From an uncultured Oscillospiraceae bacterium (GTDB lineage Bacteria; Bacillota; Clostridia; Oscillospirales; Oscillospiraceae): DNA of 64,000 nt. The position numbers were made by a program, and so were the translations under genes. The stretch spans positions 1 through 64,000 of the forward strand of contig CANQVO010000010.1 in assembly GCA_947627325.1 (NCBI GenBank), in the 5' to 3' direction. Positions 1 to 64,000 of this stretch are shown here, piece by piece. How positions within the stretch are numbered: position 1 is the first letter of the stretch; each line of letters opens with the position of its first letter. The notes below the pieces were generated by a model, which saw only the letters and a program-made list of their open reading frames with translations, did not search any database and was not told the DNA's origin.

Positions 1-356
1 TCGGCCATGGCGCCGGAGACGATGGTGGCGGTGGTGGCGCAGAAGACCAGGTTGAACACGAAGTTGGACCAGTCAAAACTGGCGTAGTTGGTCAGGATGT
101 CCAGGTTGGGCATACCCACCAGGCCGAACAGGGTGTCCTCCCCCAAAAACAGCCCGAAGCCCAGCAGGACGAAGACCACCGTGCCGATACAGAAGTCCAT
201 CAGGTTCTTCATCAGAATGTTGCCCGCGTTTTTCGCCCGGGTGAAGCCGGTCTCCACCATGGCGAAGCCCGCCTGCATCCAGAACACCAGGGCCGCGCCG
301 ATCAGGAACCAGACGGAAAAGACCTGGCTCTGTACCATGCTGAACAGTTCTTCCAT
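1..356 (-). CDS. amt: Ammonium transporter (Amt family), 5' part only
   Basis: Only the first 118 or so residues are present; the gene runs off the left edge of the window. The visible N-terminus has the Amt signature: a hydrophobic helix, then FWMQAGFAMVETGFTR and KNAGNILMKNLMDF, which belong to the first three transmembrane segments of Amt/Rh ammonium channels. The ATG start lies at 354-356, behind the purine stretch CAGGAAAGAAGG. It is the last visible gene of glnA, ANTAR regulator, amt on the minus strand. This is a typical nitrogen-assimilation grouping: Amt brings in ammonium and glutamine synthetase fixes it. No promoter is visible between the ANTAR gene and amt, only a terminator-like hairpin, so expression probably depends on read-through. 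The family call is secure. Confidence 0.93.
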   Translation of the reverse strand, partial: MEELFSMVQSQVFSVWFLIGAALVFWMQAGFAMVETGFTRAKNAGNILMKNLMDFCIGTVVFVLLGFGLFLGEDTLFGLVGMPNLDILTNYASFDWSNFVFNLVFCATTATIVSGAMA

Positions 357-403
357 AGAGAATTCCTTCTTTCCTGTTTTGTGCCGGAGATGGATAGATG
401 GAT

Positions 404-442
404 AAAAAGGGCGAGGGCGCACCGAAACCGGGCACCCTCGCC
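404..442 (-). terminator. Intrinsic-terminator-like hairpin in the amt leader
   Basis: Read on the minus strand, GGCGAGGG (435-442) pairs with CCCTCGCC (410-417). The stem is followed at once by five T residues (404-408). It sits between the ANTAR gene stop and the amt start, so it either ends the glnA-ANTAR transcript or works as an attenuator that must be overcome to express amt. The ANTAR protein, of a family that acts by antitermination, is an obvious candidate regulator, but that link is inference. Confidence 0.75.
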
Positions 443-458
443 TCCAGTTGACTGCCGA

Positions 459-1001
459 TCAAAGCTCTGTCTCGGAAAAGAGCACGCGCCGCGCCGTCGC
501 GGCCAGCTTCTCCCCCGTTTTCATGCTCGCGCGCTGTAAGTACCGATGGGCCTGGTCCTCGGAGAGGCCGCGGCTCTCCATCAAAAACTCCTTGGCCCTG
601 GCGATGAGCTCGTTGTCCGCCTGGGACCGCTGGGGGGCGATCCCCCGGGCGGCCAGCTCGTCCAGTTGGATGAGCACGTTCACCGCCCCCCGCAGCTCCC
701 CCGCCGAGATAGGCGAGGGCAGCTTGAAGAGGGATGGGTCCTCGCAGAGGGCCAGCTGAGCGGGCTTGGCCAGCACCAGGAACCGGGCCTGGTCCCCCAG
801 GGCGTGGGCCAGGAGGTCCACCGGCATATCCGCCAGCTTCTGCCCGCAGATGACCACGCCGCTGCCCATGCGCTTGACCGAGCGGATGACCTCGGCGCCG
901 CTGCGGTGGCAGAAGCGCACGGGGATGCCGGACGACTCCAGCAGTTGGGCGATCTTGTTCCGGGTCTCGTCCCGCTCAAAGGCCACCACCGTTCGGGCCA
1001 T
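459..1001 (-). CDS. ANTAR-domain response-regulator-like antiterminator
   Basis: A 180-residue protein. The N-terminal ~115 residues look like a degenerate receiver domain (MARTVVAFERDE, then a LVLAKPAQ strand) without a clear phospho-acceptor Asp. The C-terminal ~55 residues form the ANTAR three-helix RNA-binding domain, with the pattern AKEFLMESRGLSEDQAHRYL followed by a helix ending AATARRVL. ANTAR proteins bind paired hexaloop hairpins in nascent mRNA and prevent termination; in clostridia they are found next to glutamine synthetase genes. Here it lies 41 bp downstream of glnA and upstream of amt, both of which have terminator-like hairpins in their leaders. The start ATG at 999-1001 follows GGGGGGAGACAGG. 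The domain call is strong; the regulatory targets are inferred from position. Confidence 0.88.
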   Translation of the reverse strand: MARTVVAFERDETRNKIAQLLESSGIPVRFCHRSGAEVIRSVKRMGSGVVICGQKLADMPVDLLAHALGDQARFLVLAKPAQLALCEDPSLFKLPSPISAGELRGAVNVLIQLDELAARGIAPQRSQADNELIARAKEFLMESRGLSEDQAHRYLQRASMKTGEKLAATARRVLFSETEL

Positions 1002-1042
1002 CCTGTCTCCCCCCTCGGTCTTCGCCGGGCGTCACGCGCCGG

Positions 1043-2374
1043 TCAATAGGTCACGATGTACTGCTCCACTTCCCAGTTGGTCACGTGGGTGCGGAAGGCG
1101 TCCCACTCCTTGCGCTTGCCCGCCACGTACTGGCTCTTCACGTGCTCGCCCAGGGTCTCGCAGATGAGCGGGTCGGCCTCCAGGGCGTCCACCGCGTCGG
1201 ACAGGGAGGCGGGCAGGCTCTCGATGCCCTTGGCCTTGCGGGTCTTGTCGTCCATGGCGAAGATGTTCTCGGTGATCTCCGCGGGGGGCACCAGGCCCTT
1301 CTCGATGCCGTCCAGGCCGGCGGCCAGGCAGACGGCCAGTTCCAGATAGGGGTTGCAGGAGGGGTCGGGGCACCGCAGCTCCACCCGGGTGGACTGGCCC
1401 CGGGCGGCGGGGATGCGGATGAGGGCGGAGCGGTTGGAGGCGGACCAGGCCAGGTAGCAGGGGGCCTCGTAGCCGGGGACCAGCCGCTTGTAGGAGTTCA
1501 CCAGGGGGTTGGTCACCGCGCACATCCCCTTGATGTGGGCCAGCAGGCCGGCGATGAAGCTGTACGCCTCCTTGGACAGGCCCTTTTCCCCATCGGGATC
1601 GTAAAAGACGTTCTTGCCGTCCTTGAACAGGGACATATTGGTGTGCATCCCGGAGCCGTTGATGCCGAAGATAGGCTTGGGCATGAAGGTGGCGTGGAGG
1701 CCGTTCTTCTGGGCCAGGGTCTTGACCGCCAGCTTGAAGGTCATGATGTTGTCGGCGGTCCGCAGGGCCTCGCCGTACTTGAAGTCGATCTCGTGCTGGC
1801 CCTGGGCCACCTCGTGGTGGCTGGCCTCGATCTCAAAGCCCATGGCCTCCAGGTTCAGGCAGATCTCCCGGCGGGTGCCCTCGCCGTGGTCCAGGGGGCC
1901 CAGGTCGAAGTAGCCCGCCTCGTCGCCGGTCTTGGTGGTGGGCTGGCCGTTCTCGTCCGTCTCAAAGAGGAAGAACTCGCACTCGGGGCCCACGTTGAAG
2001 GAGTAGCCCAGGTCGGCGGCCCGCTTGAGCACCTTCTTCAGAACGCCCCGGGGGTCGCCCACGAAGGGGGTGCCGTCGGCGTTGTACACATCGCAGATCA
2101 GCCGGGCCACCTTGCCGTACTGGGGCCGCCAGGGCAGGATGGTGAAGCTGTCCAGGTCGGGGTACAGGTACTGGTCGGACTCCTGGATGCGGACGAAGCC
2201 CTCGATAGAACTGCCGTCGATCATGATCTGGTTGTTGACGGCCTTCTCGATCTGGCTCTTGGTGATGGCCACATTCTTGAGCTGGCCGAAAATGTCGGTG
2301 AACTGCATGCGGATGAACTCCACATCCTGCTCATCCACCAGACGGATGATGTCTTCCTTGGTGTACTTGCCCAT
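1043..2374 (-). CDS. glnA: Glutamine synthetase, type I
   Basis: A 443-residue type I glutamine synthetase, which makes glutamine from glutamate, ammonia and ATP. Recognisable elements are the N-terminal beta-grasp part ([13 protein letters not shown]), IDGSSIEGF, the catalytic core with [10 protein letters not shown], the nucleotide and metal-binding [12 protein letters not shown], and [20 protein letters not shown]. The length fits the short GSI-alpha group of Firmicutes. I chose the ATG at 2372-2374 because AAAGGAGAAACCGCT precedes it; an upstream in-frame ATG at 2401 lies against the leader terminator hairpin and has no ribosome binding site. A consensus promoter and a hairpin leader precede the gene, and the ANTAR regulator follows 41 bp downstream. 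Confidence 0.97.
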
Positions 2375-2412
2375 AGCGGTTTCTCCTTTCCATGATCCCA
2401 CGGCGGCGCCGC

Positions 2413-2470
2413 GATAAAATCAAAAAGAGCGACAGCCTTCTCCCCGTGGAAAAGCACCATCGCTCTTTCA
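2413..2470 (-). promoter_or_regulatory. glnA leader with terminator / competing hairpin (putative ANTAR target)
   Basis: On the minus strand, AAAGAGCGA (2460-2468) can pair with TCGCTCTTT (2424-2432), which runs into TTGATTTT: a terminator inside the 5' leader. The same AAAGAGC can instead pair locally with GCTTTT, closing a six-base loop GATGGT. The two structures exclude each other, as expected for an antitermination switch. The loop lacks the classical A at position 1, so the match to the ANTAR two-hexaloop motif is imperfect. Confidence 0.65.
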
Positions 2471-2476
2471 CGGGGC

Positions 2477-2505
2477 ATTATACCGCCGTTTTGCAAGGGT
2501 GTCAA
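2477..2505 (-). promoter_or_regulatory. glnA promoter
   Basis: A perfect consensus on the minus strand: TTGACA at 2500-2505, a 17-bp spacer, and TATAAT at 2477-2482. Transcription would start near 2470, just before the leader hairpins. Confidence 0.9.
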
Positions 2506-2725
2506 CGGCGAATTTCATTTTTTGCGGATTTTTGTCAGACATGACCCCTATTTTTGAAATTCCAGCTTGACCTTCGTGCAAATTGCTCATACCGCCTCTC
2601 CCCCGCCCCGGGCCTCTCCGGGCGGGGTGGCCCCCCGGACCGGGGCGGCATAGACTATACACGGGGGCCATCCGCCCCCGGTGGGGCGACGGCCATCCCG
2701 ACATTTTGGGATCGGAGGGAGACCC

Positions 2726-4450
2726 ATGGGAAACAAAGCGGCATGGCTGCACCGATGGCTGGCGCTGCTGTTGACGACCGCCCTGCTCCTGCTCCTGGGC
2801 GGGAGCGCCGCCCGGCGGCCGGAGGCCCAGGCGGCGGAGGATGAGGAGTGGGTACAGCGGTGGGAGACCCGCTGGTGCCACGCCTGCGGCCGGGAGAGCC
2901 TGTTTTGGGTGATGTATCTGCCCCTGGACGGGGAGTTCCACCAGGTGCAGACCATGTGCCTGGCCCCCGACTGCGGCGCCATCAACGGCGATCTGCCGGA
3001 GGAGGACGAGGGGCACTGGAACAACGTGTTCCGCCCCGAGCCCCACGCCCTTTCCGCCCAGGTCGTCCAGCCCACCTGTACCCAGGGGGGCTACACCGTC
3101 TACACCTGCGAGGGGTGCGGATACCGCCGCCAGGGGGACGAGACCCCCGCCGCCGGACACCGCTTTGGGCCCTGGGTGACCCAGGTGGAGCCCACGGCGG
3201 AGCGGGAGGGCGTCCAACAGCGGACCTGCGAGGTCTGCGGCGCCACGGAAACAACACCCCTGCCCCGGCCCACGCCGGAGCCAACACCCGAACCGACGCC
3301 AGAACCTACGCCGGAGCCGACACCTGAACCGACACCCGAGCCGACGCCGGAGCCAACGCCGGAGCCCACGCCCGAGCCGACGCCCGAACCGACGCCCGAG
3401 CCCACGCCGGAGCCCACGCCGGAGCCCACGCCCGAACCCACGCCCGAACCCACGCCCGAACCCACGCCGGAGCCCACGCCTGAACCCACGCCCGAGCCCA
3501 CGCCAGAACCAACGCCGGAGCCGACACCTGAACCGACACCCGAGCCGACGCCGGAGCCGACGCCGGAGCCGACGCCGGAGCCCACGCCCGAACCCACGCC
3601 GGAGCCGACACCTGAACCCACGCCGGAACCTACACCCGAGCCGACGCCCGAACCTACGCCGGAGCCGACGCCCGAGCCGACACCAGAGCCGACACCAGAG
3701 CCGACACCTGAGCCCACGCCCAAGCCTACGCCGGAGCCGACGCCCGAGCCCACGCCCGAGCCGACACCTGAACCGACGCCCGAACCGACGCCAGAACCGA
3801 CGCCGACGCCAACGCACACGCACAGGCCGAGGCCGGGGGGCGGCGCGGCCGGGGCGGGGTGTGTGGGGCCCTATATCCGGGGGACCCCGGCGGGGACCTT
3901 TGAGCCGGAGCGGGCCCTGACCCGGGCGGAGACGGCGGCGATGCTGGCCCGCCTGCTGGCCCAGGCCCGGCGGGAGCCGATCCGGGGGCCGGGCGGCGCG
4001 TTTGCCGACGTACCGGCGGACGCGTGGTACGCGGGCGCGGTGGAGTACCTGGCGGAGCGGGGGGTGACCCGGGGACGGGAGGGCGGCGTGTTCGACCCGG
4101 AGGCGGCCATCACCCACCGGGAGTTCGCCGTGCTGGCGGCGCGGTTCTACCTCGCCGCGGGCGGGCAACGCTCCCGGGAGCCCCCAGCCGCGCCGGAAGG
4201 CGACTGGGCGGCCCAGGCCCTCCAGGCGGCGGCGGAGATGAGCTGGCATCCGGGGGACGAGGGGATCGGGCTCTGCCCCGACTGCCCCGTGACCCGGGCG
4301 GAGGGCGTGGTCATCCTCAACCGCGTGCTGGGGCGAACGCCGGACCGAAGCGCCCAGGGCAGTCGCCCGCAAAGCGCCTTTTCCGATGTGGGCCCGGACC
4401 ACTGGGCCTGGTACGACATTCTGGAGGCGGCCGGCGTCCGCGGTCCTTAA
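2726..4450 (+). CDS. SLH surface protein with Cys-rich head and (PTPE)n stalk
   Basis: A 574-residue secreted protein. A signal peptide ([10 protein letters not shown] core, residues 1-34) is followed by a Cys-rich head containing WCHACG, a CLAPDC pair, [10 protein letters not shown] and RTCEVCG. This is the CxxC pattern of small zinc ribbons common in clostridial surface proteins. About 180 residues of PTPE repeat follow, then a basic [11 protein letters not shown] linker and up to three SLH motifs: [39 protein letters not shown], and a final [15 protein letters not shown]. The SLH part would anchor the protein to secondary wall polymer, with the PTPE stretch acting as an extended wall-spanning stalk. 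ATG 2726 follows GGAGGGAGACCC. The ligand of the head domain is unknown. Confidence 0.85.
3269..3810 (+). repeat. 12-bp coding tandem repeat (PTPE), about 45 units
   Basis: A degenerate 12-mer encoding Pro-Thr-Pro-Glu is repeated about 45 times. Almost all variation is at third codon positions, apart from one Lys variant (PTPK) near 3720 and a PTPTPT end. The synonymous scrambling suggests the repeat is old rather than a fresh slippage product. Confidence 0.95.
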
Positions 4451-4594
4451 ACGGCGGCCCCGCATCTGGCCGCCGCGGCCCGCTCCCGCGGGCCGTTACA
4501 TAGGAGCCCTGCCCGTCCGCGGGCGCTCTGTCTTGGAAGAGAGCGCCGGCAGATGGGAAGCGCCCCGCCGGAGGGATCCGTCCGGGCCCCGGAC

Positions 4595-4624
4595 TTGACA
4601 GGCCGGGGGCGGCGGGCCTATAAT
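4595..4624 (+). promoter_or_regulatory. Promoter of the cobalamin-riboswitch transcript
   Basis: TTGACA at 4595-4600 and TATAAT at 4619-4624 with an 18-bp GC-rich spacer, ending about 14 bp before the riboswitch P1 stem. Upstream, 4451-4594 holds only a GC-rich hairpin without a T-run and no gene. Confidence 0.88.
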
Positions 4625-4637
4625 GAAAGTCCAAACA

Positions 4638-4837
4638 GCATGGTGACCGCGCCTCTGTCCCCCGGCAGAGGCGGGGATGAGGGAATCCGGTGGGAACCCG
4701 GAGCAATACCCGTTGCCGTATGCATGGGAGGACGCCGTTCATGGCGCGAGCCGGTCATTGGGAGCGATCCTGAGAAGGCGGAGCGGCGGCCGCGGGGCCA
4801 GGGCCCCAAACTGTGCGAGCCGGAAGACCTATCATGC
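4638..4837 (+). promoter_or_regulatory. Cobalamin (B12) riboswitch
   Basis: The conserved elements occur in order: GAGGGAATCCGGTG (from 4679), CCCGGAGCAATACCCG, a CATTGGGA core, TGAGAAGGC, and the B12 box AGCCGGAAGACCT (4818-4830). P1 closes between GCATGGTGA (4638-4646) and TATCATGC (4830-4837). A strong terminator lies 50 nt downstream, so the switch should act at transcription: cobalamin-bound RNA favours termination and low cobalamin gives expression. The controlled gene is the SLH/DUF4430 protein at 4984. Confidence 0.93.
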
Positions 4838-4885
4838 TCACAGGGGCCCGGATCAGCGCGCCCAGGCGCACGTCGCGGAAAAGTC

Positions 4886-4924
4886 GGCCGCGGCAGACCT
4901 TTTGTGGTCTGCCGCGGCCTTTTT
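4886..4924 (+). terminator. Terminator (expression platform of the riboswitch)
   Basis: A perfect 14-bp stem, GGCCGCGGCAGACC (4886-4899) with GGTCTGCCGCGGCC (4906-4919), followed by five T residues. It lies between the riboswitch and the start codon, so it must be avoided for the gene to be expressed. Confidence 0.92.
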
Positions 4925-4983
4925 CATCGGGCGCGTCCGGCCAAATTCTCCCATTACGGGACCATGATGAAGGAGGAGTTTTT

Positions 4984-7900
4984 ATGCGAAAGACAAGCAC
5001 ACGGATCCTGGGCCTGGCCCTGGCCCTGGCGGTACTGCTGGGGCTTCTGCCAGGGGTCGCCGCGGCGGCGGGGGGCGCGCTGGAGGGGCTGGGGACGGAG
5101 GAGAGCCCCTACCTCATCGCCGACGCGTCCGACCTGGCGGCGTTCCGGGACCTGGTGAACGCCACCGCCTCCAGCGCCGCCTGGGCCAAGCTGACCGAGG
5201 ACATTGAACTCTCCGGGGCGTGGACCCCCATCTCCAATAGCAACTATGTGACCGAGGCCTACGCCGGGACCTTTGACGGGGACGGCCACACCATCTCCGG
5301 GCTGTCTGTCAGCAGTACCAAGACTAGCCAGGCGCTGGGGCTGTTCGGCGTGGTGAACGGCGCCACCATCCGCAACCTGAAGGTGGAGGGGACCGTCACC
5401 TCCAATGGCAACTATAACGGCGGCATCGTGGGCAAAAGCCAGGGGGCGGTCACCGTCCAAAACTGCTCCTTCGCCGGGCAGGTCAGCGGGAACTACGCCG
5501 GAGGGATCGTGGGCCGGATCAACGCCGGGTCGGTGAACATCGACCGCTGCGCCAACCTGGCCGATATCACCGGCACCTACGCCGCCGGGATCCTGGGCTA
5601 CGGCTCGGCCCCGGGCAGTCAGATCTCCAACTGCTACAACACCGGCACGATCACCGGCTCCACCCGCGCCGGCGGCATCGCCGGACAGGCCCACAACAAC
5701 ACCGCCATCTCCAACTGCTACAATGTGGGCCCGCTGGCGGGGACCGCCTCCACCAAGGGCGGCGTATGCGCCTTCAACAACCAGTCGGTCACCAACTGCT
5801 TCTACTTAGACGGCGACGTGGAGGCCCCCGGCGGCAGTACCCCCAGCGCCGAGGGCGCCATCTCCAAAATCGAGAGCCCCGAGGCGCTTCTGAAAAAGCT
5901 GGGGGACGCCTTCGCGGCGGACGAAAACCACGTCAACGACGGCTGGCCCATCCTCGCCTGGCAGGCGGGGGCGGCCCCGGCCCCCAAGGACCCCCATCTT
6001 GAGGTCACCGGCCCCGCCGCCCTCTACATGGTGAACAGCGGGGCCCAGCCCACCGCCACGCTGACGGCCCGGTGGGTGGACATGGAGGCGGCGCCGGTGA
6101 CCTGGTCGCTGCTCCGCGGTCAGGACGTGGTGTCGTTGACCTACCCGGAGGGCGCGGGGGCCAATCACGAGAGCGTCATCCTCCAGGCCCAGGCCCCCGG
6201 CTATGCCACCGTCCAGGCGGAGGTCGGCGACTACACCGCTCAGGCGGAGATCGCCGTCTACCCCTACGTCACCACGGCGGAAATCGCCGGGACGGTGGCC
6301 GCGGGCCGAACGGTCCGGGCCCAGGTGAACATCCTGGGCGGCGGGGAGTACGACTACGACGCCTTCCCGGCGCTCCAATTCCAGTGGCGGGTGCTGTCCG
6401 GGGAGGACTATTCCAGCGGCAACACCGCCAATTACCAGGACATCCCCGGCGCCACCGGCCAGACCTACGCCATCCCGGCGGAGCTGGCGGGGGACTACCT
6501 CTCCTTCCGGGCCAGCTACGGCGGCGAGAGCGTGACCCCCAACCGCACCTACCTCGTCGCCACCGCCGCCCGGGGGGCCCTGATGGACGACAGCGCCGCC
6601 CTGGACCTGCCCGATGAGCTCCGGGAGGCCACCGTTTTGACCCTGCCCTCGGTGGGAGAACAGGGCTCGGCCATCTCTTGGGAAAGCGACCGCCCCGACC
6701 TCATCGACCCCACCACCGGGGCGGTCACCCTGCCCCAGCCGGGGGAGGATGACGCGACCGTCACCCTCACCGCCACCCTGACCTTGGACGGCGAGGAGAC
6801 CACCCGCACCTTCTCCCTCCTGCTCCACGCCCGCCCCCGTGGGCCCCAGGACGACCTGGCCGACGCGGCGGCGGCCCTGGGGGCGTGGTACAAGTTATGC
6901 CCCGTCTACGGCGCGGATGACAACGTGACCACCATGCTGGCCCATGATCTGGCCGACCAGGGGTTTGAGGGGATCGGCGTGGCGGTCAAGGCGGTGGAGG
7001 AGGTCTACGGCGGGGCGGCCATCGCCCCGGACGGCGGCCTCACCTACTTCTACGCCGACCCCAACACCACCCCCGCCGTCCCCATGGGCAGCTTCCAGGT
7101 CACCTTCACCCTGTCCAAGGGCGGCGCCAGCCTGGACTACGGCCCGGTGAGCGTCCTCGTGCCCTGGGACGTGGAGCGGGTCAAGGAGACCATGCGGGCG
7201 GAGATTTTGGACAAGGTGGCGCTGGCCGACGGCCCCGTCACCGCCGACCTCTCCCTGCCCCGGGTGGTGGACGGCAAGCGGTGGACGCTGATCGCCTGGA
7301 CCTCCTCCGACCTGGCCGCCATCTCCGTCAGCGACCGGGACCAGTCCACCGCCGACACCCTCTTTGACCCCTACGTGGGCGTGGTGACCCCGGGGGAGGC
7401 GGACAAGGTGGTGACCCTCACCGCCGCCTTCACCTTCCAGCTCACCGGCGACGTGACCGGCCGGGAGGAGCCCATCGTCCTCTACAAGGTCTTCCCCGTC
7501 ACCGTCCCGGCCCTGGAGAAGATCCAGGCGGACCGCGTCCGGCAGGAGCTCCTGGACAAGCTGGACCGGGGCTTTGCCGCCAAGGGGTTGACCGACGCGG
7601 TGACCGGGGAGCGGCTGGAGCCGGATGAGGACGGGGTCTACACCGTCTCCCACGACGTGCAACTCCCCACCACCGGGGACTTCGGCGTGGACGGCAAAGA
7701 CTACCCCATCACCATCACCAGCGACAACGAGGCCGTGGCCCAGGCCCCCGGCGTCCGCAACGCCGCCCGGGTGACCGTCCTCCGCCCCGGCGTGGGGCGG
7801 CCCGACGGCCTCGCCACCGTCACCGTCACCCTGGCCGACCGAGACACCGCCCTCACCGCCTCCCGCTCCTTCACCCTCCGGGTCCCCGCCCTGACCCAAG

Positions 7901-9489
7901 CGGAGGTAGACGGGGAGCTGGCCCTGATGGCGCGGGTCCGGGCGGCCTACTTCGACGGCATCCGGGGGGAGAACGCCGCCCGGGACGACGTGCGGACCGA
8001 CCTGGCCCCCTTCCTGGAGGTCTATGAGGACGAGAGCGGCGCGCTGGTGTGGGTCCGGGACAGCCGGGAGCAGACGGGCCGGGGCATCGTCCCCACGCCC
8101 ATAGAGGGCTGGGAGGATCTGGAGCTGTGGCGGCTCTTTAAGTCCAGCAACCCCAACGTGGTCAGCCACGAGACCCTGCGGGTCACCCGCCAGGACCAGG
8201 CCAAGGCGGTGACCGTCACCAGCTATCTCTCCAGCGAGACCCTGGGCCGCTACGGGGAACTCTATCAGCGCGACCCCGACACCTACGCCCAGTACGCCGA
8301 CCTCGCCGGGCTCTACTACCAGGAGGTCACCACCGATGCCGCCGTCCCGGCGGAGGCGGCCCGCGCCGCCGCCCTCTCCCCGGCCGGGACCATGGTGGTC
8401 CGGGGCCTCAGCGACCCCGACAGCGCCATCCCCGTGACGGAGACCCTGAACGTCTCCTTCGTCCTCACCGGCCTGGACGGCCAGGTGTGGATCCCCGCCA
8501 CCACCTACACCGGTCTGGACGAGGCCTCCACCATCTATGACCTGTTCACCCGCGCCCTGACCGACCACGGCTGCACCGCCGTGCGGGAGCGGGGCACCTA
8601 CATCGTGTCCGTCTCCGGCGCGCCGGGCGTTCTCGCCGAGAAGCAGTACGGCCCCCGCTCGGGCTGGATGTACCGGGTCAACGGCGCGATCCCCCAGGTC
8701 TACATGGGCGCCTGCCCACTCCACGACGGCGACAAGGTCCAGGTGTTCTACACCCGGGACGCCAGCGTGGACGACCCCGACTGGACCTGGCCCACCGACG
8801 ACCCCGCGGACGAGCCTGGGGATGACCCAAGCGACGACCCTACGGACGACCCCGCCGACGTTCCATCCACGCCCGGCCAAAGCCACTCCTCCGGCTCCGC
8901 CCACCGCCGGGACGAGGCGGCGGGCTCCCAGGACGAGGCCCAGGAGGCCCAGCCCGGGCAGGGAGAAACGCCCGCCGCGAAGGTCTTTGCCGATGTGGCG
9001 GCGGGCAGCTGGTATGAGGGCGGCGTGTCCTTCGTGGTGGAGTGCGGCCTGTTCCAGGGGGTGGCCGAGGGCCGCTTCGCCCCGGAAATCCCCATGACCC
9101 GGGCCATGCTCATGACCGTGCTGGCCCGGCTGGACGGCCAGGACACCGCCTCCGGCGGGACCTGGTATCAGCCCGGCGTGGACTGGGCGGTGGCCGCCGG
9201 CGTCTCCGACGGCGCCGCGCCGGACGCCCTCATCACCCGGGAGCAGCTGGCCGTCATGCTCTACCGTTACGCCCAGCGCCTGGGCCTGCCCACCGCCGGC
9301 CAGGACAGCCTGCGGAGCTTTGCCGACGGCGGCCAGATCGCCCCCTGGGCCCAGGACGCTATGGCCTGGGCGGTGGACCAGGGCATTCTCAACGGCCGCT
9401 CCGGCGGCGTTCTGGACCCCGCCGCCTCCGCCACCCGCGCCGAGGCCGCAGCCATGCTCCAGCGCTTCGCCGCCCTCCTGCCGGGATAA
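4984..9489 (+). CDS. B12-riboswitch-controlled SLH surface protein with transcobalamin-like (DUF4430) domain
   Basis: A 1501-residue secreted protein. Order: signal peptide (residues 1-29, cleavage near GVAAAAGG); GLUG-type repeats at roughly 90-260 (GTFDGDGHTISGL, NYNGGIVGKSQG, NYAGGIVGRI); bacterial Ig-like modules, including atrophied-Ig types such as ISWESDRPDLIDPTTGAV; a DUF4430 domain at about 1156-1260 (STIYDLF, SGWMYRVNGAIP, LHDGDKVQVFYTRD); an Asp/Pro linker; then three C-terminal SLH motifs (FADVAAGSWYEGG, TWYQPGVDWAVAAG, FADGGQIAPWAQDAM). DUF4430 resembles the C-terminal beta domain of transcobalamin and intrinsic factor. Together with the riboswitch this suggests a wall-anchored corrinoid-capture protein; that role is inferred. 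ATG 4984 follows AAGGAGGAG. The gene is monocistronic, flanked by terminators. Confidence 0.85.
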   Translation: MRKTSTRILGLALALAVLLGLLPGVAAAAGGALEGLGTEESPYLIADASDLAAFRDLVNATASSAAWAKLTEDIELSGAWTPISNSNYVTEAYAGTFDGDGHTISGLSVSSTKTSQALGLFGVVNGATIRNLKVEGTVTSNGNYNGGIVGKSQGAVTVQNCSFAGQVSGNYAGGIVGRINAGSVNIDRCANLADITGTYAAGILGYGSAPGSQISNCYNTGTITGSTRAGGIAGQAHNNTAISNCYNVGPLAGTASTKGGVCAFNNQSVTNCFYLDGDVEAPGGSTPSAEGAISKIESPEALLKKLGDAFAADENHVNDGWPILAWQAGAAPAPKDPHLEVTGPAALYMVNSGAQPTATLTARWVDMEAAPVTWSLLRGQDVVSLTYPEGAGANHESVILQAQAPGYATVQAEVGDYTAQAEIAVYPYVTTAEIAGTVAAGRTVRAQVNILGGGEYDYDAFPALQFQWRVLSGEDYSSGNTANYQDIPGATGQTYAIPAELAGDYLSFRASYGGESVTPNRTYLVATAARGALMDDSAALDLPDELREATVLTLPSVGEQGSAISWESDRPDLIDPTTGAVTLPQPGEDDATVTLTATLTLDGEETTRTFSLLLHARPRGPQDDLADAAAALGAWYKLCPVYGADDNVTTMLAHDLADQGFEGIGVAVKAVEEVYGGAAIAPDGGLTYFYADPNTTPAVPMGSFQVTFTLSKGGASLDYGPVSVLVPWDVERVKETMRAEILDKVALADGPVTADLSLPRVVDGKRWTLIAWTSSDLAAISVSDRDQSTADTLFDPYVGVVTPGEADKVVTLTAAFTFQLTGDVTGREEPIVLYKVFPVTVPALEKIQADRVRQELLDKLDRGFAAKGLTDAVTGERLEPDEDGVYTVSHDVQLPTTGDFGVDGKDYPITITSDNEAVAQAPGVRNAARVTVLRPGVGRPDGLATVTVTLADRDTALTASRSFTLRVPALTQAEVDGELALMARVRAAYFDGIRGENAARDDVRTDLAPFLEVYEDESGALVWVRDSREQTGRGIVPTPIEGWEDLELWRLFKSSNPNVVSHETLRVTRQDQAKAVTVTSYLSSETLGRYGELYQRDPDTYAQYADLAGLYYQEVTTDAAVPAEAARAAALSPAGTMVVRGLSDPDSAIPVTETLNVSFVLTGLDGQVWIPATTYTGLDEASTIYDLFTRALTDHGCTAVRERGTYIVSVSGAPGVLAEKQYGPRSGWMYRVNGAIPQVYMGACPLHDGDKVQVFYTRDASVDDPDWTWPTDDPADEPGDDPSDDPTDDPADVPSTPGQSHSSGSAHRRDEAAGSQDEAQEAQPGQGETPAAKVFADVAAGSWYEGGVSFVVECGLFQGVAEGRFAPEIPMTRAMLMTVLARLDGQDTASGGTWYQPGVDWAVAAGVSDGAAPDALITREQLAVMLYRYAQRLGLPTAGQDSLRSFADGGQIAPWAQDAMAWAVDQGILNGRSGGVLDPAASATRAEAAAMLQRFAALLPG

Positions 9490-9522
9490 AGCGCCTCCCC
9501 CCCTCCCCCGCCACAAAAAACC

Positions 9523-9558
9523 GGCCCAGCCCGGCGGGGTGCCGGGCTGGGCCCTTTT
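9523..9558 (+). terminator. Terminator of the SLH/DUF4430 gene
   Basis: GGCCCAGCCCGGC (9523-9535) pairs with GCCGGGCTGGGCC (9541-9553), followed by CTTTT. It ends the riboswitch-controlled unit 34 bp after the stop codon. Confidence 0.9.
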
Positions 9559-9626
9559 CATCGAGGCCGCCTATGGGACGAGTGGGAAGCCCTTCTTTTT
9601 CAATGTCCGTTTTTTATGGGGCGAGA

Positions 9627-10148
9627 CTGGACCCCGCGGCGGTTCGGAAAAAGCTGTCCGTCGTTTTGGAGCGGGCGGGCTGTAAACACGTCCGTTTCCA
9701 CGACCTCCGCCACACCTTCGCCACCAACGCCCTGGAACACGGCATGGACGTAAAAACCCTGTCCGCCATCATCGGCCACGTCTCCAGCGGCACCACGCTG
9801 AACGTCTACGCCCACGTCACCGATGAAATGCGCCGGACGGCGGCGGCAAAAATCGACCGGGCCATCGCGAAGGCGGAACCGCGGCCGGAGTCGCCCGCCC
9901 CCAAAAAGCGCATACAAACCACCTTCCAAGCGGTCAAGGGCAAATACCGCAAGCCCGGCACCGGCTATGTAAAGCAGATCAGCCCCAACTGCTGGCAGGG
10001 CCGTTATTCCCCCAAGGTCAAGGGCAAACGCCTCTCCCGCAATGTCTACGCCCCGACCGAAGCCGCGTGCGAGGCCAAGCTGACGGAGCTCATCGGGCAG
10101 ATGAAAGCTGAAATTTCCGCTGTCAGCGCCCAGGATCACGCAAGCTGA
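9627..10148 (+). pseudogene. Tyrosine recombinase remnant (C-terminal third)
   Basis: From LDPAAVRKKL to the stop, this matches the last ~174 residues of the intact integrase at 23002-24420, with only a few substitutions (AAAKIDR/AAKKIDR, ESP/ETP, KRIQ/KRTQ, KLTEL/KLAEL). It keeps the second catalytic box (FHDLRHTFATNA, IIGH, VYAH with the presumed Tyr) and the C-terminal DNA-binding-like extension. It lacks the N-terminal arm domain, the core-binding domain and the first catalytic Arg box. The reading frame is open but joins unrelated sequence at 9626, so it is a deletion remnant and not a functional integrase. It probably came from an earlier related element at the same tRNA-Val site. Confidence 0.92.
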
Positions 10149-10274
10149 GCGGATCGTGGGATCCATAGAAGTGAGGTAAGGGTTGAGATGTTTGATGGGC
10201 AAAGAGTTTTTCCCGTCTGTGGCATGATGTGTGGTCAGCTAAAAATTTGTGACGGCCAAATTCGTTGAAAAGTT

Positions 10275-10314
10275 AAAAAAGTCGCCGTTTTCATAGGAAA
10301 ACGGCGACTTTTTT
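10275..10314 (+). terminator. Bidirectional terminator next to left att
   Basis: GTCGCCGTTTTC (10281-10292) and GAAAACGGCGAC (10297-10308) are flanked by A6 and T6. It is the same structure as at 24547-24586 and marks the element end beside the tRNA. Confidence 0.9.
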
Positions 10315-10358
10315 GGTGGACGATACAGGACTTGAACCTGTGACCTCCCGCACGTCAA
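10314..10358 (-). other. Left attachment site (45-bp tRNA-Val 3' half)
   Basis: Identical to 24586-24630, from the CCA end through the T arm to the anticodon loop. After 10358 the sequence departs from tRNA (CGCCACTTTC instead of GCGGATGCTC), so this is a displaced tRNA 3' half left by integration. Confidence 0.92.
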
Positions 10359-10622
10359 CGCCACTTTCTTATTTTTTGTAATGTTTTTTGCTCTTTTTAG
10401 TTGTTTTTGCTCCATTTTATTTGCCTTCCAGAACTTTCTAGTGGCGGGTTGTCCGCTGTTTCCCCGCCGCTCTGTGGCAGGTTATGTGGTCAAAAAAGCC
10501 GAGCCCATCCACGGCGCAAGCCACAAGCGGGCGTCGGCTTTCTCTTTTCTCGCCACCCATCACGCCCTCAGTTGATACGCCTTATCAAAGAGACAAATTC
10601 CTATCCCCAACGTCCCTGTCTG
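10359..10622. other. Non-coding element end with hairpin and short repeats
   Basis: No gene is seen. Two copies of TTTTTGCTC (about 10385 and 10408) in a T-rich stretch could be integrase arm sites. An imperfect hairpin, AAAGCCGAGCCC (10494-10505) with GGGCGTCGGCTTT (10529-10541), is flanked by A-rich and T-rich runs and could terminate the Fic transcript. Confidence 0.45.
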
Positions 10623-11669
10623 TTACGCTTTGATATATCTCGCCGTCCGCGGAGGGCCGAGCCGTTTGATTGCGCCGCTTCGGACCATCTCCCCCAGCAC
10701 GGCCTCCACCGTGGTGGGGCTGACGTCCGGGAGGATCTGGCAGATCTCCGCCTTGGAAAGGGGCGTCAGGCTGTTGAGGACGGTGGCCTCCACCCGGGCC
10801 TTTTTGGTGATCCGCTTCCCGTTGACCACCGCAAACCGCTTGTCCAGCTCCTTATAGCACAGATAGAGCGTGGAGAGGAAATTCTCTATAAAGGGGAAAT
10901 AGCTGTTCTCATTGGTCTCCCAGCCAGCGGAGGATTGCCGCAGGGCCTCATAGTAATAGGCTTTGTGGTGGTTGATCTGCTCCTCGAAGGACACATACTT
11001 TCCTGCGTCATAGCCGTTTTTGTAGAGGAGCAGCAGGGACAGCAGGCGGGACATTCTGCCGTTGCCGTCCCGGAAGGGGTGAATGCAGAGAAAATCCAGG
11101 ATCACGCAGGGGATCAGCAGGAGTTGATTCACATTCGAGTCGTCCCGCGCCGCCAGGTAGGCCAGCTCCAGCTGTTCCATGGCCTTCGGCGTGTCCGCGG
11201 CGGAGATCGGGCGAAAGCGCACACGGCGGTTTCCGTCCGCGTCCACTTCCAGGATCACGTTGTCGTCCGTCTTGTACTGCCCGCCGTACTCGTAGCCCGC
11301 GAGGGACATCATGATCTCATGCAGGCGGAGGATGTCGCTCTCCCGGAAGTCGATGTGGGCAAAGTCCAGGTGGATCGCATTCAGCGCGTCCCGGTATCCG
11401 GCGATCTCCGCCTCATTATGGTTGAGCGGCGCGCTGTTCTGGTTGACGATGGCGGCGATACGCTCGTCGCTGGTGACGATCCCCTCAATGGCGTTGGAGC
11501 TCTTGATGGACTGCACCTTGGCGACGGCCTCCAACTCCGTAAAGATTTGCGCGTATGCCTCCTTGCGGACGCCCGCCATGGTCTTGAGCGCCGAAATATT
11601 TGCGGTCAAATTCACAAGACCGGCCGGCAACAGCCCGTTATTCAAAAAAGAGTAATCAAACCTTCGCAT
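10623..11669 (-). CDS. Fic-domain protein (class II, autoinhibited) with C-terminal wHTH
   Basis: A 348-residue Fic protein; Fic enzymes usually transfer AMP from ATP to hydroxyl groups of target proteins. The active-site motif HPFRDGNGR is at 197-205, with catalytic His197. An inhibitory helix motif SNAIEG at 58-63 fits the [S/T]xxxE[G/N] rule for class II Fic proteins, where the helix lies N-terminal in the same chain. The C-terminal ~60 residues form a winged helix-turn-helix (LSKAEICQIL, SPTTVEAVLGEMVRSGAIKR), so it may bind DNA and control its own gene. I chose the ATG at 11667-11669, because earlier ATGs fall on or before the predicted transcription start. It stands alone on the element with its own promoter. 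Its target is unknown. Confidence 0.9.
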   Translation of the reverse strand: MRRFDYSFLNNGLLPAGLVNLTANISALKTMAGVRKEAYAQIFTELEAVAKVQSIKSSNAIEGIVTSDERIAAIVNQNSAPLNHNEAEIAGYRDALNAIHLDFAHIDFRESDILRLHEIMMSLAGYEYGGQYKTDDNVILEVDADGNRRVRFRPISAADTPKAMEQLELAYLAARDDSNVNQLLLIPCVILDFLCIHPFRDGNGRMSRLLSLLLLYKNGYDAGKYVSFEEQINHHKAYYYEALRQSSAGWETNENSYFPFIENFLSTLYLCYKELDKRFAVVNGKRITKKARVEATVLNSLTPLSKAEICQILPDVSPTTVEAVLGEMVRSGAIKRLGPPRTARYIKA

Positions 11670-11682
11670 GGACCGCCCCCCA

Positions 11683-11748
11683 TTTCTGCACATTATTATA
11701 GCCATATATATGCAGAAAGTCAAGCCAACCTCGGTCGTTTCTGCACAT
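11683..11748 (-). promoter_or_regulatory. fic promoter with three operator-like repeats
   Basis: On the minus strand: -35 TTGACT (11718-11723), a 17-bp spacer, and -10 TATAAT (11695-11700). Three copies of ATGYGCAGAAA-type sequence surround it: TTTCTGCACAT at 11683-11693 and 11738-11748, and the inverted ATATGCAGAAA at 11708-11718 touching the -35. The layout suggests repression by a DNA-binding protein, possibly Fic's own wHTH. Further out (11774-11816) a long imperfect inverted repeat GCGAGG/CCTCGC lies in the gap before the next gene. Confidence 0.75.
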
Positions 11749-11902
11749 AGTTATTTCTATTATATGCAAATATGCGAGGAAATACCGCGCGGCCTTCCCG
11801 CACGATATTCCCTCGCTGTAAGCAAAAAAGGGGTGCCGTCAGTATTGATCCGCCAAACAGAAAACCTATGAAGGGCGGCGGGAGCGGCCCGCTCCAGGCA
11901 AC

Positions 11903-12124
11903 CTATTCCATAAACGCCTCGAACTCCTCCAGGCGGTCGATCCAGTCCAGGTCGTCCCTCTTCGTCTCGCTGTCGAGAATGACCGCCTTGGGATCACGCT
12001 TGCGGATCTCCGCCTTCAACCGCCTCTGCTCCGCCCTAGAGGTAGGCACCACCTTCCTCCCGCCCCACCAAGTTGGAACGGTCTTGCGCGTGATGTCGAT
12101 GACAGGTCGCTTTTTGGAGAACAT
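11903..12124 (-). CDS. Small hypothetical protein (73 aa)
   Basis: A highly charged 73-residue ORF with a basic N-terminus (SKKRPVIDITRK) and an acidic C-terminus ending DRLEEFEAFME. It has a clear ribosome binding site, AAGGAGCATTAGT, before the ATG at 12122-12124, which is why I call it real. It has no recognisable domain, signal peptide or membrane segment. It sits between the fic promoter and the AT-rich restriction cargo, and its composition is closer to the GC-rich side. The function is unknown; it could be a small accessory or regulatory protein of the element. Confidence 0.6.
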   Translation of the reverse strand: MFSKKRPVIDITRKTVPTWWGGRKVVPTSRAEQRRLKAEIRKRDPKAVILDSETKRDDLDWIDRLEEFEAFME

Positions 12125-12208
12125 ACTAATGCTCCTTGTTAATTATCTGCATTTTTGTCTACATCTATGAGGCTTGGTTACAACAAGGTGGCGATTGAAG
12201 ATGTATAC

Positions 12209-13048
12209 CTACCGATTACTCTCAATTTTGCTTTTTACGTCATCAAATTTAAGTTTTCTTTCTGCTTGTTCAAGCCGCAAAAATGCAAGCAGACACATTT
12301 GATATGTTTCGTCATACCAATATTCTAACTCCGCATTGTTCATGTTTGCAATTACCTGGCTGAAATGGCGCTTTCCGTCGGAATCTGCATTATTATGACG
12401 AATATTAAAATTATTGAAAGCATAGAACAAATCGCTTGTAAATCCCGGATCTATTTCCTTCAATTTTGGACGTTTTGGTTCTAATATGCCTGATAGGAGG
12501 AACAATATATTCTTCTTTCCCTCTAAATTACCCTTCATGGAATGATGATTGTACGCAATCACCTTGTATGATGCACTCTCGGGCAGTGTCTCTGCTACTG
12601 ACATTGCGACAGGGGATTTTTCTACAAATATGGTAAATCCGTTTTCTAAGGCAGACATATATCCAACTGTTTCTATGACTGCCATTATTTGCGAAAGGCA
12701 AAAGTGTACATTTATTATTTTTGTGAATTTCCAATTATCCGCTCCACTTTGATAAGCAATTAGCATATTGTACATATACTCACATATGGATATTAAAGAA
12801 TCTACACTAAAGTTTTCTGGATCCATTTGGAACTCAAACCCAAATTTACTGTCAAATTCATTGATTGTCAGGCAAGTACCTCTAAGGCGAAAAGTATGAA
12901 ATACATTACCCAACTCGTCATGCATTGAAATTAATGTCTTCCGCTTTGTCTCTATATTGGGGTCAAACAGCATACTATACAATTTTTGGTATTCCTTTTT
13001 TATATCAATATGAGCATCTTTTAATACTTCTGCAAAGTTTTTTCTCAT
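12209..13048 (-). CDS. Uncharacterised protein in the restriction cargo (279 aa)
   Basis: I do not recognise a family. It is soluble-looking and rich in Asn, Lys and Phe, in line with the AT-rich DNA. It has a helical N-terminus (MRKNFAEVLKDAHIDIKKEY), a central block with FCLSQIMAVIETVGYMSALENG, a conserved-looking FNIRHNNADSD segment near residue 225, and a charged C-terminal helix (LRLEQAERKLKFDD). There is no transmembrane segment. It lies downstream of the restriction-modification genes on the same strand, after a 95-bp gap from the 80-aa ORF, so it may be co-transcribed with them. An accessory or separate defence role is plausible from position only. Confidence 0.7.
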   Translation of the reverse strand: MRKNFAEVLKDAHIDIKKEYQKLYSMLFDPNIETKRKTLISMHDELGNVFHTFRLRGTCLTINEFDSKFGFEFQMDPENFSVDSLISICEYMYNMLIAYQSGADNWKFTKIINVHFCLSQIMAVIETVGYMSALENGFTIFVEKSPVAMSVAETLPESASYKVIAYNHHSMKGNLEGKKNILFLLSGILEPKRPKLKEIDPGFTSDLFYAFNNFNIRHNNADSDGKRHFSQVIANMNNAELEYWYDETYQMCLLAFLRLEQAERKLKFDDVKSKIESNR

Positions 13049-13143
13049 TGTCCTTTCTCACCTCCATTTACTGCGCTTTGCATAGAATAACAAGCGGCTC
13101 AACTCTTCCTATTTTGCGAAAAGGCTATTTTCCCAACCAAGCA

Positions 13144-13386
13144 TCAGTCGATATCCTTGCGCCGTTCAAATGATGCCTCAATCTCCTGAGAAAGCGTTTC
13201 TTTCAGCAATTCAAAATCCCGCTTAATGCTCTCTTTGTCTGTATAATTACTCCTATCAATATAAATTTTACAAAGATTATGTATAAAGTCATTTGCAAAT
13301 TTTACATCGTGGTAGCTCGCATTTGACAAAAGCGCGCATTGAATTGCCGCTGTATAGCTGGATTTTAAATTCTCTATATCTGTCAT
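13144..13386 (-). CDS. Uncharacterised small protein after the S subunit (80 aa)
   Basis: An 80-residue, mostly helical acidic protein (IENLKSSYTAAIQCALLSNAS at the start, LLKETLSQEIEASFERRKD at the end). AAAGGAAGTGGAATAA precedes its ATG, and its start lies 15 bp past the stop of the specificity-subunit gene, so it very probably belongs to the same transcript. No domain is recognised. Its size and position would suit a small controller or an anti-restriction or antitoxin-like partner, but nothing in the sequence proves this. Confidence 0.6.
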   Translation of the reverse strand: MTDIENLKSSYTAAIQCALLSNASYHDVKFANDFIHNLCKIYIDRSNYTDKESIKRDFELLKETLSQEIEASFERRKDID

Positions 13387-13401
13387 TTATTCCACTTCCT
13401 T

Positions 13402-14403
13402 TTATATTCTATCTCCATAGGGTAAAGATTTAATGTAGCTTTCCATGAAGCTATAGTCAATAGAGCCATCGCTTTTTATTGGCAACTTAATGACCATATC
13501 GTTTAAGTGAGCACAACAGTTATATCCATAACTAAATTTAAAAGATTGCTGATTAATTACGGTGACAATAAATAATAACGACGCTGTAGATACATCTTTA
13601 TCTTTACATTCTAAGCCTTTAGCTCTTGTTCCAATATAAAAATCTTTGGGCTGAACAAACGCTTTGAAAGCCCCTCTATCAGCTATACTTATAGAACAAG
13701 TGTGATCAAATAATTTTCTATTGGGTATAAACGATGAATAAAAAGCTATATTGTTATTACTACTGCTATTGCTGGCGATAGGATAATCTCCATCATCAAT
13801 TTCAGAGAGGATAAGGTCGCCGCCCGTATATATATTAAACAGGTCGCTTATTTTGCACTCTTTCCATTTAGCAACACTAAGCGTACGCCATCCGCACCCC
13901 ACCCGATTAGCAGTTGTCAATGGCTTGTAGTTGAGGGATTTAATATATTCCTCCATTAAATCCCAATCCGGAGTACCCGCTGGAGTTTGGGGTAATTTTA
14001 TTGTCGTGTCTTTGAGATGTGTTTTCCATTTACGCCCAAAAGAGTATTTTATCCGTTCCTGAGATAAGATTGTTGCTAAAAATAAGCCAACATACTTATT
14101 CATGTGATTTCTATTGTAGCATAACATTAGATTCACTGTGCCTAGGAAATCTGATTCCATGTAGTTAGCAAAGCCCACTGACCCTTGGCCATCACAAATG
14201 AGAACCACACAGTTTCCCCGGCTTACTAATTCCGAATTGTATGCGCACCAAGCCATTACGCCATTGTTGTCCTTTTTTGCCCCAACATAAGGAATATCAT
14301 GCCCTTCTTCTAACTGATATGCCTGAGAGACTTTCCCGGCTTCTATTTCAGAAAAAACGGCAGATAACGGAAATACTCCCCATTCATTTATATTGAGAGT
14401 CAT
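13402..14403 (-). CDS. Restriction-modification specificity (S) subunit, BcgI-B-like
   Basis: A 333-residue protein with two target-recognition halves. The first opens with WGVFPLSAVFSEIEAGKVSQAY and has IPYVGAKKDNNGVMAW; the second opens with WKECKISDLFNIYTGGDLILSE and has YPIASNSSSNNN. Each half ends in a similar helix (MEEYIKSLNY, MESYIKSLPY), the duplicated TRD-helix plan of type I S subunits and BcgI B. The length matches BcgI B (about 340 residues). Its ATG overlaps the TGA of the upstream endonuclease-methyltransferase gene (ATGA at 14400-14403), so the two are translationally coupled. It would select the bipartite DNA target for both methylation and cleavage. Confidence 0.87.
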   Translation of the reverse strand: MTLNINEWGVFPLSAVFSEIEAGKVSQAYQLEEGHDIPYVGAKKDNNGVMAWCAYNSELVSRGNCVVLICDGQGSVGFANYMESDFLGTVNLMLCYNRNHMNKYVGLFLATILSQERIKYSFGRKWKTHLKDTTIKLPQTPAGTPDWDLMEEYIKSLNYKPLTTANRVGCGWRTLSVAKWKECKISDLFNIYTGGDLILSEIDDGDYPIASNSSSNNNIAFYSSFIPNRKLFDHTCSISIADRGAFKAFVQPKDFYIGTRAKGLECKDKDVSTASLLFIVTVINQQSFKFSYGYNCCAHLNDMVIKLPIKSDGSIDYSFMESYIKSLPYGDRI

Positions 14404-16211
14404 AGCATTTTCCCTTCCTTAATGAGGTAAGCAAGATAATCATTTATCGTTTGTTGAAAATCCTGCTCCGTCAATTTGGTATAATCGGTTTTCATATAGG
14501 CTTCACATAGCCATTCATCATCGCCATCGACCTTATGTGTGGCTGAAAGGCCATCCACAGCACGGCGATTTCTATATAATTCGATCCATTCCTTTTCAAT
14601 TTCAACCCAACGGCTCTTTCCGGTAATTGAGTCAACTTGTTCAACGCGACCAAGGTTCTTTTTCTTTTTGAAACCGTCATCACGAGAATAGCAGAAAAAG
14701 GTATCAGGATTTGAAACATCGCTATGTTTTGTCCCAATTTTGAACACCATGCAACAAGCGGAAGCACTGGCGCCAGGATGGAAAATATCAATTGGCAGTG
14801 TAAAAACGGCATCAAGTGTATTTTCTTCAAGAATTTCTCTTTTCAGTCGGGCGATTTCTCCGCTGGTACCGATAGCACAGGCAACCGGAAGCAACACGGC
14901 CAGTTTTGCCTGATGATTAATAGAATTAAGCGTGTCTGCGATAAATTTTACGAAGTACAATCCTTTTGATGGGTCTTCTTTCTTGTCCTTTGCCCAGGTT
15001 TTTACATATTCCGGTGCAAGGTGAATGCGCTGACCGTTATAAGGGGGATTCATTAAAATTACATTTGGCTTTGCTTCTTTGATCCAGTCTGCCAGCGCAA
15101 AGCAACTACCTTGACGAATGTTTGAATTACCATCAGAGTGAATGAGCATATTTGTTGTTGCAAGCCCATACACATTTTCGTCGAACTCAATACCAAAAAT
15201 CTGATGCTTCTTCACTTCTTCCTGCTCGGCGGCAGTTGCACAGTCATCCAAAGCCTGTGTCATTGCTCTTACGAGGAATGAGCCGCTTCCACAGCAGGGA
15301 TCAAGTACGACAGAATGCTTATTTACGCCTGTAATCTTTGCCATAAAATCCGTGATATGGTCGGGCGTAAAAGCCTGGTTTTTATCCGATTTTCCAACAT
15401 ATTTATTGAAGGTAACAAAGAAAAGGTTCAGTAAATCCTGCCCAGACGTGCTTTTATCGTTGATGAAAGGTAAAATGTTATCTTCAATAAACTTGAGTAT
15501 TTCTCTGAAAGCGGCAATGGTAAGCTGTCTGACATACTGGTTTCCAAGAACATTTCTGTTAAGCAGTGCCAGCTTTTCCGCTTTGTTTATATCTGAATTG
15601 AGCAGGTCTTCCAGGACCTCTTTGATTCGAGTCCTTATTTGCGCGGCAGTCAATGAGGGCGTGGAATAATCAAGACCGTTCTTCAGGGCAAGCAGACAGG
15701 TTCCAACAAACTGGCTGCGAAGTTTTTCAGGGATGCTATGGCGATGTAGCATTTCATTAAGTTTATAGGTGTTCTGCATCACCTTTTCTTTGTCGTTGAT
15801 CTTTGACGTATAGAAATCAACATACTCATCCATTGAGCGCAGGGCCGTTTCCGTAGGCATCAAATCGTTTTCAGAAATAACACCACGCCACACTCTTACA
15901 TTGTTGTTTGTGGTATTTGCAAGAATGGCTACGATTTTATTGCCCGTAAGCGCCTTCTCGTATTCGACGTAAGCAGAGAGTTGTTCTTCGTCCGCTTTTG
16001 TAAAGCTTTGCTTTGTTTCTATCAGCACTGAAATATTGTCTTTAACAAAACGAATATCCAGCTTCTCAAATTTCCGTCCAGTACTATTCTGAATAGGAGA
16101 AAAAGTCAAAGATGCGTCAGCATATGCTTTCGGATAACTGTACTCGTCGTTCTCAATGTTGCTGGTTAAATACGCCCTGCCAACAGTAGCGATTATATCT
16201 GCTCTAATCAT
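14400..16211 (-). CDS. Fused endonuclease-N6-adenine methyltransferase, BcgI-A-like (type IIB/IIG)
   Basis: A 603-residue protein. The N-terminus holds a PD-(D/E)xK-like nuclease pattern: Asp52 in KLDIRF, then LIETK with Glu65 and Lys67. A helical region follows, then a gamma-class adenine methyltransferase with motif I DPCCGSGSF (near residue 302) and motif IV NPPY (near 388). Nuclease and methylase in one chain with a separate 333-residue S subunit is the BcgI arrangement; BcgI-type enzymes methylate, or cut on both sides of, a bipartite site. No separate HsdR is present, which argues against an ordinary type I system. Its own AT-rich promoter lies upstream. Site specificity and cleavage activity are not predictable from sequence. 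Confidence 0.87.
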   Translation of the reverse strand: MIRADIIATVGRAYLTSNIENDEYSYPKAYADASLTFSPIQNSTGRKFEKLDIRFVKDNISVLIETKQSFTKADEEQLSAYVEYEKALTGNKIVAILANTTNNNVRVWRGVISENDLMPTETALRSMDEYVDFYTSKINDKEKVMQNTYKLNEMLHRHSIPEKLRSQFVGTCLLALKNGLDYSTPSLTAAQIRTRIKEVLEDLLNSDINKAEKLALLNRNVLGNQYVRQLTIAAFREILKFIEDNILPFINDKSTSGQDLLNLFFVTFNKYVGKSDKNQAFTPDHITDFMAKITGVNKHSVVLDPCCGSGSFLVRAMTQALDDCATAAEQEEVKKHQIFGIEFDENVYGLATTNMLIHSDGNSNIRQGSCFALADWIKEAKPNVILMNPPYNGQRIHLAPEYVKTWAKDKKEDPSKGLYFVKFIADTLNSINHQAKLAVLLPVACAIGTSGEIARLKREILEENTLDAVFTLPIDIFHPGASASACCMVFKIGTKHSDVSNPDTFFCYSRDDGFKKKKNLGRVEQVDSITGKSRWVEIEKEWIELYRNRRAVDGLSATHKVDGDDEWLCEAYMKTDYTKLTEQDFQQTINDYLAYLIKEGKML

Positions 16212-16281
16212 TTTTCTACCTCCATTTTGTCTTTTCTTTAGATTTCAGGGCAATTTCAAATACACATTTAACCTTAGACGC

Positions 16282-16310
16282 AGTATACCAAAAAAGCACA
16301 AATTTTACAA
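16282..16310 (-). promoter_or_regulatory. Promoter of the restriction-modification operon
   Basis: On the minus strand: TTGTAA (16305-16310), a 17-bp spacer, and TATACT (16282-16287), about 70 bp upstream of the methyltransferase start. The ribosome binding site is TGGAGG just before the ATG. Confidence 0.75.
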
Positions 16311-16319
16311 GCACATCAA

Positions 16320-16764
16320 TACACGTTTTCGAGGACGATCCTGCATATTTGTTAAACGCAGCGTTTCAGCTCCGGCGGGATCCTAAACCCGCCCTTGCGG
16401 ACACCCACCCGGGCTAGGCAAAACCGAAGGGGTCGCCACCCTCTTTTCTGCTGGAAGTCCTTGTGGCGTGCACTATGGAATCACCAACACCCATCAGCAC
16501 ACGGCCCATTCCCCCCGCTCCTGGGCTTGGTTTATGCGCGGTTCAGATCCTCCACCAGCTTTTGGGCGATGGCGGTACGGGCCCCGAAGCAGTAAACAAG
16601 CAAAGCGAGCAAGTAGGAAATGCCGCTCGGAAATTGATACGCTATGGCAAAGAATAAGGCCGCTGGCGGGGTGGCTGGACTGCCGGCGGCCTTGGTTTAT
16701 GCCCCTCAATTGCTGTGCTGACCGCTTTGCCATAACGATTTTCTGGTCCGCCCGCTCTGTCCGC
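16320..16764. other. 445-bp non-coding junction between cargo and mobilization module
   Basis: No intact gene is seen. This is where AT-rich cargo gives way to GC-rich backbone. On the minus strand a short open stretch ends in ARTAIAQKLVEDLNRA with its stop at about 16533-16535. It reads like the tail of a decayed protein but has no start or ribosome binding site, so it may be a scar of cargo insertion. Confidence 0.4.
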
Positions 16765-16793
16765 TTTACAATTCCGCACCCTGTCTGTATACT
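16765..16793 (+). promoter_or_regulatory. Promoter of the DUF1653-like gene
   Basis: TTTACA (16765-16770), a 17-bp spacer, and TATACT (16788-16793), 25 bp upstream of the start codon. Confidence 0.8.
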
Positions 16794-16818
16794 AAGGGTA
16801 CAGTCAGGGGGTGAGCGG

Positions 16819-17517
16819 ATGGCGGAGAGGCGGATCTACGCCGGGTACTACAAACGGTACGACGGCAAGACAATTTATGTTGTCACCACGGCAAAGGACG
16901 CGGACACCGGCGAGGAAACCGTAATCTGGACGCCGTCTCTCTACGCCAACGCCCGCCAGTATTTCACCATGAGCAAAAGATCCTTCTGCGGGGATGTTGA
17001 GGTGGACGGGAAACGCCAGGCCAAGTTCAAGCGGCAGACCTCTATGCGGCTCTCCGACGCCGCGGCCGAACGGTATGAGGAGGAGGGGCTCCGCGGGCCG
17101 GTGCGGAAAAGGTATTCCGCCCCGGTGGATGGATACGACGCATGGGAACAGCCCCGCCCGCGAACCTACTACGAATACGCAAAGGCCCTGTGCGAGGGCT
17201 ACCGTCTCAGCCTGCGAAAGTATCAACTCTGCGTTTCAGAGAAGAAGTACATCGCGATCTCAAAAAAGGACTTCCTCGCCTTGGAGCAGGACCTCCGCTT
17301 TCTGAACACCTGCGTAAAAACGGTGCTGAAGGACTACGCCGGATATTTTGACGAGCGGTTCATCCAAGGGTCATCCATCCGCAGGTATGCCCAAGCGCAC
17401 AGTCTCAACCGCGGGAGCGTGGACCACCTGCAAAGGAAGTTTTTCACGGCGCTGGCCGCCGTACTAAAGGAGCGGGATGAGGCGGAGGGAACGAGCCGCC
17501 TCCTGCCGGAGAAATAA
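16819..17517 (+). CDS. DUF1653-like domain protein (232 aa)
   Basis: The first ~75 residues (YAGYYKRYDGKTIYVV, EETVIWTPSLYA, then VDGKRQAKFKRQ) resemble DUF1653, a small beta-rich fold of unknown function. The rest is basic and helical, including YYEYAKALCEGYRLSLRKYQ and a C-terminal part with GYFDERFIQGSSIRRYAQAHS that looks like a helix-turn-helix (SSIRRYAQAHSLNRGSVDHL). ATG 16819 follows AGGGGGTGAGCGG. A terminator ends the gene, so it is a separate unit ahead of the mobilization genes. A DNA-binding regulator is possible; the evidence is only the basic C-terminal helices. Confidence 0.7.
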   Translation: MAERRIYAGYYKRYDGKTIYVVTTAKDADTGEETVIWTPSLYANARQYFTMSKRSFCGDVEVDGKRQAKFKRQTSMRLSDAAAERYEEEGLRGPVRKRYSAPVDGYDAWEQPRPRTYYEYAKALCEGYRLSLRKYQLCVSEKKYIAISKKDFLALEQDLRFLNTCVKTVLKDYAGYFDERFIQGSSIRRYAQAHSLNRGSVDHLQRKFFTALAAVLKERDEAEGTSRLLPEK

Positions 17518-17530
17518 CAGAAGAAGGAGA

Positions 17531-17567
17531 AGCGAGCGTCTGCCGGCAAGGCAGGCGCTCGCTTTTT
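17531..17567 (+). terminator. Terminator of the DUF1653-like gene
   Basis: AGCGAGCGTCTGCC (17531-17544) pairs with GGCAGGCGCTCGCT (17550-17563), followed by T5. Confidence 0.9.
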
Positions 17568-17606
17568 ATGTCAGGACTATGTCGGCCGGGAAATATATCC
17601 GGATCA

Positions 17607-17630
17607 GTAGTGAGGGGAATTTTACACTAC
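17607..17630. promoter_or_regulatory. Inverted repeat before the mobilization genes
   Basis: GTAGTG (17607-17612) and CACTAC (17625-17630) flank AGGGGAATTTTA, 18 bp before the excisionase-like start. It could be an operator for that HTH protein or part of oriT. Confidence 0.4.
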
Positions 17631-17647
17631 GATATCGGAGGTGCAGT

Positions 17648-17863
17648 ATGAAAAAATCTGAGTACAAGTCCTACGATGAGCTACCGCTGTTTCTCAATGC
17701 AGGGCAGGTGGCGCAAGTGCTGGGCGTGGCGCCGTCCAGCGCGTATGAGCTGATGCACGAGGCGGGGTTTCCTACGCTTCGGGTGGGCAGCAGGATGGTA
17801 GTGCCCAAGGAGAAGTTCATCTGGTGGGTGGAGGAACGCACGAAGGGAGATGGGGACGAGTGA
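17648..17863 (+). CDS. Excisionase / AlpA-like HTH protein (71 aa)
   Basis: A 71-residue winged-helix protein of the MerR/excisionase type: FLNAGQVAQVLGVAPSSAYE is the helix-turn-helix, and FPTLRVGSRMVVPKEKFIWW forms the wing and following strand. GGAGGTGCAGT precedes the ATG. Its stop codon overlaps the GTG start of the next gene (GTGA), so the two are coupled. On integrative elements such proteins either help the integrase excise the element or regulate neighbouring genes; which applies here cannot be told from sequence. It is the first gene of the four-gene mobilization operon. Confidence 0.82.
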   Translation: MKKSEYKSYDELPLFLNAGQVAQVLGVAPSSAYELMHEAGFPTLRVGSRMVVPKEKFIWWVEERTKGDGDE

Positions 17864-18699
17864 GAAAACACCGCGCTCCTCTGGTCTGGCCTCGGCGTGA
17901 CCCGCGGCGCTATCGGTTCGCGCTGGCCAACTCGATGTGGGAGTGTCAGCTCAAGCCAAAGGCGCTCGCCGTTTTCTGCTACCTCTCTTTCCGCGGCGTC
18001 GCTCTGACAGAGAAGGAGATCTCTGACGGCGTCCATCTGAGTCGGCGGGTGGTCACGCGGAACCTGGCGGCGCTCCGCTCCGCTGGGGTGGTGGATGAGA
18101 ACAACCGCCTGCTGGACGAAGCGCGCGATCCGCGGGGCAGGTACTTCACCCTCCCCGACGAGGTGTTCCTGCTAGAGCTCTCTCCGGGCGCGCTCAGCAT
18201 CTATGCCTACCTCCTCTGCCGGGAGGACCGCCGCACCCACCAGTGCCATCCCAGCTGCCGCACCATCGCCGGGACAACGGGTCTGGCGCTGAACACGGTC
18301 GTGAAGGCGGTGGGCATCCTGGCGGACAAGGGCCTCCTGGCCGTGGCGCGAAGCCGCTGGTTCAACGAGGCAGGCCTGAAGCGAAACGGCAACAACGTCT
18401 ACACCATCCTGCCGACCAGGACGGCGGTGGAGGAGTACCACCAGCGGCAGCTCCGCCGGGCGGAGGCGGACACGGCGCGGTGGAGGGCACAGAAGCTCGC
18501 TGTCGAAGGAAAGGCAGGAGAAAGGCTGGGGGTCGCGGGCGCCCCCAGCCGGCCACGACCGCCCGCGGTGCGGGCGGTCCAAGGACAGGGAGAGGGCGTT
18601 CCTACTCCCCACGAAATGGGCGAGGTGGGGTCATGGGCCGCTCAAAGCCCCAAACCGCAAGAAAAACAGGGGCGTTCCGCCCTAAAATCAAGGAGGTAA
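17860..18699 (+). CDS. Double winged-helix, replication-initiator-like protein (279 aa)
   Basis: It starts at GTG 17860, overlapping the previous stop. Two helix-turn-helix units are visible: residues ~28-80 (LKPKALAVFCYL, LTEKEISDGVHLSRRVVTRN) and ~108-165 (LSPGALSIYAYLLC, IAGTTGLALNTVVKAVGIL, GLLAVARSRWF). This plan recalls RepA-type initiators and replication-associated HTH proteins of Firmicute mobile elements. The last ~90 residues are low-complexity and rich in Arg, Ala and Pro. The gene runs 5 bp short of the RHH gene. It could initiate replication of the excised element or regulate transfer; the initiator reading is inference. Confidence 0.65.
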   Translation: MRKHRAPLVWPRRDPRRYRFALANSMWECQLKPKALAVFCYLSFRGVALTEKEISDGVHLSRRVVTRNLAALRSAGVVDENNRLLDEARDPRGRYFTLPDEVFLLELSPGALSIYAYLLCREDRRTHQCHPSCRTIAGTTGLALNTVVKAVGILADKGLLAVARSRWFNEAGLKRNGNNVYTILPTRTAVEEYHQRQLRRAEADTARWRAQKLAVEGKAGERLGVAGAPSRPRPPAVRAVQGQGEGVPTPHEMGEVGSWAAQSPKPQEKQGRSALKSRR

Positions 18700-18704
18700 C
18701 GCAC

Positions 18705-19112
18705 ATGGTGCGAGAGAAGCAGAAGTTTGCCCTCTGGCTCACGCCGGAGACAAAGCGGAAGATCGAAGACCACTATCGCGGGGACAACTGCAAGAGCCAA
18801 AGCGAGTTCATCGAAAAGGCGGTGAAGTTCTACTGCGGCTATTTGGACGCAGAGGGCGCGGACGACTACCTGCCCCGCGTCCTCGCCGGGGTGCTGAGCG
18901 GAAAGCTGGGCACGCTGGGGGACCGCGTCGGGCGGCTGCTGTTCAAGCTGGCGGTGGACGATGCGGTGATGGCCAACCTGGTGGCCGCCGCCTCGGACGT
19001 TGATCTGGACACACTGCGGAGGGTCCGCGCCCGGTGTGTCCGGGAGGTCAAGGAGACCAACGGGCAGATCAGTTTTGAGGACGCCCTCAAGTTCCAGAAG
19101 GGGCTGGCGTGA
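18705..19112 (+). CDS. Ribbon-helix-helix mobilization accessory protein (MobC-like)
   Basis: A 135-residue protein whose N-terminus (KFALWLTPETKRKIEDHYRG, then CKSQSEFIEKAVKFYCGYL) has the strand-helix-helix pattern of RHH DNA-binding proteins. The remainder is helical. AAGGAGG precedes the ATG at 18705. Its stop codon is separated by one base from the relaxase start, the classical mobC-mobA arrangement, so it probably binds oriT and helps the relaxase. The function comes from fold and position. Confidence 0.78.
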   Translation: MVREKQKFALWLTPETKRKIEDHYRGDNCKSQSEFIEKAVKFYCGYLDAEGADDYLPRVLAGVLSGKLGTLGDRVGRLLFKLAVDDAVMANLVAAASDVDLDTLRRVRARCVREVKETNGQISFEDALKFQKGLA

Positions 19113-19113
19113 G

Positions 19114-20910
19114 ATGCCGGGCCTGATCCAAAAGAGCGGCTACATCAAGCCGGGCGGCAGCGGCGCGGGGAACTACGCCAAGTACATCGCCACCCGGGAC
19201 GGCGTGGAGATGGTGACAGAGGATGCGCGAACCGGCAGCCGGTACATGAAGTACATCGCGGAGCGCCCCCGGTCTCACGGTCTGTTCTCCGCCGAGCTCG
19301 TGACGGATCTGGAAAAGACGATGGCGGAGGTCTCCGCCCACCCCGCTCCCGTCTGGACGTTCATCTACTCGCTGAAGCGGGAGGACGCCGCCCGGCTGGG
19401 CTACGACTCCGCCGCGCGTTGGCGGCGGCTCATCACGGCACACCAGACGGAGTTGGCCGAGGCCCTGAAGATCCCTCCCAAGGACTTCCGCTGGTGCGCC
19501 GCCTTCCATGACGAGAAGCACCATCCCCACGTCCACATGATGGTCTGGTCGGCGGATCCCAGGCAGGGCTACCTCACCGAAAAGGGCATCGAGAAGATGC
19601 GCTCCAAGCTGACCAACGAGATCTTCCAGGACGAACTGCTCCATCTCTACCAGCGGAAGGACCTGTCCTATCAGGAGGTCACCCAGGCCGCCCAGGACGC
19701 CATGAGGAACCTGGCGCGAGAGATGGCCTCCTCCCTCTGCGCCGACCCGGTCATCGAGCAGAAGATGGCCGCGCTCTCCGGCCTGCTGGCCGATGCGAAA
19801 GGCAAAAAGGTCTACGGCTATCTGAAGAAGCCGGCCAAGAAGCTGGTGGACGAGATCGTGGATGAGTTGGCCACGCTCCCGCGGGTGGCTGAGTGCTACG
19901 AGGTCTGGAACCGTCTGCGGGACGAGGTGGAGCACTACTACAAGGATACGCCCAGGGAGTGGCTGCCGCTGTCCCGGCAAAAGGAGTTTCGATCCATCAA
20001 GAACATGGTCATCCGGGAGGCGGAGAAGATCCGTCTGGGCGCGGTGACCTTCGAGGACCAGGATATGCCGGACGAACCATGGGCGGAGGAGGAAGACGCG
20101 CCCGCCCTCCGATTCCTCTGGCAGATGGCGGAGGTCTACCGAGAGGCCAAGGAAACCCTCTACGATGCGGATGCCCCGTGGTCGGAGATGGAGCGCGCCC
20201 TTCAAACCCTGGAGCGGCTCTGGGACGAGGGCTTCACCGTGGCGGCGCACCAGTTGGGCAAATGCTGGCGGGACGGGCTCGGGGTGATGCCGGACGACGA
20301 AAAAGCGGAGGCATGGTTCCGCAAGTCCGCCGAGGCGGGGAACGACTTCTCCCAATATGCGTTGGGCAAGCTGCTCCAACAAGAGGGACGCGTCGAGGAA
20401 GCGGTGGAGTGGTACGAGATGGCCGCCGCCCAGAGCAACCAGTACGCCGCCTATCGGCTGGGGAAGTTGTACCTCCAAGGGGAGGATGTACCCAAAGATG
20501 TGCCCAAGGCCATCTGCTGCCTCACCGCGTCTGCCGAGCGCGGCAACCAGTACGCGCAATACGCCCTGGGCAAGCTGTACCTCACGGGACGGGATGTGCC
20601 GCGGGACAGAGAGGCGGCTTGGCGCTGGTTCACCCAGTCCGCCGACCAGGACAACGCCTACGCCCGGTTCTTCCTGGACCGCTGGGACACCCTGGGCCAG
20701 CCCGACGTGATGCTTGCCGCCACCCGCCTGCTCCACCATCTGGCCCAGACCTTCCGCCAAGACGCCGTCCCGCCCAAGGCCCCGGTGGGACTGGCACCGG
20801 CAGACCGAAAACTGCGGGCCAGGATCAGAGAGAAGAAGATCGCCATGGGCCACAAGCCGGACGACCATGAGGAGCAACCGCAAATGGGCTGGGGCGGGAT
20901 GGCCATGTGA
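19114..20910 (+). CDS. MobP-type relaxase with C-terminal Sel1 repeats
   Basis: A 598-residue protein. The N-terminal ~250 residues carry the relaxase signature FHDEKHHPHVHMMVW (about 132-146), the HxDxxHxH-like metal site of MOBP enzymes, preceded by PVWTFIYSLKREDA. The early Tyr residues (GYIKPGG, NYAKYIATRDG) include the likely nicking Tyr. The C-terminal third (about 370-520) has several Sel1/TPR-like repeats: AAHQLGKCWRDG, FSQYALGKLLQQEG, YAAYRLGKLYLQGEDV, YAQYALGKLYLTGRDV. It would nick oriT and pilot the strand, with the repeats serving as a protein-contact platform. It ends the mobilization operon. Its closeness to the RHH gene supports the role. Confidence 0.88.
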   Translation: MPGLIQKSGYIKPGGSGAGNYAKYIATRDGVEMVTEDARTGSRYMKYIAERPRSHGLFSAELVTDLEKTMAEVSAHPAPVWTFIYSLKREDAARLGYDSAARWRRLITAHQTELAEALKIPPKDFRWCAAFHDEKHHPHVHMMVWSADPRQGYLTEKGIEKMRSKLTNEIFQDELLHLYQRKDLSYQEVTQAAQDAMRNLAREMASSLCADPVIEQKMAALSGLLADAKGKKVYGYLKKPAKKLVDEIVDELATLPRVAECYEVWNRLRDEVEHYYKDTPREWLPLSRQKEFRSIKNMVIREAEKIRLGAVTFEDQDMPDEPWAEEEDAPALRFLWQMAEVYREAKETLYDADAPWSEMERALQTLERLWDEGFTVAAHQLGKCWRDGLGVMPDDEKAEAWFRKSAEAGNDFSQYALGKLLQQEGRVEEAVEWYEMAAAQSNQYAAYRLGKLYLQGEDVPKDVPKAICCLTASAERGNQYAQYALGKLYLTGRDVPRDREAAWRWFTQSADQDNAYARFFLDRWDTLGQPDVMLAATRLLHHLAQTFRQDAVPPKAPVGLAPADRKLRARIREKKIAMGHKPDDHEEQPQMGWGGMAM

Positions 20911-20939
20911 GGCGCTGAAATGGATACTCTCAAACGAAG

Positions 20940-20965
20940 AAAAAGCCTCCCGCATGGCGGGAGGC
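20940..20965 (-). terminator. Terminator downstream of hicB
   Basis: GCCTCCCGC (20945-20953) pairs with GCGGGAGGC (20957-20965). On the minus strand it runs into T5, just past the hicB stop; it also faces the end of the relaxase gene. Confidence 0.8.
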
Positions 20966-20981
20966 TTGACGCGAACCGGGA

Positions 20982-21332
20982 TCAGACGCCCTTACTGAGA
21001 AGGTACACACAATATTGGTTCATGGAGACCCCCTCCTCGCCGGACTTCTCCGCCAGGCGCCTGTGGAGGGATTTGGGAAGCCGCAGCTTGAACTGCCCGC
21101 TGTAATCCTCCAGCCGGGAGGGCTCTGGGATGGAAACACCGTCCTCCAGACAGGCGGCGAACCAACTCCGCTTGGCATCTTCCAGCAGCTTTAGCCCTTC
21201 CTCCACGGTGGCGGCGCAGGTCGCGCAGCCAGGCAACTCCGGGCAGTGGAGCGCAAACCCGCCTTCCTCCTTATCCGCTACGATCTCAATGCGATAGGGA
21301 AGATCCATATAGTACTCCAACGTCTTATTCAC
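20982..21332 (-). CDS. hicB: HicB-family antitoxin
   Basis: A 116-residue antitoxin. The N-terminal HicB fold (LPYRIEIVADKEEGGFALHCPELPG) is a partially degenerate RNase-H-like domain that masks the toxin. The C-terminus (FKLRLPKSLHRRLAEKSGEEGVSMNQYCVYLL) is a ribbon-helix-helix DNA-binding domain for autorepression. I prefer the GTG at 21330-21332, which is spaced 9 nt from GGAGGAGG; the ATG at 21341 lies only 3 nt from it. It is encoded after hicA, as in most hicAB loci, and should neutralise HicA and repress the promoter. Confidence 0.9.
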   Translation of the reverse strand: MNKTLEYYMDLPYRIEIVADKEEGGFALHCPELPGCATCAATVEEGLKLLEDAKRSWFAACLEDGVSIPEPSRLEDYSGQFKLRLPKSLHRRLAEKSGEEGVSMNQYCVYLLSKGV

Positions 21333-21357
21333 GCGTCTCATCCTCCTCCAGATAGGC

Positions 21358-21597
21358 TCAAACGGCTTCCGCCACCAATTCAAGATAGGCCCGGTTGAGT
21401 GGCGCTTGCTTGGGGAGCGTGATGGGCATACAGCCCGCCTTCCGGAAGGTATAATGACTGCTCCCTCTCTTGGGCTGGCTGGCCGTATATCCAATTTTGA
21501 TCAGCGCCTTAGAAAGCGTCTCAAACCGCAGGTTGGGGTTTTGGGAAAGTATATCCGCAATCAGTTTGTCCCATTGACTCAAATCTACCACTCCCAT
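21358..21597 (-). CDS. hicA: HicA-family mRNA interferase toxin
   Basis: A 79-residue toxin of the double-stranded RNA-binding-like HicA fold. The key element is GSSHYTFRKAGC, with the catalytic His, followed by ITLPKQAPLNRAYL. HicA cleaves mRNA when not bound by HicB. The ATG at 21595-21597 lies within a few bases of the predicted transcription start and has no ribosome binding site, so translation would be nearly leaderless. An in-frame GTG at 21591 is a weaker alternative. The pair probably stabilises the mobile element. Confidence 0.88.
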   Translation of the reverse strand: MGVVDLSQWDKLIADILSQNPNLRFETLSKALIKIGYTASQPKRGSSHYTFRKAGCMPITLPKQAPLNRAYLELVAEAV

Positions 21598-21605
21598 CCG
21601 ATAGT

Positions 21606-21635
21606 ATTATAGCATGGTGTCATATGTGGTGTCAA
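21606..21635 (-). promoter_or_regulatory. hicAB promoter and operator
   Basis: On the minus strand: TTGACA (21630-21635), an 18-bp spacer, and TATAAT (21606-21611). The direct repeat GGTGTCA (21616-21622 and 21628-21634) covers the -35 and spacer, and a central CATATG palindrome lies between. This is a likely HicB RHH operator. Confidence 0.82.
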
Positions 21636-21838
21636 CATACCCTCGCCATGCGGAGAAAAGGCGGCCTGAAACACATTGGGAGCGCCGACCTCAAATGATA
21701 CGGATATATCAAAGAAAAGCGGGGCGAAAATGTGTCTGTTCTGATAACTCTTCCCCTTCCCTCTGGCGATGGCCCGCGAGGTGTGGTATGTTGTGTCCTT
21801 GCATGGGGGCCCGTTATATCAGAGAGGAGATGACGAGT

Positions 21839-22990
21839 ATGGCAAAACGCAGACCCTCCGGGGACGGCATGGTCCGCAAGCGTGACGATGGCCGCTGGGA
21901 GGGGCGCATCGTGGTAGGGCACAAGGAGAATGGCGGCCCCATCTTTCGCTACCTCTACGCCGCCACCCAAAAAGAGCTGACCGCCAAACTGCGGCAGAAC
22001 ATTGACGCCTACCAGGGCGTAGACCTCTCCGAGCGGAGCGGGATGACCTTTGGAGCGTGGCTGGACAGATGGTTAGATGAGCGCATGACGGGCGCCATCC
22101 GCAACCACACTCTGGACGGCTACCGGCAGAGTATCAAGAACCATGTCAAGCCCTACTTGGGTCAGAAGCCGCTGGCAAAAATCACGCCAGACGATTTAAG
22201 AAGCCTGTACGATCGTCTTCTGGAGCGCGGCAGGATCGGGAGGCATTCCGGGTGCGGCCCTGGCCTTGCGCCGACCACTGTCCACGGCATCCATACCATT
22301 CTCCACCACGCGCTGAAAGCGGCGACAGAAGAGGGCCTTCTGCCCGCCAACCCCGCGGACAAGGTGGTCCCGCCCAAAGTGTCAAATCAGCCCAAGGGCA
22401 TCCTGAACAATGCCCAGCTGGATACGTTGATGGCAACCATACGCAAGGACGAACTCTGGCACGATTTCTTCTACACAGAGTTGACCACCGGCCTGCGCCG
22501 GGGAGAACTATGCGGCCTTAGATGGGAGGACTTCGACAGCGAGACCGGGACTCTGAATGTGTGCCGTACCATCCGGGTCGGAAAGGGAGGCGCGCGAACG
22601 GCGGGGGACACCAAGACCTTCGCCGGGACGCGCGCCATTCTGCTTCCGCACAGTACAGCGCGGCTTCTGCGGGAGAGAAAAGCCTCCGCGTTGACAGAAT
22701 GGATCTTCCCCGATCCCCTCAGGCCGGAGCGCCCCACCGATCCCAACAGCGCCTACCGCCAGTTGAAGAAACTTTTGGCCGAGGCGGGACTGCCCAACAT
22801 CCGCTTCCACGACCTCCGGCACACCTTCGCCACCCACGCCTTGGCCGGAGGCGTGGACGCCAAGACCCTCTCCGGCATCCTGGGCCACACAAAGGCCAGC
22901 TTTACGCTGGACACCTACGCCCACGTTACCGGCGATATGCAGAGGCACGCGGCAAAAATCGTGGGCGGTTTTATAGCGGATATTTTGTAG
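21839..22990 (+). CDS. Tyrosine recombinase (integrase) 1
   Basis: A 383-residue phage-type integrase. An N-terminal AP2-like arm-binding domain (DGMVRKRDDGRWEGRIVVG) is followed by a SAM-like core-binding domain (MTFGAWLDRWLDERM to LRSLYDRLLERGR) and a catalytic domain with Arg in TTGLRRGELCGL, the box HDLRHTFATHAL, then ILGH and a Tyr in TLDTYAHVTG. All catalytic residues are present. The ATG at 21839 is 9 nt from GAGAGGAG; an ATG at 21830 overlaps that site. It is 11 bp upstream of a second integrase, so the two form one operon. Interval 21642-21838 holds no gene, only a weak TTGTGT-17-TTATAT promoter-like pair. Confidence 0.93.
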   Translation: MAKRRPSGDGMVRKRDDGRWEGRIVVGHKENGGPIFRYLYAATQKELTAKLRQNIDAYQGVDLSERSGMTFGAWLDRWLDERMTGAIRNHTLDGYRQSIKNHVKPYLGQKPLAKITPDDLRSLYDRLLERGRIGRHSGCGPGLAPTTVHGIHTILHHALKAATEEGLLPANPADKVVPPKVSNQPKGILNNAQLDTLMATIRKDELWHDFFYTELTTGLRRGELCGLRWEDFDSETGTLNVCRTIRVGKGGARTAGDTKTFAGTRAILLPHSTARLLRERKASALTEWIFPDPLRPERPTDPNSAYRQLKKLLAEAGLPNIRFHDLRHTFATHALAGGVDAKTLSGILGHTKASFTLDTYAHVTGDMQRHAAKIVGGFIADIL

Positions 22991-23001
22991 GAGGCGAAAG
23001 G

Positions 23002-24420
23002 ATGGCAAGGCGGAAAAGCAACCGGGGCAATGGCAGCATTCATCTGCGGAAGGATGGCCGCTGGGAGGGCCGATATGTGATCGGTTACGATGAGAAGGGC
23101 CTGCCAAAGACGAAAAACGTCCTTGCCAAAACCAAGCGGGAGTGTGAGCGGAAACTGAAAGAACTGCGCGCCAGTCTCACGCGCGCGGAGCCGGAGCGAT
23201 GCAAAGCGGACGTGACCTTCGGGGCGTGGCTGGATCACTGGTATCAAACCGACTGCAAGCCCGCCATTCGCCCCAAGACCCAGGCGGACTACGAAAACCG
23301 CGTCTATCAGCATATCATCCCGGAGCTGGGCCATATCCCGCTGGCCAAGCTGACCCCAGGCGACCTCCAGCAGTTCTACGTCCGGCTCAAGCGGGGAGGG
23401 CGGCTCCTCCGTGCGAAGGAGTATGGCCCCGGCCTCTCCGACCGCATGGTGAAAAGCTGTCATGTGACCTGCCGGGTGGCGCTGGACAAGGCGGTGGCCC
23501 AGGGGCTGATCCCGAAAAATCCCGCCGCCGCCTGTAAAACTCCGGCGACCCACCCCAGGGAGATGCAGGTGCTGACACAAGACGAGATGCGGCGTTTGCT
23601 GATCCAAGCCAAGGAGGACGGCTGCTATGAGCTCCTTCTGCTGGAGCTCTCCACCGGCCTGCGCCGCGGGGAACTGCTGGCCCTCCAGTGGGACGACCTG
23701 GACCTTGCCACAGGAGAGCTGAGGATCGAGCGGCAGGTGCAGAGGGTGAAGGGGGCGTTGACCGTCACCCAACCCAAAACCAGGGCGTCCAGCCGAAGCG
23801 TCATCCTTCCAGCCCCGACCTTGGACGCCCTGAAGAGCTACCGGCAAAGGGTGGATTCCCGCTGGATGTTTCCCTCGCCGGTCAAAAAGGACTCTCCTCT
23901 GGACCCCGCGGCGGTTCGGAAAAAGCTGTCCGTTGTTTTGGAGCGGGCGGGCTGTAAGCACGTCCGTTTCCACGACCTCCGCCACACCTTTGCCACCAAC
24001 GCCCTGGAGCACGGCATGGACGTGAAGACCCTGTCCGCCATCATCGGCCACGTCTCCAGCGGCACCACGCTGAACGTCTACGCCCACGTCACCGACGAGA
24101 TGCGCCGGACGGCGGCAAAGAAAATCGACCGGGCCATCGCGAAGGCGGAACCGCGGCCGGAGACGCCCGCCCCCAAAAAGCGCACACAAACCACATTTCA
24201 GGCGGTCAAGGGCAAATACCGCAAGCCCGGCACCGGCTATGTAAAGCAGATCAGCCCCAACTGCTGGCAGGGCCGTTACTCCCCCAAGGTCAAGGGCAAA
24301 CGCCTCTCCCGCAACGTCTACGCGCCGACTGAAGCCGCGTGCGAGGCCAAGCTGGCGGAGCTCATCGGGCAGATGAAAGCTGAAATTTCCGCTGTCAGCG
24401 CCCAGGATCACGCAAGTTGA
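23002..24420 (+). CDS. Tyrosine recombinase (integrase) 2 with extra C-terminal domain
   Basis: A 472-residue protein, about 90 residues longer than its neighbour. It has an arm-binding domain (GSIHLRKDGRWEGRYVIGY), a core-binding domain (VTFGAWLDHWYQTD), catalytic Arg in STGLRRGELLAL, HDLRHTFATNALEHG, IIGH and a Tyr in TLNVYAHVTDEM. After the catalytic domain comes an unusual extension: GKYRKPGTGYVKQISPNCWQ, then GRYSPKVKGKRLSRNVYAPT and EAACEAKLAELIGQMK. This reads like a second copy of the arm-binding fold. It is the gene closest to the tRNA-Val att site, so it is the likeliest integrase for this site. Its 3' third is duplicated at 9627-10148. Confidence 0.93.
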   Translation: MARRKSNRGNGSIHLRKDGRWEGRYVIGYDEKGLPKTKNVLAKTKRECERKLKELRASLTRAEPERCKADVTFGAWLDHWYQTDCKPAIRPKTQADYENRVYQHIIPELGHIPLAKLTPGDLQQFYVRLKRGGRLLRAKEYGPGLSDRMVKSCHVTCRVALDKAVAQGLIPKNPAAACKTPATHPREMQVLTQDEMRRLLIQAKEDGCYELLLLELSTGLRRGELLALQWDDLDLATGELRIERQVQRVKGALTVTQPKTRASSRSVILPAPTLDALKSYRQRVDSRWMFPSPVKKDSPLDPAAVRKKLSVVLERAGCKHVRFHDLRHTFATNALEHGMDVKTLSAIIGHVSSGTTLNVYAHVTDEMRRTAAKKIDRAIAKAEPRPETPAPKKRTQTTFQAVKGKYRKPGTGYVKQISPNCWQGRYSPKVKGKRLSRNVYAPTEAACEAKLAELIGQMKAEISAVSAQDHAS

Positions 24421-24630
24421 GCGGGCCGTGGGATCCATAGAAGTGAGGTAAGGGCTGGGGGTGTCTTATGGGCAAAGAGTTTTCCCGTCTGTGGCATGGT
24501 GTGTGGTCAGCTGAAAAGCTGTGGCGGCCAAATTCGTTGAAAAGTTAAAAAAGTCGCCGTTTTCCTGTGAAAACGGCGACTTTTTTGGTGGACGATACAG
24601 GACTTGAACCTGTGACCTCCCGCACGTCAA
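23899..24630 (+). repeat. Right copy of 0.73-kb direct repeat
   Basis: The intact counterpart of 9627-10358. It spans the integrase 2 tail, the terminator and the 3' half of tRNA-Val. Homologous recombination between the two copies would delete the entire element and leave one integrase. Confidence 0.95.
24547..24586 (+). terminator. Bidirectional terminator between integrase and tRNA-Val
   Basis: GTCGCCGTTTTC (24553-24564) and GAAAACGGCGAC (24569-24580) are flanked by A6 and T6. It serves both the integrase (plus) and tRNA-Val (minus) transcripts. Confidence 0.92.
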
Positions 24631-24662
24631 GCGGATGCTCATACCAGCTGAGCTAATCGTCC
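24586..24662 (-). tRNA. tRNA-Val (GAC), reconstituted at the element's right end
   Basis: A 77-nt tRNA with encoded CCA. Acceptor GGACGAT pairs with ATCGTCC, the discriminator is A, the D stem is GCTC/GAGC, the anticodon stem is TCCGC/GCGGG with loop TTGACGT (anticodon GAC), and the T stem is ACAGG/CCTGT. The 3' half from the anticodon loop to CCA is the att core repeated at 10314-10358, so the element supplies this half and restores the gene. Confidence 0.95.
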
Positions 24663-24675
24663 GAACAGCTTGTAT

Positions 24676-24704
24676 AGTATATCCTCTTTTCCCCCCGCTG
24701 TCAA
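24676..24704 (-). promoter_or_regulatory. tRNA-Val promoter
   Basis: On the minus strand: TTGACA (24699-24704), a 17-bp spacer, and TATACT (24676-24681), about 14 bp before the mature tRNA 5' end. It lies outside the element, so the tRNA stays expressed after integration. Confidence 0.9.
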
Positions 24705-24742
24705 GTCCCTGGCGGGGAAAAATTCTTTTTTTCACCCACGCC

Positions 24743-24771
24743 TTGCGCCCATAGAAAGTTCATGGTATAAT
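24743..24771 (+). promoter_or_regulatory. Promoter of the tRNA-Arg / tRNA-Ser unit
   Basis: TTGCGC (24743-24748), a 17-bp spacer, and TATAAT (24766-24771), 12 bp before tRNA-Arg. Confidence 0.8.
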
Positions 24772-24783
24772 AATTTTAGATAT

Positions 24784-24860
24784 GCCCCTGTACCTCACCA
24801 GGATAGAGGGTCCGCCTCCTAAGCGGAATGTAGTGCGTTCGAGTCGCGCCAGGGGTGCCA
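24784..24860 (+). tRNA. tRNA-Arg (CCU)
   Basis: 77 nt with encoded CCA. Acceptor GCCCCTG/CAGGGGT (first pair G-U), D stem CCTC/GAGG, anticodon stem TCCGC/GCGGA with loop CTCCTAA (anticodon CCT), and T stem GTGCG/CGCGC. It reads AGG. Confidence 0.95.
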
Positions 24861-24863
24861 TAC

Positions 24864-24952
24864 GCAGCGGTATCGAAGTGGTCATAACGGGCCTGACTCG
24901 AAATCAGGTGACGGGCAACCGTCCGTGGGTTCGAATCCCACCCGCTGCGCCA
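24864..24952 (+). tRNA. tRNA-Ser (CGA)
   Basis: An 89-nt class II tRNA with a long variable arm (ACGGGCAACCGT). Acceptor GCAGCGG/CCGCTGC, discriminator G, encoded CCA, anticodon stem CCTGA/TCAGG with loop CTCGAAA (anticodon CGA). It starts 3 nt after tRNA-Arg and is co-transcribed with it. Confidence 0.95.
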
Positions 24953-24953
24953 G

Positions 24954-24990
24954 AAGGGGTCTGCAAGGTCATCTTGCGGACCCCTTTTTT
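24954..24990 (+). terminator. Terminator of the tRNA-Arg/Ser unit
   Basis: AAGGGGTCTGCAAG pairs with CTTGCGGACCCC (24973-24984), followed by T6; the stem has one U-G or mismatch position. Confidence 0.9.
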
Positions 24991-25015
24991 GTTCGGCTTT
25001 TTGGCGGGGGTGGGC

Positions 25016-25049
25016 GGAAAAAGAGGGCGTCCGGGGGGGACGCCCTCTT
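25016..25049 (-). terminator. Terminator of the ZIP transporter gene
   Basis: AAGAGGGCGTCC (25021-25032) pairs with GGACGCCCTCTT (25038-25049). On the minus strand it ends in a T-run, 24 bp after the stop. Confidence 0.88.
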
Positions 25050-25072
25050 GGGGGATGTAGGGGCGGGCTTCA

Positions 25073-25876
25073 TCAGCCCAGCATCACGTCCAGGAGCATC
25101 ATCACGGCGAAGCCGGCGACGATGCCCATGGTGGCCAGGTAGGGCTGGGCCCGCTGGTTTTGCTGGCACTCGGGGATCAGCTCGTGGACGGCCACCAGCA
25201 CCATGGCCCCGGCGGCGAAGGCCAGGGCGTAGGGCAGGATGGCCTCCACATAGACCACCAACAGCGCGCCCACCACCCCGGCCACGGGCTCCACCATGCC
25301 GGAGGCCTGCCCCAGCAGAAAGCTCTTTTTCCGGGAGCACCCCTCCCGCCGCAGGGGGATGGACACCGCCGCCCCCTCGGGGAAGTTCTGCAGTCCGATG
25401 CCGATGGCGATGGAGATGGCCCCCATCAGGTTTTCCAGGGTGTGGGGCGTGTTTTGCAGCGCGCCGAAGGCCACCCCCACCGCCAGGCCCTCGGGGATGT
25501 TGTGGAGCGTGATGGAGAGCACCAGCATGATGATGCGGTTGAGCCGCTCGTTCTGCCGGCCCTGGGCGCGCTCGGCGTTGCCACGGGCGAAGGACACCGC
25601 CTTGTCCGAGGCCCACATGAAAAGCGCGCCCAGGAGGAAGCCGGACGTGGCTACGAACCAGGGCGGCGGGCCGCCGGCGGCCTCGGCCCGCTGGATGGCG
25701 GGCTGCAGGAGCGACCAGAAGCTGGCCGCGATCATGACCCCCGAGGCAAAGCCCAGCATCAGGTTGAGAGCCTTGGGATCAGGCGATTTGAAGAAGACCA
25801 CGGTGGCGGCGCCCAGAGCGGTGACCAGCCAGGTCCCCAGCGTCGCCACCAGCGCCATGAAAACGAAATGATCCAT
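25073..25876 (-). CDS. ZIP-family metal (zinc/iron) transporter
   Basis: A 267-residue membrane protein with about eight transmembrane helices. The ZIP metal-binding helices are clear: TLHNIPEGLAVGVAFG in helix 4 and LQNFPEGAAVSIPLRREG in helix 5, with the paired HN-PEG and QN-PEG centres. A charged cytoplasmic loop (ARGNAERAQGRQNERLNR) lies between helices 3 and 4. ZIP proteins import Zn2+ and other divalent metals across the cytoplasmic membrane. The ATG at 25874-25876 follows GGAGGTGCAAC; a longer open frame upstream lacks a ribosome binding site. It is monocistronic with its own terminator. The exact metal cannot be told. Confidence 0.93.
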   Translation of the reverse strand: MDHFVFMALVATLGTWLVTALGAATVVFFKSPDPKALNLMLGFASGVMIAASFWSLLQPAIQRAEAAGGPPPWFVATSGFLLGALFMWASDKAVSFARGNAERAQGRQNERLNRIIMLVLSITLHNIPEGLAVGVAFGALQNTPHTLENLMGAISIAIGIGLQNFPEGAAVSIPLRREGCSRKKSFLLGQASGMVEPVAGVVGALLVVYVEAILPYALAFAAGAMVLVAVHELIPECQQNQRAQPYLATMGIVAGFAVMMLLDVMLG

Positions 25877-25945
25877 GTTGCACCTCCGTATCCATTCTAT
25901 TTTCCAGAACGGATCCGGTGCCACGGCCCCGGGGCCCGGGGCGCG

Positions 25946-25981
25946 AAAAAACGGGCCCGGGAGGCAAAATTCCCGGGCCCG
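25946..25981 (-). terminator. Terminator of the plsY-glycosyltransferase-permease operon
   Basis: CGGGCCCGGGA (25952-25962) pairs with TCCCGGGCCCG (25971-25981). On the minus strand it is followed by T6 (25946-25951). Confidence 0.92.
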
Positions 25982-25996
25982 GAGGGGTATTTGGCG

Positions 25997-27145
25997 TCAA
26001 AGAGAGGGGAGGAAAAAATAAGCGGCCAGCAGAACGGCCAGGAAGGCCAGGTTGACGGCGGTGAAGTGGAGCAGGTATCTGCCCCGCAGGGACTTGTCCT
26101 CCCGGCTCAGGAGCTTGAAGGAGATCAGGCTGGCCATGGAGGCGATCAGCGTGCCCAGCCCGCCCAGGTTCACCCCCACGATGAGGGGCCGGTAACGCTC
26201 CGTAAAACCCGAGAGCAGAAGGGCGGCGGGGACGTTGCTGATGACTTGGCTGGCCAGCACGGCGGTGACGCACTCCCGGCCGGCCACCACCCGCTGGAGA
26301 AAGCTGTTGAAGGCGGGGATCCGGCCCATGTTGCCGATGAAGATGAAGAAGGCCGCGAAGGTGGCCAGGAGGGCGTAGTCCACCTGGGCGAAGGTCCGCA
26401 GGTCCGCCGCCGCCACCAGCGCCGCGGTCAGGAACAGGGTGACCCGGAAGTCCAGCAGGTGGGCCACCGTCAGCAGACACAATGCGAAGGCCAGCAGATA
26501 GAGGGCGGCCTTTCGCCTGTCCCCTACCGCCGCAGGCGGGGCCGGTCGGATGGACACCGGGCCCCTCCCCTTCCCCGCCCCGATCCAGACCAGCAAAAGG
26601 AGGAAGGAGATGGCGGCGTAAGGGGCCATCAGGGCGACAAAACTCCCCACGCACAGGCCGGACAGGCTGTGGAGGTAGAGGTTCTGGGGGTTGCCCACGG
26701 GGGTGAGCATACTGCCCAGGTTGGCCGCCACCGTCTGGAGGGTCACCACCGGGATGAGCAGGCGGCGCTTCTCCTCCCCGCCCAGCAGGTCCAGGGCGGT
26801 GAAGGCAAAGGGGACGAAGGTGATGAGGGCCACGTCGTTGGTGATGAGCATACTGGAGAAAAAGCACAGCATCACCAGCAGGGCCACCAGCTCCCGGACC
26901 CCCCGGACCCGGTGGAGCATCCGCTGGGCCAGGGCGGCGAACACCCCCAGCCGCTGGAGCCCCGCCATGACCGCCATCAGGCAGAACAGGAGGGACAGGG
27001 TGCGCCAGTCGATGTAGTCCAGATACCCGGCGTCCGGGGGCACCAGACAGGCGGAGACCACCGCCAGCAGGGCGGCCACGGTCAGCACCACCTCCCGCTT
27101 GCAAAAGGTCAGCACCCGGCCCAGTCCGTGTTTCACGCCGGTCAT
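25997..27145 (-). CDS. SLC13/ArsB-like anion permease
   Basis: A 382-residue protein with about ten to eleven transmembrane helices in the ion-transporter superfamily pattern: NDVALITFVPFAF in the first half and a re-entrant-type SNVPAALLLSGF in the second, with LTPVGNPQNLYL in between, a typical substrate and Na+ site of DASS/CitM-type carriers. The substrate could be a dicarboxylate, sulfate or arsenite. The ATG at 27143-27145 overlaps the TGA of the glycosyltransferase gene (27142-27144), and GGAGGGAAC is the ribosome binding site. It is the last gene of the lipid operon, though no functional link to lipid synthesis is obvious. Confidence 0.85.
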   Translation of the reverse strand: MTGVKHGLGRVLTFCKREVVLTVAALLAVVSACLVPPDAGYLDYIDWRTLSLLFCLMAVMAGLQRLGVFAALAQRMLHRVRGVRELVALLVMLCFFSSMLITNDVALITFVPFAFTALDLLGGEEKRRLLIPVVTLQTVAANLGSMLTPVGNPQNLYLHSLSGLCVGSFVALMAPYAAISFLLLLVWIGAGKGRGPVSIRPAPPAAVGDRRKAALYLLAFALCLLTVAHLLDFRVTLFLTAALVAAADLRTFAQVDYALLATFAAFFIFIGNMGRIPAFNSFLQRVVAGRECVTAVLASQVISNVPAALLLSGFTERYRPLIVGVNLGGLGTLIASMASLISFKLLSREDKSLRGRYLLHFTAVNLAFLAVLLAAYFFLPSL

Positions 27146-28248
27146 TCTGTTCCCTCCTCCACCAGCCGGTAGGCCAGGTCGCGGATGTCCTGGGCCGACC
27201 GGGCGTTCACGCCCCGGCGCTGACACTGGGCCATCTCCTGGCGGCGCGCCGGGTCCGCGAGTTGGGCCAGCAGGGCGTCCAGCGCCCCCTCGTCAAAGAT
27301 ATGGCTCATACCCCGGGCCTCGAAATACCGGGCGTTTATCGTCTCGCACCCCGGGATGGGGGGCAGGTGGACCAGGGGGACACCGGCCACCGCCGCCTCG
27401 GTGGAGGACAGGCCGCCGGGCTTGGTGAAAAAGACGTCGCAGGCGCGGAGCCAGAGGTCCATGCGGCGGGTGGTGTGGAGCAGAAGTAGCTGGCCGCCGT
27501 ACCGCTCCTCCAACTCCCGGTAGAGCCCGTCGTTACTGCCGCAGATCACCGCCAGCCGGGCCTCCGACCGCTCCCGCAGGAGCTCCACCGTCCGGCCCAA
27601 CTGCCCCGCCCCCATACTGCCGCCGGAGAGGAGGTAGAGGGCGCCTTCCGCGTCCAATCCAAGCTCCCGCCGCGCCTGGGCGCGGGTCATTTCCCGGGAA
27701 AAACAGCCGCGGGTGGGGATGCCCAGGGGGTAGAGCCGCTCGGCGGGGACGCCCCGGCGGACGAACTCCTCTTCCAGGTCGGCGGCGGGGATAACGTAGG
27801 CGTCGCAGTCGGTCTCCTCGGTGAAGGGGATGCAGGTGTAGTCGGTGGCGACGAAGATGGTCTTGGGCCGGGCCAGGCCGTGGCGCTTCATCTGGGTGGC
27901 CACCTCGGCGGGAAAGAGGTGGGGGCAGATGAGCACGTCGGCGGGGTGGTCCCGGAGGTAGTCTGCCAGGGCCAGGGCGGCCCGGTGGTTCAGGTAGTAG
28001 ACCGGCGAGCGCAGGCCGGAGCGGCTGTACAGGGCCCCCAGGCGGTAGACCAGGCCAAAGCCCTTGGGGGCCTTTTGGGCCAGGGTGACGTAGGTGCGGT
28101 CGATGCGGCGCATCCGCCGGGGGGAGGTCAGGGCGTAGGGGTTCATGACGGTGGCCTTGTCCCCCTGGCTCTCAAAGGCCTCCCGCACCGCCTCCGCCGC
28201 GGCGTTGTGGCCCCCGCCGGTGGCGCAGGAGAGGATCAGCGCATCCAC
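27142..28248 (-). CDS. MGDG-synthase-like diacylglycerol glycosyltransferase (UgtP type)
   Basis: A 368-residue GT28-fold enzyme. The N-terminal half opens with ALILSCATGGGHNAAAEAV, the glycine-rich acceptor loop of MGDG synthases and UgtP, and includes IFVATDYTCIPFT. The C-terminal half has the nucleotide-sugar site LLSGGSMGAGQLG, AVICGSNDGLY, and FTKPGGLSSTEAAVAGVPLV. It probably transfers a sugar from a UDP-sugar to diacylglycerol at the membrane, giving glycolipids for membrane or lipoteichoic acid anchoring. The start is GTG at 28246-28248, spaced 8 nt from GGAGGTG and 13 bp inside plsY, so translation is coupled. Being next to plsY supports a lipid role. Confidence 0.87.
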   Translation of the reverse strand: MDALILSCATGGGHNAAAEAVREAFESQGDKATVMNPYALTSPRRMRRIDRTYVTLAQKAPKGFGLVYRLGALYSRSGLRSPVYYLNHRAALALADYLRDHPADVLICPHLFPAEVATQMKRHGLARPKTIFVATDYTCIPFTEETDCDAYVIPAADLEEEFVRRGVPAERLYPLGIPTRGCFSREMTRAQARRELGLDAEGALYLLSGGSMGAGQLGRTVELLRERSEARLAVICGSNDGLYRELEERYGGQLLLLHTTRRMDLWLRACDVFFTKPGGLSSTEAAVAGVPLVHLPPIPGCETINARYFEARGMSHIFDEGALDALLAQLADPARRQEMAQCQRRGVNARSAQDIRDLAYRLVEEGTE

Positions 28249-28850
28249 AGCAGCTTCACCTCCGGCCGCTCCCGCTCCTCCCCGCTCTTGTGGAGCCGCA
28301 GAAGGACCACCCCCGCCATCAGGCAAAAGCCCATCAGCACCCACCCCGGGCTCCGGCGCAGGGCCAGGGCCAGGGCGGCGCAGAGGTAGGTGGCCCCGGT
28401 GCGGTAGAGGTGGGGCGTGATCCGCAAAATGAGGGAGAAAAAGAGGAAGCACAAAGCCAGCGTCACCGCCGGGACCCACCGGGGCATGAGCCCCAGCAGA
28501 CAGCCGAAGGTGACGGCGATGCCCTTTCCGCCGCGGAAGCGGTAGAAGATGGGAAAGCCGTGGCCCACCACCGGGGCGGCCAGGATGAGGGCGGCCCAGA
28601 GGGGGCCGGGGGCGGTCAGGCCGCTGTGGGCCCAGCACCAGACGGGCAAAAAGCCCTTGGCCAGGTCCCCCGCCAGCACGAACAGCCCGCACCAGAAGCC
28701 GCCGTATGTAAAGGCGTTGGCCGCGCCGGGGTTGCCGTCGGGGCTCTGGGTCAGGATCTCGGGCTTGCGGAAGAGCTTGGCGGCCAGCCGCGCGAAGAGC
28801 ACACTGCCCGACAGGTAGCCCAGGACAGCGGCGAAAAAGGCATTGGGCAT
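28236..28850 (-). CDS. plsY: Acyl-phosphate:glycerol-3-phosphate acyltransferase
   Basis: A 204-residue integral membrane enzyme with the PlsY motifs: LSGSVLFARL near the N-terminus, DGNPGAANAF, and GHGFPIFYRFRGGKGIA. It transfers an acyl chain from acyl phosphate to sn-1 of glycerol-3-phosphate, the first step of phospholipid synthesis. The C-terminal tail (LLRLHKSGEERERPEVKLLW) is cytoplasmic and charged. It is the first gene of the operon, with a consensus-like promoter 35 bp upstream. Length and motifs match the family. Confidence 0.95.
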   Translation of the reverse strand: MPNAFFAAVLGYLSGSVLFARLAAKLFRKPEILTQSPDGNPGAANAFTYGGFWCGLFVLAGDLAKGFLPVWCWAHSGLTAPGPLWAALILAAPVVGHGFPIFYRFRGGKGIAVTFGCLLGLMPRWVPAVTLALCFLFFSLILRITPHLYRTGATYLCAALALALRRSPGWVLMGFCLMAGVVLLRLHKSGEERERPEVKLLWMR

Positions 28851-28885
28851 GGAGTCAGTCCCTTCTCTTTTCTCAAATCTCCCCT

Positions 28886-28914
28886 ATTATACTAAAACCC
28901 CGCCGAAAAAGCAA
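28886..28914 (-). promoter_or_regulatory. plsY operon promoter
   Basis: On the minus strand: TTGCTT (28909-28914), a 17-bp spacer, and TATAAT (28886-28891). Confidence 0.82.
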
Positions 28915-28960
28915 ATCCGCCCCTTCGGCAAAAAAATCACCGGGAAAGGCGATTTTATGG

Positions 28961-28989
28961 TAGATTTTTTCCGCCGGGTTTGATATGAT
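28961..28989 (+). promoter_or_regulatory. pyk promoter (extended -10)
   Basis: An extended -10, TGATATGAT (28981-28989), with a weak -35 TAGATT (28961-28966) at 17 bp. It is divergent from the plsY promoter. Confidence 0.65.
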
Positions 28990-29022
28990 GATGGTAATCT
29001 AATTTTTGAGGAGGCGATCAGG

Positions 29023-30435
29023 ATGCGAAAGACCAAGATCATCTGCACCATCGGCCCCGCCTGCGACAACGACGAGACGCTGGAGAAGATGTGCCTGGCG
29101 GGGATGAACGTGGCCCGGCTCAACTTCTCCCACGGCACCCATGAGGAACAGCTGGCCAAGATGGTGCTGGTCAAGCGGGTGCGGGAAAAGCTGGGCCTGC
29201 CCATCGCCATGCTGTTGGACACCAAGGGCCCGGAGTACCGCATCCGCACCTTTGAAAACGGCCACATCACCCTGAATGAGGGCGACCCCTTCACCTTCAC
29301 CACCCAGCAGATCGTGGGCAACCAGGGGTGGGTCTCCGTCAGCTACCCCGGCCTGGTGCGGGACCTGTCGGTGGGGGACCGGATCCTCCTCAATAACGGC
29401 CTGGTGGTCTTTGAGGTCCAGGAGCTCACCGACACCGAGGCCCGCTGCCGGGTGGTGGTGGGCGGGGAGCTCTCTAACAACAAGTCCATGAGCTTCCCCA
29501 ACAAGGTCCTCAACCAGGTGTATCTGAGCGAGCAGGACAAGGCGGATATCCTGCTGGGCCTGCAAAACGACATTGACTACATCGCCTGTTCCTTCGTCTC
29601 CCGGGCCCAGGATATCCTGGACATCAAGGACTTTATCGCCGAGCACACCGACAAGCGCATCGGCGTCATCGCCAAGATCGAAAACCAGGCCGGCATTGAC
29701 AACATCGAGGAGATCTGCGACGTGTGCGACGGCATCATGGTGGCCCGGGGCGACCTGGGGGTGGAGGTGCCCTTTGAGCGGCTGCCCGCCATCCAGAAGT
29801 CCCTGATCTCCACCTGCCGGGTGAAGGGCAAGCTCAGCGTCACCGCCACGGAGATGCTGGAGTCCATGATCTCCTCCATCCGCCCCACCCGGGCGGAGAT
29901 CTCCGACGTGGCAAACGCCGTCTACGACGGCACCGGGGCGGTGATGCTCTCCGGGGAGACCGCCGCGGGCAAGCACCCGGTGGAGGCGGTGTCCACCATG
30001 GCCAAGATCGTGGAGGAGACGGAGAACTCCATCCACTACGACAAGCGCTTCTGGAACGCCGAGTTCCCCTTCGTCAACACCGTGGACGCCATCTCCCACG
30101 CCACCTGCGCCATGGCTATCAACATCAAGGCCAAGGCCATCGTGGCCTGCTCCCTGTCGGGCATGACGGTGCGGATGATCTCCCGCTTCCGCCCCCCCAT
30201 GGACATTCTGGGCCTGACCACAAACGAGCGGGCCTGGCGGCAGCTGGCCCTCAACTGGGGCGTACAGCCCGCCATGTGCGAGGAGGTGCCCAGCACCGAC
30301 ATCCTGTTCTACACCGCCAAAAAGGTGGTCAAGGAGCACTTCCACCTGGGCAAGGGGGACGAGGTCATCATCACCGGCGGCATCACCAACGGCGTCTCCG
30401 GCAACACCAACCTCATCAAGGTGGAGCCCATCTAA
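29023..30435 (+). CDS. pyk: Pyruvate kinase
   Basis: A 470-residue pyruvate kinase, which makes pyruvate and ATP from phosphoenolpyruvate and ADP. Motifs: KIICTIGPAC, NVARLNFSHGTHEEQ, LLDTKGPEYRI, the B domain with its beta barrel, IAKIENQAGIDNI, MVARGDLGVEVPFE, and TRAEISDVANAVYDGTGAVM with SGETAAGKHP. The last ~120 residues form the regulatory C domain. There is no extra PEP-utiliser domain as found in many Bacillus enzymes. RIRTFENG in place of the usual EIRTG region is a minor variation. The ATG follows GAGGAGGCGATCAGG. It is apparently monocistronic; the SLH gene downstream has a separate ribosome binding site and no visible promoter. Confidence 0.97.
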   Translation: MRKTKIICTIGPACDNDETLEKMCLAGMNVARLNFSHGTHEEQLAKMVLVKRVREKLGLPIAMLLDTKGPEYRIRTFENGHITLNEGDPFTFTTQQIVGNQGWVSVSYPGLVRDLSVGDRILLNNGLVVFEVQELTDTEARCRVVVGGELSNNKSMSFPNKVLNQVYLSEQDKADILLGLQNDIDYIACSFVSRAQDILDIKDFIAEHTDKRIGVIAKIENQAGIDNIEEICDVCDGIMVARGDLGVEVPFERLPAIQKSLISTCRVKGKLSVTATEMLESMISSIRPTRAEISDVANAVYDGTGAVMLSGETAAGKHPVEAVSTMAKIVEETENSIHYDKRFWNAEFPFVNTVDAISHATCAMAINIKAKAIVACSLSGMTVRMISRFRPPMDILGLTTNERAWRQLALNWGVQPAMCEEVPSTDILFYTAKKVVKEHFHLGKGDEVIITGGITNGVSGNTNLIKVEPI

Positions 30436-30500
30436 AGGGCCCCTCTCCCCTCCCCGGGGCTTGTTGTTTCCACGATACCCGCAGAAAGGACGGATCCGCC

Positions 30501-31115
30501 ATGAAACGCGGCCCTGTCAGGCTCCTGGCCCTCGCCCTGGTCCCGCTCCTGCTCTCCGTCCCCGCCTCCGCCGCCTTTTCCGACGTGGCCGAGGACGCCT
30601 GGTACGCCCAGGCCGCGTCCTACGTCCAGCTCAAGGGCTTTATGACCGGCGACGGGGACGGCCGCTTCGACCCCCAGGGGACCATGACCCGGGGGATGCT
30701 GGCCGTCGTGCTCCACCGCTTAGCGGGCGCCCCCCACTCCACCGCCGGGCTGGAGTTTGACGACATCCAGGCGGGGGACTGGTTTGCCGACGCGGTGCTG
30801 TGGTGCGCGGAGACGGGCGTGGTCACCGGGGTGGACGCCCACCGCTTTTCCCCCCACGACCCGGTGACCCGGGAACAGCTGGCGCTGATGCTCTGGCGGC
30901 TGGCGGGCTGGCCCGAGAGCGGGCCCACCGCCATCTTTTGGGACGGCGCGCAAATCAGCGAGTGGTCCCGGCTGGGGGTGGACTGGGCGGTCCAGGCGGG
31001 GGTGGTCACCGGCAAGGACAACGGCTGTTTCGACCCCCAGGGCTATGCCACCCGGGCGGAGGCGGCCCAAATGCTGGCGCGGTACGACCGCTGGCGCCTG
31101 GCCCAGGCCGGGTGA
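30501..31115 (+). CDS. SLH-only secreted protein (204 aa)
   Basis: A signal peptide (RLLALALVPLLLSVPASA) is followed directly by three SLH motifs and nothing else: AFSDVAEDAWYAQAASYVQL with GFMTGDGDGRFDPQGTMTRG, then DDIQAGDWFADAVLWCAETG, then ISEWSRLGVDWAVQAGVVTG with GCFDPQGYATRAEAAQML. SLH triplets bind pyruvylated secondary wall polymers. With no effector domain, it may act as a wall spacer or small S-layer-like subunit. ATG 30501 follows AAAGGACGGATC. It ends at a strong bidirectional terminator. It lies 65 bp after pyk, so read-through from pyk is possible. Confidence 0.88.
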   Translation: MKRGPVRLLALALVPLLLSVPASAAFSDVAEDAWYAQAASYVQLKGFMTGDGDGRFDPQGTMTRGMLAVVLHRLAGAPHSTAGLEFDDIQAGDWFADAVLWCAETGVVTGVDAHRFSPHDPVTREQLALMLWRLAGWPESGPTAIFWDGAQISEWSRLGVDWAVQAGVVTGKDNGCFDPQGYATRAEAAQMLARYDRWRLAQAG

Positions 31116-31157
31116 GACAAACGCCGGGACGGCGCGGCCGCTTTCGGAAAAAACACG

Positions 31158-31192
31158 AAAAAGGGGACGGCCCGATGGGCCGTCCCCTTTTT
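31158..31192. terminator. Bidirectional terminator between the SLH gene and ilvC
   Basis: AAAAAGGGGACGGCCC (31158-31173) and GGGCCGTCCCCTTTTT (31177-31192) form a perfect stem with A and T flanks, ending converging transcripts. Confidence 0.95.
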
Positions 31193-31207
31193 GTTGATGA
31201 AGCGGGT

Positions 31208-32230
31208 TTAGTTGCTGGCGGTGTCCAGGTCGGTGTCGCCGCCCCAGATCATGTTCCGGCGCAGCTCCTCGCCCACGATCTCCATCTGGTGCTTGGCAAG
31301 CTGGGCGCGCTTGGAGTTGAAGAAGGTGCGGCCCATGCTCTTGTTCTCGGCGATCCAGCGGCCGGCGAAGGTGCCGTCCTGGATGTCGGCCAGCACCGCC
31401 TTCATCCGGGCCTTGGTCTCCTCGTAGGGCAGGACGCGGGGGCCGGAGACGTACTCGCCGAACTCGGCGGTGTCGGAGATGGAGTAGTTCATGGCGGCCA
31501 CGCCGCCCTTGTTGATGAGGTCGATGATGAGCTTCATCTCGTGGATGCACTCGAAGTAGGCGTTCTCCGGCTCGTACCCGGCCTCCACCAGGGTCTCGAA
31601 GCCGCACTTCATCAGCTCCACCACGCCGCCGCAGAGGACGGCCTGCTCGCCAAAGAGGTCGGTCTCCGTCTCGTCGTGGAAGGTGGTCTCCATCACGCCG
31701 GCCCGGGCGCCGCCGATGCCGGCGATGTAGGCCAGGGCGATCTGGTAGGCCTTGCCGGTGGCGTCCTGCTCCACCGCCACCAAGCAGGGCACGCCCTTGC
31801 CGGCGACATAGGTGGAGCGGACGGTGTGGCCCGGGCCCTTGGGGGCGGCCATGAACACGTCCACGCCCTTGGGGGGGACGATCTGCTGGTAGCGGATGTT
31901 GAAGCCGTGGGCGAAGGCCAGGGCCTTGCCCTCGGTCATGTAGGGGGCAATGGACTTCTTGTAGACGTCGGCCTGGACCTCGTCGTTGATGAGGATCATC
32001 ACGATGTCGCCCCACTGGGCGGCGTCCTCGATGGTCTTGACGGCCAGGCCCGCCTTCTCGGCGTTGGCCCAGTTCTTGGAGCCCTGGCGCAGACCCACGC
32101 AGACGTCACAGCCCGAATCCTTCAGGTTGAGGGCGTGGGCGTGGCCCTGGGAGCCGTAGCCGATGATGGCGATCTTCTTCCCGTTGAGGTAGGACAGGTC
32201 GCAATCCTTCTGATAGTACATCTTTGCCAT
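31208..32230 (-). CDS. ilvC: Ketol-acid reductoisomerase
   Basis: A 340-residue class I KARI that converts acetolactate or acetohydroxybutyrate to the dihydroxy acids of valine and isoleucine synthesis, using NAD(P)H and Mg2+. The Rossmann motif [20 protein letters not shown] is followed by GLRQGSKNW. The Mg-binding helical domain has [20 protein letters not shown] and [13 protein letters not shown]. The C-terminus matches the short class I form. It is the third gene of ilvB-ilvN-ilvC, 109 bp after ilvN; GTAAGGAGAGGATCGACT precedes the ATG. No separate promoter is seen in the gap. Confidence 0.97.
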
Positions 32231-32339
32231 AGTCGATCCTCTCCTTACATAGAATGATTACTCGATGGGACTCATGCCCGGGTAAACCATGGTTTTCCGC
32301 CCGCGCGGCGGCGGCCCGAGGGCCGCTGGAACGGGGCTC

Positions 32340-32894
32340 TTACAGGACGCTCTTGCCCAGGTTGAACTCGGTCTTCTCCTTGCTCTCGTCCTCGATGGTG
32401 TAGGCGCCCCGTTCCAGGGCGACCATGCCGGTGCGGACCAGTTCCAGGATGCCGAAGGACTCCAGCAGGCCCTGCATGGCGGCGGCCTTGGTCTCGTCGC
32501 CGATGAGGGCGATGGTCAGGGACTTGATAGACACGTCGATGATGGAGGCCCGGAAGATGTTGGCCACCTGGATGATCTCGTTTCGCACGTCGGCGCTCTC
32601 CGCCTTGACCTTGAACATCACCAGCTCCCGGCGGATGGACCGCTGGGGGGCCAGCTCCTGCACGGAGTAGACGCAAAAGAGCTTGCTCAGCTGGTTGATG
32701 ATCTGCCGGGTGGAGCCGTCGTCCCCCATGACCTCGATGGTGATGCGGGAGAAGTCGGGGTCGTCGGTGGTGCCCACGGCCAGGGACTCGATGTTGTACC
32801 CCTTGCGGGAGAACAGCCGGGAGACCTGGGAGAGGACGCCGGAGGTGTTGGACACCAGCACGGACAGGGTCCTGCGCTTGACCATATCGCTCAT
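32340..32894 (-). CDS. ilvN: Acetolactate synthase small (regulatory) subunit
   Basis: A 184-residue protein with an N-terminal ACT domain (RRTLSVLVSNTSGVLSQVSR, FSRKGYNIESLAVG) and the C-terminal small-subunit domain (RNEIIQVANIFRASIIDVS, ESFGILELVRTGMVALERG). It binds valine for feedback control and stimulates the IlvB catalytic subunit. It starts 13 bp after the ilvB stop with AAGGAGGGAGAGACG as ribosome binding site. The length is somewhat longer than E. coli IlvN and matches the IlvH-type in Firmicutes. Confidence 0.95.
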   Translation of the reverse strand: MSDMVKRRTLSVLVSNTSGVLSQVSRLFSRKGYNIESLAVGTTDDPDFSRITIEVMGDDGSTRQIINQLSKLFCVYSVQELAPQRSIRRELVMFKVKAESADVRNEIIQVANIFRASIIDVSIKSLTIALIGDETKAAAMQGLLESFGILELVRTGMVALERGAYTIEDESKEKTEFNLGKSVL

Positions 32895-32907
32895 CGTCTC
32901 TCCCTCC

Positions 32908-34617
32908 TTAATCCAGCAGGAAATTGGTGATGGGCGCGCCGCCGGGGACCATGGGGTGGACCATGGCGTCCTTTTGGATGGCGCACTCGATGACCCAAGG
33001 CTTCTTGCTGTCCACCGCCTTGCGGAAGGTCAGCTCAAACTCGTCCATGTGGGCACAGCGGGCGCCCTGGATGCCGTAGGCATCCGCCAGCTTGACGAAG
33101 TCGGGGCCCCGCTCCAGGTCGGTCTGGGAGTACCGCTCGCCGTAGATCAGGTGCTGCCACTGCCGGACCATGCCCAGGGTGTGGTTGTTGAAAATCACCA
33201 CGATGACGGGGATGTTGTAGTGCTCCAGGGTGGCCAGCTCGTTGCAGTTCATGCGGAAGCCGCCGTCCCCCACGCAGGCCACCACCACCTCCCCGGGGTT
33301 GCCCAGCTGGGCCCCCATGGCCGCGCCCACGCCGAAGCCCATGGTGCCAAAGCCGCCGGAGGTGATAAGCTGGCCGGGGCGGGAGAAGTGGTAATACTGG
33401 GCCGACCACATCTGCTGTTGGCCCACGTCGGTGGCGATGATGGCAGAGGAGTTGGTCACCTGCTGGATGACCTCCAGGATCTCGTGGGGGTGGAGCACGT
33501 CGTCCTTCTTCAGGGGGACCTCCTTGTGGGAGAAGACCCACTGCCGCCAGTCCTCAAAGTTGCGCGGCTCCAGACCCTGGTTCAAAAGCTCCAGCACCGC
33601 CCGGGCGTCGCCGATGATGTGGTGGGCGGTCTTGACGTTCTTGTCGATCTCCGCGCGGTCGATGTCGATGTGGACGATCTTGGCCTTGGAGGCGAAGGTG
33701 GCGGGGTCGGTGGCCACCCGGTCGCTGAAGCGGCAGCCGATGGCGATGAGCAGGTCGCACTCGTCCACGGCGTAGTTGGAGGCGTGGGAGCCGTGCATCC
33801 CCACCATGCCGGTGAAGAGCCGGTGGTCGCCGGGGAGGGCGCCGCCGCCCATGATGGTGGAGGCCACCGGGGCGTCCAGAGTCTCCACGAACTTGCGGAA
33901 CTCCGGCACCGCCCCCTTGGAGCGGACCACGCCGCCCCCCACCAGCACCAGGGGCCGCTCGCTCTGGGCGATCAGGTCCAGGAGCTTTTGGATGTCCCCC
34001 TTGTCCGGCTCCGGGTCCTTCAGGTCGTGGATGGACTTGCCCAGCAGCTTGGCCAGCCGGCCGTGCTGGGCGTGCTGATCCAGGGGCAGGGGCTCAAAGT
34101 CGCACTCGTCGGAGGTGACGTTTTTGACGATGTCGATGAGTACCGGGCCGGGGCGGCCACTGCGGGCGATGGCGAAGGCCTCCCGCATCACGTCGGCCAG
34201 CTCGGTCACGTCCCGCACCAGGTAGTTGCACTTGGTGATGGGCATGGTGATGCCGGTGATGTCCACCTCCTGGAAGGAGTCCCGGCCGATGAGCGACTCG
34301 CTGACGTTGCAGGTGATGAACACCACGGGAGAGGAGTCGTAGTAGGCGGTGGCGATGCCGCTGGTGAGGTTGGTGGCCCCGGGGCCGGAGGTGGCGAAGC
34401 ACACCCCCACCTTGCCGGTGGAGCGGGCGTAGCCGTCGGCGGCGTGGGAGGCCCCCTGCTCGTGAGAGGTCAGGATGTGGGTGATCTTTTTCCCGTAGCC
34501 TGAGAGCTCAAATTCGTCGTATACATTCAGGATCGTGCCGCCGGGATAGCCGAAAACGGTATCCACGCCCTGCTCCAGCAGGCACTCCATCACGATCCGG
34601 GCGCCCCGCATTTTCAT
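32908..34617 (-). CDS. ilvB: Acetolactate synthase large subunit
   Basis: A 569-residue thiamine-diphosphate enzyme catalysing condensation of pyruvate (or pyruvate with 2-oxobutyrate). Motifs: MECLLEQGVDTVFGYPGG with SHEQGASHAADGYAR (catalytic Glu), FATSGPGATNLTSGI, a central FAD-binding domain, and the ThDP motif CVGDGGFRMNCNELATLEHY followed by IFNNHTLGMVRQWQ. I chose the ATG at 34615-34617, which follows AAGGAGGAGACGCCGCC; the frame stays open upstream but overlaps the promoter. IlvA at 53291 supplies 2-oxobutyrate for the isoleucine branch. Confidence 0.97.
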   Translation of the reverse strand: MKMRGARIVMECLLEQGVDTVFGYPGGTILNVYDEFELSGYGKKITHILTSHEQGASHAADGYARSTGKVGVCFATSGPGATNLTSGIATAYYDSSPVVFITCNVSESLIGRDSFQEVDITGITMPITKCNYLVRDVTELADVMREAFAIARSGRPGPVLIDIVKNVTSDECDFEPLPLDQHAQHGRLAKLLGKSIHDLKDPEPDKGDIQKLLDLIAQSERPLVLVGGGVVRSKGAVPEFRKFVETLDAPVASTIMGGGALPGDHRLFTGMVGMHGSHASNYAVDECDLLIAIGCRFSDRVATDPATFASKAKIVHIDIDRAEIDKNVKTAHHIIGDARAVLELLNQGLEPRNFEDWRQWVFSHKEVPLKKDDVLHPHEILEVIQQVTNSSAIIATDVGQQQMWSAQYYHFSRPGQLITSGGFGTMGFGVGAAMGAQLGNPGEVVVACVGDGGFRMNCNELATLEHYNIPVIVVIFNNHTLGMVRQWQHLIYGERYSQTDLERGPDFVKLADAYGIQGARCAHMDEFELTFRKAVDSKKPWVIECAIQKDAMVHPMVPGGAPITNFLLD

Positions 34618-34690
34618 GGCGGCGTCTCCTCCTTTTCTCCTGGTCTTCCCCGCTCCGCCGGAGCGCCAAACCAGGGGCAGTTTGTCCATT

Positions 34691-34719
34691 ATCATACCCT
34701 TTTCCCCCTGTTTTGTCAA
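34691..34719 (-). promoter_or_regulatory. ilvBNC promoter
   Basis: On the minus strand: TTGACA (34714-34719), a 17-bp spacer, and TATGAT (34691-34696). The ~70-nt leader contains a hairpin closed by CCTGGT/ACCAGG with an inner GCTCC/GGAGC. No T-box or leader-peptide terminator is seen. Confidence 0.88.
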
Positions 34720-34811
34720 TTCCAAAATGGCCCCGGGGGCCCGTTTCCGCCCACGTCTGGACAATGCGTCCAAATTCTCCCGGCGAGATCTACTTTTTTT
34801 CGGTAAAACGC

Positions 34812-34840
34812 TGGACAAAAAGGAGAAAGGCGTGTATGAT
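34812..34840 (+). promoter_or_regulatory. rnf operon promoter
   Basis: TGGACA (34812-34817), a 17-bp spacer, and TATGAT (34835-34840), 60 bp upstream of rnfC and divergent from ilvB. Confidence 0.82.
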
Positions 34841-34899
34841 TGAGGGTAGCGTTTTATGCCCTTATCTCATATTCTTCAAAACTGGAGAGGTGAAAGCGA

Positions 34900-36270
34900 A
34901 TGGTACATCGTTTCTTCGGCGGCGTCCACCCCAACGGGAACAAGGAAGCCACCGAGCGCGTCCCCATCTCGCCGCTGACCCTCCCCGTCCCGCAGGTGGT
35001 CCTGCCCATGTCCCAGCACGTGGGCGCCCCCTGCAAGCCCACCGTCCAGGTGGGGGACGAGGTCAAGGTCGGCCAGGTGATCGGCGAGCCGGCGGGTCTG
35101 GGCGCGCCCATCCACGCCAGCGTCTCGGGCAAGGTCGTCGCCGTGGAGCCCCGGCCCCACACCTCGGGCAGCCCGGTGCTGTCCGTGGTCATCGAAAATG
35201 ACGGCAAGGACACCCCCGCCGAGCCCATCCCCATCCCCGCCCCGGTGGAGCAGCTCACCCCCCAGCAGGTGGTGGACATCGTCCGGGCCGCCGGGATCAC
35301 CGGCATGGGCGGCGCGGGCTTCCCCACCCACGTCAAGCTCTCCTCCGGCATGGGGAAGGTGGACACCATCATCCTCAACGGCGCGGAGTGCGAGCCCTAC
35401 ATCACCGCCGACCACCGCCTGATGCTGGAGCGGCCGGAAAAGGTCATCCAGGGCGGGCGGATCCTCATGCGGGCCCTGGGCCTCTCTAAACTCATCATCG
35501 GCATCGAGGCCAACAAGATGGACGCGGTGGAGGCCCTGAAGGCCAAGGCCCCGGAGGATGTGGAGGTCCGCGCCCTCCGGGTGCGCTACCCCCAGGGCTC
35601 GGAAAAACAGCTGATCCAAAACATCACCGGCCGGCAGATCCCCCCCGGCGGCCTGCCCGCCCACGTGGGCTGCGCGGTCTTCAACGTGGCCACCGCCGCG
35701 GCGGTGTACGACGCCTGCTATGAGGGCAAGCCGGTCACCCGCCGGATCGTCACCGTGACGGGCAAAGCGGTGATGTCCCCGGTGAATGTGGAGGTGCCCC
35801 TGGGCATCCCCCTCCAGACCCTGGTGGACGCGGCGGGGGGCTTCAAGGGCGCCCCGGGCCGCATCCTCTCCGGCGGGCCGATGATGGGCGTGGCCCAGTT
35901 CGACCTGACCCCCTCGGTGATCAAGGGCACCAACGCCCTGCTGGTCCTCCGGGCCCGGGAGTTCACCCCCACCCCCAAGGGGGAGCTGGTGTGCATCCAC
36001 TGCGGCCGGTGCGTGGGGGCCTGCCCCATGAAGCTGACCCCCCTGTTCTTCAACCAGCGGTTCCTGGCCGGGCGGTATGAGGAGCTGGAGGGCCTGCGGA
36101 TCCTGGACTGCATCGAGTGCGGCTCCTGCGCCTTCTCCTGCCCCGCCCACATCCCCCTGGTCCAGTCCATCCGGGCGGGCAAGATGGAGGTCCGCCGGCT
36201 CCAGGCCGAGGCCAAGGCGAGGGCGGAGGCCGCCCAAGCGGAAAAGAAAGAGGAGGTGAGCGCCCAATGA
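34900..36270 (+). CDS. rnfC: Rnf complex subunit C
   Basis: A 456-residue membrane-associated subunit of the Rnf ferredoxin:NAD+ oxidoreductase, which couples electron flow to Na+ or H+ export. It contains a biotinyl-lipoyl-like N-terminal part (VQVGDEVKVGQVIG), an NADH/FMN-binding part with GITGMGGAGFPTHVKL and LNGAECEPYITADHRLM, and two [4Fe-4S] motifs near the C-terminus (CIHCGRCVGACPMKL and CIECGSCAFSCPAHIPL). The C-terminal tail is helical and rich in Lys, Ala and Glu. The ATG follows GGAGAGGTGAAAGCGA. The next gene overlaps by 4 bp (ATGA). It heads the six-gene operon. Confidence 0.97.
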   Translation: MVHRFFGGVHPNGNKEATERVPISPLTLPVPQVVLPMSQHVGAPCKPTVQVGDEVKVGQVIGEPAGLGAPIHASVSGKVVAVEPRPHTSGSPVLSVVIENDGKDTPAEPIPIPAPVEQLTPQQVVDIVRAAGITGMGGAGFPTHVKLSSGMGKVDTIILNGAECEPYITADHRLMLERPEKVIQGGRILMRALGLSKLIIGIEANKMDAVEALKAKAPEDVEVRALRVRYPQGSEKQLIQNITGRQIPPGGLPAHVGCAVFNVATAAAVYDACYEGKPVTRRIVTVTGKAVMSPVNVEVPLGIPLQTLVDAAGGFKGAPGRILSGGPMMGVAQFDLTPSVIKGTNALLVLRAREFTPTPKGELVCIHCGRCVGACPMKLTPLFFNQRFLAGRYEELEGLRILDCIECGSCAFSCPAHIPLVQSIRAGKMEVRRLQAEAKARAEAAQAEKKEEVSAQ

Positions 36271-37283
36271 GCGAAAAGGAAAACAAGGCGGCCCTGAAGC
36301 TGTCAGTGGCCTCCTCTCCCCACATCGGCTCCGTTGACTCCACCCCCGGCATCATGCTGGATGTGATCATCGCCCTCATCCCCGCTCTGGCCGCCGCGGT
36401 GTGGTTCTTCGGGGCCCGGGCGCTGACCCTGGTGCTGGTCACCGTGGCCTCCACCGTGGGCTTTGAGGCCCTCTACCGCAAGCTGATGAAGCTGCCCATG
36501 GCCGCCGGCGACCTCTCGGCGGTGGTGACGGGTATGCTCCTTGCCATGTGCCTGCCCGCCAGCACCCCCTATTGGGTGGCGGTCCTGGGCGGCGCGTTCT
36601 CCATGATCATCGTCAAGCAGCTCTTTGGCGGGCTGGGCAAGAACTTCCTCAACCCCGCCCTGGCGGGCCGGGTGTTCCTGTTCTCCTCCTTCCCCGCCCT
36701 CATCAGCGTCTACACCGCCCCCGGCCAGCGGCTGAGCATTTGGGGCGTGGACGCGGTGAGCACCGCCACCCCCATGAACGCCCTCCACAACGGCAGACTG
36801 CCCGACGGCGTGTCCATCCAGCAGCTTCTGGTGGGCGAGCAGGCCGGGTGTCTGGGCGAGGTGGCCGCCCTCATGCTCATCGTCGGGGGGATCTACCTGG
36901 TCCTGCGGAAGGTCATCTCCCCCCGCATCCCCCTCTTTTACATCGGCACGGTGGCGGTTTTGACCTTCCTCTTCCCCCTGGGCGGCGTGGCCCGGGTGGA
37001 CTGGATGCTCTATAACCTGCTCTCCGGCGGGTTGATGCTGGGCGCCATCTTCATGGCCACCGACTACGTCACAAGCCCCGTCACCCCCACCGGCCGGACG
37101 GTCTACGCCATCGGCTGTGGCGCGCTGACGGTGTTCCTGCGCTACTTTGGCATCTACCCCGAGGCGGTGTCCTTCTCCATCCTGGTGATGAACATCCTGG
37201 TGTGGGCGCTGGACAAGGCGTTCATGCCCCACCGCTTCGGCACCCCCTGGTTCCAGAAAAAGGCAAAGGAGGCGAGCAAGTGA
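36267..37283 (+). CDS. rnfD: Rnf complex subunit D
   Basis: A 338-residue integral membrane subunit with about ten helices, related to NqrB. It has LKLSVASSPHIGSVDSTPGI, MCLPASTPYWVAVLGGAF, KNFLNPALAGRVFLFSSFP, and GVDAVSTATPMNAL, where the Ser-Thr-Ala-Thr stretch corresponds to the covalent FMN attachment region in RnfD. It works in the membrane electron path with RnfG and RnfE/A. Start and stop are both overlapped by neighbours (ATGA with rnfC, TGATG with rnfG), showing tight translational coupling. Confidence 0.96.
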   Translation: MSEKENKAALKLSVASSPHIGSVDSTPGIMLDVIIALIPALAAAVWFFGARALTLVLVTVASTVGFEALYRKLMKLPMAAGDLSAVVTGMLLAMCLPASTPYWVAVLGGAFSMIIVKQLFGGLGKNFLNPALAGRVFLFSSFPALISVYTAPGQRLSIWGVDAVSTATPMNALHNGRLPDGVSIQQLLVGEQAGCLGEVAALMLIVGGIYLVLRKVISPRIPLFYIGTVAVLTFLFPLGGVARVDWMLYNLLSGGLMLGAIFMATDYVTSPVTPTGRTVYAIGCGALTVFLRYFGIYPEAVSFSILVMNILVWALDKAFMPHRFGTPWFQKKAKEASK

Positions 37284-37870
37284 TGGACGAGGCTGTCAAG
37301 ACCAAAAAGCCCTCCCCGGCCAGCTACTACGCACGCATCATCGGCACTCTGTTCGTCATCGCCGCGGTGGTGGCGGTCCTGCTGGCCCTGGTGAATCTGC
37401 TCACCCGGGGCACCATCGCCCAGCACGCCGCCGAGAAGAAGGCCGCCGCCATGTCCGAGGTCATGCCCGGCGTGGAGGACTACGAGCCCCTGGAGGTCCC
37501 CGCGGACAACAAGGACGTGCGGGAGATCCTGCTGGCTAAGACCGCCGGCGGGGAGGTCCTGGGCTACTGCGTCCAGACCGCCACCAACGGCAACGACGGC
37601 GAGATCGGCCTGATGGTGGGCATCTCCCCGGAGGGCGCCGTCACCAAGGTGTCTATCCTCTCTCAGAAGGAGACGATGTACACCAACAAGCACGGCGAGC
37701 TCATCGCCCGCTTTGACGGCAAGTCCGGCTCGGTGGCCCTGACCCAGGACGGCGGCGACATCGCCGCCATCTCCGGCGCCACCATCTCCTCCCGGGCGAT
37801 CACCAAGGGCGTCAACAGCGCCCTGGCCGCGGCGCAGGTCTATCTGGAAGGAGGGGCTGAAAATGGCTGA
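37283..37870 (+). CDS. rnfG: Rnf complex subunit G
   Basis: A 195-residue subunit with one N-terminal transmembrane helix (IIGTLFVIAAVVAVLLALVN) and an extracytoplasmic flavin domain. The covalent FMN motif is SGATISS, where the Thr carries FMN, as in NqrC/RnfG. It passes electrons across the membrane between RnfD and the ferredoxin-facing side. It overlaps rnfE by 8 bp. The length is typical of clostridial RnfG. Confidence 0.95.
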   Translation: MDEAVKTKKPSPASYYARIIGTLFVIAAVVAVLLALVNLLTRGTIAQHAAEKKAAAMSEVMPGVEDYEPLEVPADNKDVREILLAKTAGGEVLGYCVQTATNGNDGEIGLMVGISPEGAVTKVSILSQKETMYTNKHGELIARFDGKSGSVALTQDGGDIAAISGATISSRAITKGVNSALAAAQVYLEGGAENG

Positions 37871-38534
37871 GAACACAAAGGTCCAAACCAAGACGGAGGC
37901 TGAGGCCAAGCCCAAGAACAGCGGCAAGGTCAAGGAGATCTTCCTCAACGGCCTCATCTTCCAAAACCCCATCCTGGTGCTGTTTTTGGGGATGTGCGCC
38001 ACCCTGGCCGTCACCACCTCCCTCACCAACGGCATCGGCATGGGTCTGAGCACCACGGCGGTGCTGATCTGCTCCAACGTGGTCATCTCCCTTCTGCGGA
38101 AGGTCATCCCCAAGGAGGTCCGCATCGCGTGCTACGTGGTGGTCATCGCCGCTTTCGTCACCATCGTGGACCTGATGCTCCAGGCCTACGTCCCCGCCCT
38201 GTCGGAGTCCCTGGGCCTGTTCATCCAGCTCATCGTGGTCAACTGCATCATCCTGGGCCGGGCGGAGGCCTTCGCCAGCAAGAACGGCCCCTTCTACGCC
38301 GCCGTGGACGGCCTGTCCATGGGCCTGGGCTTCACCCTGGCCCTGTGCGCCATGGGCTTTATCCGTGAACTGCTGGGCAACGGCGCCATCCTGGGCCACC
38401 AGGTCCTGCCCCAGGGCGCGTCCATGATCGCGGCCCCCGCCGGCGGCTTTATCGTCCTGGGCCTGCTGGTGGCGCTGACCCAGTACCTCAAGACCCGCGC
38501 GGCGGATAAGAAGAAAGGAGGCAACCAGGCATGA
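37863..38534 (+). CDS. rnfE: Rnf complex subunit E
   Basis: A 223-residue integral membrane subunit with six helices. It has GLIFQNPILVLFLGMCATLA, the conserved Cys-containing VVNCIILGRAEAFASKN, and GLGFTLALCAMGFIRELLG. RnfE and RnfA form a symmetric pair that holds a membrane iron-sulfur centre through conserved Cys residues (VNC here). A hydrophilic Lys-rich N-terminal tail of ~20 residues precedes the first helix. It overlaps rnfA by 4 bp (ATGA). Confidence 0.95.
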   Translation: MAENTKVQTKTEAEAKPKNSGKVKEIFLNGLIFQNPILVLFLGMCATLAVTTSLTNGIGMGLSTTAVLICSNVVISLLRKVIPKEVRIACYVVVIAAFVTIVDLMLQAYVPALSESLGLFIQLIVVNCIILGRAEAFASKNGPFYAAVDGLSMGLGFTLALCAMGFIRELLGNGAILGHQVLPQGASMIAAPAGGFIVLGLLVALTQYLKTRAADKKKGGNQA

Positions 38535-39118
38535 GCTTCTTCTCCCTGTTCTCCCTGGCCCTCACCGCCATTTTGGCGGAGAACTTCGTGCTGGTGAAGT
38601 TTTTGGGCATCTGCCCCTTCCTGGGCGTGTCCAAGAAGACGGACACCGCCGTGGGCATGGGCATGGCGGTGGTGTTCGTCATGGGCCTGGCCTCTATGGT
38701 CACCTGGCTGGTCAACGAATACTTCCTCATCCCCCTGGACCTGGCGTATATGCAGACGGTGGTGTTCATCCTGGTCATCGCCGCCCTGGTGCAGTTCGTG
38801 GAGCTCTTCCTCAAGAAGTTCGTCCCCGCGCTCTACACCGCCCTTGGCATCTACCTGCCCCTGATCACCACCAACTGCGCCGTGCTGGGCGCGGCCCTCA
38901 TCAACGTCCAGAACGGGTACACCTTCATCCAGTCCATCGCCTTCGGCGTGTTCTCCGGCCTGGGCTTCACCCTGGCCATCGTCCTGTTCGCCAGCGTGCG
39001 GGAGCGGCTGGAGTTCGCCAAGTTCCCCAAGGCCTTCGCGGGCTTCCCCCAGGCCCTGGTCACCGCCGGTCTGATCGCCATGGCCTTTATGGGCTTCTCC
39101 GGGCTGTCCATCGGCTGA
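38531..39118 (+). CDS. rnfA: Rnf complex subunit A
   Basis: A 195-residue integral membrane subunit, homologous to RnfE in inverted topology. It has ILAENFVLVKFLGICPFLGV and ITTNCAVLGAALIN, with the conserved Cys in each half (GICPF and TTNC) thought to ligate the membrane FeS centre. The ribosome binding site AGAAAGGAGGCAACC is embedded in the end of rnfE. Length and motifs are textbook. Confidence 0.96.
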   Translation: MSFFSLFSLALTAILAENFVLVKFLGICPFLGVSKKTDTAVGMGMAVVFVMGLASMVTWLVNEYFLIPLDLAYMQTVVFILVIAALVQFVELFLKKFVPALYTALGIYLPLITTNCAVLGAALINVQNGYTFIQSIAFGVFSGLGFTLAIVLFASVRERLEFAKFPKAFAGFPQALVTAGLIAMAFMGFSGLSIG

Positions 39119-39148
39119 CAGCGCAAAAGGAAAGGTTGTGAATCCATC

Positions 39149-39994
39149 ATGGAAATTTTATTTGCCTTAGCGGTTCTGGCCGGATTGGGCGTTGTCTTCG
39201 GCACGGTGCTGGCGATCGCCGGCAAGGTCTTCGCCGTGGAGGAGGACCCCCGGCTGGAGCCCCTGACCGAGGCCCTGCCCGGGGCCAACTGCGGCGGCTG
39301 TGGCTTCTCCGGCTGCGCCGCCTACGCCGCCGCCGTGCTCAAGGGAAAGGCCGCCCCCGGCGGCTGCCCCGTGGGCGGGGCGGAGGTCGCCAAGGCCATG
39401 GGCGAGATTTTGGGCGTAGCCGTGGAACAGCCGGAGCGGTCGGTGGCCCTGGTCAAGTGCTCGGGCTTCTTTGACGTGGCCCAGAAGAAGTACGACTACG
39501 ACGGCGTGGCCGACTGCAAGGCCGCCGCCCGCCTCCCCGGCGGGGGCCCCAACGAGTGCCCCTACGGCTGTCTGGGCTTCGGCTCCTGCGTCAAGGCCTG
39601 CCCCTTCGGGGCCATGCGCGTGAAAAACGGCGTGGCCAACGTGGACCACGAGCTCTGCGTGGGCTGTATGAAGTGCGCCGAGGCTTGCCCCAAGGGCCTG
39701 ATCGTCAAGGTCCCCTACTCCGCCGACATCACCGTGGCCTGCAGTTCCCAGGAGAAGGGCGCGGCCCTTCGCAAGTACTGCGACATCGGGTGCCTGGGCT
39801 GTAAGATCTGCGAGAAGACCTGCGAGCACGACGCCATCCACGTCATCGACAACCTGGCCCGCATCGACTACACCAAGTGCACCTCCTGCGGCCAGTGCGC
39901 CCCCAAGTGCCCCCGGCACCTCATCCGGGACGCCCGGCTCAACACCGAGGGCGAAGACCCCATCCCCGCCCCCGTCAGCAAGTACGCCGAGTAA
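39149..39994 (+). CDS. rnfB: Rnf complex subunit B (polyferredoxin)
   Basis: A 281-residue subunit with an N-terminal membrane anchor (EILFALAVLAGLGVVFGTVL), the NCGGCGFSGCAAYA cluster region, then several ferredoxin-type [4Fe-4S] motifs: CVKACPFGAM preceded by CPYGCLGFGS, CVGCMKCAEACPKGL, CDIGCLGCKICEKTCEHDA and CTSCGQCAPKCPRHL. It takes electrons from reduced ferredoxin and feeds the membrane chain. It is the last gene of the operon, 30 bp after rnfA, with a strong terminator behind it. The C-terminal tail is short. Confidence 0.96.
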   Translation: MEILFALAVLAGLGVVFGTVLAIAGKVFAVEEDPRLEPLTEALPGANCGGCGFSGCAAYAAAVLKGKAAPGGCPVGGAEVAKAMGEILGVAVEQPERSVALVKCSGFFDVAQKKYDYDGVADCKAAARLPGGGPNECPYGCLGFGSCVKACPFGAMRVKNGVANVDHELCVGCMKCAEACPKGLIVKVPYSADITVACSSQEKGAALRKYCDIGCLGCKICEKTCEHDAIHVIDNLARIDYTKCTSCGQCAPKCPRHLIRDARLNTEGEDPIPAPVSKYAE

Positions 39995-40009
39995 GGCCGA
40001 CCGTTCAAA

Positions 40010-40043
40010 CACGCCGCCGCCCACGGGCCGCGGCGTGTTTTTT
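40010..40043 (+). terminator. rnf operon terminator
   Basis: CACGCCGC (40010-40017) pairs with GCGGCGTG (40030-40037), followed by T6. A second perfect hairpin follows at 40125. Confidence 0.9.
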
Positions 40044-40124
40044 ATGGGCAAAAACGGCGGGCCGCCGCGCCAAGCGTCGGCGTTGGCCGGCCTCCCGGCG
40101 GGGCTCCGACTGTCCGTGAGACAG

Positions 40125-40162
40125 ACAGGCAGGGCATACGCTCGTATGCCCTGCCTGTTTTT
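40125..40162 (+). terminator. Second hairpin with T-run after rnfB
   Basis: ACAGGCAGGGCATACG (40125-40140) and CGTATGCCCTGCCTGT (40143-40158) form a perfect 16-bp stem, then TTTTTC. It backs up the rnf terminator, or separates the rnf transcript from the minus-strand transcript at 40219. Confidence 0.85.
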
Positions 40163-40164
40163 CG

Positions 40165-40219
40165 CAAAAAAATGCCGCGGGGCGGGCCCGCGGCGAAGGG
40201 TCTTCCAGTATTCTCTCTG
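40165..40219 (-). ncRNA. Candidate short RNA from an orphan promoter
   Basis: About 55 nt between a consensus promoter and a terminator on the minus strand, with no ORF. It would hold a small hairpin CCAG/CTGG (40203-40218) and the terminator stem GCCGCGGG/CCCGCGGC (40174-40181 with 40187-40194) ending in T7. The start is inferred from the -10 position. It could be a small RNA or a terminated stub transcript. Confidence 0.5.
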
Positions 40220-40225
40220 GTGGAT

Positions 40226-40254
40226 AGTATATCCACTCCGCCCCATCCTGTCAA
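40226..40254 (-). promoter_or_regulatory. Orphan consensus promoter downstream of trmD
   Basis: On the minus strand: TTGACA (40249-40254), a 17-bp spacer, and TATACT (40226-40231). No coding sequence lies downstream on this strand before rnfB, which is on the opposite strand. Just upstream, 40274-40293, a hairpin GTTTCCGC/GCGGAAAC without a good T-run may end the trmD transcript. Confidence 0.85.
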
Positions 40255-40345
40255 GGAAGGGGCGGTGGTAAATGTTTCCGCTCTGGCGGAAACACCCGGC
40301 TAAACGCGTGGTACACACCGCGGGCCGGGCCGGGGGCGGACGGGG

Positions 40346-41098
40346 TCAGTCCAGGTTGCCCTCCTCCAACTCCCGGAGGAGCTTCTGGTCCTCCTTGGAG
40401 GACAGGTCCAGCTTGGAGAAGAGGTCGGGGCGGCGCTCCCGGGTGCGGTGGAGGGACATCTTCCGCCGCCAGGCCGCCACCCGCTTGTGGTCCCCGGAGA
40501 GCAATACCTTGGGCACCGCCGCGCCGTGCCAGACCTCCGGCCGGGAATACTGGGGGTGCTCCAGCAGGCCGCCCCAGTGGCTCTCGTTCTCGTAGCACTC
40601 CGGGTCGGGCAGTACCCCCGGCACCAGGCGGCACACCGCGTCCGCCACCGCCATGGCGGGGATCTCCCCCCCGGTGAGGACGAAGTCCCCCAGGGAGAGC
40701 TCCTCGTCCACGTAGAGGTCGATGAACCGCTGGTCGATCCCCTCGTAGTGGCCGCAGACCAGCACCAGGTGGTCGTAGTCCCGGGCCAGGCGGAGGGCGT
40801 GGGCCTGGGTGAAGGTCTGGCCGCAGGGGGAGAGGTAGATGGTGTGGGGGTGGTCGTCCCCGGAGACCTCACAGATGTGCTTCCAGCACTGGTAGAGGGG
40901 GTCTGCCTGCATCACCGCCCCCCGGCCGCCGCCGTAGGGGTAGTCGTCCACCTGCTTTTGTTTGTTGAGGGTGTAGTCCCGGATCTGGTGGCACTCGATC
41001 TTCAGGTAGTCCCGCTCCTGGGCCCGGCCCAGGATGGACTCGGACAGCACGTCCCCCACCGTCAGGTCGAACAGGGTCATAATGTCGATGCGGTACAT
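40346..41098 (-). CDS. trmD: tRNA (guanine37-N1)-methyltransferase
   Basis: A 250-residue SPOUT methyltransferase that makes m1G37 in tRNAs reading CNN and related codons, using SAM. Motifs: DYPYGGGRGAVMQADP, TIYLSPCGQTF, LVCGHYEGIDQR and LGDFVLTGGEIPAMAV, which form the trefoil knot and SAM site, with the catalytic Asp region in the C-terminal part. The extra ~30-residue C-terminal tail (LFSKLDLSSKEDQKLLREL) is common in Firmicutes. It starts 4 bp after rimM, as the last gene of the ribosome/SRP operon. Confidence 0.97.
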   Translation of the reverse strand: MYRIDIMTLFDLTVGDVLSESILGRAQERDYLKIECHQIRDYTLNKQKQVDDYPYGGGRGAVMQADPLYQCWKHICEVSGDDHPHTIYLSPCGQTFTQAHALRLARDYDHLVLVCGHYEGIDQRFIDLYVDEELSLGDFVLTGGEIPAMAVADAVCRLVPGVLPDPECYENESHWGGLLEHPQYSRPEVWHGAAVPKVLLSGDHKRVAAWRRKMSLHRTRERRPDLFSKLDLSSKEDQKLLRELEEGNLD

Positions 41099-41102
41099 CC
41101 CC

Positions 41103-41588
41103 TCACATCCCTTCGATCAGGGAGACCACCATCTCCCCGGCGTCCACGTCCACCTGCTTGACAAACTCCGGCACGGCGGGGATCATGTGGGTGCTCTCCC
41201 CCTCCACCACGTAGACGTTCTGCCGGGAGGGGGTGAGCACCTCCGTCAGGGTGCCGACCACCGCCCCCGTCTGGTCCCGCACCGTCAGGCCGATGAGGTC
41301 GGCCAGGAAGAACTGCCCCGGGGCCAGCCGGGCGTCCCGCCGGGCGATGGACACCCGCTTGCCCTTCAGGGCCATGGCGGCGTTCACGTCCTCATAGCCC
41401 TTAAACTTCACCAGTAGCGCGGTCTTGTGCACCCGGGCGGACTGGACCTCCAGGGGCCTGCCGTCCACGTACAGCGTGGAGAAGTCCAGCAGAAATTCCG
41501 GGCTGTCGCTCCAGGGGAGCAGCTTGACCTCCCCGGCGATGCCGTGGGTGTTGACGATCTCCCCCGTCTCTAAATATTCGCTTTTCAC
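41103..41588 (-). CDS. rimM: Ribosome maturation factor RimM
   Basis: A 161-residue protein with an N-terminal RimM barrel (LETGEIVNTHGIAGEVKLLP) and a C-terminal PRC barrel (GQFFLADLIGLTVRDQTGAVV, NVYVVEG). It binds S19 and assists 30S head assembly. The GTG start at 41586-41588 follows GAGGAGGGGACC. A terminator hairpin lies between khpA and this gene, so rimM-trmD may be expressed at a lower level than the upstream genes or from an unseen promoter. Confidence 0.95.
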   Translation of the reverse strand: MKSEYLETGEIVNTHGIAGEVKLLPWSDSPEFLLDFSTLYVDGRPLEVQSARVHKTALLVKFKGYEDVNAAMALKGKRVSIARRDARLAPGQFFLADLIGLTVRDQTGAVVGTLTEVLTPSRQNVYVVEGESTHMIPAVPEFVKQVDVDAGEMVVSLIEGM

Positions 41589-41610
41589 GCGGGGTCCCCT
41601 CCTCTTTGGT

Positions 41611-41639
41611 AAAAAAGTGGCGGGCCGACGGCCCGCCGC
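41611..41639 (-). terminator. Terminator inside the ffh-trmD operon
   Basis: GCGGCGGGCC pairs with GGCCCGCCAC across GTC, then T6 on the minus strand (41611-41616). It lies between khpA and rimM and should cut read-through to rimM-trmD. Confidence 0.88.
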
Positions 41640-41644
41640 TTTTT

Positions 41645-41875
41645 TCAGTCCACGATCTCCACCGTGACGCGCTGGCCCTTGTGCTGGGCCACGCTGCGCA
41701 TCAGCGTGCGGATCTCCTTGGCGATCCGGCCCTGGCGGCCAATGACCTTGCCCATGTCGCCGGGGGCCACGTGGAGCTCCAGGATGGTCTCTCCCCCGCT
41801 GGGGATCTCCTCCACCCGGACCTCGTCGGGTTCGTTCACCAGGCTCTGGGCAATGTAGGTGAGCAGATCCTTCAT
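41645..41875 (-). CDS. khpA: KH-domain RNA-binding protein KhpA
   Basis: A 76-residue single KH domain with the GxxG loop in VIGRQGRIAKEIRTLMRSVA. KhpA, usually with KhpB/Jag, binds RNA and affects cell division and translation in Firmicutes. The ATG at 41873-41875 is 7 nt from AGGAGGG; the GTG at 41881 overlaps that site. It directly follows rpsP, the standard arrangement. Confidence 0.93.
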   Translation of the reverse strand: MKDLLTYIAQSLVNEPDEVRVEEIPSGGETILELHVAPGDMGKVIGRQGRIAKEIRTLMRSVAQHKGQRVTVEIVD

Positions 41876-41888
41876 GGTCACGCCCTCC

Positions 41889-42128
41889 TTAAATGGCCCC
41901 GGCCTTTTTCAGCAGGTTCTTCACCGTCTCGGTGGGCTGGGCGCCGGTCTTGATCCAGGCCTGGGCCCGCTCGGCGTCCACCTTGATGGCGGAGGGCTCA
42001 GCCAGGGGATCGTAGGTGCCGATCTCCTCGATGAACCGGCCGTCCCGGGGATAGCGGGAGTCCGCCACCACGATGCGGTAGAAGGGGGCCTTCTTGGCGC
42101 CCATGCGGCGCAGTCTGATTTTCACCAT
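41889..42128 (-). CDS. rpsP: 30S ribosomal protein S16
   Basis: A 79-residue S16 protein: [40 protein letters not shown], then [20 protein letters not shown]. It binds 16S rRNA in the 30S body. The ATG follows TGGAGGTGAATTTGGT. It is 64 bp downstream of ffh and 13 bp upstream of the khpA start. Confidence 0.98.
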
Positions 42129-42192
42129 ACCAAATTCACCTCCATTGGTTTTCTTCCTCTATGGTCACGCAAATTTCTGCGGTGCCAACCTG

Positions 42193-43548
42193 TCAGAAGG
42201 GGAAGCCTCCCCGCTTGCCGAACATCCCGCCGCCCCGCTTCATGGCCTTTGCCATGTTCTTGCCGGAGAAGCGTTTGGTCATCTGCTGCATCATCTCGAA
42301 CTGCTTCAAAAGGCGGTTCACGTCCACCACGTCCAGCCCGCACCCGGCGGCCACCCGTTTTTTCCGGCTGGAGTTCAAAAGACCGGGGTCCTCCCGCTCC
42401 GCGGGGGTCATGGAGAGGATGATGGCCTCGGTGTGGGCCAGGGTCTTCTCGTCCACGTTGGCCCCCTCCAGGGCCTTGGCGTCCACCCCCGGGAGCATCC
42501 CGGCGATGTCGCTCAGCGAGCCCATGCTCTTGAGCTGGAGGAGCTGGTCGTAGTAGTCCTGCAGGGTGAACTTGTTCTTGCGAAGGCGTTCAAGCTGTTC
42601 GGCGGCCTTTTTCTCGTCAAAGCTCTGCTGTGCTTTTTCAATGAGGGAGAGCACGTCCCCCATGCCCAAAATGCGGGAGGCCATGCGGTCGGGGTGGAAG
42701 ACCTCGATGTTGTCCAGCTTCTCCCCCACCCCGGCGAACTTGATGGGCTTGCCGGTGACCGCCTTGATAGACAGGGCCGCGCCGCCCCGGGCGTCGCCGT
42801 CCAGCTTGGTGAGCATCACGCCGGTGAGGTCCAGGTTCTCGTCAAAGGTCTTGGCGGCGTTCACCGCGTCCTGGCCGATCATGGCGTCCACCACCAGCAG
42901 GATCTCGGTGGGGTTCACCGCGGCCTTGATGTTCCGAAGCTCCGCCATCAGTTCCTCGTCCACGTGGAGGCGGCCGGCGGTGTCCAGAAAGACCATGTCG
43001 TTGCCGTGGGCCCTGGCGTGGGCGATGGCGGCCTTGGCGATGTCCACCGGGTCGATCTGGCCCATCTGGAACACGGGGATACCCAACTGCTCCCCCACCA
43101 CCTCCAACTGGTGGATGGCGGCGGGGCGGTACACGTCGCAGGCGGCCAGAAGGGGCCGCTTGCCCTGTTTTTTGAAGTGCCCGGCCAGCTTGGCGCCGTT
43201 GGTGGTCTTGCCCGCGCCCTGGAGGCCCACCAGCATGACCACCGTGGGGGGCGTGGAGGAGATGGTCAGCTTGGTCTCCCCGCCGCCCATGAGCTCGGTG
43301 AGCTCCTCGTTGACGATCTTCACGATCATCTGGGCGGGGGTCAGGCTCTCCAGCACGTCGCTGCCGATGGCCCGCTCGGTCACTCTGGCTACAAAGTCCT
43401 TCACGACCTTGTAGCTCACGTCCGCCTCCAGAAGGGCCAGGCGGATCTCCCGCATGGCCTCCTTCACGTCCGCCTCGGAGAGCCGTCCCTTGCCCCGCAG
43501 GCGCTTGAAGGCGGCGGAGAGTTTTTCAGTCAGTCCCTCAAATGCCAT
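42193..43548 (-). CDS. ffh: Signal recognition particle protein Ffh (SRP54)
   Basis: A 451-residue GTPase that binds signal sequences on the ribosome and, with SRP RNA and FtsY, targets membrane proteins. It has the N domain (FEGLTEKLSAAFKRLRGKGR), G domain motifs GLQGAGKTTNGAKLA, DTAGRL and TKLDGDARGGAAL, and the Met-rich M domain ending MTKRFSGKNMAKAMKRGGGM. It starts 3 bp after ylxM. Everything matches the family. Confidence 0.98.
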   Translation of the reverse strand: MAFEGLTEKLSAAFKRLRGKGRLSEADVKEAMREIRLALLEADVSYKVVKDFVARVTERAIGSDVLESLTPAQMIVKIVNEELTELMGGGETKLTISSTPPTVVMLVGLQGAGKTTNGAKLAGHFKKQGKRPLLAACDVYRPAAIHQLEVVGEQLGIPVFQMGQIDPVDIAKAAIAHARAHGNDMVFLDTAGRLHVDEELMAELRNIKAAVNPTEILLVVDAMIGQDAVNAAKTFDENLDLTGVMLTKLDGDARGGAALSIKAVTGKPIKFAGVGEKLDNIEVFHPDRMASRILGMGDVLSLIEKAQQSFDEKKAAEQLERLRKNKFTLQDYYDQLLQLKSMGSLSDIAGMLPGVDAKALEGANVDEKTLAHTEAIILSMTPAEREDPGLLNSSRKKRVAAGCGLDVVDVNRLLKQFEMMQQMTKRFSGKNMAKAMKRGGGMFGKRGGFPF

Positions 43549-43551
43549 AGT

Positions 43552-43908
43552 TTACTCCTGTTTCAGCTTGTCGCACAGCTCCCGGATGCGGCGCAGATAG
43601 TCCGCCACCACGGGGTCGGAATTGGCCTGGTCGGCGGCGTCCGCCAGCTCCCGGAGGGTCCGCAGGTCCCGGGTCTGCTCCTGGAAACGCTGGATCAGGC
43701 CGGTCTTCTCCTCCATCTCGTTGAGCACCGCCTCCGCCCGGACGATGGCGTCCCGGACGCCCTGGCGGGAGAGGTGGTAGTTCTCCGCAATCTCGGCAAG
43801 GGAGAGGTCTTCGTTGTAATAGAGGTCGTAGAACTCCTTCTGGCGGTCGGTGAGCAGTTCGCCGTAGAAGTCAAACAGCATGGTCATGCGGTAGGTCTGG
43901 TTCTTCAT
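43552..43908 (-). CDS. ylxM: YlxM-family HTH protein (UPF0122)
   Basis: A 118-residue sigma70-region-4-like helix-turn-helix protein: LLTDRQKEFYDLYYNEDLSL, AEIAENYHLSRQGVRDAIVR, followed by a long helix (EAVLNEMEEKTGLIQRFQEQ). YlxM genes sit directly before ffh in most Firmicutes and are thought to modulate SRP function. The ATG at 43906-43908 is 7 nt from GGAGGTG; the GTG at 43917 lies inside that site. It is the first gene of the operon. Confidence 0.95.
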   Translation of the reverse strand: MKNQTYRMTMLFDFYGELLTDRQKEFYDLYYNEDLSLAEIAENYHLSRQGVRDAIVRAEAVLNEMEEKTGLIQRFQEQTRDLRTLRELADAADQANSDPVVADYLRRIRELCDKLKQE

Positions 43909-43962
43909 GTCCCTCACCTCCCGGGGTCGGTTCTGTAAAGTTATTGGCCTTTACAATGCCAT

Positions 43963-43991
43963 AGTATACTCCATTCTCCGCCGTTTGTCAA
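43963..43991 (-). promoter_or_regulatory. ylxM-ffh operon promoter
   Basis: On the minus strand: TTGACA (43986-43991), a 17-bp spacer, and TATACT (43963-43968). The leader has an inverted repeat TTGTAAAG/CTTTACA (about 43935-43958) before the ribosome binding site. Confidence 0.9.
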
Positions 43992-44037
43992 GGGGAAATA
44001 CCACATCGCCCCCGGAGACTGCTCCGGGGGCGGCGGC

Positions 44038-44532
44038 CTAGTCTTTCCGCCGGGCCAGGGCGAAGAGGGCGTCGGAGAGGCGGTTTACATAACTAAAAAG
44101 CGCCGGACGGATATCGCACCCCGCCTCCCCCGCCGCCACCATCTCCCGCTCCAGGCGGCGGGCGGCGGCGCGGGCCAGGTGGAGGGCGGCGGAGGGGGGA
44201 TCCTCCCCGGGGAGGACGAAGCCGGTCCAGGGCCCGGCCTCCGCCGTGGCCTGGTCGGTCAGCGCCTCCAGCCAGGCCACCTCCCCCTGGTCCACCGGCT
44301 TGTCCGGGGACCCGCCGGCCAGCTCCCCGGCCAGGGGGATGAGCGTCTCCTGGATCCGCCGCAGGGCGCCGGCCGTGTCCGCCCGGCGGCACAGGCTCCG
44401 GGCCAGGCCCAGGGCGCAGGTCAGCTCGTCCGCCGCGCCGCAGCAGGCCACCCGGGGGTGGGCCTTGCTCACCCGGGCCCCGCCGGGGAGGTCGGTCTGG
44501 CCGGAGTCCCCGGCGCGGGTGTAGAGGCTCAC
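44038..44532 (-). CDS. Cobalamin adenosyltransferase, PduO type
   Basis: A 164-residue ATP:cob(I)alamin adenosyltransferase. The N-terminal ATP loop is YTRAGDSGQTDLPGGARVSK; the helical core has ADELTCALGLARSL and the C-terminal signature YVNRLSDALFALAR, with Arg and Asn residues of the PduO fold. It makes adenosylcobalamin, the cofactor also sensed by the riboswitch at 4638. The GTG start overlaps the TGA of the upstream membrane-protein gene (GTGA at 44529-44532). It is the last gene of that operon. A hairpin CCCCCGGAG.. CTCCGGGGG (44009-44032) after the stop resembles a weak terminator. Confidence 0.9.
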   Translation of the reverse strand: MSLYTRAGDSGQTDLPGGARVSKAHPRVACCGAADELTCALGLARSLCRRADTAGALRRIQETLIPLAGELAGGSPDKPVDQGEVAWLEALTDQATAEAGPWTGFVLPGEDPPSAALHLARAAARRLEREMVAAGEAGCDIRPALFSYVNRLSDALFALARRKD

Positions 44533-46226
44533 GGGGCGCTCCTCTCGAAGCGGTAGGCGGAGAGGAGGGCCGCCGGCGTCTCGGCGGGCGCGTAGAAGAT
44601 GGTGACCGCATCCCCCACGTTCAGGGTGACCACCTCAGGCTGGTCGGCGGCGGAGAGGGTGTAGAACACCGTCTCCCCCTCCAGGCGGAGGAAGTAGACA
44701 GAGGTGCCGTCCAGCACGGCGGAGCGGATCTCGGCGATGGCGCCGGTGGCCTGGGTCTCCGGCCCGGGCGCGGGGGCCTGGGCGATGCCCTTGCTGCCCA
44801 GGAGGTCCAGGTAGTTCTTCTCGCACTGGGCCACGGTGGGGCCGGTGGCCACCACCTGGTACTGGGCCACGTTCACCATGGCGTAGAGCTTGACCAGCTG
44901 GTTGGCGTCCTTCAGGCTCATAAAGTAGGTGGGCTCCCCGGAGATGTTCAGGAGCAGGGGCCAGGTGGCGGTGTAGCCCAGGTCCTGCACCACCCCCTGG
45001 GCCGAGTTCATGGCCGAGCGCTCCACCGCGCCGGGGGCCTTGTAGTAGGCCGTCTCCTTGGTGCGCTGGTTGGACAGGAGGAAGCCCACGTTGGACTGGT
45101 CCCCGGTGATGGAGGTGACGCCGGTGTACATATACACGTCGTCGTTGAGGGCCACGTAGTTATAGCCCTCGGTGGTGACGGTGACGTTCCGCTGGCCAAA
45201 GATGGCGTTCCAAAAGCCGTTGACGTAGAGGCCGTGGTAGTTGTACTGCTGGACGATCAGGTCGGCGGGGTACACCCGATCCACCCAGGAGGGCACCTCC
45301 GGGTAGTACCGGCACGCCCCGGTCACCCCGTCCACCAGCACCGCGCCGCGGATGTCGGTGCCGCCAAAGAGGCCGATGGTCTTGACCAGCCGGGGGCAGA
45401 TCCAGTAGGGGTGGCCCTCCTCGTCGATCTCAAAGGTGGGCTGGGAGAACATCCAGGTGGGGTAGTGGAAGCGCAGGTGACGCTCCAGCTTGCGGTTGAA
45501 GAGCTCGCTGGGGGAGTAGCGCATCCCCTGGGGCAGGCGCACCACGCTGGCCTCCTGGGACACCATGTCCACGGTGATATAGGCGGGCAGACCCTCCGCG
45601 CGGTTGCCCAGCCACTTGAAGAAGTCCCCGTACTCCAGGTAGGTCACCCGCACCGGGCGGCCCTGGTAGTTGATCTGGGTGTAGGCGTCGGAGACCTCGA
45701 ACTGGCTGACCAGGTCAGACAGCTCGCCCATCTTCCGGTCCCCCAGCATCTCGGCGGACTGGGCGTCCAGCATGGGGATCTCGTTGAAGGACACCTCGCT
45801 GATCTCCACGGTAAAGTCCCCGTCCCGGGGCACCAGCAGGTCCCGGTAGGCCTTGGCCCGGAACAGGGGGATGGAGGTCAGCCAGCCGATGAACGCCACC
45901 AGCACCACCACCAGAAAGAGGACGCACACCGGGGCGCACTGGCTCTTGGCGAAGCGGAGAAAGACCTTGAGGTCCCGGTACTCCCTGGCCGCCGTGCCGG
46001 AGAGCAGGAGGGCGCAGAACACGTAGACCACGCACAGGAACAGGAGAAAGGCGTAAAACGTCCCGTCGTGGAAGTTGAGGGCGGGCAGGACGAAGTAGAA
46101 GTAGACCAGCCCCACCAGCGCGGTGACCGCCAGGCTGATCCCGGCCCGTCCCCACCGGCCCAGGGGCTTTTTTGCCCGGGGCTTCTTGACCCGTTCCGCG
46201 CGGATATGTTGGATGCGCTCGTCCAT
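44529..46226 (-). CDS. Large membrane-anchored protein of unknown function (565 aa)
   Basis: A basic N-terminal stretch (RAERVKKPRAKKPLGRWGR) leads into three to four transmembrane helices within residues ~30-140 (ISLAVTALVGLVYFYFVLPA, FLLFLCVVYVFCALLL, PVCVLFLVVVLVAFIGWLTS). About 400 residues of soluble, probably extracytoplasmic, beta-rich domain follow, with repeated VTYLEYGDFFKWLGN, PTWMFSQPTFEIDEEGHPYW and NVTVTTEGYNYVALNDDVYM. I do not recognise a family with certainty; similar conserved clostridial envelope proteins are annotated only as hypothetical. AAGGAGGTATTCCC precedes the ATG. It overlaps the adenosyltransferase gene by 4 bp. The signature W, Y and F-rich domain suggests ligand or polymer binding, unproven. 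Confidence 0.75.
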   Translation of the reverse strand: MDERIQHIRAERVKKPRAKKPLGRWGRAGISLAVTALVGLVYFYFVLPALNFHDGTFYAFLLFLCVVYVFCALLLSGTAAREYRDLKVFLRFAKSQCAPVCVLFLVVVLVAFIGWLTSIPLFRAKAYRDLLVPRDGDFTVEISEVSFNEIPMLDAQSAEMLGDRKMGELSDLVSQFEVSDAYTQINYQGRPVRVTYLEYGDFFKWLGNRAEGLPAYITVDMVSQEASVVRLPQGMRYSPSELFNRKLERHLRFHYPTWMFSQPTFEIDEEGHPYWICPRLVKTIGLFGGTDIRGAVLVDGVTGACRYYPEVPSWVDRVYPADLIVQQYNYHGLYVNGFWNAIFGQRNVTVTTEGYNYVALNDDVYMYTGVTSITGDQSNVGFLLSNQRTKETAYYKAPGAVERSAMNSAQGVVQDLGYTATWPLLLNISGEPTYFMSLKDANQLVKLYAMVNVAQYQVVATGPTVAQCEKNYLDLLGSKGIAQAPAPGPETQATGAIAEIRSAVLDGTSVYFLRLEGETVFYTLSAADQPEVVTLNVGDAVTIFYAPAETPAALLSAYRFERSAP

Positions 46227-46240
46227 GGGAATACCTCCTT

Positions 46241-48139
46241 TTAGTCGATGGCGCCGCCGGAGATGGCCTGGCGGAACAGCCGGCCGCTCTCGCTCAGATC
46301 CGCCTCCGTCCAGCCCGAGAGTTTGGCGCAGTCGGGGCGGAGGAGGGCGGCGGTCTCGTTTTTGTTGCACAGGCTCCAGGCCACAAAGCTGACCCCCCGG
46401 CGGTTCAATAGCTCGAACCACGCCTGGGCGGAGGCCGCGTCCACGCCCCCGCCGCCGGAGGCATCGCACAGGCCGCACTCGCTGACGAAGACGGGCACCC
46501 CCGCGTCCAGCGCCCGCTCCACCTTCTGGCGGTAGCTGTCCTTGTGGGTGGCGGCGTAGAAGTGGAAGGCGTAGACCACGTTGGGGTCGTCCAGCCGGTC
46601 CCCCGCCACCTCCTCCACATCCTGGCTCCAGGTGTTGGTGCCCACGATGACCACCGCGTCCGGGTCGTTTTGCCGGATGGCGGCCAGCACCGCCTGGGCG
46701 TAGGGCTTGATGACAGAGCCCCAGGGGGAGTTTTGCGGCTCGTTGCAGATCTCATAGAGCACGTTGTCGTACTGGGCGTATTTTGCCGACATCTCGGCGA
46801 AAAATTCCACCGCCTCTTCGGTGTGGGCGGCGGGGTCACCGTCGGAGAGGATGTGCCAGTCGAGGATGACGTACATCCCCAGGGCGTCCGCGGCGGTGAC
46901 CCCCTTGTGAATGAGGGCCTTGAGCGCCGCCTGGTCGCCGCCGGTGAGGTAGCCGCCGTACTCGGCGGTGTACATGGCCAGCCGCACCACATTGGCCCCC
47001 CAGTCGTCCCGGAGGGTGCGGAAGGCGTCCTCGCTGACGTAGTCGGGGAACCAGGCCAGGCCGTGGGTGGACACCCCCCGAAGCTGGACGGCGTTCCCCT
47101 CCGGGTCCGCCAGGCGGGTCCCCTCCACGTGGAGGGGCTTTATCTCCCCTACGGGGACGGTGACCTCCACGGCGGGGGGCTGGGAGGGCTGGGCCTGTCC
47201 CGCCGGGGCGGTCTGTCCCGCGCTCCCCGCCACCGTCAGCGCCCCGCCCCGGACGATCAGGCCCGCCGTGGCGCTCTCCCCGGCTTGCAGGGCGGCGTTG
47301 TAGTCCGCGCCGGTCACCCGCAGGCCGCCCTCCGTCGCCTCCACAGCGCAGTTCCAGAACTGCTCCGCCGCGGCCTGACCCTGGAGGGTGAGGCTCCAGC
47401 CGTCCACCGCCTCGTGGGCGGTGACGATCAGGTCATACTGGATAAAGTGGTCCGCCCCGCTGTCCCACTGGTTCACCACCCGCAGCTCCCCGGTCAGGGG
47501 CGGGGCGGCCAGCGCGCCGGCGCGGTACAAAATCACGGCGGCCTGGGCCCGGGTCAGGCGGCCCTGGGGGTCGAAGCGGCCGTCGGGCAGGCCGTTGGTC
47601 ACCCCCGCCCGGTAGGCCGCCAGGATGACGGGGGCCAGTTCCGGGTCCAGCCGGTCGTAGTCCGCCACGTCCCCGGCCTCCGCCGCCAGGCCCCGGTCCG
47701 CCGGGGACAGGGCCTCCATCAACAGGAAGATGGCCTCCTCCCGGGTGATGGCCGCCTCGAAAAAGTCCCCGCCCTGCCGGGCCTGGGGGGCGTAGGGGGC
47801 CCAGCGGCCGGGAAGCCAGCCCCGCTGGAAAAGCTGTTCCAGCGTCGCCCCGCACCAGTACTCCCCGGGGGCGGCCTCCCGCTCCAGCCCACCGCGCCGG
47901 GCGACCATGGCGGAAAACTCCCCCCGGCTCACGTCCCGCTCCGGGCCAAAGCTGCCGTCGGGGTAGCCCTTCAAAAGGCCCCCCTGGGCCATGGCGTTGA
48001 CCTCGGCGGCGTACCAGGCGTTCCCGGGCACGTCGGAAAAGGCCGGGGCCGACGTGGCCCGGGGCAGACACAGCCCCACCAGGCCCAGGCACAGACACAG
48101 GCCCAGCACGATGGCGCACAGGCGTTTGCGGCGGCGCAT
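46241..48139 (-). CDS. SLH-anchored CBM2-GH5 endoglucanase
   Basis: A 632-residue secreted enzyme. A signal peptide (LCAIVLGLCLCLGLVGLC) is followed by three SLH motifs (AFSDVPGNAWYAAEV, a middle degenerate one, LARAAVI-type third), a CBM2-like cellulose-binding domain (RVVNQWDSGADHFIQYDL, WSLTLQG, DYNAALQAGESATAGL), a short Pro linker and a GH5 catalytic domain (GVSTHGLAWFPDYVSEDAF, YVILDWHILSDGDP). The acid/base Glu is in YEICNEPQN and the nucleophile Glu in FVSECG. It would cut beta-1,4-glucan at the cell surface while tethered to the wall. I chose the ATG at 48137-48139, 7 nt from AGGAGG; the ATG at 48145 lies directly against it. Confidence 0.9.
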   Translation of the reverse strand: MRRRKRLCAIVLGLCLCLGLVGLCLPRATSAPAFSDVPGNAWYAAEVNAMAQGGLLKGYPDGSFGPERDVSRGEFSAMVARRGGLEREAAPGEYWCGATLEQLFQRGWLPGRWAPYAPQARQGGDFFEAAITREEAIFLLMEALSPADRGLAAEAGDVADYDRLDPELAPVILAAYRAGVTNGLPDGRFDPQGRLTRAQAAVILYRAGALAAPPLTGELRVVNQWDSGADHFIQYDLIVTAHEAVDGWSLTLQGQAAAEQFWNCAVEATEGGLRVTGADYNAALQAGESATAGLIVRGGALTVAGSAGQTAPAGQAQPSQPPAVEVTVPVGEIKPLHVEGTRLADPEGNAVQLRGVSTHGLAWFPDYVSEDAFRTLRDDWGANVVRLAMYTAEYGGYLTGGDQAALKALIHKGVTAADALGMYVILDWHILSDGDPAAHTEEAVEFFAEMSAKYAQYDNVLYEICNEPQNSPWGSVIKPYAQAVLAAIRQNDPDAVVIVGTNTWSQDVEEVAGDRLDDPNVVYAFHFYAATHKDSYRQKVERALDAGVPVFVSECGLCDASGGGGVDAASAQAWFELLNRRGVSFVAWSLCNKNETAALLRPDCAKLSGWTEADLSESGRLFRQAISGGAID

Positions 48140-48170
48140 CTCCATCCCTCCTGACCGTTCTCTCCTCCAG

Positions 48171-48199
48171 ATCATACCACCTTTTGCCCCCGTTGTCCA
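48171..48199 (-). promoter_or_regulatory. Promoter of the GH5 gene
   Basis: On the minus strand: TGGACA (48194-48199), a 17-bp spacer, and TATGAT (48171-48176). Confidence 0.82.
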
Positions 48200-48244
48200 C
48201 CGGGGGCGGGGCGGGCCATCGGGGAAAGCCCTCCCCCATCTGCC

Positions 48245-48271
48245 AAAAAAGGCGGCAGAGCCGCCTTTTTT
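48245..48271 (-). terminator. Bidirectional terminator after the DUF975 gene
   Basis: AAAAAAGGCGGC (48245-48256) and GCCGCCTTTTTT (48260-48271) form a perfect stem with a 3-nt loop. It ends the xpaC-DUF975 operon. Confidence 0.93.
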
Positions 48272-48314
48272 GACAGGGCCGCGCCCATCACGCGCCGAAG
48301 CGCTTTTTTAGCCG

Positions 48315-49628
48315 TTATCCCTCGGGGGGCTGATCTTCCGCCGGGGGTACTTCCGCGGGAGGCTGGGGCGCCGGGGCCACCGGGGGCTCCGCCACCGGGG
48401 GCTGGGGCGCCGGGGCCGACGGGGGCTCCGCCACCGGGGGCTGGGGAGCCTGGGGAGGCGCCGGGGGCGCTTCCACGAAGGGCGCGGGCTGGGGCGCCGG
48501 GGCCGCCGGAGGCTCTGCCACCGGGGGCTGGGGAGCCTGGGGAGGCGCCGGGGGCGCTTCCACGAAGGGCGCGGGCTGGGCCGCGGGGGCGGGCTCCGCC
48601 CCGTCGGGGGCCAGCACCACCCGGCCGGTGACGGTGAGGAAGAACCCGGCCTCGGCCACGGTCTGGTAGGCGTAGAGCCACAGGCTCAGGGGCAGGCAGG
48701 CCAGCCACGTCACCACCAGAGACACGTTCATGGGCCCCGTCACGCTCTCGATCAGTTCGCCCAGGTTGCCCACCATCCACGCCTGGATCGCCCGCTCGTC
48801 GGCCACCACCTGGGCCATCCGGCCCAGCTCCATCAGCCAGTCCCCGGCCCAGTTAAGTATCACCACCGAGATGCCCACGCCGGCCACCACTAGGGCGATC
48901 AGCGCCACCAGCAGGCCCCAGCCCAGGAAGGACAGGTCCAGGACGAGCTTCTTCAGGTAGTTGCCCCGCATGGTCTGCTTGCTGGCGGTGATGGAGGCGA
49001 ACACCCCCTTGTCGGGGTCGGACATGACAAAGTAGGGGGCCAGGCAGTAGCGCAGGGACACAAAAAAGCCGAACACGCTGGCCGCCACGGAGAGGAGTGC
49101 GGACAGCACCCCAAAAGCCGCGCCGTCCAGGACCAGGGACAAGACCCCGCCCACCACGCCGCAGACCAGGGCGATGAGCAGGACCCACAGGCAGGTGAAG
49201 ATGAAGGTCATGATCTCGGTGCCGATGGCCCGGCCGGCCAGGGGGAAGCCGGAGAACACGTCCCCCACCCCGGTCTGCTGGCGGCGGAACAGGCGCAGGG
49301 CGTAGCCCTTGTAGCCGTAGCTCATCACCATGGTGAACAGGCTCAACAGCACCGAGATGAACATAGTAAGCAACCCGCCGCTCACCATCCGCCCCGCCGC
49401 GCCCGCGGCCCAGAGCTCGTCGGGCTCCTGGCCCCGGCGGAGCATGGCCTCCATCTCCTCCGCGATCTGGGGCAGGATCTGCCGGGTGGGGTCCAGCAGG
49501 CCCTGGATCACCTGGGGCAGGGTCATGGCCAGCAGGATGAACACCAGCGTGACCACCCAGGCCCTGGGCCGGGCCTCCCGAATGAGGCCCTTGGCCTCCA
49601 ATTTCAGTGTTTTGCGGTCGTAGTACAT
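48315..49628 (-). CDS. DUF975-family membrane protein with Pro/Ala-rich tail
   Basis: A 437-residue protein. It begins MYYDRKTLKLEAKGLIREAR, the DUF975 N-terminal motif, followed by about six transmembrane helices (AWVVTLVFILLAMTLPQVI, LLTMFISVLLSLFTMVMSYG, IFTCLWVLLIALVCGVVGGV, a middle ASITASKQTMRGNYLKKLVL loop, and C-terminal helices). DUF975 proteins are poorly characterised integral membrane proteins. The last ~105 residues are a low-complexity Pro/Ala tail with a 29-residue repeat. AAGGAAGATACGCC is the ribosome binding site. It is the last gene of the xpaC-telA operon. Confidence 0.85.
   Translation of the reverse strand: MYYDRKTLKLEAKGLIREARPRAWVVTLVFILLAMTLPQVIQGLLDPTRQILPQIAEEMEAMLRRGQEPDELWAAGAAGRMVSGGLLTMFISVLLSLFTMVMSYGYKGYALRLFRRQQTGVGDVFSGFPLAGRAIGTEIMTFIFTCLWVLLIALVCGVVGGVLSLVLDGAAFGVLSALLSVAASVFGFFVSLRYCLAPYFVMSDPDKGVFASITASKQTMRGNYLKKLVLDLSFLGWGLLVALIALVVAGVGISVVILNWAGDWLMELGRMAQVVADERAIQAWMVGNLGELIESVTGPMNVSLVVTWLACLPLSLWLYAYQTVAEAGFFLTVTGRVVLAPDGAEPAPAAQPAPFVEAPPAPPQAPQPPVAEPPAAPAPQPAPFVEAPPAPPQAPQPPVAEPPSAPAPQPPVAEPPVAPAPQPPAEVPPAEDQPPEG
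48337..48597 (-). repeat. 87-bp coding tandem repeat (29-aa Pro/Ala unit)
   Basis: Two near-identical 87-bp units begin at about 48424 and 48511, encoding PAPFVEAPPAPPQAPQPP plus VAEPPAAPAPQ. They are flanked by shorter VAEPP units down to 48337. Confidence 0.88.
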
Positions 49629-49677
49629 GGCGTATCTTCCTTTCCCTGTTTCGTTGGATAAGACCAGGCCGCGGGGG

Positions 49678-50664
49678 TCATCTGCGCCCCACGCCGCCGC
49701 CGCGGGTGTGCCCGCCGGAGTGGAATCCGCCTCCGCCGGAGCGGAAGCCCCCGCCCCCGGAGCGGAAGGAGGAGTGGCCGGTGGAGAACCCGCCGCCCCG
49801 GCGGCCCACGCCGCCGCCCCGGGTGTGTCCGCCGGTGTGGAACCCGCCGTCAAAGCCGATCCCGCCGCCCGCGCCGGGGGGCGGGCCGGGGGCGTGGGGC
49901 GGCGGGCCGGGGGGCGGGCCGTACCGCCGCCGGCGCCAGAAGAAGATGGGCCAGGGGCGGTAGTAGCCGTACCAGGGGTCGTAATAGTGGTGGAAGCCCC
50001 GGCGCACCGTACTGCCCAGGGCGATGAGCACCACCACGGCGATGAAGAGGAAGGCGGTGAACACCGCCAGCGCGCCCACCAGGCCCATGGCCCCGCTCCC
50101 GCTGGTCTCCTGGGGGTGGGTGGGGGCGGGGACGTAGTCGGGGGCGGCGTCCGCCCCGCTGCCGGCGTAGTAGTTCTCCAGCCAGGCGCAGGCGGCGTCG
50201 AAGAAGCCGGACACGGCGGCGTCGTAGTCGTCGGCGTCAAAGTCGTCGTAGAAATGGTCCTCCATCCAGCCGTTGAGGGTGGCGTCGCTCAAAGCGTCTT
50301 CCAGCCCCGAGCCCACCATGAGCCAGCACTTTTTCAGGCCGTCGTCGGTGTAGTCGCCGGTGGCGAAGACCAGGAGCAGGCCGTTGTCCAGTTCCTCCGA
50401 GCCCACGCCCCACTGCTCAAAGCACTCGTAGGCGTAGCTCTCCCCGTCCAGCCCGTCCATGAACCGCACCGACACGATCACGATCTGCGCGCCGGTGCGC
50501 TGGAACAGGGCCTCGTCCCGCTGGACGATCTCCTGTTCCAGGTCGTCGTCCAGCACCTGGGCGTAGTCGCCCACATAGCCGTTGGCGGGCCGGTCCACCA
50601 CCGCCAGGGCGGGGGTGACCAACAGCGCCAGGCACACAAGCAGGCTGAAAAGGCGTTTTTTCAT
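49678..50664 (-). CDS. TPM-domain protein with Gly-rich tail (YgcG-like)
   Basis: A 328-residue secreted membrane protein: signal peptide (SLLVCLALLVTPALA); a TPM domain at ~25-170 (NGYVGDYAQVLDDDLEQEIV, GAQIVIVSVRFMDG, DNGLLLVFATGDYTDD), a fold found in photosystem repair Psb32 and bacterial YgcG proteins; one transmembrane helix (AMGLVGALAVFTAFLFIAVV); and a tail rich in Tyr/Pro, then in Gly/Ser/Phe/His (GGGFSTGHSSFRSGGGG), ending in repeats. AAGGAGAGAGCC precedes the ATG. The downstream DUF975 gene starts 50 bp on. In many bacteria TPM proteins pair with LemA, which is the gene immediately upstream here. Confidence 0.88.
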   Translation of the reverse strand: MKKRLFSLLVCLALLVTPALAVVDRPANGYVGDYAQVLDDDLEQEIVQRDEALFQRTGAQIVIVSVRFMDGLDGESYAYECFEQWGVGSEELDNGLLLVFATGDYTDDGLKKCWLMVGSGLEDALSDATLNGWMEDHFYDDFDADDYDAAVSGFFDAACAWLENYYAGSGADAAPDYVPAPTHPQETSGSGAMGLVGALAVFTAFLFIAVVVLIALGSTVRRGFHHYYDPWYGYYRPWPIFFWRRRRYGPPPGPPPHAPGPPPGAGGGIGFDGGFHTGGHTRGGGVGRRGGGFSTGHSSFRSGGGGFRSGGGGFHSGGHTRGGGVGRR

Positions 50665-50674
50665 GGCTCTCTCC

Positions 50675-51205
50675 TTATTGGTAGACCGTCAGGGGCTTGA
50701 CCCCGGTGAGCCCGCCCAGCACGTTGGCGGGAAAGGCGGCCAGGGTCTTGGTGTTAAAGGTCTGGGCCAGGTCGGTGTAAGGGTCCCGGCGGATGCGAAG
50801 GGCGATGGAGTCCAGGGTGGCCTTGAGGTCGGACAGATCCCGCCGGGACGCCTCCGACAGCTCCGCCCCGGAGAGCAGGTCCACGACCTCCTGGGCGGGG
50901 CCCGTCAAATCGGCGGCGCTGTCCCCGGCCCGGAAGGCCTCCACCCGGCCCCGCAGGGCCTCCACCTGGGGCGTCTCCCCCAGGCCGCTGTTTTGGGCTA
51001 CCGTGCAGAGGTTGGCGCAGGCGTCCGCCCGGCGGGCCAGGTCGGAGCGCACCCCGGTCCCGTCGCCGTACGCCCCCTGGGAGAAGACGGTCAGGGCCTC
51101 CTTCCGCAGGGCGTTCAAGGAGCGGTGGGAGCCGAAGAGGGCGGCGGCCAAAATCACCGCCGCGGTGACGATCAGCGCGGTCCTTGTGGACTTGATGGGG
51201 ACCAC
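50675..51205 (-). CDS. LemA-like membrane protein (diverged)
   Basis: A 176-residue protein with one N-terminal transmembrane helix (TALIVTAAVILAAALFGSHR) and a helical bundle whose last part, DPYTDLAQTFNTKTLAAFPA then NVLGGLTGVKPL, matches the LemA ending (FN-x-x-FP-x-N-hydrophobic-G-x-K-P). The first helices are shorter and more diverged than usual. The start is uncertain: the GTG at 51205 overlaps its own ribosome binding site, and the codon best spaced from GGGAGGTGG is an ATC at 51191-51193. It sits between telA and the TPM gene, matching the frequent LemA-TPM pairing. Confidence 0.7.
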   Translation of the reverse strand: MVPIKSTRTALIVTAAVILAAALFGSHRSLNALRKEALTVFSQGAYGDGTGVRSDLARRADACANLCTVAQNSGLGETPQVEALRGRVEAFRAGDSAADLTGPAQEVVDLLSGAELSEASRRDLSDLKATLDSIALRIRRDPYTDLAQTFNTKTLAAFPANVLGGLTGVKPLTVYQ

Positions 51206-51234
51206 CTCCCGGAAAAGATCTCAGCGGCGGGGGA

Positions 51235-52404
51235 TCAGCCCCGCAGCTCCAACAGCTTCTGCTTCAGCTCGCCCTCGATGCGGCCCAGCTCCGCCTCCGC
51301 CTCGCGGCGCTTCTGGCGGCCCTCCTCCTGGATGTGCATGACCTCGTCCAGGGTAGCGATGAGCTTCTGGTTGGTGCTCTGGAGCGTCTCGATGTCCACC
51401 ACCGAACGCTCCGCCTCCTTGGCGGTGGCCACCGTGCCCATCTGGAGCATCTCGGCGTTCTTTTCCAGCAGGTCGTTGGTCATCTGTGTGACGGCGCTCT
51501 GGGCCTGGGTGGCCTCCTTGGCGTGCTGGAGGCCCAGGGCCAGGACCATCTGGGACTTCCACAGGGGGATGGTGTTCACCAGGGAGGACTGGATCTTCTC
51601 CAGCATCAGGGTGTCGTTGTTCTGCAAAAGGCGGGTCTGGGGGCCCATCTGCACGGACATCATCCGGGTGAGCTCCAGGTCGTGGAGCTTGCGCTCAAAG
51701 CGGGTGCAGAGGTTCGCCAGGTCGTTATACGCCTGGGCGTCCTCCTGGGCGCCGCTGGTCTCCGCCTTTTTCTTGAGCTCGGCAAGGTCTGTGGAGCGGA
51801 CCTGTTCCAGGCGCTTTTTCCCCGCCAGGATATACATGGTCAACTCCTTATAGTACTTGGTGTTCAGCTCGTACATCTGGTCCAGCATGGCGATGTCCTT
51901 CATCAGGGTGACCTGGTGGCCCTCCAGGATGGAGACGATCTTATCCACGTTGGCCTCCGCCTTGGCGTAGCCGGCCTTCAGGCTCTCCAACTCGTCCCGC
52001 TTTTTCTGGAACCAGCCGGCGATGCCCTTTTTCTGCGGGCCGTTGAACCCCTTGAGCTCCACCACCAGGTCGGACAGGGCCTCCCCCACCTCCCCCAGGT
52101 CCTTGGAGCGGACGGAGTTGAGGGAGTTCTCGGAAAAGGCGGCGATGTTCTTCTGCGCGGCGGCACCGTATTGGAGCACCACGGCGGAGTCGGTGATGTC
52201 GATCTTCTGGGCGAAGTCGTCCACCATCTTCCGCTCCGCGTCGGACAGCATGGACTCGTCCAGCTTCACCGCCGTGGCGTCCCGGTCCTTGGCCTGGTCG
52301 GCGGGGGCGGAAGCGGGGGCGGCGGGGGTCTGGGGGACGGCCGCGGCGGCGGCGCCCAGGTCGGGGGTCAGGGTCAGCTCCGGGGTCAGATTTTCCTCGC
52401 TCAT
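51235..52404 (-). CDS. telA: TelA / toxic-anion-resistance family protein
   Basis: A 389-residue, almost entirely helical protein: a low-complexity Ala/Pro/Thr N-terminus of ~45 residues, then the TelA domain (AERKMVDDFAQKIDITDSAV, IAAFSENSLNSVRSKDLGEV, KYYKELTMYILAGKKRLEQV, LVNTIPLWKSQMVLALGL), ending in a coiled coil (QEEGRQKRREAEAELGRIEG). TelA proteins were linked to tellurite and other envelope stress but the molecular role is unclear. It occurs together with xpaC in many Firmicutes, as here (42 bp apart). AGGAAAGGAAGAACTGCC precedes the ATG. Confidence 0.93.
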   Translation of the reverse strand: MSEENLTPELTLTPDLGAAAAAVPQTPAAPASAPADQAKDRDATAVKLDESMLSDAERKMVDDFAQKIDITDSAVVLQYGAAAQKNIAAFSENSLNSVRSKDLGEVGEALSDLVVELKGFNGPQKKGIAGWFQKKRDELESLKAGYAKAEANVDKIVSILEGHQVTLMKDIAMLDQMYELNTKYYKELTMYILAGKKRLEQVRSTDLAELKKKAETSGAQEDAQAYNDLANLCTRFERKLHDLELTRMMSVQMGPQTRLLQNNDTLMLEKIQSSLVNTIPLWKSQMVLALGLQHAKEATQAQSAVTQMTNDLLEKNAEMLQMGTVATAKEAERSVVDIETLQSTNQKLIATLDEVMHIQEEGRQKRREAEAELGRIEGELKQKLLELRG

Positions 52405-52445
52405 GGCAGTTCTTCCTTTCCTGTTTATGGATTTATAGAAGTGGG

Positions 52446-53099
52446 TCAGGTCCCGGGCATCTGCGTCCCGCCCAGCCCCTCCCGGGCCATCATCTGTTCC
52501 AGCACGGCCACGTCGGTGGAGATGTCCAGCGCCTCCGCGCCGAAGAGGGCGTCCAGCTGTTTGTCAAAGGCCTGGACGATGAGGGCCATGATGGTCTCGA
52601 TCCTGCCCTTGGTCCCGTCGATGTTCTCCCCCTCGATCCCCGCCTCGTCCATGCGGTCATAGGCGTTGAGGAGCTTGAGGGTGGTGGGCAGGTAGTAGCT
52701 GAGGAAGCGGCGGATCTGGCCCCGCTTTTCCGGGTGCTTTTCCACCTCCTGGAAGATCTTGTCGGTGACCGCTTCCAGGTGGTCGATCTGCGCGGAGATC
52801 TGGGGGCCCGCGATGGCGTCGTTGAGGCGGCGCATCTCGGCCACGGCCCTGTCCCGCTCCGCCTTCAGCTCCGCCAGGGCCTTTTCCTCCTCCGTCCGGG
52901 GCTCCGGGACGGGGTCGGGGACGGTGACCGTCCTGTCCTTCCAGATCAGCCCCCGGCCCGCGGCGTACACCGCGGCGGACAGGGCGATAAGCAGGGCGAA
53001 GTGGGTCAGCCGGTACATAGGCAGAAACAATGCCCACACCGCCCACAGCGCCCCCACGGCGTAGATGGGGTACGGAGACTTGATCCGGCGCACAGCCAC
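52446..53099 (-). CDS. xpaC: XpaC-family protein (5-bromo-4-chloroindolyl phosphate hydrolysis family)
   Basis: A 217-residue protein with two N-terminal transmembrane helices (YPIYAVGALWAVWALFLPMY, HFALLIALSAAVYAAGRGLI) and a helical C-terminal domain (EEEKALAELKAERDRAVAEM, GQIRRFLSYYLPTTLKLLNA, IETIMALIVQAFDKQLDALF). This is the XpaC pattern. It is named for a phosphatase-like phenotype, and probably acts with TelA in the envelope. I chose the GTG at 53097-53099, spaced from GAGGAGGGGA; an earlier GTG at 53117 lacks a site. It is the first gene of the operon, behind a consensus promoter. Confidence 0.9.
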   Translation of the reverse strand: MAVRRIKSPYPIYAVGALWAVWALFLPMYRLTHFALLIALSAAVYAAGRGLIWKDRTVTVPDPVPEPRTEEEKALAELKAERDRAVAEMRRLNDAIAGPQISAQIDHLEAVTDKIFQEVEKHPEKRGQIRRFLSYYLPTTLKLLNAYDRMDEAGIEGENIDGTKGRIETIMALIVQAFDKQLDALFGAEALDISTDVAVLEQMMAREGLGGTQMPGT

Positions 53100-53129
53100 G
53101 CGCTCCCCTCCTCTCACACAGTTACCCCT

Positions 53130-53159
53130 ATTTTACCGCTTTTCGCCGCCCACTGTCAA
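53130..53159 (-). promoter_or_regulatory. xpaC-telA operon promoter
   Basis: On the minus strand: TTGACA (53154-53159), an 18-bp spacer, and TAAAAT (53130-53135). Just upstream lies a GC-rich hairpin CCCCCGGAGGGGG (53170-53182) between the two divergent promoters. Confidence 0.83.
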
Positions 53160-53221
53160 CAAAAACCCACCCCCGGAGGGGGAGGTTTTTTGTAGGCATT
53201 TCTAAGGGTGGGGAAAACTCG

Positions 53222-53249
53222 TTGACATTTTGGGGAGGAATGGTAAAAT
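53222..53249 (+). promoter_or_regulatory. ilvA promoter
   Basis: TTGACA (53222-53227), a 16-bp spacer, and TAAAAT (53244-53249), divergent from the xpaC promoter about 90 bp away. Confidence 0.78.
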
Positions 53250-53290
53250 ATCGGGAGGAAAACTCTGTGACAAAGGAGAAATGTCCCGCT

Positions 53291-54514
53291 ATGGCTATGA
53301 CATTGGAAGATTTCAAAGCCGCCCGCAAGGTGCTGGAGGGGGTCATCACCCCCACCCCCCTGGTCCACTCCCCCGCCTTTTCCGCCGCCTGCGGCAACCA
53401 GGTCTATCTCAAGCCGGAGAATCTGCAGGTCACGGGGGCCTACAAGATCCGCGGCGCCTACTACAAGGTCAGCACCCTGGATGAGGAGCAAAAGGCCCGG
53501 GGGCTCATCACCGCCTCGGCGGGGAACCACGCCCAGGGCGTGGCCTACGCCGCCCGGGCCGCCGGGTGCAAGGCCACCATCGTCATGCCCACCACCACCC
53601 CCCTGGTGAAGGTGAACAACACCAAGGCCCTGGGGGCCCAGGTGGTGCTCTCCGGCTCCACCTTTGACGACGCGGCGGAGAAGGCCCACGAACTGGAAAA
53701 GGCCCAGGGCCTCACCTATATCCCCCCCTTCAACGACGCCACCGTATCCACCGGCCAGGGCACCATCGCCTACGAGATCTTCTCCGACCTGCCCGACGTG
53801 GACATCATCCTGGTGCCCATCGGCGGGGGCGGGCTGTGCGCGGGGGTGGCCACCCTGACCAAACTGCTCAACCCCAACGTCCAGGTCATCGGCGTGGAGC
53901 CCTCCGGCGCGGCCAGCATGAAGGCCGCCCTGGAGGCGGGCCACCCCGTCACCCTGGACAGCGTGGACACCATCGCCGACGGCGTGGCGGTGAAGACGGT
54001 GGGGGACGTGGTCTTCCCCTACATCCAGAAAAACGTGGACCACATCCTCACCATCGACGACAGCGAGCTGGTGGACGCCTTTTTGGACATGATGGAAAAG
54101 CACAAGATGGTGGTGGAGAACGCCGGACTGCTCACCATCGCCGCCCTGAACCACCTGGACTGCCAGGGCAAGAACGTGGTCAGCGTCCTCTCCGGCGGGA
54201 ACATGGACGTGATCACCATGTCCTCCCTGGTCCAGCACGGGCTCATCAACCGGGGCCGGGTGTTCACCTTCTCCGTCCAGCTGCCCGACCGCCCCGGCGA
54301 GCTGTTGCGGGTGGCCTCCATCGTGGCCCGGGAGAAGGGCAACGTCATCAAGCTGGAGCACAACCAGTTCGTCTCCATCAACCGCCAGAGCGCCGTGGAA
54401 CTGCGGGTCACCCTGGAGGCCTTCGGCCACGAGCACAAAAAGACCATCCTGGACGCCCTGACCCGGGAGGGCTACGAGGCCCGGGAGGTCAACACCGCGG
54501 ACTTCTACAACTGA
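53291..54514 (+). CDS. ilvA: Threonine ammonia-lyase (threonine deaminase) with ACT domain
   Basis: A 407-residue PLP enzyme that turns threonine into 2-oxobutyrate and ammonia. The PLP lysine is in VTGAYKIRGAYYKV; the phosphate loop is SAGNHAQGVAYAARAAGC; the glycine-rich PIGGGGLCAGVAT and the C-terminal SGGNMDVI are present. Residues ~325-407 form a single ACT domain (FTFSVQLPDRPGELLRVAS), so it is the short TdcB/IlvA type with one regulatory unit. I chose the ATG at 53291 (AAAGGAGAAA lies 11 nt upstream); the next ATG at 53297 is equally possible. It feeds IlvB for isoleucine synthesis. Confidence 0.95.
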   Translation: MAMTLEDFKAARKVLEGVITPTPLVHSPAFSAACGNQVYLKPENLQVTGAYKIRGAYYKVSTLDEEQKARGLITASAGNHAQGVAYAARAAGCKATIVMPTTTPLVKVNNTKALGAQVVLSGSTFDDAAEKAHELEKAQGLTYIPPFNDATVSTGQGTIAYEIFSDLPDVDIILVPIGGGGLCAGVATLTKLLNPNVQVIGVEPSGAASMKAALEAGHPVTLDSVDTIADGVAVKTVGDVVFPYIQKNVDHILTIDDSELVDAFLDMMEKHKMVVENAGLLTIAALNHLDCQGKNVVSVLSGGNMDVITMSSLVQHGLINRGRVFTFSVQLPDRPGELLRVASIVAREKGNVIKLEHNQFVSINRQSAVELRVTLEAFGHEHKKTILDALTREGYEAREVNTADFYN

Positions 54515-54697
54515 CAAACCGAACCCCCCGGCGGCCTCCCTTTGGAGGAGACCGCCGAGGGGCATATCTTAGGTGCGGCGGGCCCGCCGGGCCGTAGCGG
54601 CGGGCAAGGGCCGTGGGCGGCTGGGGGACACCGGCCGCCGTCCCGGGAGCCGAGCCGCTTGCACCATCCTATGCCGCCAAGGGAAGGAGTGCCCCAC

Positions 54698-55357
54698 ATG
54701 ACCTCTCTCATCGCCCCCTCCATCCTCTCCGCCGACTTCTGCCGCCTGGCCCAGGAGCTGGAGACGGTCCAGACCGCCGACTGGCTCCACGTGGACGTGA
54801 TGGACGGCCAGTTCGTGCCCAACCTCACCGTGGGCGTGCCGGTGGTGGAGAGCCTGCGCAAGACCACGGACAAGTTCCTGGACGTCCACCTGATGATCGA
54901 AAAGCCCCTGCGCTATGTGGAGGCGTTCGCCAAAGCGGGGGCGGACCTGCTCACCTTCCACCTGGAGGCGGACCACCCCTCCGGCATCCGGGCCGCCATA
55001 GACCTGGCGGGGCGGCTGGGGATCCAAAAGGGCGTGGCCCTGCGGCCCATCACCAAGGCCGAGGCCGTCCTGCCCTACCTTGCGGACATCGACCTGGTGC
55101 TGGTGATGACGGTGGAGCCCGGCTTTGGGGGCCAGGCGTTTATGGCCGACCAGCTGGACACCGTCCGGGCCGTCCGGGCCCTCATCGACAAGCATGACCC
55201 CGCCTGCCGTTTGGAGGTGGACGGGGGGATCGACCCCGCCACCATCGGCGGGGTGTACGCCGCCGGGGCGGACACCTTTGTGGCGGGCTCGGCGGTGTTC
55301 GGCCAGGGGGACCGGGCGGCGGCCATCGCCCGACTGCGGGGTGCCTGCCATGGCTAA
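54698..55357 (+). CDS. rpe: Ribulose-phosphate 3-epimerase
   Basis: A 219-residue TIM-barrel enzyme interconverting ribulose-5-phosphate and xylulose-5-phosphate in the pentose phosphate pathway. Motifs: IAPSILSADFCRLAQELETV, LHVDVMDGQFVPNLT (metal and catalytic Asp), DVHLMIEKPLRYVEAFAKAG, VEPGFGGQAF and EVDGGIDPATI. The ATG follows GGGAAGGAGTGCCCCAC. The 183-bp gap after ilvA holds only a GC-rich imperfect hairpin (54533-54560). It overlaps recR by 8 bp, an unusual pairing. Confidence 0.97.
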   Translation: MTSLIAPSILSADFCRLAQELETVQTADWLHVDVMDGQFVPNLTVGVPVVESLRKTTDKFLDVHLMIEKPLRYVEAFAKAGADLLTFHLEADHPSGIRAAIDLAGRLGIQKGVALRPITKAEAVLPYLADIDLVLVMTVEPGFGGQAFMADQLDTVRAVRALIDKHDPACRLEVDGGIDPATIGGVYAAGADTFVAGSAVFGQGDRAAAIARLRGACHG

Positions 55358-55958
55358 CAACGCCTTTCCCCCCGCCCTGGACGCGTTGGTGGAGCAGTTC
55401 GCCCGCCTCCCCGGGGTGGGGCGCAAGTCCGCCCAGCGGCTGGCCTTTTTCGTGCTGGGCCTGCCGGAGGACCAGGTGGACGCCTTTGCCCAGGCCCTGC
55501 TGGCGGCCAAGCGGGAGATCCACCGCTGCCCGATCTGCCAGAACTTCTCCGAGGGGGACGGCCCCTGCGCCCTGTGCCAAAACACCCGCCGGGACCCCAC
55601 CACCGTCTGCGTGGTGGCGGAGGCCCGGGACGTGGCCGCCCTGGAGCGGGGCCAGGAGTACAAGGGCCTCTACCACGTCCTCCACGGCGTCATCTCCCCC
55701 ATGAACCACATCGGCCCCGACGACCTGGCGGTGAAGGAACTGCTGGAGCGGGTGGGCCGAGGGGAGATCCGGGAGGTCATCATGGCCACCAACCCGGACA
55801 CCGAGGGGGAGGCCACCGCCATGTACCTCTCCCGCCTGCTCAAGCCCTTCGGGGTGACGGTGACCCGCCTGGCCTACGGCGTGCCGGTGGGCGGACACCT
55901 GGAGTTCGCCGACGACGCCACCCTCATGCGCGCGCTGGAGGGGCGGCGGGAGATGTGA
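55350..55958 (+). CDS. recR: Recombination protein RecR
   Basis: A 202-residue RecR, which with RecF/RecO helps load RecA at gaps. It has an N-terminal helix-hairpin-helix (RLPGVGRKSAQRLAFFVLGL), a zinc site (CPICQNFSEGDGPCALC), and a Toprim domain (VCVVAEARDVAALERGQEYK, MATNPDTEGEATAMYL) with the C-terminal Walker-like part. The start ATG lies within the end of rpe (8-bp overlap), so the two are co-translated. The usual neighbours dnaX and ybaB are absent here. Confidence 0.97.
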   Translation: MANNAFPPALDALVEQFARLPGVGRKSAQRLAFFVLGLPEDQVDAFAQALLAAKREIHRCPICQNFSEGDGPCALCQNTRRDPTTVCVVAEARDVAALERGQEYKGLYHVLHGVISPMNHIGPDDLAVKELLERVGRGEIREVIMATNPDTEGEATAMYLSRLLKPFGVTVTRLAYGVPVGGHLEFADDATLMRALEGRREM

Positions 55959-55965
55959 AAACATC

Positions 55966-55993
55966 TTGACAATTCCGGGAAAGCTGATACAAT
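55966..55993 (+). promoter_or_regulatory. alaS promoter
   Basis: TTGACA (55966-55971), a 16-bp spacer, and TACAAT (55988-55993), just after the recR stop. Transcription would start near 56000. Confidence 0.82.
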
Positions 55994-56000
55994 AAACGGG

Positions 56001-56167
56001 CAAAACGCAAAAGAGGCGATGACGGGCCGCCAACCCCGAGCCGCCGGCGATGAGCCGGACGCCCCATCCCCGTTATCGGATGACAAGTGGCCCATTTCGG
56101 GCAATCTGGGTGGTACCGCGGAGCGCACGCTTCGTCCCTGACAGACAGGGGCGGAGCGTTTTTTTAC
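56001..56167 (+). promoter_or_regulatory. T-box leader (tRNA-Ala-responsive, compact stem I)
   Basis: The T-box sequence AATCTGGGTGGTACCGCG lies at 56103-56120, followed by a terminator whose arms CGCTTCGTCCCTG (56128-56140) and CAGGGGCGGAGCG (56146-56158) end in T7. Stem I appears to close between GATGACGG (56019-56026) and CCGTTATC (56070-56077), only about 60 nt, shorter than the usual ~100-nt stem I. Uncharged tRNA-Ala should stabilise the antiterminator and allow alaS transcription. The specifier is presumably a GCC in stem I. Confidence 0.9.
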
Positions 56168-56223
56168 GGCCCCACCCTCCCCCCAAAAAATCAAAAAAAT
56201 TTTTCGCGTAAGGAGAGATACCC

Positions 56224-58908
<2,685 letters not shown>

Positions 58909-59054
58909 CCCGCCGCCCCAGCGGCCCTCCGGCCGCCGCGCCAAGTGGCGCGTGGGTTTCGCCGCCTCGGCGGCGGAACCGCGCAGGGGTGGCTCCGCCG
59001 CCCCGAGCAGTTTGATCCAAGGGGCCCCCGCGCGGCATCAGCCGGGTGGGGACC

Positions 59055-59145
59055 GGCGGGAAGGACCCCCTCATGGTGGATAACGCCCTGGCGATGGTGG
59101 ATAACTTCGTGTCCATGAAACTGGGCTGACCCGCCGCCCCAGCGG
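59055..59145 (+). pseudogene. Diverged duplicate of the alaS 3' end
   Basis: 91 bp match 58834-58924 at an offset of 221 bp, encoding GGKDPLMVDNALAMVDNF then VSMKLG and a stop, in register. Six differences fall in the coding part and all are third-position synonymous changes (GGC/GGG, GAT/GAC, CCT/CCC, GAC/GAT twice, AAG/AAA); the 16 bases after the stop are identical. Without a start or ribosome binding site it is not a gene. The rest of 58909-59194 is GC-rich non-coding DNA. Confidence 0.93.
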
Positions 59146-59194
59146 CGTGTGGGTTTGCCGCTTGTTGGCCCTCCCCTTTTCCCGCTTTTTCTAT

Positions 59195-59227
59195 CGCCGC
59201 GCCTGGGGTCCGGGCGCGGCGATTTTT
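59195..59227 (+). terminator. Terminator downstream of alaS
   Basis: CGCCGCGCC (59195-59203) pairs with GGCGCGGCG (59213-59221), followed by ATTTTT. Confidence 0.85.
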
Positions 59228-59228
59228 C

Positions 59229-59257
59229 TTGGCAAATTTTTGGCGCTGTGGTATAAT
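59229..59257 (+). promoter_or_regulatory. Promoter of the HIT gene
   Basis: TTGGCA (59229-59234), a 17-bp spacer, and TATAAT (59252-59257), 65 bp upstream of the start. Confidence 0.85.
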
Positions 59258-59322
59258 AAGGGCGACGTACAGCGGCTTGCCGCTGTGGCATCCCGCGCTT
59301 GTGAAAAAAAGGAGGTCGTCTC

Positions 59323-59664
59323 ATGTCTGATTGTCTCTTTTGTAAGATCGCCGGGGGGGAGATCCCCAGCAAGAAGGTCTACGAAGACGGGCTGTGCTAC
59401 GCCTTCTACGACATCGACCCCCAGGCCCCCGTCCACTTCCTGGTCATCCCCAAGGTCCACATCCAGTCGGTGAGCCAGGTGGACGACCAGGCCGCCGCCC
59501 CGGTGGTGGGCCACATCTTCGCCGTCATCGCCCAGGTGGCGCGGGAGCTGGGGCTGGAGAGCTACCGGGTGGTGAGCAACATCGGCCCCCAGGCGGGCCA
59601 GAGCGTGCCCCACCTCCACTTCCACGTCCTCTCCGGCCGGGACATGACATGGCCTCCGGGCTGA
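59323..59664 (+). CDS. HIT-family nucleotide-binding protein (HinT-like)
   Basis: A 113-residue histidine-triad protein: CLFCKIAGGEIPSKKVYEDG at the N-terminus and the triad in GQSVPHLHFHVLSGRDM, with catalytic His in HxHxH. HinT enzymes hydrolyse purine nucleoside phosphoramidates such as aminoacyl-AMP adducts, which suits the position just after alaS. AAGGAGGTCGTCTC precedes the ATG. The last 16 bases overlap the start of the following membrane protein. Confidence 0.95.
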   Translation: MSDCLFCKIAGGEIPSKKVYEDGLCYAFYDIDPQAPVHFLVIPKVHIQSVSQVDDQAAAPVVGHIFAVIAQVARELGLESYRVVSNIGPQAGQSVPHLHFHVLSGRDMTWPPG

Positions 59665-61673
59665 CCAAACGCGGGGCGGCGGGCTATCTCGCCGCCCTTT
59701 TGCCCCTGTGGGGGCTGGGGCTGGTGCGGCTGTGGGCCATTTTGGGCGGGCGTCTGCCCGGCCGGCTCATCGCCCCGCTGGCCCTCCTGTTGGCCGTCGG
59801 CGCGCTGGCGCTCTGCCACCGCCTCGGCCTGGCCCGGCGGCTTCTGCGGCCCTTCCGCGCCCCCGCCGCCAACCTGGCGGTGGGCGGGGCCGCCCTGCTG
59901 CTGGGCGGCGGGCTGGACGTGAGCTACGCCATGGCGGACGCCACCGGCACCCTCCTGGACCACCCCGCGTTCCACCTGCTCTCCGCCCTGGGCAGCGGCC
60001 TGGTCTTCGCCGCGCTGGCGCTGTCCCTTATCACCGCCGCCCGGGCCTGGGGCAAACCCAAAACGGGGGCGCGGTGGCAGATGCTGGGGCTGTTTTTCCT
60101 GGCCAACGCCCTGGCGGTTTTTTACCTGCGGACCAGCGCCACGGTATACGTGTGGGACAACGCGGGGTATTGGATGGTGGCCCGCTCCCTGGCGGAGGCG
60201 CCCCTCTCCCTGCACGGCCTGCGGGAGGTGGTGGCCACCACCGTCTCGCTGGACTACAACTACCTCCTGGCCCTGCCCATCTCCCTGCTCATGCGGGTGT
60301 TCGGCGGGGGCCGGGGGGTATTTGTGCTGGGCGTGGTGGAGCTCTACCTGCTCCCCGCCCTGTGGGGCCTGTGCGCCCTGGCGGGGGACCGGGCGGAGGG
60401 GCCCGGGGGCCGGTGGAACGGCCTTCTGCTGGCCCTCCTGTTCCCCTGCCTGACCTATCTGGCGTTGGTGGGCTTTGTGGACGTGGCCGCCTGCGCCGTG
60501 GCCATCTGGGCGGTGGTGTTCTACACCCGGCCCAAGGCCCCCGGCTGGGCCCGGGGGCTCCTGGCCGGCTTCTGCCTGGTGTTCAGCTTCCTTCTGCGGC
60601 GGTACTTCCTCTTCTTTGCCGCCGCCTTCGGCGGGGCCGCCCTGGTCCAGGCCGCGGCCCAGCGGGACCGGGATCAGGCCAAGGCCCTGCTGGCCCTGGC
60701 CGGGACGGGGGCGGCCTGCGGGGTCTTCTGCGCCCAGTCCTTTTTGTGGGACAAGCTGACCACCAACTACTCCGACCTCTACGCCGCCTACGACCTGGGC
60801 CTGCGGAGCGACCTTCTGCTCTTCTGCCGCTACTTCGGCGGCGCGGTGCTGTTGGCGGCCCTGGTGTGGGGGATCTGGGGGTTCTCCACCCGGGACGGGC
60901 GGCGGCATGAGCTGGGCCTCGCCCTGGTACAGCTGGCGGCCTGCTTCTTCCTGGTGACCCGGGTGCAGTCCCACGGGCAGCAACATATGCTCCTCTACGT
61001 CCCCTGCCTGGCCCTTCTGCTCCTGCCCCACCACGGCGCCGCCCAGCGGGCGGCGGCCCTGGTTTTGGGCATAGTCTGCACCGCTGTCCCCCTCCTGCCC
61101 CGGGAACAGCCCGCCTCCATCGCCGACATCCCGGCTCCCGACGCCGTGCCCGGCTTCACCTTCCACGGCCCCCGGCGGACGGACGTGGACCAGCTGTTGG
61201 CCCTGAGCGATCGCCTGGACGGCCTGGCCGCCCAGGACCCCGACGCCACCGCCGCCGTGTGCGCCTCCTCCTTCCTGCTCAACTCCGAGACGCTGACCAA
61301 CCTGCGCCCCTCCCTGGACCTGCCCCCCTCCCCCACGCCCATGCGGTATTATTATGTAAACTCCGTGGACAAGCGGGACCCCTTCTCCTGGCTCATGCTG
61401 GAGGCGGACTATCTGGTGGTGGGCGACCCGGTGCAGGTCCACCTGGGCGAGGAAAATCAACAGATCATCGCCCTGGTCAACCGCGCTGTCCTGTCCGGGG
61501 AGGGGCTGGGCACGGCCTATGAGCGGCTGTCCCCCGCCTTCACCCTCCAGGACGGTTCCAAGATTTATGTCTACCATCGGACCCGGGCCGTCACCCAGGA
61601 GGAGCGGGAATGGATCTCCCGGCAGCTCACCGCCCGATACCCCGCCTATCAGGCGCTCTATCAGGCGCCCTGA
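59649..61673 (+). CDS. Polytopic membrane protein, GT-C glycosyltransferase-like (674 aa)
   Basis: A 674-residue protein with about twelve to thirteen transmembrane helices in the first ~480 residues and a soluble C-terminal domain of ~190 residues. An extracytoplasmic loop after the fourth or fifth helix has TSATVYVWDNAGYWMVARSL, the acidic first-loop pattern of GT-C (PMT/ArnT-like) lipid-linked sugar transferases; FLLRRYFLFFAAAFGG is a further conserved-looking helix. The C-terminal part (ASSFLLNSETLTNLRPSLDL, SKIYVYHRTR) resembles the tail of dolichyl-phosphate-type transferases. The start ATG at 59649 overlaps the HIT gene and has no clear ribosome binding site, so it probably depends on coupled translation. 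The substrate is unknown. Confidence 0.8.
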   Translation: MASGLTKRGAAGYLAALLPLWGLGLVRLWAILGGRLPGRLIAPLALLLAVGALALCHRLGLARRLLRPFRAPAANLAVGGAALLLGGGLDVSYAMADATGTLLDHPAFHLLSALGSGLVFAALALSLITAARAWGKPKTGARWQMLGLFFLANALAVFYLRTSATVYVWDNAGYWMVARSLAEAPLSLHGLREVVATTVSLDYNYLLALPISLLMRVFGGGRGVFVLGVVELYLLPALWGLCALAGDRAEGPGGRWNGLLLALLFPCLTYLALVGFVDVAACAVAIWAVVFYTRPKAPGWARGLLAGFCLVFSFLLRRYFLFFAAAFGGAALVQAAAQRDRDQAKALLALAGTGAACGVFCAQSFLWDKLTTNYSDLYAAYDLGLRSDLLLFCRYFGGAVLLAALVWGIWGFSTRDGRRHELGLALVQLAACFFLVTRVQSHGQQHMLLYVPCLALLLLPHHGAAQRAAALVLGIVCTAVPLLPREQPASIADIPAPDAVPGFTFHGPRRTDVDQLLALSDRLDGLAAQDPDATAAVCASSFLLNSETLTNLRPSLDLPPSPTPMRYYYVNSVDKRDPFSWLMLEADYLVVGDPVQVHLGEENQQIIALVNRAVLSGEGLGTAYERLSPAFTLQDGSKIYVYHRTRAVTQEEREWISRQLTARYPAYQALYQAP

Positions 61674-61678
61674 AGGGC

Positions 61679-61707
61679 TTTTCAACAGGTAATTTCTGTG
61701 TTATAAT
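61679..61707 (+). promoter_or_regulatory. Promoter of the Nudix gene
   Basis: TTTTCA (61679-61684), a 17-bp spacer, and TATAAT (61702-61707), about 60 bp before the start. Confidence 0.72.
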
Positions 61708-61767
61708 AGAATAAATGTTATCGTCCGCCGGAGGGCGGGAGATTTTGAGAAACGGAAGTGGTGGGAC

Positions 61768-62340
61768 ATGGAGCTTTGGGAGAAGACAACGGAGAGCCGC
61801 CGGGTATTTGACGGCGTTCTGCTCCACCTGGACGTGGACACCGTGGCCCTGCCCGACGGGCACCAGGCCGTCCGGGAGGTGGTGCGCCACCCCGGCGGGG
61901 TGTGCGTCCTGCCCCTCCACGCCGACGGCACAGTGAGCGTGGTGCGGCAGTTCCGCTACCCCTACGGCGAGGTGGTCACCGAGCTGCCCGCGGGCAAGCT
62001 GGAGCCGGGGGAGGACCCCTTTGACGCCATCCGCCGGGAGCTCAGCGAGGAGACCGGCTTCACCGCCGGGGAGTGGCACGACATGGGCCTTTTCTACCCC
62101 ACCCCCGGCTACACCGACGAGCGGCTCCACCTCTACTTCGCCCGGGACCTGACCCCCGGGGCCACCCACCCCGACGAGGAGGAGTTTTTGGAGGGGGACC
62201 GGGTGGCGCTGGACCGGCTTTTGGAGTGGGCGATGACAGGCGAGCTCAAAGACGGCAAGAGCATGGCGCTGGTGTTGAAGGTCCAGCGGTTTTTGGAGCG
62301 GGAGGCCGCCCAGCGAGAGGGAGGGAACGGGCATGGATAA
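61768..62340 (+). CDS. Nudix hydrolase (ADP-ribose pyrophosphatase type)
   Basis: A 190-residue Nudix enzyme. The Nudix box is complete: GKLEPGEDPFDAIRRELSEE followed by TGF (GX5EX7REUXEEXGU). Upstream VVRQFRYPYGEVVTELPAGK is the pattern of ADP-ribose pyrophosphatases (QxRYP and E-L-P-A-G), and the downstream PTPGYTDERLHLYFARDLTP contains the proline-rich element of this subgroup. It hydrolyses ADP-ribose or similar nucleotide sugars to AMP and ribose-5-phosphate. It overlaps the response regulator gene by 8 bp, so they are co-transcribed. Confidence 0.93.
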   Translation: MELWEKTTESRRVFDGVLLHLDVDTVALPDGHQAVREVVRHPGGVCVLPLHADGTVSVVRQFRYPYGEVVTELPAGKLEPGEDPFDAIRRELSEETGFTAGEWHDMGLFYPTPGYTDERLHLYFARDLTPGATHPDEEEFLEGDRVALDRLLEWAMTGELKDGKSMALVLKVQRFLEREAAQREGGNGHG

Positions 62341-63037
62341 GACGGTCCTGGTGGTGGAGGACGAGGCCAACATCGTGGACATCCTCACCTTCAACTTACA
62401 GCGGGAGGGCTACGCCGTCCTGTCGGCCTACGATGGCCAGGCGGGGCTGGAGCTGGCCCAGGCCCGGCACCCCGATCTGATCCTGCTGGATCTGATGCTG
62501 CCCAAGCTGAACGGCTTTGAGGTGTGCAAGACCCTGCGGGACGCGGGGGACACGGTGCCCATCCTGATGCTCACCGCCCGGGAGGAGGAGGCCGACAAGG
62601 TCAAGGGCCTGGAGCTGGGGGCGGACGACTATATCACCAAGCCCTTTTCCGTGCGGGAGTTGATGGCCCGGGTGGGCAGCAACATCCGCCGCTCCGATAT
62701 GCCCCCCCGCTCCGCGGGGAGCGGCCAGGGGGTGACGTTGGGGCGCATCCGCCTGGACAGCGAGACGGCCACCTGCTACAAGGACGACGCGGCCCTGGAA
62801 CTCTCCCAGCGGGAGTTTGAGCTGATCTCCTTCCTCTGCGCAAACCCGGACAAGGTCTTCTCCCGGGAGGAGCTGATGGAGCACGTGTGGAACTACGAGG
62901 GCTACGTGGGCGACGTGCGAGGCGTGGACGTGGCGGTGCGGCGTCTGCGGGAGAAGCTGGAGGACGACCCGGCCAACCCCAAATTCGTCATGACCCGCCG
63001 GGGGCTGGGGTACTACTTCAACTCCCAGCACACCTGA
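62333..63037 (+). CDS. OmpR/PhoB-family response regulator
   Basis: A 234-residue response regulator. The receiver domain has the acidic pair VVEDEANIVDILTFNLQREG, the phospho-Asp in DLILLDLMLPKLNGFEVC, Thr in LMLTAREEEADKVKGLELGA, and Lys in DDYITKPFSVRELMAR. The DNA-binding winged helix covers residues ~135-232 (LSQREFELISFLCANPDKVF, VDVAVRRLREKLEDD, TRRGLGYYF). It is closest to the PhoP/WalR group. It starts inside the end of the Nudix gene and is followed after 42 bp by a histidine kinase, its probable partner. AGAGGGAGGGAACGGGC is the ribosome binding site. Confidence 0.96.
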   Translation: MDKTVLVVEDEANIVDILTFNLQREGYAVLSAYDGQAGLELAQARHPDLILLDLMLPKLNGFEVCKTLRDAGDTVPILMLTAREEEADKVKGLELGADDYITKPFSVRELMARVGSNIRRSDMPPRSAGSGQGVTLGRIRLDSETATCYKDDAALELSQREFELISFLCANPDKVFSREELMEHVWNYEGYVGDVRGVDVAVRRLREKLEDDPANPKFVMTRRGLGYYFNSQHT

Positions 63038-63079
63038 CAAACACCGGCCCCCGGGGCTGAAGAGAAAGGCGGTGGGCGG

Positions 63080-64000
63080 ATGTTTCGCTCGCTCCATATG
63101 AAACTGGTGCTCATCATGGTACTGCTCATCGTGGCGCTGATGACAGTGGTGGGCGCGTTTTTGATGAACTCGGTCACCGCCTTCTACGTGGACGACTTCT
63201 ACTCCCGGATGTCCACCGTCCTCACCGACGAGCAGTTCGTCCGGGACGTGACCACCACCGAGGCCGGGGAGACGGACAGCCCCGGCAAGATCCAGGCCAT
63301 CCTGCGCTCCTACGTGGGCCCCCTGGGGGTGGACAGCCGCACCCGCAACTACTACATCCTGGACGGCCAGACCGCCCAGGTGCTGGCCTCCTCGGAGGAC
63401 GCCAGCGTCCAGCTCTCCCTGACCCCCAACCTCTCCACCGCCCTGAAGGGCGAGGAGGGCTACTCCAGCGATCCCACCTCCGACTACATGGACGTGGCCA
63501 TCCCCATCACCCGGGGGGAGGGGGAGTATATCATCTATATCCTGGACAACCGCCAGACCTCCCAGCGGCTGAGCGACCAGCTGTTCCGGCTGATCTTAGA
63601 GGCGCTGGTCTTTGGCCTTATCATCTCGGTGCTGTTGTCCTTTCTGCTGTCCAAGACCATGATCACCCCCATCGAACGGCTCACCGACGGCGTGCGCCAG
63701 GTGGCCTCCGGGGACTTCTCCAAAAAGATAGAGGTGGGCAGCAAGGACGAGATCGGCGTGCTCACCGAGAACTTTAACGTCATGGCCCGGCAGCTGCGGG
63801 ACACCATCGCCCAGGTGGAGAACGAGCGGCACAAGCTGGACACCCTGTTCCTCCACATGACAGACGGCGTGGTGGCCTTCTCCCACCGGGGCCAGCTGAT
63901 CCACGCAAACCCCGCCGCCAAGCGCCTGCTGGACCGGGAGTTGGACGCCTCGGTCACCTACGACGCCCTCTTTTCCGACATCGCCCCCTTCTACGACGCG
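63080..64000 (+). CDS. Sensor histidine kinase (N-terminal 307 residues; runs off the window)
   Basis: A membrane sensor kinase cut by the right edge; the frame from ATG 63080 is open to the last base. It has an N-terminal helix (MKLVLIMVLLIVALMTVVGA), an extracytoplasmic sensor of ~140 residues (FYVDDFYSRMSTVLTDEQF, YYILDGQTAQVLASSEDASV), a second helix (LILEALVFGLIISVLLSFLL), a HAMP domain (TPIERLTDGVRQVASGDFSK then LTENFNVMARQLRD), and the start of a PAS domain (LDTLFLHMTDGVVAFSHRGQ, IHANPAAKRLLDREL). This is the WalK/PhoR plan. The kinase core lies outside the window. AGAGAAAGGCGGTGGGCGG precedes the start. Confidence 0.93.
   Translation, partial: MFRSLHMKLVLIMVLLIVALMTVVGAFLMNSVTAFYVDDFYSRMSTVLTDEQFVRDVTTTEAGETDSPGKIQAILRSYVGPLGVDSRTRNYYILDGQTAQVLASSEDASVQLSLTPNLSTALKGEEGYSSDPTSDYMDVAIPITRGEGEYIIYILDNRQTSQRLSDQLFRLILEALVFGLIISVLLSFLLSKTMITPIERLTDGVRQVASGDFSKKIEVGSKDEIGVLTENFNVMARQLRDTIAQVENERHKLDTLFLHMTDGVVAFSHRGQLIHANPAAKRLLDRELDASVTYDALFSDIAPFYDA

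Follow-up and report, generated by a model that had tools for sequence, protein, structure and literature searches.

Some ANTAR proteins take their input from a partner protein and not from a kinase, as in the AmiC-AmiR and NasS-NasT pairs. The first of these pairs also features in PMC8934654 and the second in PMC3795266. Described RNA targets of ANTAR proteins carry two stem-loops (PMC3369931, PMC8164766), and in the case of EutV both hairpins are required in vivo, with induction of eutP being lost upon deletion of the first (PMC3369931). Walshe et al. likewise report that antitermination by EutV needs both hexaloops; they also reduce the minimal binding motif to a single such loop, and raise the question of what single hexaloops do (PMC8934654). 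Both NasR and EutV prefer a loop closed by a C:G pair with a G at the fourth position (G4) (PMC7496416, PMC8934654). With respect to nitrogen metabolism, NitR from the glnA-nitR cluster of C. saccharobutylicum is described as an ANTAR regulator inducing the genes of the glutamine synthetase (GS)/GOGAT cycle on nitrogen limitation by antitermination (PMC6316151), and the ANTAR gene Clo1313_2030 in the GS-GOGAT cluster of C. thermocellum has been proposed to code for an ammonia-sensitive antiterminator (PMC4676874).

The locus considered here lies at one end of a 64,000-nucleotide stretch of DNA from an uncultured Oscillospiraceae bacterium (hereinafter the window), with its promoter, glnA, the ANTAR gene, amt and both leader hairpins all on the minus strand. 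The claim of a perfect glnA promoter made in the first-pass annotation is borne out by a sigma-70 type TTGACA-17-TATAAT element (2505-2477) with 12 of 12 consensus bases. The sequence directly 3′ of its -10 box is GCCCCGTGAAAGAGCGATGGTGCTTTTCC, and the likely transcript start falls at 2471-2469, 6-8 nt 3′ of the box, which places the 5′ end of the RNA almost at the hexaloop hairpin. The first gene, glnA (2371-1043), codes for a type I glutamine synthetase of 442 aa (Pfam Gln-synt_N and Gln-synt_C). It is directly followed, as the same annotation had stated, by a co-directional gene for an ANTAR-domain protein of 180 aa (1001-459), giving the NitR-type arrangement in which an ANTAR gene neighbors one for glutamine synthetase. 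Third in line comes an ammonium transporter gene, the 5′ part of which occupies 356-1 and the remainder contig C12, whose end overlaps the start of the window's contig (C10) by 77 identical bases. As the frame runs on into a PII domain on C12, this gene codes for an Amt-PII fusion. GlnA shows 88-89% identity to homologues of other genera (four loci) and 75-78% to those of four congeners; horizontal exchange of the glnA-ANTAR operon is possible.

On the opposite strand, a gene for a protein in which a long (PTPEPT)n repeat precedes SLH-like sequence (2725-4450, plus strand) starts between the glnA promoter and a cobalamin riboswitch (4595-4850, plus strand; Rfam RF00174, 57.8 bits), which itself lies directly behind a perfect promoter. 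The ORF after this riboswitch (4984-9489, plus strand) codes for a very large, secreted-looking protein, the C-terminal part of which we take to resemble a transcobalamin-type domain with SLH repeats; it is possibly a surface B12-capture protein.

The glnA leader combines a single hexaloop hairpin (2467-2450, minus strand; AAGAGC-GATGGT-GCTTTT), a P2-like candidate antiterminator with the loop GATGGT at 2461-2456, with an overlapping intrinsic terminator (2469-2422, minus strand) ending in a U tract at 2426-2422. When growing transcripts are folded, P2 forms first (about -4.6 kcal/mol; up to about 32 nt) and the terminator (-27.7 kcal/mol) follows once its 3′ arm has been made; this succession and the overlap agree with the mutually exclusive hairpins proposed from the initial reading. 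Given these energies, the weaker hairpin must be held by something in order to win. The terminator segment folds better than 200 of 200 dinucleotide shuffles (z -5.7), and its stem, earlier put at 9 bp, is in fact far longer, with 21 pairs in the fold including G-U pairs. CCCCGTG/CACGGGG arms lengthen P2 on the DNA, but these are mostly upstream of the likely start site. The leader shares with the dual-hexaloop ANTAR targets the G4 of the loop, the loop-closing C:G pair (C2462-G2455) and the overlapping intrinsic terminator, and differs from them in the absence of an A at position 1. Thus, of the two departures from the ANTAR consensus that the first-pass annotation had seen in this loop, the one at position 1 (G, not A) stands, while that at position 4 falls away, the base there being the consensus-typical G. 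Counting against a genuine hexaloop in the window, G1 could pair with U6, shrinking the loop to four.

The product of the ANTAR gene matches PF03861 at 54.7 bits (cut-off 27.3), this being the only match to that family in the genome. Its AlphaFold2 model (mean pLDDT 91.6) comprises a receiver fold and an ANTAR domain, with 177 residues aligning to EutV (6wsh; Z 16.2, rmsd 6.2) and residues 1-130 aligning with many receiver domains. The receiver fold is recognized structurally, the Pfam Response_reg model not being matched; likewise, a phmmer search with the single protein recovered no solved structure, but a profile did find structures. In a profile alignment with Rv1626 and EutV, the position of the phospho-acceptor Asp is taken by Gly53, beside the invariant Cys52, and the Asp is absent at that position from 17 of the 17 sequences aligned, making phosphorylation by a kinase unlikely. 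As in proteins of the pseudo-receiver type, activity should instead depend on a binding protein or a small molecule. Among the RNA contacts of EutV, Met172 and Tyr164 correspond to the invariant Met160 and His152, respectively (with a numbering offset of two inferred from the alignment), whereas R142, K143 and K147, by which the second protomer of EutV contacts the hairpin, are N, E and R in the window protein. These changed residues, with the His in place of Tyr164, weigh against the antitermination reading proposed below; they may also go with a different reading of a single hexaloop.

For relatives, we collected 80 loci from genome records with an ANTAR profile, 77 of which have a GlnA match, and 40 stretches from genomes of the family. 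As for conservation, 108 leaders were reduced to 90 by removing a group with distant GS and duplicates, and to 83 by setting aside the 7 whose promoter had fewer than 9 matches. A hexaloop closed by C:G, with a purine at position 1 and G4, shortly follows the -10 box in 68 of these 83 promoter-bearing glnA leaders, where the purine, G4 and the C:G pair were themselves rules of selection; a T run accompanies the hexaloop in 63 of these 68. A stricter test for a hexaloop together with an overlapping terminator finds both in 52 of 80 leaders as compared to 26 of 400 dinucleotide shuffles, and C:G closes the loop in most of its hits even though it is not a selection rule there. The absence of both hairpins from related genomes, which the first-pass annotation had named as grounds for abandoning its reading, is therefore not what is seen: both are kept in relatives.

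The loop consensus in relatives is RANGGY, closed by C:G on a covarying stem. Of 63 loops, 44 have A at position 1 and 19 have G, one or the other being required by the selection; among 40 hexaloops picked with no rule on the loop, 32 have G4 and 28 have A1. The latter count omits loops in which the first and last bases could form a Watson-Crick pair, and hence those of the GAAGGC type. A first parse of the leaders, in which loops were picked by stem length only, had mixed nested terminator hairpins with P2 and was rejected. In alignment A2, which holds 48 of the 63 leaders (near-duplicates, long insertions and weak stems having been left out by hand), 93.8% of the cells of the P2 stem are paired, with 25 double-sided changes (3.4 in shuffles), and one pair that fails in 0 of 48 rows reads AU in 19, GC in 19 and GU in 10. 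As the shuffles keep relatedness, these covariation numbers, like those above for hexaloop and terminator together, are to be taken as support and not as probabilities. The terminator stem also covaries, in the one register counted. An alignment of window-type leaders (A3) was dropped, its 3′ arm being misaligned. Five leaders from Lacrimispora and relatives head glnA-ANTAR operons with a strong promoter and a terminator; they are of a different, GGGGTGGTGC type and fit the hexaloop rule poorly.

A covariance model of the terminator form from 48 leaders (R1) matches the window leader at 2422-2468. As a target finder in the window's own genome it returned 15 matches, and 11 other places inspected are mostly ordinary intergenic terminators or antisense to genes; hence, R1 lacks specificity when used by itself. 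A loose pattern of promoter plus loop hit 107 of the 120 family genomes; as many of the matches listed resemble ribosome-binding sites (of the CAAGGAGG type), it was replaced by a stricter one defined by promoter, spacing and loop only, TTGACA-TATAMT-RRCRANGRYGYY. The strict pattern occurs in 57 of the 120 genomes sampled from the family and in 51 of the 195 sampled from the class, its reversed form having 0 matches in the former sample and 1 in the latter, and in the window's own genome it picks out the glnA leader alone. Among the 61 distinct sites with loci, the stem reaches 4 bp or more at 51, the pattern itself favoring three base pairs of it, and an overlapping terminator is present at 52, as compared to 124 of 610 shuffles of the downstream sequence.

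For the sites with loci (29 loci from the family search and 28 of 30 from the class search), the genes behind them were identified with NCBIfam and Pfam. These comprise glnA, GSIII, glutamate synthase, a class-II amidotransferase subunit, gdhA, amt, amt-PII, asnA, asnB, purF, purC, guaA, pyrG and glmS; part of the glutamate synthase, asnB and first-found sites were supplied by a structural scan and not by the pattern. By family match, or by eye from the protein start, 22 of the 29 family loci have an ammonia- or glutamine-handling gene, 2 an ATP-grasp gene and 5 others. Beyond these functions, the module precedes an amino-acid permease gene once and atpB of the F0F1 ATP synthase in two genomes (L234, L272), one of which (G047) is 73% complete and has no ANTAR match. 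It also precedes two genes for circularly permuted ATP-grasp proteins (L240, L243), which suggests, from gene context, a link of this family to nitrogen metabolism.

The distribution of the module follows that of ANTAR genes across samples spanning 106 genera and 61 families. With kinship ignored throughout, it is found in 37 of 54 ANTAR genomes as compared to 1 of 25 without ANTAR in the family sample at a completeness of at least 90 (p 2.5e-8), in 49 of 72 versus 8 of 48 among all 120 family genomes, and in 47 of 107 versus 4 of 88 in the class sample (p 7.7e-11). Viewed from the motif, and again ignoring kinship, an ANTAR gene is present in 47 of 51 motif-bearing class genomes versus 60 of 144 others. 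A strict match is lacking from 17 of the 54 and 60 of the 107 ANTAR genomes, and 4 class genomes have a match and no ANTAR gene detected by the profile. Among the congeners, G077 and G122 have neither an ANTAR match nor the module, their glnA leaders being plain; G121 and G123 have an ANTAR gene and no module before glnA, which argues against a strict link.

A probable second attenuator lies between the ANTAR gene and amt (446-404, minus strand), where R1 scores 26.1 bits in the window search. It has the loop GAGGGT (439-434) on a 3-bp GC stem with an overlapping terminator, and the segment folds at -30.2 kcal/mol (z -5.0 versus shuffles); no promoter was seen between it and the amt ATG at 356. 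We rate it as probable only, because the site is not among the matches of the whole-genome R1 search, unlike the window search, and its hairpin on its own folds no better than shuffles. By inspection, hexaloop-terminator modules precede amt in all five other loci (three being near-identical) that have an Amt match close to the ANTAR gene, in tandem in two. Tandem single-hexaloop attenuators, each with its own terminator, were seen by inspection in three leaders of amt or GS-like genes (L098, L116, L069).

We posit that the locus likely represents phosphorylation-independent ANTAR antitermination via a single hexaloop, controlling a nitrogen regulon. Polymerase would start a few nucleotides before the hairpin, which by itself (about -4.6 kcal/mol) would lose to the terminator (about -27.7 kcal/mol), so that transcription would stop before glnA. 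When active, the co-transcribed ANTAR protein would grip the C:G-closed RANGGY hexaloop, with a contact to G4 predicted by homology to EutV, and hold it until polymerase has passed the U tract, allowing expression of glnA and the ANTAR gene, and of amt-PII past the second site. Being encoded in the operon, the protein would be subject to positive autoregulation, with its input perhaps coming from GS or PII, and in relatives the same module would control the nitrogen regulon. To the anatomy, conservation, covariation, mutual exclusivity, gene context, ANTAR association and missing Asp, all of which are observed directly, this proposal adds that the window's ANTAR protein binds the hairpin and that one hairpin suffices, both of which we infer; the need of EutV for both hairpins in vivo (PMC3369931) weighs against the latter. 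Antitermination as the polarity and nitrogen limitation as the signal are suggested by the hairpin geometry and by the report on NitR, and nitrogen-responsive control as such by the downstream genes and the same report. Control may be self-contained, as the first-pass annotation had it, in that the receiver has no residue for a kinase to modify.

It is unlikely, in our estimate, that the ANTAR protein binds the hexaloop and acts otherwise, by protecting a short transcript or by answering the opposite signal with expression in nitrogen excess. The glutamine consumers in the regulon would fit a nitrogen-excess switch, and the presence of consumers (purF) and makers (glnA) under one switch, which is hard to fit to one simple signal, also weighs against our own proposal. 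However, hexaloop and terminator overlap in the manner described for ANTAR antitermination, and induction by NitR is reported to occur on nitrogen limitation (PMC6316151).

The number of hexaloops bears on whether this is a classical dual-hexaloop target with an overlooked first hairpin, either because the start lies further upstream or because the partner has diverged. A two-hexaloop rule (six-base loops, linker of 2-25 nt) was used to look for partner hairpins, and the window transcript has one hexaloop. No upstream RNNG hexaloop is found within the transcript in any of the 68 glnA leaders, in which 1-12 nt separate the assumed start from the P2 stem, leaving no room for a partner. A second hexaloop occurs at just 1 of the 61 distinct pattern sites, and the promoter position is fixed across dozens of leaders. 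We thus consider an overlooked partner quite improbable, even though the described ANTAR targets (PMC3369931, PMC8164766) all have two stem-loops and the exceptional site, L220, in the leader of an amt gene in G087, has two adjacent hexaloops (AAGGAC and AAAGGC). L220 offers a natural contrast for comparing one versus two hairpins. Under the single-hexaloop reading, the leaders constitute a large natural set of one-hexaloop attenuators whose start sites are fixed and whose ANTAR genes match, so that the role of single hexaloops becomes directly testable.

The common substrate of the target genes, glutamine or ammonia, would also suit a metabolite riboswitch (e.g., for glutamine), a T-box or a leader-peptide attenuator with the ANTAR gene nearby by coincidence. 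We regard this as very improbable: Rfam family models have no relevant match over the glnA leader or ten related loci, the conserved part is an 18-nt hairpin, below the size of known aptamers, and the module is nearly absent from genomes without an ANTAR gene. That the promoter is simply followed by an ordinary intrinsic terminator or a DNA palindrome, with the hexaloop as a by-product of repeated stem sequence, is barely credible, for although R1 also matches ordinary intergenic terminators elsewhere in the genome and the terminator arm repeats similar letters from which a P2-like stem can arise, the loop sequence, loop length, closing pair and promoter distance are kept while the stems covary, the module associates with ANTAR genes and the downstream genes are functionally coherent.

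More tentatively, single-hexaloop antitermination might extend to a class-wide nitrogen regulon of Clostridia, with kinase-free ANTAR proteins, single hexaloops and GS or the PII domain of the co-transcribed transporter as the sensor, a version to which we give only a modest chance. Here, glutamine-free GS (or PII) would free or activate the ANTAR protein. Glutamine synthetase is a partner of DNA-binding regulators in Bacillus. If the version were true, glutamine synthetase would also be a partner of an RNA antiterminator, and the second hexaloop would be dispensable for ANTAR antitermination.

From NitR, nitrogen genes, that for glutamine synthetase among them, are already known to come under ANTAR control. 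The features that appear to be new are the use of one hexaloop at the transcript start, how widely this form is spread, the set of genes it targets and the kinase-free protein; a regulon of single-hexaloop attenuators has no prior report in the open-licence PMC literature, which leaves most subscription journals outside, and Rfam has no match over the glnA leader or ten related loci. NitR is alike in being an ANTAR regulator found with glutamine synthetase genes, a likeness that goes by its description, RNA targets aside, and the available description mentions neither a single start-site hexaloop nor a regulon with purF, guaA, pyrG, glmS and asnA (PMC6316151). Clo1313_2030 is similarly clustered with GS/GOGAT genes, its proposed role being based on annotation and expression only, and the account consulted does not describe an RNA element (PMC4676874). 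The EutV, AmiR and NasR systems (Ramesh et al. 2012, PMC3369931; Walshe et al. 2022, PMC8934654), as far as those accounts go, share with the present one the ANTAR protein, the G4 hexaloop with C:G closure, the P2-like hairpin exclusive with an overlapping intrinsic terminator and the nitrogen genes downstream. In contrast to them, there is one hexaloop here and not two, it sits directly at the transcript start, its position 1 is A or G, and the receiver domain lacks the Asp that EutW phosphorylates in EutV. In this last respect the closer parallel would be with AmiC-AmiR and NasS-NasT, as the missing Asp suggests control by a partner protein, the candidates here being the operon-encoded glutamine synthetase or PII domain. 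The attenuators also yield a candidate nitrogen control circuit, with a target list, for Oscillospiraceae, Lachnospiraceae and other gut Clostridia.

Follow-up and report, generated by a model that had tools for sequence, protein, structure and literature searches.

To our knowledge, it is largely open how Gram-positive gut bacteria seize vitamin B12 outside the membrane; capture proteins are known from Bacteroides. For Gram-positive bacteria, B12 scavenging by surface proteins with SLBB domains, together with CbiO/CbiQ-like partners and toroid fusions, was predicted in 2007, and the defining insert of the transcobalamin-like clade of these domains is a hairpin that follows the helix of the beta-grasp fold (Burroughs et al., PMC1796856). 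Further described systems that invite comparison are the animal carriers transcobalamin (TC), intrinsic factor (IF) and haptocorrin (HC), the BtuG/BtuB proteins of Bacteroides (PMC6143338), and the ECF-CbrT transporter of Lactobacillus delbrueckii (PMC5997447). The locus described here lies in a stretch of 64,000 nucleotides from an uncultured Oscillospiraceae bacterium, which was analysed as a whole and is called the window. It comprises a cobalamin riboswitch and a single gene for a secreted, SLH-anchored protein with a transcobalamin-type beta domain.

The initial annotation had placed a complete cobalamin riboswitch, a terminator, and the gene for a secreted SLH protein of 1501 amino acids at positions 4595-9489, and all these elements hold. 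A sigma-70-type promoter (TTGACA-N18-TATAAT, 4595..4624, + strand like all following features of the unit) has a consensus match of 12/12, the average of shuffled sequences being 0.0. The adjoining aptamer (4624..4850) matches RF00174 over the full length of the model (positions 1-189 of 189) with 57.8 bits and an E value of 9.9e-12, above the gathering score of 31.5 bits. The covariance model R1, which was built without the window sequence, independently scores it with 44.5 bits. No RF00174 match was found elsewhere in the 2.3 Mb genome, which is rated 100% complete. The intrinsic terminator of the leader (4886..4924, hairpin 4886-4919) has a 14-bp stem, a T-run, a folding energy of -37.8 kcal/mol and a z value of -8. 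A cobalamin riboswitch should have an expression platform, and the terminator ahead of the gene, which is conserved in an ortholog, fulfils this criterion. In this GC-rich leader, no mutually exclusive antiterminator pairing between the aptamer and the arms of the terminator stood out against shuffled sequences. A ribosome-binding site (AAGGAGGAG, 4970..4978) precedes the ATG start codon at 4984, and the open reading frame ends at 9489. Because a further inverted repeat with a T-run (9523..9558, perfect over 13 bp, terminator-like by sequence reading) lies behind the stop codon, the transcription unit looks monocistronic.

Cobalamin riboswitches are known as a class to switch expression off. 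By analogy, it is inferred that the riboswitch lowers expression when cobalamin is plentiful, and the protein is predicted to be made only under vitamin B12 scarcity; the OFF direction and B12-dependent control are untested.

The surroundings of the unit have features of their own. Just upstream of the riboswitch, a secreted protein of 589 amino acids with SLH-like C-terminal repeats is encoded, and a 12-bp tandem repeat with about 45 copies (3264-3805) specifies its (PTPE)n region. An integrase-like fragment lies directly downstream of the SLH-DUF4430 gene (9600-10150), and positions 13402-16211 contain type I restriction-modification-like genes (methylase, specificity subunits). The fragment and these genes suggest that the downstream region is mobile or variable.

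By sequence reading, the protein begins with a putative signal peptide region (residues 1-29, 4984..5070), which has a positively charged start, a hydrophobic core and an AAA cleavage-like site. A GLUG-type repeat region (about residues 40-335, 5101..5988) is indicated by a weak Pfam Glug match and by tblastn matches to GLUG proteins; a plasmid search by tblastn also returned mostly GLUG matches and was uninformative. Pfam calls two stretches of the aBig_2 Ig-like domain (PF20578), one at residues 550-614 (6631..6825) and the other elsewhere in the protein. The DUF4430 domain (PF14478) covers about residues 1154-1260 (8443..8760), of which Pfam itself reports 1199-1257 with 35.4 bits, and it retains the invariant family motif E..SGW.Y..NG. 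Residues 1334-1498 (8983..9477) form the predicted wall anchor. Here the SLH triplet that had been annotated is readable by eye, and Pfam finds three repeats in the full-length ortholog, but in the protein itself it calls only two stretches (PF00395, 65.6 bits versus a cut-off of 20.8). The signal peptide and the SLH domains meet the criterion of a secreted or surface location for the transcobalamin-like SLBB clade. A BtuG-type lipoprotein would require a lipobox cysteine after the signal peptide, and there is none. NCBIfam has no named family for the protein, and relatives of its DUF4430 domain were not found on viral contigs.

The proposal that the domain near residues 1156-1260 resembles the transcobalamin beta domain was borne out by structural comparison. 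An AlphaFold2 model of residues 1140-1272, calculated with 49 relatives, reached a pLDDT of 90.2 and a pTM of 0.81. It is a beta-grasp in which the helix (45-55) is followed by two strands (59-63 and 67-73), and in the model the hairpin-after-helix criterion of the transcobalamin-like clade is met. In a VIA-align comparison with the PDB, the 14 top matches were all HC, IF or TC, with Z values of 11.5-13.4 (HC 13.4, with 1.7 A over 97 residues; IF 12.2; TC 11.5-12.2). They were followed by the bacterial structure 3u7z with a Z of 11.0 and by ubiquitin-like proteins with 8.5 and below, and the Foldseek ranking agrees. Sequence identity to the three carriers is only 10-18%, and the best PDB match of the family profile by sequence is transcobalamin-2 with a non-significant E value of 0.32. 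The TC/IF family proper combines an N-terminal alpha/alpha toroid with the beta domain, a criterion that the protein does not meet; a hidden alpha-toroid inside it was considered and rejected, as the toroid profile gave no match. By its modelled fold, the protein belongs to the transcobalamin-like SLBB clade; without a toroid, it is not a transcobalamin proper.

The initial annotation had surmised that a B12 transporter might be encoded elsewhere, and an ECF importer is indeed present on another contig of the same genome (C14), with an ECF S match of 294 bits, EcfT, and an EcfA-A'-S fusion. A short element upstream of this operon (G000:C14 18137-18221, - strand, equal to L217:13138-13222) is conserved within the genus and resembles short elements before the DUF4430 genes of relatives. 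The covariance model R3, built from relatives only and blind to this element, finds it with 54.7 bits (E 2.8e-15) as the only strong match in the genome. The Rfam cobalamin families do not match it at E values up to 1, and a like element in L080 is matched by RF01482 below threshold (19.9 bits). Compact elements with a core of about 80 nt were also observed in L218, L073, L080, L083, L100, L105, L152, L155, L172 and L190. They occur in many family members upstream of ECF or DUF4430 genes, are below all Rfam cut-offs and distantly resemble RF01482. As far as sequence alone can tell, these cobalamin-type riboswitches are possibly an undescribed compact class.

The genome encodes B12-dependent MetH next to MetF, and family searches found neither CobS nor a permease of the FecCD/BtuC type; for lack of the latter, a BtuFCD route was rejected. 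Because MetH is present and both CobS and the permease are absent, the bacterium, judged by its gene content, most likely depends on ready-made corrinoids that are taken up via the ECF route. The specificity of the S component for corrinoids is inferred from homology and context. A second DUF4430 gene lies between ruvA and ruvB and encodes a lipoprotein of 157 amino acids (G000:C1, L004:11243-11716, - strand). As a partner it was rejected, since no riboswitch is present in the 20 kb around it.

The best explanation, to which we assign a probability of about 0.74, is that the SLH-DUF4430 protein is the wall-anchored capture part of a corrinoid (B12) scavenging regulon and feeds the separate ECF importer; corrinoid binding, ligand identity, the direction of regulation and the hand-off are inferred. 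At low intracellular cobalamin, the riboswitch would allow transcription through the terminator, as deduced from the OFF behavior of its class. The protein would be secreted and then held on the wall via its SLH repeats, and its beta-grasp domain would bind corrinoids and enrich them close to the membrane. There they would be imported by the ECF importer, which has its compact cobalamin-type riboswitch, to supply the B12-dependent methionine synthase. The cooperation of the two is inferred from the shared riboswitch class only, and they are encoded on different contigs. The earlier reading as a surface device for corrinoid capture is supported, with the qualification that of the transcobalamin architecture just the beta half is present, that the genome offers no toroid partner, and that binding and B12-dependent expression remain inferences.

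It is chiefly doubtful whether a beta domain can bind strongly enough in the absence of a toroid. A family search of the genome with the toroid profile gave no match, and because the alpha-toroid that completes the transcobalamin binding site is missing, the affinity for corrinoids may be low; the pocket residues were not compared to those of TC. The isolated beta domain of human TC binds cyanocobalamin and cobinamide, and the assembly of the alpha and beta domains is cobalamin-dependent (PMC5599065). Therefore, binding by a beta domain alone is possible in principle. The chief rival explanation, which we consider unlikely, is that the domain is degenerate or repurposed and without a toroid does not bind corrinoids, in which case the protein would be an adhesin or an S-layer scaffold of GLUG and Ig-like repeats with an inherited riboswitch. 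The lack of a toroid in protein and genome, the many other SLH proteins of the genome, and the large variable repeat regions are in agreement with this. However, the invariant motif is retained, the fold is predicted with confidence, the genome most likely relies on external corrinoids, and an ortholog from a different genus (L104), with 50% protein identity over 1583 columns, shows strong conservation of the riboswitch leader. In the leader of this ortholog, RF00174 scores 58.6 bits, and the aptamer and the terminator arms are conserved, in contrast to the diverged terminator loop and flanks. Such conservation at this protein identity suggests that the leader is under continued selection.

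It seems rather improbable that the domain binds a different ligand that is useful under B12 shortage, e.g., cobalt, a methionine-related compound or a host glycan. A point against corrinoids is that the beta-grasp fold binds other ligands, too; SLBB domains serve many soluble ligands (PMC1796856), and 3u7z was deposited as a putative metal-binding protein. However, the nearest structures are, by a clear margin, the three cobalamin carriers, the absence of CobS argues against a need of cobalt for B12 synthesis, and in relatives, the same domain, an alpha-toroid and an ECF importer are found together under the control of cobalamin riboswitches. The statement that the gene is not a classical B12 transport gene is correct locally, but in these relatives such genes often head B12-type ECF operons, which encode a secreted SLH alpha/alpha-toroid protein, a membrane-anchored DUF4430 protein, EcfT (CbiQ family), and a fused EcfA-A'-S. 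Cobalamin riboswitches often precede the toroid operon, which is present in Oscillospiraceae, Paenibacillus, Pelotomaculum and others. Several relatives have a surface protein that contains both the toroid and the beta domain, and for a model of one such fused unit (pLDDT 85) the 15 best Foldseek matches are TC, IF and HC. For the same model, VIA-align ranks terpene cyclases above IF, because the toroid alone is a common fold that also matches terpene cyclases. One-chain proteins of this type are encoded at L207:4473-9896, L183:3800-9847, L160:3-4139 and L178:118-3483, and some of them carry two toroid-plus-beta units, an intrinsic-factor-like architecture in bacteria. A relative of the same genus encodes a secreted protein of 325 amino acids between the riboswitch and the large gene (L068:13156-14133, - strand); its C-terminal motif, DGWVFRVND, is DUF4430-like and was missed by Pfam.

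The question whether homologues in related genomes are also preceded by B12 riboswitches was answered positively with 40 loci of large DUF4430 ORFs, which were taken from family genomes blind to riboswitches and searched with R1. A cobalamin riboswitch was found upstream (same strand, at most 1.6 kb) of 29 of them, and for 5 of the 11 remaining ORFs, less than 600 bp of upstream sequence is available. By chance, about 0.07 such cases would be expected, a figure that presumes roughly two riboswitches per 2.2 Mb genome and is only a guide, as related genomes are not independent. That the riboswitch owes its position to chance or remained from a B12 gene since lost, and that the SLH protein behind it is unrelated to B12, can be dismissed as extremely improbable: the gene stands alone without transporter neighbors and is followed by an integrase-like fragment, but this recurrence and the same leader in an ortholog of another genus already contradict it.

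A wider scheme can be put forward only tentatively, with the odds slightly against it. Oscillospiraceae and other Bacillota would possess a riboswitch-controlled, extracellular split-intrinsic-factor system, in which toroid and beta-grasp domains, carried by separate wall- and membrane-anchored proteins, enclose a corrinoid and pass it on to a dedicated ECF importer. The genome studied here would have a reduced version, with a lone wall-bound beta domain sufficing and a separate compact cobalamin riboswitch, as yet unclassified, controlling the importer. The locus is a concrete candidate, and in families to which Flavonifractor and Intestinimonas belong, proteins structurally akin to the two halves of the animal B12 carriers are encoded under B12 riboswitches. 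The findings suggest that in some Gram-positive bacteria a surface protein related to human intrinsic factor serves to catch B12. A direct contest for the vitamin between microbes and the intrinsic factor of the host is suggested as well. If corrinoid binding proves true, this would link the 2007 proposal that animal transcobalamin was acquired from Gram-positive bacteria to regulated bacterial B12 uptake. No literature linking DUF4430 or SLBB domains to cobalamin riboswitches was found, in a search that mostly did not cover subscription journals and preprints. Within this incomplete coverage, three things are new: the recurrence of cobalamin riboswitches as control elements, the compact riboswitch, and a single-gene form that is wall-anchored, has only the beta domain and lies apart from its importer.

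Compared to described cobalamin riboswitches (RF00174, RF01482), the element is a full RF00174 match and belongs to the same class; the difference is that the controlled gene encodes a wall-anchored surface protein. The likely partner is of the same type as ECF-CbrT of L. delbrueckii (PMC5997447), with an S component, EcfT and two ATPase domains, but it has a fused EcfA-A'-S, its specificity is inferred, and in relatives it is tied to extracellular toroid and beta-domain proteins. With BtuG/BtuB of Bacteroides (PMC6143338) the protein shares riboswitch regulation, surface location, and the proposed capture of corrinoids for an importer. The suggested counterpart relationship therefore stands as a functional analogy, but no homology was found: the protein has an SLH wall anchor, a beta-grasp and no lipobox, and the importer is of the Gram-positive ECF type instead of TonB-dependent. 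The animal carriers share the beta fold, and relatives of the protein add the alpha/alpha toroid, in some cases within a single chain; in contrast, the protein itself is bacterial, wall-anchored, and without a toroid in protein or genome. A further likeness is to the transcobalamin-like SLBB clade (PMC1796856), with the same beta-grasp and post-helix hairpin, a secreted surface protein, Ig-like domains, and, as in relatives here, neighboring CbiO/CbiQ-like genes and toroid domains. To our reading, that publication does not mention cobalamin riboswitch control. In contrast to the described clade members, the protein is SLH-anchored, consists of the beta half only, is encoded in a single-gene unit away from the importer, and is controlled by a cobalamin riboswitch.
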